From an uncultured Clostridiaceae bacterium (lineage in GTDB: Bacteria; Bacillota; Clostridia; Oscillospirales; Ruminococcaceae): DNA of 35,040 nucleotides. Position 1 is the stretch's first letter, and every line of letters begins with the position of its first letter. The position numbers and the translations under genes were made by a program. Under the pieces are notes generated by a model. That model saw only the letters and a list, made by a program, of their open reading frames with translations. It was not told where the DNA came from and ran no database searches. Of this stretch, positions 1 through 35,040 are shown piece by piece. The stretch covers positions 1-35,040 of the forward strand of contig CAMKFY010000002.1 of NCBI GenBank assembly GCA_946411985.1, given 5' to 3'.

Positions 1-218
1 AAAATAGCAATAACACCCGGCGCCCCAGTTATAGCAGCTGTTAAAACTGTAAACAGATTAACGCTAACATAATCTGTTAGAAAATAACCCAGCCCACCCA
101 AACATAGGAGCCCCGACAGGCTCCCTAAAGACATAGCTTTAAAAAAATTATTAAAGCTCATATAAAAGCTAAGCATAACTATAAATATAAATAGTAAAAG
201 TAAATATTCCGGTAACAT
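1..218 (-). CDS. bofA: BofA-family protein (pro-sigmaK processing inhibitor), truncated by the left window edge
   Basis: Minus strand from ATG at 218 reads MLPEYLLLLFIFIVMLSFYMSFNNFFKAMSLGSLSGLLCLGGLGYFLTDYVSVNLFTVLTAAITGAPGVIAI. The 'NLFTVLTAAITGAPGV' motif is typical of BofA. AGGAAGGTG ribosome-binding site upstream. Directly follows yaaL, as in Bacillus. Confidence 0.85.
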   Translation of the reverse strand, partial: MLPEYLLLLFIFIVMLSFYMSFNNFFKAMSLGSLSGLLCLGGLGYFLTDYVSVNLFTVLTAAITGAPGVIAI

Positions 219-229
219 AAAACACCTTC

Positions 230-508
230 CTAACCTGTAACGCACACCATCTTTGCGCCACAACGAATTTTTCGTTTCCTAGCCTCTTTAATTAAATAGT
301 TATATCGCTTTTCTAGCGATTCAATATTATATATACAAGACTCTATCAAATCAAAATCTGTTTGCAAATTAAATTCTGTGTTTGCATGCTTTAATTTAGC
401 TTTAACCTCCTCCATTTCTTCTAAAATTTCACAGCGCTTTCTCTCCATTTCAGCTAAATAAAATTTGTCTTCTTCATTTAATTTCACTTTCTCCGCCTTT
501 TTAGACAT
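230..508 (-). CDS. yaaL: DUF2508 / YaaL-family protein
   Basis: Small charged coiled protein, MSKKAEKVKLNEEDKFYLAEMERKRCEI..., immediately upstream of bofA (conserved recR-yaaL-bofA order). The ORF is open to 568, but the internal Met at 508 is the more likely start. Confidence 0.65.
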   Translation of the reverse strand: MSKKAEKVKLNEEDKFYLAEMERKRCEILEEMEEVKAKLKHANTEFNLQTDFDLIESCIYNIESLEKRYNYLIKEARKRKIRCGAKMVCVTG

Positions 509-700
509 AATTTTTTGTATTGTTATAAAAATACCACTAAACTTTTCACAAATATTCACAATAAGCACACCTCCATTTTTAACATCCTTCTTTTAGGTTA
601 CGGTGTTATTATTGGCAGATTAACAAATTTTATAAATTTTTTTCAAATGTATTTAATTTTTTTAAATTTATTCTTTAAATTTAAATTTTATTCCTATTTC

Positions 701-792
701 AAATTAAAAAATTACAGTTTTAAAATAACCACAGTAGCACAAGTTAAAACCCCATTAAATTAACGAGCAGAAAATATAACAACACCAAAAAA
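701..792. repeat. Degenerate direct copy of the 3' part of the metal permease gene (original about 881-975)
   Basis: aaattaaaaa...taaaataaccacagtagc...taacgagcagaaaa is present at 701-774 and again at 881-955, offset about 181 bp. The outer copy lies downstream of the CDS stop and is frameshifted. Confidence 0.7.
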
Positions 793-833
793 TTTATTAA
801 ATTAAAATAAATTTTAGTATTTATATATAAAAT

Positions 834-1667
834 TTAACTCCCAGAATAGCTTATATTTTTTAGCCTTGCCACCAAACTATAAATTAAAAATATAGTCAAA
901 TTTAAAATAACCACAGTAGCGCCAGTTGGAATTGAATATACTAACGAGCAGAAAAAGCCAACAACAAAACAAAAAACAGAATTTAACGCAGAAAATATAA
1001 CAACTGTTTTATATTTTCTAAACAACCTACTAGCCGATAAAACCGGAAAAATTATTAAACTAGAAATAAGTAAAGACCCAACCATTTTAATGCCTACCAC
1101 CACAACAACAGCTGTTAAAACAGCCACGCACACATTATAAAGCCTAACCTTAATGCCCGTGGCAACTGCAAAATCTTCATCAAATGTTATTGCAAATATT
1201 TTGTTATGCAAAAAAATAAACATAAAAATAACAATAACAGAAAAAACCACGCTAAATAACAAATCTACGTTATTTAACGTTAATATACTGCCAAACATAT
1301 AGTTTAAAACGTCTACATTCATACCAGTAGTAATAGACACCACCAATATACCTATTGAAAGTGAACTATTAGACAAAATAGCTATTGCAGAATCACTTTT
1401 AACCCTACTATTTTCATTTAACATAAGCAACAATATAGCAAACCCCACCACAACCGGTATGGAAAGCAAAAAAGGTGCCCAATTCAAAGCAGAAGAAACC
1501 GCAAAAGTAGAAAACCCAATATGCGAAAGCCCGTCGCCTATCATGGCACACCTTTTAAACACCAAATTAACTCCTAAAAGAGCAACACAAATAGAAATAA
1601 AAACACCAGCTAAAAAAGCTCGTTGCAAAAAAGCATATTTAAACACATTAGTAACAACACCAAACAA
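834..1667 (-). CDS. znuB: Metal (zinc/manganese) ABC transporter permease, ZnuB family
   Basis: 277-aa polytopic ABC-3 family protein (LGVNLVFKRCAMIGDGLSHIGFSTFAV...) in an operon with a cognate ATPase and solute-binding protein. Confidence 0.88.
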   Translation of the reverse strand: MFGVVTNVFKYAFLQRAFLAGVFISICVALLGVNLVFKRCAMIGDGLSHIGFSTFAVSSALNWAPFLLSIPVVVGFAILLLMLNENSRVKSDSAIAILSNSSLSIGILVVSITTGMNVDVLNYMFGSILTLNNVDLLFSVVFSVIVIFMFIFLHNKIFAITFDEDFAVATGIKVRLYNVCVAVLTAVVVVVGIKMVGSLLISSLIIFPVLSASRLFRKYKTVVIFSALNSVFCFVVGFFCSLVYSIPTGATVVILNLTIFLIYSLVARLKNISYSGS

Positions 1668-1669
1668 AT

Positions 1670-2374
1670 CTACTTCTCCTTTAAAAACGCTTTTGATACA
1701 TTGCTCTTTAAATAGGCTGCAACCTCTCCAAAAAACAACAACTTTTTATTTATATGCAATATCTTTTTAGCGCAAAATATTGCAGACTTTATATCATGCG
1801 ACACCATAACAATTGCAATGTTTTGCTTTTCATTTAACATTTTCATTACAACATAAAAATGCTCCGCAAACATAGGGTCTACCCCTGCGCACGGCTCATC
1901 TAAAAATAAAACACGCTTAGCAGCAATAATGGCTCTTGCCAAAAACACCTTCTGCTGCTGCCCCTTAGAAAGATTTTTAAAATACATAGTTTTTAAATTT
2001 TCTATTTTTAAAAGCTTTAAAACCTCTTGCAGTCTATTAAAATGCCAAGGCCTAAAAAACGGAGAAAACCCCATGCCATTAACAAAGCCAGATAGGACAA
2101 CTTCCTGCACACTAGCAGGAAAACCTTTTTTTAAAGCAGTTTTTTGTGGCATATAACCCACTTCATTTCGTTTGAAATTAAAAATAACACCACCACTTGC
2201 AGGCCTTTTTAAGCCCAACATGCCTCTTAAAAGAGTGCTTTTGCCAGAGCCGTTCTCCCCCAATATAACTATGTAATCTTTAGGGTATATTTTAAAAGAC
2301 ACGCCATCTACAGCAACCTTCTCACCATATTTAACAACCAAATTTTCACAACTTATTAACTCCATAGTTAACAC
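1670..2374 (-). CDS. znuC: Metal ABC transporter ATP-binding protein, ZnuC family
   Basis: Walker A GENGSGKST, signature LSKGQQQKV, Walker B RVLFLDEPCAGVD, H-loop VSHD. Confidence 0.9.
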   Translation of the reverse strand: MLTMELISCENLVVKYGEKVAVDGVSFKIYPKDYIVILGENGSGKSTLLRGMLGLKRPASGGVIFNFKRNEVGYMPQKTALKKGFPASVQEVVLSGFVNGMGFSPFFRPWHFNRLQEVLKLLKIENLKTMYFKNLSKGQQQKVFLARAIIAAKRVLFLDEPCAGVDPMFAEHFYVVMKMLNEKQNIAIVMVSHDIKSAIFCAKKILHINKKLLFFGEVAAYLKSNVSKAFLKEK

Positions 2375-3309
2375 AAAGCCTCTTTTAAAGTTTTAACATT
2401 TTCCTCTATGAAATTTAGAAATGTTTTGCCATTTTTAAAATCTTCCTTCGAACAATTATGACACGAATAAAAAACTTTCACCTTAGCTCCTACCTCATCT
2501 GCTATAGTTTTAGAAAGAGCACCGCTACTTTGTTCTAATTTTAAAATAAGCGGCACATTTTCCCTTTTAGCAACCTTCACAACATTAGACACATCTAATG
2601 AACCAACATCTGTGTTTGAACTGCAACCAGAATAAGGCGTTATATATTTAAGCCCATAGCAGTTAACAAAATACAAAAACGGAAACCTATCCGCAAACAC
2701 CAAAATATCTCTTTTTCTATTAGCCACAACATCTTTAAAACTATTGTTTAAACGGTTTAACTCTTTTAAATATATTCCCATATTTTCATTATACTTTGTG
2801 CCATTTTCTTTATCTATTTCACAAATTTTATTGGCAATACATTTCACTATTTTTACACAATTTGGCAACGAAGTCCACACATGTTCATCTTTAAATTTAC
2901 AGCCACTAGAATTTAAAACAACATCACCATCATCTTTGAAAATATCTAGAAAAGATAAACAGGAGCCAGAAGATTTTTTTAAAGATTTTAAAATTTTATC
3001 CACCCAAACGTCATTCTCCCCTCCTGTATATATAAATAAATCTGCATCTTTAACTTCTCTAATATCGCCAGCAGAAGGCTCAAAAGAATGAGCATCCACC
3101 CCGGGCGGTATTAACATTTTAACACGCACACCATCTACATTCTTCGTTATCTGCCGAGCAAAATCATAATGTGGAAACATTGTAGTAACAATTTTTACAC
3201 GACAATTTGAATAGCTATCTTTCCCCTTATTGAAACTGCACCCCAAAATAAACAGCAAAAAGCAAACAAAAACAGCAAAACTCAAAAAAAACCTTTTCAT
3301 ATAAACCAT
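2368..3309 (-). CDS. znuA: Metal ABC transporter substrate-binding lipoprotein, ZnuA family
   Basis: Lipobox LFILGC; His-containing motifs FPHYDFARQI, DAHSFEPSAGDI and DEHVWTS typical of cluster A-I metal-binding proteins. Overlaps znuC. Start may be Met at 3300. Confidence 0.88.
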   Translation of the reverse strand: MVYMKRFFLSFAVFVCFLLFILGCSFNKGKDSYSNCRVKIVTTMFPHYDFARQITKNVDGVRVKMLIPPGVDAHSFEPSAGDIREVKDADLFIYTGGENDVWVDKILKSLKKSSGSCLSFLDIFKDDGDVVLNSSGCKFKDEHVWTSLPNCVKIVKCIANKICEIDKENGTKYNENMGIYLKELNRLNNSFKDVVANRKRDILVFADRFPFLYFVNCYGLKYITPYSGCSSNTDVGSLDVSNVVKVAKRENVPLILKLEQSSGALSKTIADEVGAKVKVFYSCHNCSKEDFKNGKTFLNFIEENVKTLKEALC

Positions 3310-3559
3310 ACCTAAGAGAATATATTTTTTTCAATAACACACACCTTTCATATTAGCATATTTACAAAAACTAGTCAACAAAACCAAAAATATATTACAA
3401 CATCTAGGTATATATAAAATTTTAACATTTAAGAAAAACACTAAACCACTAAACTAATTTATAATCTAAATCTTCTCTTTAAGCATAAACAATATTTCTG
3501 TAGATAATTAATTTAATATTTAAATAGTGTAAGTTAAAAATAGGTGTGTTAAATATATT

Positions 3560-3587
3560 TTGTATAGTATAAACTATGAGTTATAAT
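3560..3587 (+). promoter_or_regulatory. Putative sigma-A promoter TTGTAT-N16-TATAAT
   Basis: ttgtat 3560-3565, tataat 3582-3587. Confidence 0.45.
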
Positions 3588-3593
3588 TTTATA

Positions 3594-3655
3594 ACAACTA
3601 CATAGCAGATAAGAGATAACATTGCATATAAACCATATTAATCTGCTATTTTTTA
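3594..3655 (+). ncRNA. Putative small RNA or leader ending in an intrinsic terminator
   Basis: Downstream of the predicted promoter: perfect 9-bp stem ATAGCAGAT(3602-3610)/ATCTGCTAT(3641-3649) followed by a T tract, with a 30-nt loop. No ORF in between. Confidence 0.35.
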
Positions 3656-3727
3656 AATAAATTTAAATTTAATGTTGATTTAAACTAAAATATAGTTTAA
3701 AATAAAATGGTTGCTCATTATTATTTC

Positions 3728-3803
3728 GCGCCTGTAGCTCAATGGATAGAGCGTTGGACTCCGGCTCCAAAGGTTGCAGATTCGAATTCTGTCGGGCGCA
3801 CCA
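3728..3803 (+). tRNA. tRNA-Arg(CCG), CCA encoded
   Basis: Full cloverleaf: GCGCCTG/CGGGCGC acceptor, GCTC/GAGC D-stem, TTGGA-CTCCGGC-TCCAA anticodon arm (anticodon CCG), TTCGAAT T-loop, A-CCA 3' end. Confidence 0.93.
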
Positions 3804-4150
3804 TAAAATTTGTTAAATTTAAAGCTTTTATAGCTTTGTTGCGTTTTATGCAACACATTTTAGCTAAAAATAAAGCAAAAATAATAAATTTTATAATACA
3901 TAAACCAAATTTTAATGTTGTAGTAAATAACATATTGCATAATTGCTTGCAAAAAAAAATATAAAATGATACAATACTGCAGGAAGTTGGAACATAACTT
4001 TTTAAATAGAGGCCTTTAAAGTTTAAGTTTATACATGCAATGTTAATTACATTAACTATTTAAAATTTGAGTGATGTGTTAGCTTAATTTTAGCATACAA
4101 ACTTTTTTAGTAGTAAAGGTATTAAGTTTTATAAATGGGGGTTATTTACA

Positions 4151-5323
4151 ATGGATTATGGCAGCATATCTTTAGAGGAACACTATAAATGGCGTGGGAA
4201 ACTAGAAGTGGTGCCCACCGTGCCTTTAGACAATATGAAAGACCTTTCAATAGCATACACGCCTGGAGTGGCTCAGCCTTGTTTAGAAATTCAAAAGGAT
4301 ATATCTAAAAGCTACACACTAACTGGCAGATGGAACACAATAGCTGTGGTTACAGATGGCTCGGCAGTTTTGGGGCTTGGTGATATAGGCCCAGAAGCTG
4401 GAATGCCTGTTATGGAGGGTAAATGCGTTTTGTTTAAACGGTTTGCAAATGTAAACGCAATACCTATTTGTATACGCTCAAAAGATGTAGACAGCATAGT
4501 AAAAACAGTGTCGCTAATAAGTGGTAGTTTTGGTGGTATAAATTTAGAAGATATATCTGCTCCACGTTGTTTTGAAATAGAACGCAAGCTAAAAGAAGTT
4601 TGTGATATACCTATTTTTCACGATGACCAACACGGAACTGCTGTGGTAACTCTTGCTGCAATTATAAACGCTTTAAAATTAGTAGGCAAAAAAATTGAAG
4701 ATGTTAAGGTGGTCACAAGTGGGGCTGGAGCTGCTGGCATAGCAATAATAAAGCTTTTAATGGCGGTGGGGCTGGAAAATGTTATAATGTGTGATAGAAC
4801 TGGCGCAATATACAAAGGCAGAAGTGGTTTAAACAAAGAAAAAGAAGAAATGGCAGAAATATCTAATAAAAATAGGGAAAAGGGTCTTTTAGAAGACGTA
4901 ATAAAAGGAGCGGATGTTTTTATAGGCGTATCAGCACCAGGCACTGTTACTAAAAACATGGTAAAGTCTATGGCTAAAAACCCAATACTGTTCCCTATGG
5001 CAAACCCCACTCCAGAAATAATGCCTGAAGACGCGTTAGAAGCTGGAGCTGCTGTTGTGGGCACTGGTAGGAGTGATTTTAGCAATCAAATTAACAACGT
5101 GCTCGCCTTCCCTGGAATATTTAGAGGAGCATTAGACGTAAGAGCGAAAGATATAAATGACGAAATGAAAATAGCTGCTGCCTACGCTATTGCAAACATA
5201 ATTGAAGAGAAGGAGTTAAATAAAGATTACATAATACCAAGCCCATTTAACCCAGAAGTTAAAGAAAAAATAGCCAGTGCTGTAGCAGAGGCTGCGAAAA
5301 AAACGGGAGTGGCTAGGTTGTAG
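4151..5323 (+). CDS. Malic enzyme (NAD(P)-dependent, malate oxidoreductase)
   Basis: 390 aa; SIAYTPGVAQPCLEI, GLGDIGPEAGMPVMEGKCVLFKRFANVNAIPI, FHDDQHGTAVVTLAA, GAGAAGIAI and FALANPTPEI-like (FPMANPTPEIMPEDA) motifs. Confidence 0.95.
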   Translation: MDYGSISLEEHYKWRGKLEVVPTVPLDNMKDLSIAYTPGVAQPCLEIQKDISKSYTLTGRWNTIAVVTDGSAVLGLGDIGPEAGMPVMEGKCVLFKRFANVNAIPICIRSKDVDSIVKTVSLISGSFGGINLEDISAPRCFEIERKLKEVCDIPIFHDDQHGTAVVTLAAIINALKLVGKKIEDVKVVTSGAGAAGIAIIKLLMAVGLENVIMCDRTGAIYKGRSGLNKEKEEMAEISNKNREKGLLEDVIKGADVFIGVSAPGTVTKNMVKSMAKNPILFPMANPTPEIMPEDALEAGAAVVGTGRSDFSNQINNVLAFPGIFRGALDVRAKDINDEMKIAAAYAIANIIEEKELNKDYIIPSPFNPEVKEKIASAVAEAAKKTGVARL

Positions 5324-5485
5324 TTTTTTTGTAAAACACCTTTAAAAACCATTAGCAGCTACTATATAGCATTATAAAATTGTGTACATTGTTTAGCTTT
5401 TATACATAATATGGTGTGGTTGTGTTGCTGATGGTTTATTTTGCTTGTTCTTATGTTTAGTTTTTACTTTATGGAGGGTGTTTTT

Positions 5486-6877
5486 TTGTTTCGTGAATTA
5501 AACTCGTTTTTGAAATATTGCATTAACAAAAAAGTAGCTTTTATTGGCGTTGGAGTGTCTAATTTTAAAGCTATAATTATGTTTCTAGAGAAAGGCATTA
5601 ATGTAACAGTTCTAGACAAAAAAAGTGAAGTTGAGCTTGGCAATAAAGCTAACATATTAAAAGAAGCTGGAGCCACGTTTATATGCGGTGAGGATTATCT
5701 TAATAATATTTTAAATTTCGACATAGTAATACGGTCACCTGGTGTATATTTTAATAACAGTGTACTGCAAGCTGCAATTAAAAAAGGTGTTGTTGTAACG
5801 TCTGAAATGGAGCTTTTTTTCGATTTTTGCCCATGTAAAATTATAGCAATAACAGGCTCCGACGGAAAAACAACAACAACAACTTTAATAGCATCTATCT
5901 TAAAGCAGGATGGCTTTAACGTTCATGTGGGCGGAAACATTGGCAAACCTTTGTTATGCGAATTGCAGAATATAGGTGAGAGCGATGTTTGCGTTGTGGA
6001 GCTCTCTAGTTTTCAACTGCTTTCTATGCGAAAATCGCCAGACATAGCCGTTATAACGAATATATCTGAAAACCACCTAGACGTTCATAAAAACATGGGC
6101 GAATATATTAAAGCAAAACAGAATATATTCATCCATCAAAATGCATTTTCAAAATTGATATTAAACTTAGATAATAATATATGTTGTGGGTTTGAAGATT
6201 ATGCAAGAGGCTTTGTTAAAAAGTTTAGCATGAAAAGCAAGATTTTAAACGGCGCCTTTTATGAAGAAAATAGTCAAAATTTATACCACGCTAAAAATGG
6301 CAAATATGAAAAAATTTTAAATTCTAAAGATATAGCACTTTTAGGAGCTCACAACATTGAAAATTTTTTAGCTGTAATAGCGGCCGTGTATGGTATGGCA
6401 AGCCCAAGCAGCATAAAAAAGGTGGCAAAAGAGTTTAAAGGAGTAAAACATAGGCTGGAGCTTGTGAAAAATAACGATAATATATTGTGGTATAACGATT
6501 CTATAGCCACCACTCCAACAAGAACAATAGCGGCTCTAAATAGCTTTAAAAATAATATAATATTAATAGCAGGTGGGTATGATAAAAAAGTGCCTTTTGA
6601 CGGATTAATAGACGAAATTTTAAAAAAGGTTAAGGCATTAATTTTAATAGGAGATACTGCAAACAAAATAGAATGCGGCATCAAAAATAACAATAATTTT
6701 TGTGAAGATTTTAAAATTTTAAGGGCAAAAAGTGTGAGCGATGCTGTTGTTAAAGCTAAAAAATTAGCAACATGTGGTGATGTTGTATTGTTTTCACCGG
6801 CTTGCGCTAGCTTTGATATGTATAGCAATTTTGAAGAGCGTGGCAAGGATTTTGTAAAATCTGTTTTAAAAATATAA
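5486..6877 (+). CDS. murD: UDP-N-acetylmuramoylalanine--D-glutamate ligase
   Basis: ATP-binding ITGSDGKTTTTTLI, NISENHLDVH, LAGGYDKKVPFDGL, LFSPACASFDMYSNFEERGKDF. Likely TTG start at 5486 after GGAGG; the track ORF opens at 5441. Confidence 0.93.
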   Translation: MFRELNSFLKYCINKKVAFIGVGVSNFKAIIMFLEKGINVTVLDKKSEVELGNKANILKEAGATFICGEDYLNNILNFDIVIRSPGVYFNNSVLQAAIKKGVVVTSEMELFFDFCPCKIIAITGSDGKTTTTTLIASILKQDGFNVHVGGNIGKPLLCELQNIGESDVCVVELSSFQLLSMRKSPDIAVITNISENHLDVHKNMGEYIKAKQNIFIHQNAFSKLILNLDNNICCGFEDYARGFVKKFSMKSKILNGAFYEENSQNLYHAKNGKYEKILNSKDIALLGAHNIENFLAVIAAVYGMASPSSIKKVAKEFKGVKHRLELVKNNDNILWYNDSIATTPTRTIAALNSFKNNIILIAGGYDKKVPFDGLIDEILKKVKALILIGDTANKIECGIKNNNNFCEDFKILRAKSVSDAVVKAKKLATCGDVVLFSPACASFDMYSNFEERGKDFVKSVLKI

Positions 6878-6904
6878 GAGAATGTTTGGAGTTTTAAATT
6901 TAGC

Positions 6905-7891
6905 ATGTTAAATTCAAAATTACTTTTAGAATTGTGTTCCATAAATAGCATATCTGGCAGAGAGAAAGATATAAGTGAATATTTAAAAGAAAAGCTTAAA
7001 AAATATTCAAATAATGTTTATATAACAAAGTTAAATAGCGTTATATGCGAAGTTAGAAAGCCAAAAGAAGGCGCGCCAAAAATAGTGTTAGAAGCGCACA
7101 CCGATACAGTAGGCTTAGTAGCAAACGCTATAACAAGCAGTGGCTATATTAAAGCTTCGTGTTGCGGTGGGATGGATTTTAAAAGTTTAATATATAAAAA
7201 GGTTACAGTGTGCTCGGAGCCAAAATTAAATGGCTTCATATTTAAAAATAATCAAAGTGCAAACGATATTCTTGTTGATGTTGGCTTAAAACCAGAATTA
7301 GTAAAGCAATATGTTAAAGAAGGCGATGCTATAGTTTTTGATTATAACCCCGTAATGTTGCAAAATAACAGAGTATGCGTTCGCTATTTAGATAATAGAG
7401 CTTCTGTTTTTGCAATTCTTTTAGCGCTGGAAAAATTAAAAGAAGAAAATTTAAAAGCAGGCATATATGCTATGTTTAGCTCCCTAGAAGAAACTTCGCA
7501 GGGGGGCGCTGCCACTTCAAGCTATGAACTAAATCCAAATATTGCTATATGCGTAGACGTTAGCTTTGCAAAAACTTTAGGTGTTGACAGCTCAACATCT
7601 TTAGGCATTATGGGGCATGGCCCTATGATAGGCATATCCCCTATTTTAAACAGAACTCTATCAACACAATTTATAGATATAGCCAAAAAAAATAATATAC
7701 CATATCAACTAGAAGTAATGAACGGGCTCACAGGCACAAATGCCGACAGCATAACCATAACAAAAGGTGGCGTGCCTTGCGCACTGCTTTCAATACCACT
7801 TAAAAATATGCACACGTCGTTTGAAATAGTAGACATTAACGATATACATAACACAGCAAATTTAATTTACAATGCTATTTTAAATTTTTAA
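6905..7891 (+). CDS. M42 family aminopeptidase (intact active site)
   Basis: EAHTDTVG, RYLDNRAS, SSLEETSQGGA, CVDVSF and NMHTSFEIVD correspond to the M42 metal ligands and catalytic Glu. Confidence 0.88.
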   Translation: MLNSKLLLELCSINSISGREKDISEYLKEKLKKYSNNVYITKLNSVICEVRKPKEGAPKIVLEAHTDTVGLVANAITSSGYIKASCCGGMDFKSLIYKKVTVCSEPKLNGFIFKNNQSANDILVDVGLKPELVKQYVKEGDAIVFDYNPVMLQNNRVCVRYLDNRASVFAILLALEKLKEENLKAGIYAMFSSLEETSQGGAATSSYELNPNIAICVDVSFAKTLGVDSSTSLGIMGHGPMIGISPILNRTLSTQFIDIAKKNNIPYQLEVMNGLTGTNADSITITKGGVPCALLSIPLKNMHTSFEIVDINDIHNTANLIYNAILNF

Positions 7892-7959
7892 ATTTTTAAA
7901 TTTTTATGTGATAGTTTAAATATACACGCGCTTAAAATATTAAAAAAGGGTGTTGGGCT

Positions 7960-8961
7960 TTGGAAGATATAAAATGCATATTAGAGAAGTTTTGTGAAAT
8001 AAATTCAACAATTTCGCAAGAAGAGTTAGCAATAAAAGAAATTACTAAGTTTTTACCGAGTAGTTGTGTATATAAAAAAGATGGAATAGGAAATTTAGTG
8101 GTAAATAAAAACGTAAACGGCTCAAATCTTAGTATAATGCTAACAGCAAACATAGACGAGCAAGGGCTCATGGCATCTGACATAGAGCCGTGCGGAAGTG
8201 TTAAATTTAAAGCTTTAGGCGGCATAGATATAGCGTGTCTGCCGGGCAGTAGAATAATATCAAAAAACAATTTAAATGGCGTTATATGCATGAAAAAACC
8301 AGTACACCTACAAACTGATGAAGAAAGAAGAGGTTATGTTAACATTAAAGAACTATTCATAGACTTTGGTTTTGCAAACAAAGAGCAGGCAGAAAAGCAT
8401 ATAACGCTTGGCGAGATATTTAGATTTAGTAACGAAAATTTAAACTTTTATTATTCTAATGTAATTTCAAAATTCGTGGCAGATAAAGCTTGTTGCGCTA
8501 TATTACTAAAATTATTAAAAAACCTAGATTTAAATTTTAGTGCCGCATTTTTGGTTAAAGAAAAGATAGGATTAAATTCAGCTAAAACAGCCACATATAT
8601 GTTAAAACCAAATATTGCAATAGTTATAAAGCCATATGTGGAGCCAAATAAAAATTTAAAAGATATAATAATACCAATTGCAAGTAAAGGCGTGGTATAT
8701 AGCGAACAGTTAATAAATATTCTTTACAACACAGCAAAAGAGAAAAATATAGCCATAAGGAAGGTTGTTTTAAACGAACTAATAAACACATCAAAAGCTA
8801 TAGCAACATCTTTAAGCGGAGTGGAAGTTATATCTTTAATGCTGCCTTGCAAGCAGTTTGGAGTTTTTAATGTTATAGATAAGGATACTACTCTAAATTT
8901 ATACGAAATTATTAGTAGTTTCTTAACAAATTTGGCTAGTTCTAACATTAATTTAATTTAG
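7960..8961 (+). CDS. M42-family paralog predicted to lack metal binding (pseudoenzyme)
   Basis: M42-like over its full length (333 aa), TTG start. Ligand positions are substituted: ANIDE (H to N), VADK (D to A), KEKIGL (EE to EK), IVIKPY (D to K), KQFGVF (H to F). Confidence 0.75.
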   Translation: MEDIKCILEKFCEINSTISQEELAIKEITKFLPSSCVYKKDGIGNLVVNKNVNGSNLSIMLTANIDEQGLMASDIEPCGSVKFKALGGIDIACLPGSRIISKNNLNGVICMKKPVHLQTDEERRGYVNIKELFIDFGFANKEQAEKHITLGEIFRFSNENLNFYYSNVISKFVADKACCAILLKLLKNLDLNFSAAFLVKEKIGLNSAKTATYMLKPNIAIVIKPYVEPNKNLKDIIIPIASKGVVYSEQLINILYNTAKEKNIAIRKVVLNELINTSKAIATSLSGVEVISLMLPCKQFGVFNVIDKDTTLNLYEIISSFLTNLASSNINLI

Positions 8962-8983
8962 TAAAATATAACACTATTTATTT

Positions 8984-9114
8984 GCTGTTGCATTGCAAAC
9001 AGTTTAAATTTTTTAATGTTATAGATAAATATACTATTTCTAAAATTTATACGAGATTGTTAACAGTTTCTTAACAAATTTGGTTAGTTCTAATATTAAT
9101 TTAATTTAGTAAAA
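8984..9114. repeat. Degenerate direct copy of the 3' end of the second M42 gene (original 8841-8966)
   Basis: Near-matching run including tttaatgttatagataa..tact, ttcttaacaaatttgg.tagttctaa.attaatttaatttagtaaaat. Offset 143-148 bp; the copy has indels and stops. Confidence 0.85.
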
Positions 9115-9195
9115 TGCAACAATTAAATTCAAATTTATATAAACTCTCATAAAAAGTTTCTAGCAAGTTTATATAAAAAATACGCACAATAATAG

Positions 9196-9236
9196 CATAG
9201 GTTTAAATAAAATTATTAAATCTATGTAAAATTTTT
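9196..9236 (+). terminator. Putative intrinsic terminator
   Basis: CATAGgTTTAA...TTAAAtCTATG hairpin followed by taaaattttt. Confidence 0.45.
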
Positions 9237-9311
9237 ATGTTACCTGTGGTTATTATACGCACGCTATTTGTGTGCTATTTAAATTTATAATATTACATAT
9301 AGGAGCCACAA

Positions 9312-10601
9312 TTGAACGAATTTGAATATTTAGATGTAAATAAAAAGCTTTTAAATTTAGCAGAAATTGTAGAAGCTGAAATTAAACCTCAGTTTAGCCA
9401 TATTAACAAACTTATGGCATTTAATGAAACTAAAGTGTTAAAAGCATTTATAAACTCTAAAGTAAGTACCGCGCATTTTATAGAAAGCACGGGTTATGGT
9501 TATGGTGATGCGGGCAGGGAGAAAATAGACAGTTTATATTCTAACGTGTTTGAAGCTCAAGACGCCATTGTGCGCGCTGGCTTTATATCGGGCACGCATA
9601 CAATTTCTGTGGCTTTGTTTGGGCTGTTGCGCCCTAAAGACGTAATTTTAAATGTAACAGGCACCCCATACCCCACAATACATAGCACAATAGGGTTAAA
9701 AACATCAAACAAAAAGAACAGCCTAATAGACTATGGCATTACGTATAAAGAAATTAACATTTTAAATGAGCTCACCAATAATGAAATAAATTTAGATATT
9801 TTAAAAAAAAGTTTAACTAAAAAGGTTAAAGTGGTATATATACAGCGTTCTAAAGGTTATAGCACACGGCCTAGCCTATCTATAGACGCAATAGAGCAAA
9901 TATGTAACATTGTGCACTCCATTAATGAAAACGCTATAGTTTTAGTAGATAATTGTTATGGCGAGTTTGTGCAAAGAAAAGAGCCCACAGCAGTAGGCGC
10001 AGACGTTATATGTGGCTCTTTAATTAAAAACCCTGGTGGCGCAATAGCAAAATGTGGAGGATATATAGCAGGCAAGAAAGAGTTAATAGAGCTTTGCGCA
10101 GATAGGCTTAGTGCACCGGGGCTTGGCAGAGATGTTGGCTGTAACATGAATCAAAATAAAGATATCCTTTTAGGGCTACATGTTGCTCCTTCGTTTGTGG
10201 GGAATGCTTTAAAAACTTCGCTATTTTTAAGATGTTTATTTTATAAAATGGGCTTTAAAGTGTTGCCTGAAGTAGATGCGCATATGAGCGATATTGTTAG
10301 CGTATTGCAATTAAACAACGAAAAAGCATTAATATCTTTTTGTGAAGGCATACAACAATATTCGCCCGTAGATTCATTTGTTCGCCCTGTGCCAGCCGAA
10401 ATGCCAGGCTACAGCAACAACGTTATAATGGCAGCAGGCACATTTGTAAACGGTGCATCGTTAGAATTAACTGCAGACGCACAACTATGCCCACCCTACA
10501 ACGTTTTTGTGCAAGGCGGGCTATGCTACTATTCATCTAAGTATTGCATATTAAAAACTGCCGAAAAAATGCTAAATGAGAAACTAATAGAATTGCAATA
10601 G
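9312..10601 (+). CDS. Methionine gamma-lyase family protein (PLP-dependent; 'aluminium resistance' protein family)
   Basis: STGYGYGDAGREKIDSLYSNVFEAQDAIVRAGFISGTHTISVALFGLLRP, LVDNCYGEFV, GSLIKNPGGAIAKCGGYIAG (PLP Lys region). TTG start after aggagccaca. Confidence 0.9.
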   Translation: MNEFEYLDVNKKLLNLAEIVEAEIKPQFSHINKLMAFNETKVLKAFINSKVSTAHFIESTGYGYGDAGREKIDSLYSNVFEAQDAIVRAGFISGTHTISVALFGLLRPKDVILNVTGTPYPTIHSTIGLKTSNKKNSLIDYGITYKEINILNELTNNEINLDILKKSLTKKVKVVYIQRSKGYSTRPSLSIDAIEQICNIVHSINENAIVLVDNCYGEFVQRKEPTAVGADVICGSLIKNPGGAIAKCGGYIAGKKELIELCADRLSAPGLGRDVGCNMNQNKDILLGLHVAPSFVGNALKTSLFLRCLFYKMGFKVLPEVDAHMSDIVSVLQLNNEKALISFCEGIQQYSPVDSFVRPVPAEMPGYSNNVIMAAGTFVNGASLELTADAQLCPPYNVFVQGGLCYYSSKYCILKTAEKMLNEKLIELQ

Positions 10602-10694
10602 CCAAAATCTTAAACTTTATCAGCGGTGCATTCAAACGTTCCCCTTACAAGGCCAGCGCACGTACAACATCAAAAAGCGTAACCAAAAGGAAGG

Positions 10695-11039
10695 CTATAA
10701 CCGTTCTTTAACCTTGGCAGCCTTGCCCACTCTTTTGCGCAAATAGTATAGCTTTGCTCGCCTAACCTTACCACGCCGCACAACAACCACACTTTTCACA
10801 TGCGGCGAGTGTATTGGAAATATTCGTTCAACCCCAATGCCACCAGACACCTTTCGCACAGTAAACGTTTCACTAACGCCACCATGCTTTTTAGCTATAA
10901 CTGTGCCTTCAAAAATTTGTATACGTTCCTTCTCACCTTCCTTAATAGCCACCCCAACTTTAACAACGTCACCAATACTAAAAACAGGTGGGGCTTTCTT
11001 AATACATTCACTAGAAATTTTCAAAATGCTCTCAACCAT
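10695..11039 (-). CDS. rplS: 50S ribosomal protein L19
   Basis: [32 protein letters not shown]...[55 protein letters not shown]. Confidence 0.97.
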
Positions 11040-11142
11040 AATATATCCAAACCTCCAAAAATTTTAAGAATATAAGAATAACTGTAAATAACCTAACTTG
11101 TTAAAAAGGTAAACACCTAATCGAGCATACACAACGAACATT

Positions 11143-11171
11143 ATTATATCAAACAAATTTAATAAAAACAA
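11143..11171 (-). promoter_or_regulatory. Putative rplS promoter TTGTTT-N17-TATAAT
   Basis: Minus-strand TTGTTT (11171-11166), 17 nt, TATAAT (11148-11143). Leaves a leader of roughly 95 nt before rplS. Confidence 0.5.
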
Positions 11172-11230
11172 GTAAAAATTAAAATTAATAAATTTATTAA
11201 ATAAAAATTTATAAATTTGTTTAAAAAAGC

Positions 11231-11259
11231 TTGACATAACTTACATATTTTAGTATACT
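11231..11259 (+). promoter_or_regulatory. Consensus sigma-A promoter for cysK: TTGACA-N17-TATACT
   Basis: ttgaca 11231-11236, tatact 11254-11259. Confidence 0.7.
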
Positions 11260-11312
11260 ACACTGCAAAAAATAAATTCTAAACATGTAAAATATATAGG
11301 GAGTGATGTGGT

Positions 11313-12239
11313 TTGAGGGTGTTTAAGAATTTGTTCAGTTTAATAGGAGATACTCCAATGCTACTGCTTTCTAACTACGCCAAACATAACAATATAAAGG
11401 CTAGTTTGTTTGGCAAGTTGGAGTGTTTCAACCCAGCTGGAAGCGTTAAAGATAGAGTGGCTCACGCCATGATAGCAGATGCCGAACAAAAAGGATTAAT
11501 AAAACGTGGTTCGGTTATAGTGGAGCCAACAAGTGGCAACACAGGCATTGGCCTAGCTTGCATTTGCGCAGCAAAGGGGTATAGCCTAACTCTCACTATG
11601 CCAGAAAATATGAGCGTGGAACGAATAAATTTAATAAAAGCCTACGGTGCCAACGTGGAATTAACAGAAAAAGAACAAGGCATGGCGGGCGCAATTAAAA
11701 AAGCTGAAGAAATCTTAAAAAACAATGAAGGTAGCTATATGCCAAACCAGTTCTCAAACCCGGCTAACCCTGAAATACATAAACTCACAACAGGCCCTGA
11801 AATATATAACAGCTTGAATGGGAATATAGACTTTTTAGTAGCTGGAATAGGCACAGGGGGCACAATAAGTGGCGTTGGCGAATACTTAAAAAGTAAAAAC
11901 AGTAAAATTAAAATAATAGGTGTGGAACCGTATTCCTCCCCTGTTCTAACTAAAAACATTGCTGGCTCGCATAAAATTCAGGGCATTGGTGCTGGGTTTG
12001 TTCCTAAAAATTTGAACACAAATATTTATGATGAAATAGTGTGCGTTAAAGACGAAGAAGCATATTATACAACAAAAATTATAGCAAAAGAGGAAGGAAT
12101 TTTATTAGGAATTTCTTCTGGTGCTAGCGTTTTTGCTGCGAGCGTAGTAGCTAAAAGGCAGGAAAATTTAAATAAAGTTGTGGTGGCAATATTGCCCGAT
12201 GGCGGAGAAAAATATATTTCCACTGGCGTTTATTTATAG
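11313..12239 (+). CDS. cysK: Cysteine synthase A (O-acetylserine sulfhydrylase)
   Basis: LFSLIGDTPMLLL, ECFNPAGSVKDRVA (PLP Lys), EPTSGNTGIGLA, GIGTGGTISGVGEYLK, GISSGAS, ILPDGGEKYISTGVY. TTG start after agggagtgatg. Confidence 0.95.
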   Translation: MRVFKNLFSLIGDTPMLLLSNYAKHNNIKASLFGKLECFNPAGSVKDRVAHAMIADAEQKGLIKRGSVIVEPTSGNTGIGLACICAAKGYSLTLTMPENMSVERINLIKAYGANVELTEKEQGMAGAIKKAEEILKNNEGSYMPNQFSNPANPEIHKLTTGPEIYNSLNGNIDFLVAGIGTGGTISGVGEYLKSKNSKIKIIGVEPYSSPVLTKNIAGSHKIQGIGAGFVPKNLNTNIYDEIVCVKDEEAYYTTKIIAKEEGILLGISSGASVFAASVVAKRQENLNKVVVAILPDGGEKYISTGVYL

Positions 12240-12272
12240 CAATTTAAAATTAATAAAGAAAGGGAGTTTTAT

Positions 12273-13787
12273 ATGTCAGATACAAAAGAGACAAAAAAGA
12301 TAGGTATAACTGGTATAATTCTAATGGTTTTCTCGGTTATATTTGGGTTTGGTAACCCTGCTGTGGCTTATTTAAAAATGGGCTATGCCTCTATAATTTG
12401 GTATATATTTGGGGCGTTCACGTTTTTTCTACCGCTAATGTTTGTGTCTGCTGAGTTTGCAGTATCTTTCAAAAATGAAAGTAGTGGTGGTATATATACC
12501 TGGATGCGCAAATCACGAGGTGAGCTATACGGTTTTGTTGGCAGCTTTATGTATTATTTCGCCATAATTGTATGGATGGTGGGAGTGTCTGCTAGAATAT
12601 GGCCACCTATTTCTTCCTTCATTTTTGGCGAAGATAAAACTAAAAGTTGGAGTGTTTTAGGGCTTGGCAACACACAAACAATTGGGCTGCTTGGAATGCT
12701 ATTAATATTGGCTGTTACATATTTTGCTTCAAGAGGGTTTAACAAAGTTTCCACAATAGCCAAAATTGGCGGGCTTTCTTGCAGTGTAATAAATGTGTTA
12801 TTATATGTTGCAAGCTTTACAATTTTGATTTTGAATAAAGGCTTCTTTGAAGAACCAATAAAAGGCGCTTATTCCTTCCTTAAAACGCCAAACCCAGATT
12901 TTGAAAAACCTATAGTTTTAATAGGGTTTGTTACATTTGCTATATTTGCGTATGGCGGCATAGAAAGCTTAGGCAGCCTTGTAGATAAAGCCAAATCTGC
13001 TAAAACATTCTCAAAAGCGTGCATACTTTCCACAATTTTTATAGCCACAGGCTATTGCACCGCAATACTTTTATGGGGCGTAAGCTCTAATTATACCAAG
13101 CTTGTTTCTTCTGAGGGCGTAACAGTAGGCAATATCACATACGTGCTTATGAATAATTTAGGCACTAAGCTTGGCTTGGCGTTAGGTATGGGCGCACAGC
13201 AAGCAGCAGGAATGGGCGCAATGTTTATGAGAATTATGGGTCTTTCTATGCTACTATGCTTTTGCGGCGCGCTATTTACATTAATATATTCCCCACTTAA
13301 AACATTATTAGACGGTGCGCCTAAAAATATGTGGCCAAAAGCTCTAACAGTAAAAAATAAATATGATATGCCACAAAATGCAATGTGGGTACAGGCCGCT
13401 GTTGTTTGCGTTTTAATAATATCCACATCATTTGTTGGAAAGGATGCTAAAGCTTTGTTTAACGTGTTACAGTTGCTATCTAACGTTGGCCAGTGTTTGC
13501 CATACCTTTTCATAATTGCGTCGTTCCCGGCTTTTAGACGTAAAGATGAGTTAAACCACGATTATAAAATATTTAAAACCAATTTTAGTGTTAATATAGT
13601 ATGTTTGATATCTTTTTTAGTTATATTGTTTGGCACAATTTCTACAATATTTCAACCAGTGCTAACAGAAGAAGAAAATGGCGTATTCCAAACTTGCTGG
13701 ATGCTGTTCGCGCCTGTTATATTTATAAGCATAGCTTTTATAATATTCTACTTCTACAAGAAAAGAGAAGCTGAATCTAACGTTTAG
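12273..13787 (+). CDS. APC-superfamily amino acid permease, YjeM-like
   Basis: 504 aa, about 12 TM segments; GITGIILMVFSVIFGFGNPAVAYLKMGY..., ESSGGIYTWMRKS, FAIFAYGGIESLGSLVDK. Confidence 0.82.
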   Translation: MSDTKETKKIGITGIILMVFSVIFGFGNPAVAYLKMGYASIIWYIFGAFTFFLPLMFVSAEFAVSFKNESSGGIYTWMRKSRGELYGFVGSFMYYFAIIVWMVGVSARIWPPISSFIFGEDKTKSWSVLGLGNTQTIGLLGMLLILAVTYFASRGFNKVSTIAKIGGLSCSVINVLLYVASFTILILNKGFFEEPIKGAYSFLKTPNPDFEKPIVLIGFVTFAIFAYGGIESLGSLVDKAKSAKTFSKACILSTIFIATGYCTAILLWGVSSNYTKLVSSEGVTVGNITYVLMNNLGTKLGLALGMGAQQAAGMGAMFMRIMGLSMLLCFCGALFTLIYSPLKTLLDGAPKNMWPKALTVKNKYDMPQNAMWVQAAVVCVLIISTSFVGKDAKALFNVLQLLSNVGQCLPYLFIIASFPAFRRKDELNHDYKIFKTNFSVNIVCLISFLVILFGTISTIFQPVLTEEENGVFQTCWMLFAPVIFISIAFIIFYFYKKREAESNV

Positions 13788-13798
13788 CTTATTAACTA

Positions 13799-13830
13799 CC
13801 CTGCTTTTTAAAATAAGGCAGGGAGTTTTT
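13799..13830 (+). terminator. Intrinsic terminator downstream of the permease
   Basis: CCCTGC tttttaaaataag GCAGGG followed by agttttt. Confidence 0.7.
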
Positions 13831-13842
13831 ACTGCTTTAATC

Positions 13843-14078
13843 TAAAGTTTTATATTTAAAATAGCTCTTTTATTAATAATTCTAATACTCAATATTTTAA
13901 TTTAATATAAATTTTAATTTATAGTAGCTATATTTATTTATAGCTATTAATTTTACACAATTTAAATTAGCTATTTTAAAATAAAGTTTTATATTTAAAA
14001 GGCTTTTTTATTAATAATTCTAATACTCAATATTTTAATTTAATATAAATTTTAATTTGCAGTAGCTATATTTATTTT
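13843..14078. repeat. Two direct copies of a ~97-bp noncoding sequence (13843-13939 and 13982-14078)
   Basis: taaagttttatatttaaaa..ctttt.tattaataattctaatactcaatattttaatttaatataaattttaattt..agtagctatatttattt in both copies, offset 139 bp. Confidence 0.9.
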
Positions 14079-14103
14079 TATTATACCACGCTAAAACATA
14101 AAA

Positions 14104-14144
14104 ATAAATCGGCTACTATTTTTAATTTTTAGTAACCGATTTAT
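14104..14144 (-). terminator. Intrinsic terminator of the P-type ATPase gene
   Basis: Minus strand ATAAATCGGtTACTaaaaattaaaaatAGTAgCCGATTTAT followed by TTTTATG. Confidence 0.7.
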
Positions 14145-14147
14145 AAT

Positions 14148-16922
14148 TTAATAAAAATCTATAGGCAAACCAAAAGTTTCTTCATAACCATCTCTTTTAT
14201 TTAAATATTCTTTAACTCCCAGCATTATAGCATTAATAACCGGCACTAATAAGGTTAAAAATATAACTATTAAGGTATTAACTAAGCTTAAGGGGTAGTT
14301 TTTAACAATTCTATTAAACGGGCTAACCCACACAGCGCAAAAAGATACAAAAAAAGATAACCCAACAGCAAACAACAGCTTCTTATTATTTAAATGATTT
14401 ATTTTAAATATAGATTTTGTCTCACTTTTACACTCAAACACATGTATTAATTGCAAACTAACAAGCGTTAAAAATGTGGCAGTTCTCGATATATCTATTG
14501 AAAGCGTAGTTCTAAATATTATAGTAAACACTGTTAGCGTTGTAATAGCTATTAAAAACCCGCGCACCAAAATATTAAATAATAAACCTTTAGAAAATAT
14601 ACTCTCTTTTGCGTCTCTTGGCGGGCTGCCCATAACATCTCTATCTTTAGGCTCTAGCCCTAACGCTATTGCCGGTAGGCTGTCTGTAACCAAATTTATT
14701 AGCAATATTTGCATTGGAAGAAGCGGTATTGGCATACCCATTAATATTGCAAAAAGCGAAGTTAAAATTTCACCAATATTACAAGATAAAAGATAACGCA
14801 TAAATTTTCTTATGTTATTATATATTAGCCTGCCTTCCTCCACTGCATCCACTAAAGTGGAGAAATTATCGTCTAATAACACCAAATCTGCGGCCTGCTT
14901 GGCCACATCGCTACCAGATACGCCCATAGAAACTCCAATATCCGCTTCTTTTATCGCAGGCGCGTCGTTAACTCCATCTCCTGTCATGGCAACAACATTG
15001 CCCAAGCTTTTTAAAGCTTTAACTATTTTAAGCTTATGGCTAGGAGACACTCTAGCAAACACTGTCCCTCTTTTAACTAAACTTTTTAGTTCGTCTTCAT
15101 TAATGCTGTCTATGTAGCTGCCTTCAACACAGAGGTCACCTTTTTTATATATCCCCACCTGCTTAGCAATAGCTTTTGCTGTGTCTTTATGGTCACCAGT
15201 TATCATTATAGTTTTTATGCCTGCGCTTTTGCAAATTCTAACTGCAGCTTTAGCTTCTTTGCGTGGTGGGTCTAGCATTGCTGCAAGCCCTAAAAATGTA
15301 AAATAACTATCACCACCATCTAAACACTTATAAGCAAACGCTAAAACACGCATACCAGCCTTACAAATTGCGCTATGCTTCGCATCTAAAGCAGCTCGAA
15401 CGCTATTAATAGGTATTTCTAACCCCTCTTTATAAAATTTGCATTTTTTTATTACAACGTCATAAGCGCCTTTCATGAAAACAAATCTATTCCCATGTTT
15501 ATTTGCAGCGCATACCGTCATAAACTTTTTATATGAGTCAAATGGCGTTTCGTCTAGTATAACATATTCTTTATCGTTTTTTGTTACGCCTGCTTTAAAA
15601 GCTGCTACCAAAAGTGCTGCTTCTGTTGGCTCGCCCACAAAATTAAATTCACCTTGTTCATTTAAATTTATTTCGCAATTATTACACACAACAAAAGTTT
15701 GTAATATATCTTTCAAAAAAGGGTATGTTGAAAAAGAGGCCTTGTCGTTATTTATTAAAATATCCCCATCTTTTCTAAAACCATCACCTTCAACATCAAA
15801 CTCATAATTAGGGGTTATTATTTTTTTAACAGTCATCCTGTTTTGCGTTATTGTGCCAGTTTTATCGGTGCATATAACGCTAGCGCAGCCTAAAGTTTCC
15901 ACAGCGTGTAACTTTCTAACTAAAGCTTTTCGTTTTATCATATGCCTAACAGCAAAAGCTAACGCTATTGTAACTATTGCAGGCAACCCTTCTGGCACGC
16001 AAGCCACCGCTAAAGAAAGGCCTGTTATTATAATATCTAAAACAGATTCACCGCGTAATATGCCAAACGCTACGATAATAAAAGATATTATTAAACAACC
16101 AACCACTATGAATTTGCCCATCTGATCTAATTTTTTCTGTAGTGGCGTAGCCTCGTCTGCAATATTATCTATAACCTTAGCAATTCTCCCCATTTGAGTG
16201 TTCATGCCGGTGGCTAACACTTTAGCTGTGCAGCTGCCTTTAACCACTGCCGTGCCCATATAAACAACATCTTTTATATTTAAACTATTAATTGTAGATG
16301 GCGGTTCACTTTTTTCTTTAATAACCGGGCTAGACTCGCCTGTTAATATAGATTCATCTAACTCTAATTTTTTGCAATCTAAAATAACCGCATCTGCCGG
16401 CACAACGTCCCCAGCTTTTAATAAAATAATATCTCCTCTTACTATTTTGTTAGCAGGCACTGCAGTAACGCTGCCCTCACGTATAACATTAACATTTAAA
16501 GTTAACATATTATCTAATGCTTCTAACGTTTTCTCTGTTTTATATTCTTGAATAAAACCCATTATGGCATTTAAAAAAAGTATTGCAGATATAGACACCG
16601 ATTCAATAAATTCACCCATAAAAATAGAAACAGCAGCTGCCACTAAAAGTATTAACATTAAAAAATCTTTAAACTGGCCTGCAAAAATTTTAACTGCCGA
16701 CACATTTTTGTGAGATACTATGCTATTCTCACCATGTTTTTTTAAAATATTACTCGCTTCTTTAAAAGAAAGGCCACTAATATTATTAACATTTCTAATG
16801 CCTTCTATTTTACTTTTTCTTAAATTTACAGATTGGTTTTGAACTTTATGACGATTTTTATATTTAAAATTAACATTGCCATTTCCATCTTTAAAAAGTT
16901 TAAATATAGATAATATATTCAA
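14148..16922 (-). CDS. Cation-translocating P-type ATPase (calcium-type, P2)
   Basis: 924 aa; LDESILTGESSPV, ACVPEGLPAIV, VICTDKTGTITQNRMT, MITGDHKDTA, AMTGDGVNDAPAIKEADIGVSMG; C-terminal cation ATPase domain. Putative TTG start after GGAGG. Confidence 0.93.
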   Translation of the reverse strand: MNILSIFKLFKDGNGNVNFKYKNRHKVQNQSVNLRKSKIEGIRNVNNISGLSFKEASNILKKHGENSIVSHKNVSAVKIFAGQFKDFLMLILLVAAAVSIFMGEFIESVSISAILFLNAIMGFIQEYKTEKTLEALDNMLTLNVNVIREGSVTAVPANKIVRGDIILLKAGDVVPADAVILDCKKLELDESILTGESSPVIKEKSEPPSTINSLNIKDVVYMGTAVVKGSCTAKVLATGMNTQMGRIAKVIDNIADEATPLQKKLDQMGKFIVVGCLIISFIIVAFGILRGESVLDIIITGLSLAVACVPEGLPAIVTIALAFAVRHMIKRKALVRKLHAVETLGCASVICTDKTGTITQNRMTVKKIITPNYEFDVEGDGFRKDGDILINNDKASFSTYPFLKDILQTFVVCNNCEINLNEQGEFNFVGEPTEAALLVAAFKAGVTKNDKEYVILDETPFDSYKKFMTVCAANKHGNRFVFMKGAYDVVIKKCKFYKEGLEIPINSVRAALDAKHSAICKAGMRVLAFAYKCLDGGDSYFTFLGLAAMLDPPRKEAKAAVRICKSAGIKTIMITGDHKDTAKAIAKQVGIYKKGDLCVEGSYIDSINEDELKSLVKRGTVFARVSPSHKLKIVKALKSLGNVVAMTGDGVNDAPAIKEADIGVSMGVSGSDVAKQAADLVLLDDNFSTLVDAVEEGRLIYNNIRKFMRYLLSCNIGEILTSLFAILMGMPIPLLPMQILLINLVTDSLPAIALGLEPKDRDVMGSPPRDAKESIFSKGLLFNILVRGFLIAITTLTVFTIIFRTTLSIDISRTATFLTLVSLQLIHVFECKSETKSIFKINHLNNKKLLFAVGLSFFVSFCAVWVSPFNRIVKNYPLSLVNTLIVIFLTLLVPVINAIMLGVKEYLNKRDGYEETFGLPIDFY

Positions 16923-17131
16923 AATAAATCCTCCATTTTTAACTGCTATTTATATTTGTTTAATTTATTAGCTACTATTTCTATATGAAGGATATTTGCA
17001 GTTTATGAACAAGTTTTTTATATAAACATAAACTAATATTTTAATATATTATATTTAAAACCATCGCCCATTTAACGTAAACGTAGTAAAACAACTATTA
17101 TTAAAAACTAAAACGTTAAATATTATAAATT

Positions 17132-17167
17132 TTAAAGCAAGGTTTACTAAACTACAAACCTTGCTTT
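17132..17167 (-). terminator. Intrinsic terminator overlapping the 3' end of the ECF S-component gene
   Basis: Minus-strand AAGCAAGGTTT gtagtttagt AAACCTTGCTT, 11-bp perfect stem that includes the stop-codon region. Confidence 0.6.
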
Positions 17168-17697
17168 TCTATGAATTTACTAAAAATTTTTGTTAATATA
17201 TATAGAAACAAAATATTAATAGGCATTTTTATAATATTTTTTGGCACCCGCACACACAACAAAATTTTTAAAAAGTCACCACCAACATGCATAACAATAA
17301 ACAAAGTATTTAAGAAAACATTGCAAAAAATATCACGCACAATTTGCGCAAATATTACCCTGCCAGCATAATACCTGTTTTTATATAAAATTAAACCGTA
17401 AATTATACCGTCCACCATAGTGGTTACCGCGTAACCCACAAAAAAACTACCACGTTGCCGCACAAAATAACACAACAAATCACCAAAAAAACCAAATATC
17501 CCGCCAACAAAAGCACCAAACATACCGCCAACCAACGCGCACACCAAAAACCCAAAAGAAATATAACACTCCGGAGAAATTTCTAAAACAAAAAACAAAT
17601 CTAAAACTACCCAAATAGACATAAACAACGATATTAAACTTAAATTACGAACAGATTTAAACTCTAAAACAGAATCCCGTATTCTCTTAAAATGCAT
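17152..17697 (-). CDS. ECF transporter S component, folate (FolT-like) family, copy 1
   Basis: 181-aa polytopic protein; LGF/FGF...GGMFGAFVGGIFGFFGDLLCYFV...FFVGYAVTTMVDGIIYGLILYK. Confidence 0.75.
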   Translation of the reverse strand: MHFKRIRDSVLEFKSVRNLSLISLFMSIWVVLDLFFVLEISPECYISFGFLVCALVGGMFGAFVGGIFGFFGDLLCYFVRQRGSFFVGYAVTTMVDGIIYGLILYKNRYYAGRVIFAQIVRDIFCNVFLNTLFIVMHVGGDFLKILLCVRVPKNIIKMPINILFLYILTKIFSKFIEKQGL

Positions 17698-17718
17698 AAC
17701 AGCACACCCTAAATTGGA

Positions 17719-18279
17719 TTAAGAAAGCTTTAGCCGCTCCACCACCTTCTTAAAAGCAGAAGCTACAACTAAAGCCATTACACAATTAATTGGCAGCACT
17801 AAGCATTCTTTTAAAATTCTATTAAAAAATGCCTTTTGCAAATCGCCATTAAACCTAGTAATGCTGAGCCATAAAGTGTTTAACCAAAAACAAACAACTA
17901 AATCATGTATAATCTGCGCAAAAACAACCCTAATAACGCCCAACTTAAATTTATATAAAAACAAACTATATATAACAGCAGAAACAATACTGGAAATAGT
18001 AAACCCTATAAAAAAATCACCACCACCCTTGCTACTGCAAACACAAAACCCTAAAATATCTGCCATAAACCCAAACAAAAAAGAAACAACCGGGCCAAAC
18101 ATACTGCCTGTAACTATAAAAATTAAAAAACTAAAACCTATATATAAATAGTTGGCTATACGTATTGTGCATGTTAACTGAATAACAATTTTAATAGCTA
18201 GCAAAAAAGAGATAACACACAAATTTTTAACACTTTTAAGCTCCAATGCAGAACGTTTAAACATATAACACCCCCACAA
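17719..18279 (-). CDS. ECF transporter S component, folate (FolT-like) family, copy 2
   Basis: 186-aa paralog of the adjacent gene: ELKSVKNLCVISFLLAIKIV...GSMFGPVVSFLFGFMADILGF...FFIGFTISSIVSAVIYSLFLYKFK. Confidence 0.75.
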   Translation of the reverse strand: MWGCYMFKRSALELKSVKNLCVISFLLAIKIVIQLTCTIRIANYLYIGFSFLIFIVTGSMFGPVVSFLFGFMADILGFCVCSSKGGGDFFIGFTISSIVSAVIYSLFLYKFKLGVIRVVFAQIIHDLVVCFWLNTLWLSITRFNGDLQKAFFNRILKECLVLPINCVMALVVASAFKKVVERLKLS

Positions 18280-18401
18280 AATAAACTAATTTTTTAATAT
18301 AACAAATAATACAACAAAAAAACAATAAATGCAACTATTTTTTTATTGCAAAATGTCGGAAAATTTTAATATAACATATACAAAGTTAGAACTAACTCCT
18401 A

Positions 18402-19259
18402 CTATATATAACTAACAATTTTGCCATACACTTCTTCTATTAAAAAATCTGGTGTGGACGCTCCTGCTGTGAGCCCAACAGATTTGCCCTTTAAATTAAA
18501 ATTTAAATTCTCTAAATCTTTTAAACTTTCAATAAAAAAAGCTTCACAATTTTCTGCACATAATTCATAAATTTTACGAGTGTTGGAACTGTTTTTCCCG
18601 CCAACAACAAAAACAACATCATTACTCTTAGAAAGCAAAATAGCCTCATTTTGCCTATTCACCGTTGCAGAACATATAGAGCAAAATGAATTTATGTTTT
18701 CACAGCCGCAAACATCTTTTAAAAATGAAACACTACTCTCCCAAACCTTTACGTTAAAGGTGGTTTGAGCAGCTAAAAAAACAGGCTCTTTCTTTAAATA
18801 ACCATTTTTGCCAAACAACAACTTAAGCTCAGCCAAACTAGAAAACACTAAAGCCTCGTTTTTACAATAACCCAAAATTCCCCTAACTTCAGGGTGGTTT
18901 GCATCGCCTGCTATTAATATTCTCTTGCCGTTTTTATATTCTTTAAAAACTTCATTTTGTATGCGCCTAACAAAAGGGCATGTGGCATCTTTAAAACTCA
19001 CCCCAACTTTATTAATTTCCTCATAAACTTTAGGCTCAACTCCATGCGACCTTATAACTAAAACTTCGCCATTTTTAACCTCTGAAACGCCATCTACAAC
19101 ACGCACACCTCTGTTTTTTAACAAATCTACAACCTGCGGACTGTGTATTATATAACCCAAAGCGCATACATTAAAACCAGATTTTAGCAAATTATCCACA
19201 ACATTCACAGCATTACGCACTCCAAAACAAAAGCCTGCCGTTTTTGCTAAATTAACCAT
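18402..19259 (-). CDS. ispH: 4-hydroxy-3-methylbut-2-enyl diphosphate reductase
   Basis: AKTAGFCFGVRNAV, IHSPQVV, VLVIRSHGVEP, DATCPFVRRIQ, NSFCSICSATVNRQNEA, VGLTAGASTPDFLIEEV. Confidence 0.96.
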   Translation of the reverse strand: MVNLAKTAGFCFGVRNAVNVVDNLLKSGFNVCALGYIIHSPQVVDLLKNRGVRVVDGVSEVKNGEVLVIRSHGVEPKVYEEINKVGVSFKDATCPFVRRIQNEVFKEYKNGKRILIAGDANHPEVRGILGYCKNEALVFSSLAELKLLFGKNGYLKKEPVFLAAQTTFNVKVWESSVSFLKDVCGCENINSFCSICSATVNRQNEAILLSKSNDVVFVVGGKNSSNTRKIYELCAENCEAFFIESLKDLENLNFNLKGKSVGLTAGASTPDFLIEEVYGKIVSYI

Positions 19260-19383
19260 AAAAAAAGCCCCGTAAAATTTTTATTTTTTAAAACTTAAAT
19301 AAAATTCCATACACAAATCATTAAAAAATTAAATTTGCAAAACAGCCAAACTATAAAACAAAACTTCAACAACCATTAACGGC

Positions 19384-19998
19384 CTATTTAACGCTATATA
19401 ACCTTAACACCTCTTGCCAAACCTTATTTGTTAAAAATTTTATATCTTTAAAATTTACTCCATCAATATTAACTGCTTCATTTTTTAAAACATCTTGCAA
19501 ACTAACAGCCGCACCAAAATTTACATATACCTTACTGCGTGGCCAAAGCCCACTATAACAAATAGAACTAGGAATAACCTTAACATTTGCAGCAAGAGCT
19601 ATACGCGAAAAGCCAGTTTTTGGAGCAGAAGCCTCTATATTTTTCCGGCGCCCACCTTGAGGAAACATTGCAACTATGCCGCCAGCCCTAACTATATCTA
19701 CAGCAACCTCTAAAGCTTTCACATCTTTACTGCCTCTATTTACAGGAAAAGCACCAAGGCATTTTATAACACGCCCAAGAATAGGCACGGAGAAAAGCTC
19801 CCTTTTAGCCATAAAGAAAAGGCTCCTATTTTTAAAAGGAATGCCAAGCATTATAGGGTCTAAATAGCTAACATGATTTGATATTAAAACAGCGCCAGCG
19901 CCAAAACTGCCTAAATTCTCATATCCGCGTACTTTTATTTTGAAATATAAACTAAAAACAAAAACACAAACCCTATAAGCTACACTATAAAAGCTCAA
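19384..19998 (-). CDS. plsC: 1-acyl-sn-glycerol-3-phosphate acyltransferase
   Basis: ISNHVSYLDPIML (HX4D), AMFPQGGRRK; overlaps cmk. Confidence 0.9.
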   Translation of the reverse strand: MSFYSVAYRVCVFVFSLYFKIKVRGYENLGSFGAGAVLISNHVSYLDPIMLGIPFKNRSLFFMAKRELFSVPILGRVIKCLGAFPVNRGSKDVKALEVAVDIVRAGGIVAMFPQGGRRKNIEASAPKTGFSRIALAANVKVIPSSICYSGLWPRSKVYVNFGAAVSLQDVLKNEAVNIDGVNFKDIKFLTNKVWQEVLRLYSVK

Positions 19999-20671
19999 TA
20001 TACTCCTCCAAATTTAACTGCTCCACCAAACTCTGCACCTTTTTAACGCTCTCATCTAATGAAAAATGTGTAGTATCTATAACCACAGCATCTTTAGCAG
20101 CTCTAAGCGGCGCTATTTCCCTTGCGCTATCACTCAAATCGCGTGCCTTAATATTGTTAAAAACATCTTCAAAATTATAATTGCCTCCATTTAAAATAAG
20201 CTCTTTATACCTTCTAAAAGCTCTTGCTCTTAAAGAAGCAGTTAAAAACACCTTTAAATTAGCACTTGGCAACACAACAGTGCCTATATCTCTGCCATCC
20301 ATAACAACACTGTGAACTTTAGCAAAATCTCGCTGCATGTTTAAAAGATATTCGCGAACTTTTAAATTGCGAGACACAAAACTAGCAGCAGCAGCCACAT
20401 TACTCGTTCTTATATGCGAATTTAAATCTTCACCACACAAAAATATATGCTGCTTTTTATTTAAATATTTCAACTCTAAATTGCAAAACGCAAGCTCGCC
20501 TTCAATACTAAAACCTTGCCTATTAAACAAACCTTTTTTTAGCATATAAAAGCCCACAGCCCTATATAAAGCACCGGTGTCAAAATAAAAAATATTAAAT
20601 ATTTCAGCCACCTTTCTGGCAACGCTACTCTTACCAGCCCCCGCAGGGCCATCTATTGCAATATTTAACAA
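19985..20671 (-). CDS. cmk: Cytidylate kinase
   Basis: IAIDGPAGAGKSSVARKVA, FDTGALYRAVG, VVMDGRDIGTVVLPSANLKVFLTAS, ARDLSDSAREIAPL. Confidence 0.95.
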   Translation of the reverse strand: MLNIAIDGPAGAGKSSVARKVAEIFNIFYFDTGALYRAVGFYMLKKGLFNRQGFSIEGELAFCNLELKYLNKKQHIFLCGEDLNSHIRTSNVAAAASFVSRNLKVREYLLNMQRDFAKVHSVVMDGRDIGTVVLPSANLKVFLTASLRARAFRRYKELILNGGNYNFEDVFNNIKARDLSDSAREIAPLRAAKDAVVIDTTHFSLDESVKKVQSLVEQLNLEEYIELL

Positions 20672-20691
20672 AACCGAAAACTTCCCAACAT

Positions 20692-21591
20692 CTATTCTTT
20701 ATTTCTTCTACGCGAAATATCTAATATTAACCTTCTATGCTTTTTCGGAGTCACCACTGGCTTTGTAGCTGGAATATCTTTAAATATTTCTAAATTTTTT
20801 AGGCCTTCCATAGCTTTAAAAACCTCTTCATCTACCTTTTTGCTTATGCCGTCTATATCAAACTTCTCTAAAACACTAAAATCTTCTAAATTTAAATCTT
20901 CATATTTTTCTAACACAGCTTTAGAAGCATCACTTAACATTCTTTGCGCCACAATTTTTGCACAAGATATTATATTTTTAGCATTTTCTATAGAAACATC
21001 GTAAAGCTTTTTTAATTCATCTTTAACCTCGTTGTTAAACCTAGACACTCTAGAAGCAGCAGAATTTAAAATTTGAGAAGCCTCTCTATAAGCATTCCTT
21101 TTTAGCAAATCTTTTTCATTTTTATATGCATCCATCTGCTTTTTATATTCGTCTTTACCTTTATTTACTATTTGGCTTACTCTTTCTTTTGCAATATATT
21201 CAGCTCTTTTTATTTTATATTCATCGTTTTTATTCAAACTTTTAAAGGTGGCAATATCTCGTTCAAGCGCCTTTATTCTCTCAGCCATGTTAAATATCGT
21301 CTCATCTTTTTGCTTTAAAGCTTCCTCTTTTTCGTTTAACATGGCTCTAATATTCTCTTTATCACTTTTAAATAAATCTTCAAATTCATCTAACTTTTTT
21401 TTATAGTTATCACACAAAACCTTAGCTTCCTGCAACTCTTTAGCTATCTGCCCATTTTTAAGATCACAGTCTTTCTTTAAAATTTCCAGCTCATTTGCAT
21501 GCTCCCGTACCAAATCATTTATATAGTTTATAACATTTTCTTTTTTAAAGCCGCCTAATATAGAACTACCAAACTTTTGCTCATCTAACAT
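20692..21591 (-). CDS. DivIVA-like coiled-coil protein
   Basis: N-terminal FGSSILGGFKKENVINYINDLVREH followed by a long coiled coil; downstream of ftsZ. Confidence 0.65.
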   Translation of the reverse strand: MLDEQKFGSSILGGFKKENVINYINDLVREHANELEILKKDCDLKNGQIAKELQEAKVLCDNYKKKLDEFEDLFKSDKENIRAMLNEKEEALKQKDETIFNMAERIKALERDIATFKSLNKNDEYKIKRAEYIAKERVSQIVNKGKDEYKKQMDAYKNEKDLLKRNAYREASQILNSAASRVSRFNNEVKDELKKLYDVSIENAKNIISCAKIVAQRMLSDASKAVLEKYEDLNLEDFSVLEKFDIDGISKKVDEEVFKAMEGLKNLEIFKDIPATKPVVTPKKHRRLILDISRRRNKE

Positions 21592-21708
21592 ATAAAATCT
21601 CCTAATAATATTTATTATATTGCAAAAACAAAATAACTCACTAAAAAACCCATATTCCCCATTAAAATATATATTATGCCACCAAAATCAATTAGAACTA
21701 GCTCACAA

Positions 21709-21853
21709 TTTAAGATCACAGTCTTTCTTTAAAATTTCCAGCTAATTTGCATGCTCCCGCACCAAATCATTTATATAGTTTATATAACATTTTCTTTTTT
21801 AAAGCCGCCTAATATAGAACTACCAAACTTTTGCTCATCTAACATATAAAATC
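21709..21853 (-). pseudogene. Duplicated 5' fragment of the DivIVA-like gene (original about 21457-21599)
   Basis: About 145 bp nearly identical to the start of 20692..21591. Carries a 2-bp insertion (ENVI then TAA), a further nonsense change, and no RBS. Offset 252-254 bp. Confidence 0.92.
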
Positions 21854-23129
21854 ATTTATCAAAAATTTCATCTTTCCTATCAAAAATTCCATTCTTCCTA
21901 TTAAAAATATCCATTATGTCATTAAAATCATTAAACTGAGCATCTGTATTATCTAAATTAAATTTGGGGTCTACCGTTTCTTCAGAAGAGCCACTATCTT
22001 TAATGTCTCCATAATCTGACGGATATTCTGAAAAAGACCCAGAAGAGTTAAAAGATGAATATTTACCGGGCGAAGGAGCCACACGCATCCCATCATCAGG
22101 CATATACCTGCTAGGCATAGAATTAGCAGACATCCCAACATCTGCTGTGCTTGTTTTGCGTACAGAAACAGAACTTTTTATGTCGGTGTCAAAACCGGTG
22201 GCTATAATTGTTATTTTTATTTCATCATCTAAATTTTCATCAAAAACAGCGCCAAAAATTATGTTCGCCTCTTTATCTACAGTGCTGCTAATATGACTAG
22301 TAGCTGCGTCTATTTCACCTAACTCCACATTTACAGGCACAGTTATATTTATAATCAAACCCTTAGCACCAGAAATAGAAGTTTCAAGCAAAGGGCTAGA
22401 TATTGCCATTTCAGCTGCAGTTACCGCTTTATCTTCACCTTTAGCGCTAGCCACTGCCATATGCGCATAACCTGCGTCCTTCATTATGGCCTTTACGTCT
22501 GCAAAATCCAAATTTATAAAGCCTGAAGTGTTAATAAGCTCTGATATACTTTTAACACCCTGCTTTAAAACATCATCCGCTGCTTCAAAAGCATTGAAGA
22601 AGGTTATTTTCTTATCACCCAACATCTTCAAATTTTCATTTGGCACAACAATTAAAGAATCCACCACCTGCCGCAAGCACTTTATGCCCTCATCTGCCTG
22701 CTTCATGCGCACTGCGCCCTCAAAAGAAAAAGGCTTAGTTACCACCCCAACAGTTAAAATGCCCATTTCACGCGCAACCTGCGCAACAACAGGAGCCGCA
22801 CCTGTTCCCGTGCCGCCACCCATGCCTGCAGTTATAAAAAGCATATGCACGCCTTCTAACACCTTTCTTATATCATCTATGCTTTCTTCCGCAGCACTTC
22901 TTCCAATGCTTGGGTTTCCACCTGCTCCATCGCCTTTTGTGGCTCTCGAACCAATAGCAAGCTTTATATTTGCCTTAGACGAACCCAAAATTTTGCTATC
23001 GGTGTTTAACGCAGCAAAGTTAACAGACCCCATATCAGAATCTACCATTCTATTTACAGCGTTTCCACCACCGCCGCCTACGCCCATAACCATAATATTA
23101 ACGGCATAATCTTTTCCAGAATTATCCAA
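21852..23129 (-). CDS. ftsZ: Cell division protein FtsZ
   Basis: MGVGGGGGNAVNRM, FITAGMGGGTGTGAAPVVA, NTSGFINLDFADVKAIM. Likely TTG start at 23129 (GGGAGGAAAATATTTG-like context: gggaggaaaatatattg). The track ORF extension to 23264 is probably untranslated. Confidence 0.97.
   Translation of the reverse strand: MDNSGKDYAVNIMVMGVGGGGGNAVNRMVDSDMGSVNFAALNTDSKILGSSKANIKLAIGSRATKGDGAGGNPSIGRSAAEESIDDIRKVLEGVHMLFITAGMGGGTGTGAAPVVAQVAREMGILTVGVVTKPFSFEGAVRMKQADEGIKCLRQVVDSLIVVPNENLKMLGDKKITFFNAFEAADDVLKQGVKSISELINTSGFINLDFADVKAIMKDAGYAHMAVASAKGEDKAVTAAEMAISSPLLETSISGAKGLIINITVPVNVELGEIDAATSHISSTVDKEANIIFGAVFDENLDDEIKITIIATGFDTDIKSSVSVRKTSTADVGMSANSMPSRYMPDDGMRVAPSPGKYSSFNSSGSFSEYPSDYGDIKDSGSSEETVDPKFNLDNTDAQFNDFNDIMDIFNRKNGIFDRKDEIFDK
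21857..21919 (-). repeat. Three 21-bp tandem repeats encoding the FtsZ C-terminus (MDIFNRK-NGIFDRK-DEIFDK)
   Basis: + strand units: tatcaaaaatttcatctttcc / tatcaaaaattccattcttcc / tattaaaaatatccattatgt. Confidence 0.85.
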
Positions 23130-23381
23130 TATATTTTCCTCCCAATCGCCTAAAATTTCATGTAAAAAGGTTTTAAAAGCTATAATTATGTAACAAATTT
23201 TAATAATAAAAATTACATGTCCACGTACAACTATAATATCAAAAATAAAAAACAATTTCAACAATTTTTATAACTTTTAGCAAATTAAAAATAAATTTTT
23301 ATATAACATAAATAATAATTTTTTATACTTTTTGCATAATAAATAATATATTTAGCATCCTAAAATAGAATTATATAAAAA

Positions 23382-23410
23382 TTGACTACAAATATAAATA
23401 ATGTTAATAT
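23382..23410 (+). promoter_or_regulatory. Putative sigma-A promoter TTGACT-N17-TAATAT upstream of the glycosyltransferase
   Basis: ttgact 23382-23387, taatat 23405-23410. Confidence 0.5.
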
Positions 23411-23480
23411 TTCATATAAGCTGTGTTATTTAAATTTTTAAATTTATAGTATATTTTGGTATTTCGAAAGGTTTTTTAAA

Positions 23481-24455
23481 ATGGAAAATATTTTATATAT
23501 TGTTGTGCCATGCTATAACGAAGAAGAAGTTATTAGGGAAACTGCAGAAATTTTGAAAAAAAAATTAGAATCTTTAATTGTAAAGAAAAAAATTTCAACT
23601 AAAAGTAAAATTCTTTTTGTAAATGATGGGTCTTACGACAAAACATGGGATATAATAAAAGAGTTAAATATTAAAAGCAACATATTCACAGGCATAAAGC
23701 TTAGCAAAAATGAAGGGCACCAAAACGCTCTTTTGGCAGGGCTTTTGAGCGTTAAAGAACGATGTGATATGGCAATATCTATAGATGCAGACCTGCAAGA
23801 TGACGTAAACGCAATAGACGATATGGTGGATAGGTATATTAACGGCTTCGACATAGTGTATGGCGTTAGAAAAGACAGAAAAAAAGACAGCTTCTTTAAA
23901 AAGAAGTCTGCCGAAGCATTCTACAAAATAATGAATATACTTGGTGCTAAAACAATATATAACCACGCAGACTTTAGGCTTATGAGCAAACGCGCCTTAT
24001 ATAGCCTAGAACAATTTAAAGAAGTAAATTTATTTTTACGTGGAATAATACCAATGATAGGCTTTAAATATTGCTCTGTTTACTACAGCAGAAAAGAACG
24101 AAAAGCCGGAGTAAGCAAATACCCGCTCCCTAAAATGTTAACCTTTGCAATGAACGGAATAACGTCATGTTCCGTTAAATTAATGCATATAATTTTCCTA
24201 ACCGGAATATTTTCAATAATACTCAGTGTAGTAATGACTATATACTGCCTACTAAGCCTAATTAACAGCAAAACCGTATCCGGCTGGACTAGCCTCATGA
24301 CCTCTATATGGGCTATAGGCGGCATGGTGCTGGTATCTCTCGGGATTATAGGCGAGTATATAGGAAAAATATATATGGAAACGAAAAGAAGACCACGGTT
24401 TGTGGTTTCTGAAGTGTTAGGCAGTAGTAGTAACAAAAATTTAAAGGCTAACTAA
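23481..24455 (+). CDS. GT2-family glycosyltransferase (DPM1/GtrB-like, two C-terminal TM helices)
   Basis: VVPCYNEEEVI, FVNDGSYDKTW, SIDADLQDDVNAIDDMV, YGVRKDRKKDSFFKK; C-terminal hydrophobic hairpin. Confidence 0.9.
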   Translation: MENILYIVVPCYNEEEVIRETAEILKKKLESLIVKKKISTKSKILFVNDGSYDKTWDIIKELNIKSNIFTGIKLSKNEGHQNALLAGLLSVKERCDMAISIDADLQDDVNAIDDMVDRYINGFDIVYGVRKDRKKDSFFKKKSAEAFYKIMNILGAKTIYNHADFRLMSKRALYSLEQFKEVNLFLRGIIPMIGFKYCSVYYSRKERKAGVSKYPLPKMLTFAMNGITSCSVKLMHIIFLTGIFSIILSVVMTIYCLLSLINSKTVSGWTSLMTSIWAIGGMVLVSLGIIGEYIGKIYMETKRRPRFVVSEVLGSSSNKNLKAN

Positions 24456-24470
24456 GTTAACATTTAAATA

Positions 24471-24498
24471 GCAGGAGCGTAAAATAAAACGCCCCCGC
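24471..24498 (-). terminator. Hairpin, likely transcribed on the minus strand downstream of the zinc-ribbon gene
   Basis: Minus strand GCGGGGGCGT-ttattttA-CGCTCCTGC: 10-bp stem with two G-U pairs, which would be A-C mismatches on the + strand. The following T tract is weak. Confidence 0.4.
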
Positions 24499-24525
24499 AT
24501 AAAACAACGCATATATAATCTAATA

Positions 24526-24816
24526 TTAATTTCTCTCTCGATCCCTATCCTTTATTTTCGAAAAACATTCACTGCAATACACAGGATGCCCCTCTCTTGG
24601 CTGAAAAGGCACTCTAGCCTCGCCGCCACAATCAGCACAAGTGGCACTGTAAAGCTGCCTGTTAGCCCTAGACGCATTTTTTCGCGCATCTCTGCATTCT
24701 TTACAGCGCTGTGGCTCATTCTCAAAACCTTTTTCAGCGTAAAACTCCTGTTCACCTGCAGGGAAAACAAACTCCTTACCACATTCTTTGCATACTAACG
24801 TCTTATCTTCATACAT
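24526..24816 (-). CDS. Zinc-ribbon domain protein (CxxC-type repeats)
   Basis: LVCKECGKEFVFPAGEQEFYAEKGFENEPQRCKECR ... ATCADCGGEARVPFQPREGHPVYCSECF, matching the known clostridial zinc-ribbon pattern. Confidence 0.85.
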   Translation of the reverse strand: MYEDKTLVCKECGKEFVFPAGEQEFYAEKGFENEPQRCKECRDARKNASRANRQLYSATCADCGGEARVPFQPREGHPVYCSECFSKIKDRDRERN

Positions 24817-24846
24817 ACTAAAAACCTCGCTTAGGATTAAAAATTT

Positions 24847-24909
24847 GCCCTAAAAATGGACTCGCACCATCACCTTTGAAACCAACGCTCTACTTTAAGC
24901 TATAGGGCC
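24847..24909 (-). pseudogene. tRNA-like remnant with reduced anticodon arm
   Basis: GGCCCTATAGCTTAAAGTAGAGCGTTGGTTTCAAAGGTGATGGTGCGAGTCCATTTTTAGGGC: acceptor GCCCTA/TAGGGC, D-stem GCTT/GAGC, T-arm ATGG-TGCGAGT-CCAT (box-B-like GGTGCGAGTCC). Only 63 nt. Confidence 0.5.
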
Positions 24910-25034
24910 AAATATAACTTCCAACATACAAAACATCTCATAATATTTACAACATAAAACCCAATAGCCTCATTGTAAAGCATATTTTTTCAAAAGTCAA
25001 CATTTTTTTTGCTTTATTAAAACCTATATAATGT

Positions 25035-25769
25035 CTAACCTCGTACTTTATTTTTCTCTATCTCCTTCCTTAGCCTGCATATTATTTTCTTTTCAAGCCG
25101 TGATATATAAGATTGTGATATTCCTATTTTATCTGCAACTTCTTTTTGGGTGTGCTCTTTACCGTCTAACATGCCAAAACGCATTTTCATTATATCACGT
25201 TCTCGCACATCTAACCTATCTATAAATTTTAAAATAACGTTCCACTCCGCCCTGTCTTCAATATTTTTATTTACGCAATCGTTCTCTGTGCCCAAAATAT
25301 CTGAAAGCAAAAGCTCATTCCCATCCCAATCTACCTTTAACGGCTCATCTATAGACATTTCATATTTTTTAGTGGCCGCTTTTCTTAAATACATAAGTAT
25401 TTCGTTTTCTATGCATCTTGAAGCGTATGTGGCTAATTTTATATTTTTTTGGGGCGAAAATGTATTGCAAGCCTTTATTAGCCCTATTGTGCCTATAGAT
25501 ATTAAATCTTCCACTCCAACACCGCTAGATTCAAATTTTTTGGCTATATATACAACAAGCCTTAAATTATGTGTTATTAACATATCTTTTGCGTTGCTGT
25601 CGTTATTCCCTAGCTTTTTAAATATCTCCTCCTCCTGCTCTTTGCTAAGCGGGGCAGGAAGCTTAACAGGGCCGTTTATATAGTATGCTGCATTTTTAAA
25701 GCCTAATTTTAATAAAAGTTTAACCAATACTCTTCTAAAAGCACCAAACATAAACACTCTTCCTCTCAA
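25035..25769 (-). CDS. sigE: Sporulation sigma factor sigma-E (pro-sigmaE)
   Basis: Amphipathic pro-sequence and [14 protein letters not shown]; sigma-70 regions 2-4 ([33 protein letters not shown]). Overlaps the spoIIGA stop. Confidence 0.93.
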
Positions 25770-26629
25770 TTAAAATCTCCTATTATGGCACTATACTCGC
25801 CGTCAGATATCTTTTTAGTGGTAACTGCTACGTAACAGTCTAACTGTTGTTTTTTTGCCTGCGCATTAAAAACATAAAAGCTCTCAGGCGAAAACGCCGG
25901 CAACAACCCGCAACCAGATATTGTATCTGTTGGTATTAATTTTATAAATTTTCTAAACCTAGAACGTTCAACATCGCTAACTCTGCCAAAAAAATCTATA
26001 AAAAAGTTATGAAATTCTTCTGGAAAAATATTAACCAACTTTTCATATTCACAAACGCATACAGGCTTTCCTGAAAATGGCTCCACCAAACAATTACCAC
26101 TATCATAAAGAGCCTTTAAAACCACGAACTTTTTGTTAAACTCTATTCTAATAGAATATATTTTTTTACAATCCACCCTTTTAGCCAGTATAAAATTAAT
26201 AACACACGTAAACATATAGGCTATTAAACTACCAAACACCACCACAAACGGCGAAATTGCTATATATGTAACTCCATTTTTCCAAAACATCCCAGGCGGT
26301 GAAACGAATACCCAAAGAAAAAACATAACACCAATAAAAATTAAATTTTCTGTAAAAAAAATTAAGAAAGTTTTTATAAACAACTGTTTCTTTTTATATC
26401 CGAATGTTACTAACACTAAAATTAAACCACTCGCAATTTTAACAATCAAATTTAAAAAAACATTAAGGCTAGGCAAAAGTATTAAAAGCGAGAACGCACT
26501 GCCCAATAAAGCCCCAGCTATTAAACGCTTCTTTTTTATGTTAACCTTTAAAAGTATACTGCAACTTAATAATAAAAAATAGTCCACAAATAAATTTAAA
26601 ATTAACAAGATATCTATGTATATAATCAT
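25766..26629 (-). CDS. spoIIGA: Sigma-E processing peptidase SpoIIGA
   Basis: Five N-terminal TM segments, aspartic protease motif [27 protein letters not shown]-terminal YSAIIG; directly upstream of sigE. Confidence 0.93.
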
Positions 26630-26733
26630 TTAAACACCATTTAAACTATATATAATACAATACACAGTATACAACTATTAAATGTTAATTTTTTGTCAAA
26701 ATAGTGCAAAGTTAACATATTAACCATAAACAA

Positions 26734-29244
26734 CTAATTTTTAGCGTCATACCACGTTTTGCCTATTCCAACACTGCAAACCAATGGAACCTTTAATTTC
26801 GCTGCGCCTTGCATTTCTTCTTTAACTAAATGTGCCACATATTCAGATTCTTTAAGCGGTGTTTCTACTAATAGTTCATCATGCACCTGAAGTATTATTT
26901 TAGCTCCTAAATTCTCCTTTCTTAACCTATCTGCCACCTTAATCATAGCTATTTTTATAATATCTGCAGCTGTTCCTTGAATTGGTGTGTTTTTAGCCAT
27001 TCTTTTGCCTAGCTCTACAATATTCTTATTCTTAGAATTAAGTTCAGGCAGCTTTCTATATCTGCCAAATAGCGTATACACTCTGCCGGTTTCTTGAGCT
27101 TTTTTTAAAATATAATCAAAATACTGTTTAACACCAATATACGAATTAAAAAAAGAATCTATATATTGCTTTGCTTGCTTTGTAGACACCCCAATATCTT
27201 TGCCTAAAGAAAATGCACTAACACCATATAACACTGAAAAATTAACAGTTTTGGCTCTACTCCTAGTTTCTTTAGATATAAACCCAAAAATATTTTTTGC
27301 AGTTAGTTCGTGTATATCGCCGCCACTATTAAACGTTTTTAGCATGCTTTCATCTTCAGATAGCGAAGCTAAAATTCTAAGCTCTATTTGCGAATAGTCT
27401 GCATCTATTAAAACATTATAATTTTTAGCTATAAAAAATTTGCGCATCCTTGCGCCAAGCTCTGTTTTAACTGGTATATTTTGTATGTTTGGCGCGGTAG
27501 AACTTATTCTGCCAGTTCTTGTTTTAGTTTGATTAAAATGCGAATATATTCTACCATCACATTTAATTAACTTTTTTAAGCCCAAAACATATGTGTTCAT
27601 AAGTTTAGACTTTAACCTATAATCTATTATTTTTGAAACATCGGGATTGTATTTCACAAGCTTTTGCAATACATCCATATCTGTGGAATAACCAGTTTTT
27701 GTTTTTTTCCCTTTCTTAAGCCCCAATCTATTAAACAAAATAGAGGCTAGCTCTTTAGTAGAATTTATATTAAACTCTGTGCCGCAAAATTCATATATAT
27801 CTCTTTTTAAATAATTTATATCTTGCTCTAAAAAACTACAAAAACTATCTAGCTCATTTTTATTTATATAAAACCCAGCATTTTCCATTTGAGATAATAC
27901 TTTTGCAAGAGGCAATTCTATATTTTCAAGCAAAAAATTAAGCTTTTCAAAACATACCTTTTGTTCTAGTGATTTTATTATATCTAAAAAGCAGCCTGGC
28001 AAAGAGCAGTTAAACGCATATTTTAAAGCTAAGCTATCTATAGAAAAATCTGTGTCTAAAACGTCTACAATATACGCAGCTATATCACAAGAAAACACAA
28101 CAAAATTTAAAATTAAACCTTCCTTGTAGCAAAAATTATATAGTTCTTTTAAATTTGTTGTGCGTTTTTTCTTGCAAGATTTAGATATTATATTATAAAA
28201 AGCATCTTTTTTAACATCTTTTGTATATTCAAAAATATTATCCTTTGCAAAAATATATAAACTATCTTCAATATAAAAATCTAAATAATCCTCATGCTCC
28301 AAAAGCTCTAAAACATAATCAAAATCTGGGTTTTTAGTAATAGTATAAGAATTTGAATTAACATTATATTTTTTATAATCTTCATCACTTAACAGATTAT
28401 TTAATATTTTATTTAATTCAAACTCTTTTAAAAACAAAATCAAATTTTTATAATCTACAGCCTTCCTAGCATAACAATTTACATCTTTTTTTATTGGCAC
28501 ATCTAAACAAATTTGGCCAAGCCGCCTACTTAAAAAACACATGTCTTTTGCGCCTTCAGCTAAAAGCAATGTTCTTAACCTGCTTGAAATATCTATATTA
28601 TTAATATTAGAATATATATATTCCACAGTTTTATATTCTTTTATTAATTTTAAAGCTGTCTTCTCGCCCACCCCTTTAACGCCCGGAATATTATCAGATG
28701 CATCACCCATTAAAGCTTTAACTTCTATTAAATCTTTAGGAGTAAGCGAGAATTCATCAAATATTTTAAGTTCATCATAATAAACAGCCTGGTTATTTTT
28801 AGAAAGTCGCACACTAACATTTTCATTTATAAGTTGAAAACTATCCCTATCACCTGTTGCTATTACAGTTTTAATATTATTACTACTAAAAAAAGCAGAT
28901 ATACTGCCAATAACATCATCTGCTTCAAAACCTTCAATTTCACAAATATTTATGCCCATAAGCTTTAACATTTTCTTTACATGCTCTAGCTGCATTAAAA
29001 GATCGCAAGGCATACCAGTTCTATTTGCTTTATACAATGAATACTCTTTATGCCTAAATGTTGGAGCTTTCAAATCAAAAGCAGCCACAACATGCGTATA
29101 ACAACGCTCTTTTAAAATTTTGTCTATAATATTATAAAACCCAAAAATAGCATTAGTAGGAAAGCCACTAGAACTGCTAAGCCCCCGTACAGCAAAAAAC
29201 GCCCTATTTATTAGGCTATTGCCATCTAACAAAAGCAATTCCAT
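26734..29244 (-). CDS. polA: DNA polymerase I (degenerate 3'-5' exonuclease domain)
   Basis: 5'-nuclease domain (LLLDGNSLINRAFFA, GDRDSFQLI, PGVKGVGEKTA) and polymerase motifs (DADYSQIELRILA, RSRAKTVNFSVLYGVSAFSLG, LQVHDELLVE). No DxE motif in the middle domain. Confidence 0.96.
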   Translation of the reverse strand: MELLLLDGNSLINRAFFAVRGLSSSSGFPTNAIFGFYNIIDKILKERCYTHVVAAFDLKAPTFRHKEYSLYKANRTGMPCDLLMQLEHVKKMLKLMGINICEIEGFEADDVIGSISAFFSSNNIKTVIATGDRDSFQLINENVSVRLSKNNQAVYYDELKIFDEFSLTPKDLIEVKALMGDASDNIPGVKGVGEKTALKLIKEYKTVEYIYSNINNIDISSRLRTLLLAEGAKDMCFLSRRLGQICLDVPIKKDVNCYARKAVDYKNLILFLKEFELNKILNNLLSDEDYKKYNVNSNSYTITKNPDFDYVLELLEHEDYLDFYIEDSLYIFAKDNIFEYTKDVKKDAFYNIISKSCKKKRTTNLKELYNFCYKEGLILNFVVFSCDIAAYIVDVLDTDFSIDSLALKYAFNCSLPGCFLDIIKSLEQKVCFEKLNFLLENIELPLAKVLSQMENAGFYINKNELDSFCSFLEQDINYLKRDIYEFCGTEFNINSTKELASILFNRLGLKKGKKTKTGYSTDMDVLQKLVKYNPDVSKIIDYRLKSKLMNTYVLGLKKLIKCDGRIYSHFNQTKTRTGRISSTAPNIQNIPVKTELGARMRKFFIAKNYNVLIDADYSQIELRILASLSEDESMLKTFNSGGDIHELTAKNIFGFISKETRSRAKTVNFSVLYGVSAFSLGKDIGVSTKQAKQYIDSFFNSYIGVKQYFDYILKKAQETGRVYTLFGRYRKLPELNSKNKNIVELGKRMAKNTPIQGTAADIIKIAMIKVADRLRKENLGAKIILQVHDELLVETPLKESEYVAHLVKEEMQGAAKLKVPLVCSVGIGKTWYDAKN

Positions 29245-29742
29245 ATTTATAAAAAGCTCCTTTTAAACAAAAATACCAAAAAATATTACACATCTTTAAT
29301 AACAACACTTTAATTATATACGCATATACGCAAATTTCATAACTAACCATTATTCCTAAATAACATGCCTAATATTAATTTAAAATTTATAAATATAATT
29401 ATTAATTTGCTCTTACGTAATACTAAGAATATTAAATTTTGTGGACTATTCCAACTTCTATAATGCAAAATTTCTTACTGCTTAAACCATAACTGCATCG
29501 CCTACACATACAACAACATATGTCAACCACCGTCTTAAACAACTACTCCACAAACGTATAAGTTGGGCTACTGCATCCCTACTATAACACAGTTTTAGAT
29601 AACATAACTTTATGCATAGCTAATTTATAATTATATTATAATACCAAGATTCAAAAAATTAAGAGAAACGCTATGTATTGCACAATTCACCACACCACCT
29701 ATAAAAACGTGTGATTTCTTGCTCACAATGTGTTAAACAAAA

Positions 29743-30921
29743 CTAAACCGTTGTGCTATTTAAAACTGCATTTTTTAACTTAGACGACATATCTAACCTT
29801 TCCCACGGCAAATTTAAATCTTCTCGCCCAAAATGACCATAACTAGAAAGTTCACTATAAATAGGGTTTAGTAAATTTAACTTCTCTATTATGGCAGCTG
29901 GCCTAAAATCAAACATTTCTCGCACAATACGCTGCAAAACAGAATCTGGCACAACGCCAGTGTTAAAGGTGTCCACCAACACAGAAACAGGCTGAGCTAC
30001 TCCTATGGCATACGCAATCTGCACCTCACACCTTTTAGCCAATAGAGCAGCCACTATGTTTTTGGCTATATACCGTGCAAAATAAGCGCCACTCCTATCA
30101 AGTTTGCTTGGGTCTTTCCCGGAAAAAGCACCGCCACCATGCCTTGCATAACCCCCGTAGCTATCTACCATTAACTTTCTACCGGTAAGCCCGCTATCTG
30201 CCACAGGCCCGCCAAGAACAAATCTACCCGAAGGATTTATAATTATATTAGTATCTGGGGAGAATAAATTAGACGGCAAAGTATTTAATATAACATTATT
30301 TAATATATCCTGTTTTATTCTTTCAAAAGGTATACCTTCGTCATGCTGAGCAGACACCAAAACCGTGCTTAAAGAAAAAGGTTTACCATCTACATATTTT
30401 ACCGTTACCTGAGTTTTTCCATCGGGTCTTAAATATGGAATAATACCTTCTTTACGCACAAAATCTAAACGGCGAGCAATGCTATGAGCAAGCTTTATTG
30501 CAAGCGGCATAAATTCTTTAGTTTCATTGCAAGCATAACCAAAAACCAAGCCTTGGTCTCCAGCTTTTAGCTCATTCAACCTGCCAGCACCTTTTTTTAA
30601 CATGCCAGCAGCTATATCACGCGATTGATCGGATATATTGCAAATAACAGCACAGTTATTCGCGTCAAACCCATAATCTAATTTAACATAACCAATATCT
30701 TTTAAAACACTTCGCACAATTTTTTGCATATCTACATAGCATTTAGTAGTTATTTCGCCAAACAACATAACCATGCCGGTGCTACATATAACTTCACACG
30801 CCACCCTGCCCAAACTATCTCTTTTTATTATTTCATCTAAAATAGTATCTGCTATTCTATCGCATATTTTATCTGGATGCCCTTGCGTCACCGATTCTGA
30901 AGTAAAATATTTTACGTCCAT
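29743..30921 (-). CDS. metK: S-adenosylmethionine synthetase
   Basis: FTSESVTQGHPDKICDRIAD, GDQGLVFGYA, GRFVLGGPVADSGLTGRKLMVDSYGGYARHGGGAFSGKDPSKLDRSGAYFARYIAKN. Confidence 0.97.
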   Translation of the reverse strand: MDVKYFTSESVTQGHPDKICDRIADTILDEIIKRDSLGRVACEVICSTGMVMLFGEITTKCYVDMQKIVRSVLKDIGYVKLDYGFDANNCAVICNISDQSRDIAAGMLKKGAGRLNELKAGDQGLVFGYACNETKEFMPLAIKLAHSIARRLDFVRKEGIIPYLRPDGKTQVTVKYVDGKPFSLSTVLVSAQHDEGIPFERIKQDILNNVILNTLPSNLFSPDTNIIINPSGRFVLGGPVADSGLTGRKLMVDSYGGYARHGGGAFSGKDPSKLDRSGAYFARYIAKNIVAALLAKRCEVQIAYAIGVAQPVSVLVDTFNTGVVPDSVLQRIVREMFDFRPAAIIEKLNLLNPIYSELSSYGHFGREDLNLPWERLDMSSKLKNAVLNSTTV

Positions 30922-30949
30922 TTTAAACCTCCAATTTAACTGAAAAAGC

Positions 30950-32548
30950 CTATTCTAAAAAATCTTTTAACTTTTTAGACCTGCTAGGATGGCGCAACTT
31001 TCTAAGCCCTTTTGCTTCTATTTGCCTAATACGCTCCCTTGTAACTTTAAACGCTCGCCCAACCTCTTCTAAAGTTCTACTTTTACCATCATATAAACCA
31101 AATCTTAATCTAAGCACCATTGCCTCTCTTGGAGTTAAACTATCTAATACTACTTTTAAATTCTCTCTTAATAAACTGTGCGTAGCAGCTTCTGAAGGAG
31201 CAGAAGCATCATCATCTGGAATGAAATCTGAAAGATGGCTATCTTCCTCCTCGCCAACAGGAGTTTCTAGCGAAACTGGGTCTTGCGACACTCTAAGCAC
31301 CTCTTTCACCTTTGGCTCTGGTATTCCAAGAACGTCTGCAATCTCTTCAGGGCGCGCCTCACAACCATTTTTGTGTAATAACTGGCTAGACACTTTCTTA
31401 ACCTTATTTAATATTTCAACAACATGCACCGGAATTCTTATTGTTCTCGCCTGATCTGCTATTGCTCTTGTTATGGCCTGGCGAATCCACCATGTGGCGT
31501 AGGTGGAAAATTTGAAACCTTTTGTATAATCAAATTTATCCACAGCCCGCATAAGCCCCAAATTGCCTTCTTGAATAAGGTCTAGAAGTTGCAAACCCCT
31601 GCCTAAATATTTCTTAGCAATAGACACCACCAAACGCAAATTTGCCTCTGCCAACCTCTCCTTAGCGCGCACGCTGCCATTAGACTTATCTTCCGCTAAA
31701 GACACCTCTTCATCGGCGCTTAAAAGCGGCACCTTGCCTATTTCTTTTAAATAAAGTTTAACAGGGTCTGCCAAATTAACAATGCCAGAATAAGAGCCCA
31801 TCATATCATCTAAATCGGCAGATACGTCTATTGTGGAATCTGTATCGGGGCTATCTTCAATTGAATCTTCTATTTTTATGTTATTTTGTTCTAAATTTCT
31901 ATAAAAGCTTTCTGTTTGTTCTACAGATAAATTTAGCTCATCTAGAGTTATATCTATCTCCTGCTTATTTAATTTGCCCTTTCTCCTGCCTTTTTCTAAT
32001 AGTTCCTTGCAAACAAAAGCAGGGTCTACCTTAAAAACGTCATCCTTTTCATAGTCTCCATATTCGCTATCTGAAGCCTCCCTGGCTGCATTTTCATCTG
32101 AATCAGTATACAAATTTTGAGGCTCCGCTATTTCCGATATTTTTATATTGAGCTCCTTTAATTTATCATAAAAACATTCTATTTGAGCGCCTGTTAAATT
32201 TAGCTTAGAAATTACAAAATCTACCTCTTTACTAGAAAGCACCCCATCTCGCGCGCCCTTTTTTATTAAACTATTATACACATTACTTGCATTGTATGGC
32301 TCTAAAACGCTATCATCTACAAGCTTTATATTCAAACTTCGCAATCTATCATATATAACTTTTAGCTCGCAATCTTTTAAATTAAACCTGCTTTTTAAAG
32401 AAAACTCTATTTCCTTAATGCTAAGCTCTCCATATTTTTTACCCCTTTTCACCATACCATCAAAAATAACTTTAAAATCAGACACATTTTTAATATTCAG
32501 CTCTTTAATATCCTTACTTAAACCCTTCAACTTTATGCTATCTGGCAT
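30950..32548 (-). CDS. rpoD: Primary RNA polymerase sigma factor (sigma-A/RpoD) with expanded N-terminus
   Basis: Regions 1.2-4: [116 protein letters not shown]. Strong GGAGG RBS. Confidence 0.96.
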
Positions 32549-32576
32549 TTTAAAAATCCTCCTTTCAATAAAACAA

Positions 32577-34331
32577 TTAACGTTTTAATTCCGCTTTTTC
32601 CCTTCTTGCCTTTTCTATTTCTTCTAATGTCATAGTAGAGATATCTTCAGCTTTTTTTTCATACTCCATACGCAATATTTTAATAAAATCTTTAACCTCG
32701 TCTAAACTATTATTATAGATGTTCTTATTATTTAAAATTTTACAAAGTCTGCTTATGCCGTTAAAATCTAACACCTTATGAAAAGCAGCTATATCTATAT
32801 ACTCTTTAGAAATTATTAATTTAACCAAAAAATTATATACAGTTTTACACCAAATTACATTAAAATATTTTTCATCTAAAACAGAACTTATTGCTAAAAA
32901 ACTATCAGGGTTGTAATATAAATACCTAATAATTCCTTCCTGCGCTCTTACAAATTTGTTGGGCACGCCATCATTTTCTTTTCTATTCTTAATAATATTA
33001 ACAATAACACCGCTGTCATACTTTTTTTTATTTATTTTACTTTTTCTATTTATTAAATATTTTACATAATTTGAAATAACATATTTATCTATTTTTAAAC
33101 TAGCGCAAAAACCAGACATATACACATCCCTTTTAACCGGGTCTTTAATATCTGCTAACGTAGCGCAATATTCATCTATATATTGCTTCTTTTCATCTAC
33201 ATCTGCAATATTATATTTTTCAATAATGCTCTTTAGCTTTAACCTTTCTGAGCTATACGCATTATTTATGGCAAGTTTAAAACTAGCCGCACCAAATCTA
33301 TTTATATATTCATCTGGGTCTTTAGCGTCGTTTAAATTTAAAATTTTTGGCGTAACGCCTACCTCATTAAACAAAATATCTGCTCTGTTTGACGCCATTC
33401 TGCCTGCGCTGTCCATGTCGTAAGCTAGAAATATATTCTTTCTATATCGGCATAAAAGCCGCACCTGCTCTCGTGATATTGCCGTGCCAAGGCTTGCAAC
33501 AGCCATATTAAAACCATGCTGAAAAAGCGAAACGACGTCCATGTAGCCTTCGCACACTACAAAGCCGTTAAAACTACTATTTTTAGCAAAATTTAAGCCA
33601 AACAAACCAAGTTTCTTTTTAAAAACCAAGCTATCTGCGCTGTTAATATATTTTGGGGAATCTACCTCATTTAAAACGCGGCCACCAAACCCTACAACAT
33701 CACCTTTTATGTCTATTATTGGAAAAATCAATCTATTTCTAAACTTATCATAATAATTACCGTTTTTAGATTTTAAAACCAAATCTGCTTCTAACATTTC
33801 ATTATAAGAAAAACCTTTGTTCTTTAAATAGAGCTTTAAATTGTGCCAACCTGGAAGCGCCAAACCGAGCCCAAATTTAACAATTGTGCTCTTTTTTAAT
33901 AAACGTTTATTTAACAAATAGGCTAAAGTTTGTTTATTTTCAGGGTTGCGTATATTATTAAAATAATAACGTGCAGCTTCTCTATTTATATTTAAAATTC
34001 TCTCTTTTTTTTTGCTATCCTCATATTGGACGTCTTCATTTGGCAATTCCAAACCTGCATATTTAGCCAAATATTTAACAGACCCCAAATAATCTAAATT
34101 CTCTATCTTTTCAATAAAACTTATAACGTCGCCGCCCACCGAACAGCCAAAGCAATAAAAACTCTGCGTATCTTCAAAAACGACAAAAGATGGCGTTTTT
34201 TCAGAATGAAAGGGACAGCAACACTTCTTAGTTCTCCCACTATTTTTAAGTTCCACGTAATTAGAAACTATAGAAGTAATATCACAAATGCTTTTTAGTC
34301 GAAAAATGAAGTCTCCACTTAATTTAACCAT
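32577..34331 (-). CDS. dnaG: DNA primase
   Basis: Zinc finger [13 protein letters not shown]...[15 protein letters not shown] basic motif; [34 protein letters not shown]. Confidence 0.96.
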
Positions 34332-34480
34332 ATTGAACCCTTTAAATCAAACAAATATATGTAAAAATTTAATAATTCAACCATTCAAAAAATATATTTC
34401 CACCACCAACTCTTAATACTATTTGCTATAAAGTTATATTTAAACCTGAAACGTCTAAAATATTAATTAACAATTTAAAA

Positions 34481-35040
34481 CTATAACTTTACTCTCTCTC
34501 GCAAACTTTTTACAAAATATATTAACACTTCTCCATTTGTTACTTCTACTAAATTTTGCCTCGTTTTTTCAGAATATATTCGCTCCACCAATATTTTAAA
34601 TTCTACCTCATTTGTGAATATCTTTTCAATAACATTAACATTACAACTACTAAAAACCACTTCCACCTTTTTAATATATTTATAGCCAACCAACACTTTA
34701 AAACAGTCACACAACGTGCTTTTAGCCAATGTGGCACTTCTTATAAGTTCCTTACAGCTATTAGAATATGCTGCCACTAAGCCACCAGTGCCTAAAAGAG
34801 TGCCACCAAAATACCTAGTTACCACAACACAAACATCATACACCATTTCCTTTTTTAAAACATCTAATATTGGCTTCCCTGCTGTTGCGTGTGGTTCTTT
34901 GTCATCACTATAATAGGTTAGGCCTCCGCTATAAATATTGTAGGCCGGCACATTATGCGTAGCATCTTTATACTTTAATTTAATACTTTTTATAAAATTT
35001 ATAGCCTCATCTTTATTTCTAACATAGCCAATATTACCTA
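34481..35040 (-). CDS. YigZ/IMPACT-family protein, truncated by the right window edge
   Basis: The reading frame extends past the listed start to the edge: GNIGYVRNKDEAINFIKSIKLKYKDATHNVPAYNIYSGGLTYYSDDKEPHATAGKPIL...VTRYFGGTLLGTGGLVAAYS. The listed Met is an internal GTG within 'HNVPAY'. Confidence 0.9.
   Translation of the reverse strand, partial: GNIGYVRNKDEAINFIKSIKLKYKDATHNVPAYNIYSGGLTYYSDDKEPHATAGKPILDVLKKEMVYDVCVVVTRYFGGTLLGTGGLVAAYSNSCKELIRSATLAKSTLCDCFKVLVGYKYIKKVEVVFSSCNVNVIEKIFTNEVEFKILVERIYSEKTRQNLVEVTNGEVLIYFVKSLRERVKL

Follow-up and report, generated by a model that had tools for sequence, protein, structure and literature searches.

The M42 gene pair and its neighbourhood

The window analysed here is an entire contig of 35,040 bases from a 0.82 Mb genome assembly (95.6% complete), the smallest genome in its genus. 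This assembly and those of many relatives are drafts of tens to hundreds of contigs. The only two M42 genes found are designated M42a (6905-7891) and M42b (7960-8961). The locus comprises the following genes and remnants.

5441..6877, + strand: murD, first gene of the conserved neighbourhood (TIGR01087, 385.5 bits, above cut-off; synteny)
6905..7891, + strand: M42a, an M42 aminopeptidase without the Pro-Pro-His loop (five metal ligands and catalytic Glu present; PF05343)
7960..8961, + strand: M42b, an M42 paralogue of 333 aa without metal ligands, with a TTG start behind a AAAGGGTG-like ribosome site
8975..9109, + strand: degenerate tandem duplicate of the M42b 3' end (last 135 nt, at 84% identity, with two indels and a broken frame; blastn within the window)
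9312..10601, + strand: gene of the PF06838 (Met_gamma_lyase) family, last gene of the neighbourhood (523.5 bits; synteny)

The order murD, M42a, M42b and PF06838 lyase is kept throughout the family, which indicates that the duplication behind the tandem pair is ancient, not recent; M42a and M42b share 25% identity. One of the relatives (L033) carries the label uncultured Ruminiclostridium, family Oscillospiraceae. Long antisense ORFs on the minus strand at the murD/M42a junction (6349-6951) and at the start of M42b (7932-8291) are probably composition effects. A separate 261-nt copy of the M42b 3' end, with 98% identity, is present in the congeneric genome G007 (L040 7253-7543, minus strand). 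It does not match the copy in the window, so that duplication of the 3' end seems to have taken place twice.

M42a and M42b match Pfam Peptidase_M42 (PF05343) with 205.8 and 144.8 bits, respectively, against a curated cut-off of 23.2, and M42b is a full-length homologue. The single-chain AlphaFold2 models built with the family alignment have a mean pLDDT of 93.7 for M42a and 91.5 for M42b. The latter shows the M42 fold, and its best Foldseek matches in the PDB are M42 structures with TM-scores of 0.83-0.88; both the profile match and the predicted fold thus place M42b in peptidase family M42. The closest solved structures by sequence are TM1048 (1vho) for M42a and TM1049 (2fvg), which has all ligands, for M42b. 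The five metal ligands of M42a (H65, D163, E196, D218 and H303) and its base E195 are all present, and the alignment bears out the initial annotation in that the upstream gene keeps the M42 ligand set.

Loss of the metal site in M42b

The five metal ligands of catalytic M42 enzymes (H68, D182, E213, D235 and H323 of PhTET2) are all replaced in M42b, at the following sites.

8149..8151, + strand: N64, in place of a metal-ligand His (PhTET2 H68; phmmer against 2fvg, family alignment)
8479..8481, + strand: A174, in place of the metal-bridging Asp (PhTET2 D182; phmmer against 2fvg, family alignment)
8560..8565, + strand: E201, the catalytic base, kept (PhTET2 E212), and K202 in place of metal ligand E213 (phmmer against 2fvg, family alignment)
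8629..8631, + strand: K224, in place of a metal ligand D/E (PhTET2 D235; phmmer against 2fvg, family alignment)
8860..8862, + strand: G301, in place of a metal-ligand His (PhTET2 H323; family alignment)

Phmmer against TM1049, in which all ligands are kept, confirms four of these positions, and the fifth is taken from the family alignment. The initial annotation had also counted five replaced ligands; all five are indeed gone, although the last replacement is G301 and not F300 as it had proposed, since PCRYLH aligns with PCKQFG. At position 301 the orthologue of G007 still has His. In M42b, the GGND motif of the substrate pocket has been replaced as well. Two catalytic acids persist in all three species with a ligand-less M42b: the general base E201 and D66, the conserved Asp that follows the first His. 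Displacement of the ligands to other residues, which had been raised as evidence against a true loss, was examined and rejected, as no alternative His/Asp/Glu/Cys set is conserved across the three species; the conserved residues of these types are C12, C36, D41, D66, E67, H116, C178-C179, E201 and a few other acids.

Among the eight genomes sampled in the genus (the window genome and G001-G007), M42b is ligand-less in the window genome, G001 and G007 and intact in G002, G003, G005 and G006. In G004 the later ligands are present and the gene is split over two frames of 221 and 127 aa (L037 443-1403); the visible ligands are intact, the assembly is fragmented, and the split is possibly an assembly error. 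The ligands are intact in all 29 other aligned M42b proteins and in further family members checked, which include genomes of 0.8-0.9 Mb. The N64, K202 and K224 replacements are common to all three ligand-less genomes, and the recurrence of the same N, K and K in two further species, with 29 aligned relatives intact, is more than chance.

The tree groups the three ligand-less proteins together (support 100/100) beside intact members of the genus, and its M42a part mirrors the M42b part, a topology that indicates a single event of ligand loss. This placement within the M42b clade rules out a misaligned paralogue, and the intact M42b of other 0.8-0.9 Mb family members rules out a general outcome of genome reduction. 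A profile of the ligand-less clade, searched against 398 genomes of the family, scored its three members at 552-573 bits, the next matches (intact genus members) at 271 and below, and matches outside the genus at 233 or less. No further ligand-less member was found by profile searches at the family (398 genomes) and order level; such a profile would not rank independent losses of another kind high, and losses of that sort may exist elsewhere.

The three ligand-less proteins are only 36-48% identical and have full-length open frames, even though every tip branch has accumulated about 0.5-1 changes per residue. When the G007 gene was decayed in simulation to 80% identity without constraint, the runs had a mean of 6.5 stops, and 0 of 100 were stop-free. 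The decayed 135-nt copy downstream serves as a natural control, as its frame is broken while that of M42b is open. The retention of an open frame and of the predicted fold at such divergence indicates that M42b is a selected pseudoenzyme, which has lost catalytic residues and kept fold and frame, and not a decaying gene. Intact M42b has 66 near-invariant columns; all three ligand-less proteins retain 23 of these and have lost another 25, to which belong the GG of the substrate motif and four ligand positions (all but 301). Seventeen derived residues, with N64, K200, K202, K224 and K298 among them, are common to all three and each found in at most one intact protein; N64, C178, K200, K202, K224 and K298 are absent from the 29 intact proteins. 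None of D66, E201, K200, K202 and K224 varies among the three species.

Tip branches are longer in ligand-less M42b than in M42a, by a factor of about 1.4-1.9, which suggests that constraint is relaxed but present. Synonymous sites are saturated, with third codon positions differing by 47-59%. The C-terminal third is the most diverged part (33-34% within the clade), and the PDZ-like domain shows no more than a trend towards better preservation relative to the catalytic domain (Fisher p = 0.07). The initial annotation had described M42b as retained and non-catalytic, which is well supported by the single origin, three species, intact frames, predicted M42 fold and identical derived residues. 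It had held that inactivation or relaxed selection in orthologues would speak against that description; the frames are open in all three species, and some relaxation is seen.

Reciprocal loss of the Pro-Pro-His loop

The flexible loop of PhTET2 (P121-P122-H123) corresponds to the following segments of the gene pair.

7232..7270, + strand: stretch of M42a from which the loop has gone (residues 110-122, GFIFKNNQSANDI), without His (loop table, secondary structure of the model)
8296..8316, + strand: K113-T119 (KPVHLQT) of M42b with His116, matching the PhTET2 loop (alignment, conservation ranking)

All 30 clear M42a relatives outside the three ligand-less genomes have the Pro-Pro-His loop, as do the M42a proteins seen in further loci. 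The loop His of M42a is absent in exactly the three genomes with a dead M42b (the window genome, G001 and G007), a pattern that represents one evolutionary event on one branch. By the alignments and tree, M42a thus lost its catalytic loop on the same branch on which M42b lost its ligands, which is the new observation of this work. The dead M42b of all three genomes keeps K-P-[VI]-H-L-Q-T, with H116 aligned to PhTET2 H123. In the predicted models, 20 residues lie between the strands flanking the loop in M42b as compared to about 7 in the M42a of the window, where strands 108-114 and 122-125 are joined by a short turn. When 7-residue windows are ranked by conservation, the loop is first in the dead clade (6/7 identical in all three) and 144th of 327 in intact M42b. 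At the position of the Asp that contacts the loop (PhTET2 D94), the three genomes have D/D/D in M42a and D/E/N in the dead M42b. Besides the loop, 15 positions of M42a differ consistently in the ligand-less clade, none of them clearly diagnostic.

Deletion of the loop sharply cuts the activity of PhTET2, and H123 has been suggested, as a possibility only, to sit near the active site of the adjacent subunit (PMC8993905). A loop serving its own subunit would be expected to disappear from the dead paralogue and to persist in the live one. The opposite is seen, which fits a loop of M42b serving the metal site of M42a. The loop of TM1050 has no His and TmPep1050 (TM1050) is an active aminopeptidase (PMC3511314), so the loop-less M42a could be active alone. 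A third M42 paralogue, found in genome G091 (L026 2495-3499), is closest to TM1050 and has all metal ligands and, as in TM1050, a loop without His. The M42a frame of G001 lacks about the first 45 codons and starts inside the domain at a contig join. There, the M42a contig joins unrelated sequence at about codon 46, as the murD contig does after murD (L034 14724-15300, L055 2850-3043); these joins could reflect an insertion, a rearrangement, a broken partner or a chimeric assembly.

A candidate split active site and related systems

On balance, M42b is favoured, by a modest margin over the contrary, to be a selected non-catalytic subunit that works with M42a in a heteromer, metals coming from M42a and the loop from M42b. 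In the ancestor, both tandem paralogues would have been active, each with a flexible Pro-Pro-His loop reaching the active site of the neighbouring subunit. The metal site of M42b would then have been lost in the clade of the window genome, G001 and G007, presumably with its peptidase activity, and two conserved lysines at the former ligand sites may pair with the retained E201 and D66. The loop of M42a, left with nothing to serve, could have disappeared, and that of M42b could have been retained since it still served M42a. Function would then reside in an M42a:M42b dimer, which may be part of a mixed tetrahedral particle, with the loop histidine of M42b supplied in trans to the metals of M42a. 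The more specific proposition, an obligate M42 heteromer whose active site was split by reciprocal loss such that one paralogue contributes the metal centre alone and the other nothing but the catalytic loop, in trans, is put forward with the chances evenly balanced.

A purely structural or regulatory role for M42b (scaffold, gate or control of oligomerisation), with M42a managing without a loop and the M42b loop kept for packing, is in line with the retained predicted fold, the known M42 hetero-oligomers and the activity of M42 enzymes that have no loop His. It is nevertheless judged unlikely, as it leaves unexplained why a catalytic-loop motif is the most conserved segment of the dead protein and is lost from its live partner. 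A non-catalytic structural or regulatory subunit was what the initial annotation had envisaged; its retained, non-catalytic character stands, and the purely structural or regulatory part is probably too modest given the kept loop. Less probable still is an independent job outside the peptidase system, such as peptide or ligand binding or moonlighting unrelated to M42a. The replaced GGND motif and the new conserved lysines would suit it, but M42b still adjoins M42a in the conserved neighbourhood and the changes in both genes coincide on one branch.

The invariance of D66, E201 and the new lysines would also agree with M42b being a hydrolase or other enzyme with altered, metal-free chemistry, although M42b has lost the substrate-binding motif and conserves no other set of metal ligands, which makes this reading very improbable. 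Hardly any weight is given to a pseudogene decaying in a shrinking genome. The genome is the smallest of the genus, the M42b branches are longer than those of M42a, and partial 3' duplications lie nearby; the open frames in three diverged species, the decay simulation and the identical derived residues nonetheless stand against decay, as do the duplicated 3' tail, which lost its frame where M42b did not, and the intact M42b of other 0.8-0.9 Mb family genomes. The most likely role of M42b, as read from the alignments, would therefore be that of a non-catalytic subunit donating the loop histidine. The earlier suggestion of a mixed M42 complex containing M42b appears better supported given the loop loss in M42a and the known M42 hetero-oligomers.

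A clade whose live paralogue has no loop and whose dead paralogue bears one suggests a heteromer in which the loop works in trans. This bears on two general points: whether the flexible loop with its His acts, in TET peptidases, on the active site of the same subunit or of the next one, and how often M42 paralogues hetero-oligomerise in cells. If the split active site is real, the pair would amount to a complementation experiment made by nature, with the TET loop seen to work across subunits. M42 would also gain a place among the metallopeptidase pseudoenzymes; a 2024 review of such inactive homologues leaves M42 unmentioned (PMC11266112). MEROPS formerly listed CelM-like M42 proteins as non-peptidase homologues, but CelM and TmPep1050 turned out to have aminopeptidase activity (PMC3511314).

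M42b shares the fold, the position of the catalytic Glu and the PDZ-like domain region with the M42 TET aminopeptidases (PhTET2, TmPep1050 and CelM), and the position of the loop His with PhTET2. It differs from them in the absence of the five metal ligands, as M42a does in the absence of the Pro-Pro-His loop. Among the Thermotoga maritima proteins TM1048, TM1049 and TM1050, the nearest structure to M42b, TM1049, keeps its metal ligands, unlike M42b. In M16 heteromers the active-site residues lie in one half and both halves are needed (PMC12731061, PMC11266112); the inactive partner resembles that proposed for M42b, whereas the fold is unrelated. A comparable division of labour in M42 was not found described in the literature searched.

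The M42 paralogues YtoP and YsdC of Bacillus subtilis were cross-linked as a heteromer in cells (PMC10090944; PDB 9a5r). They are, like M42a and M42b, two M42 paralogues of one Bacillota cell, and they heteromerise in situ. To our knowledge, neither YtoP nor YsdC has been reported to be dead. PhTET2 and PhTET3 of P. horikoshii form a hetero-dodecamer, a mixed tetrahedral M42 particle (PMC4220976). That particle was assembled in vitro and modelled from homodimers of two active enzymes, in contrast to the window pair, which has one dead subunit and is proposed to form a heterodimer.
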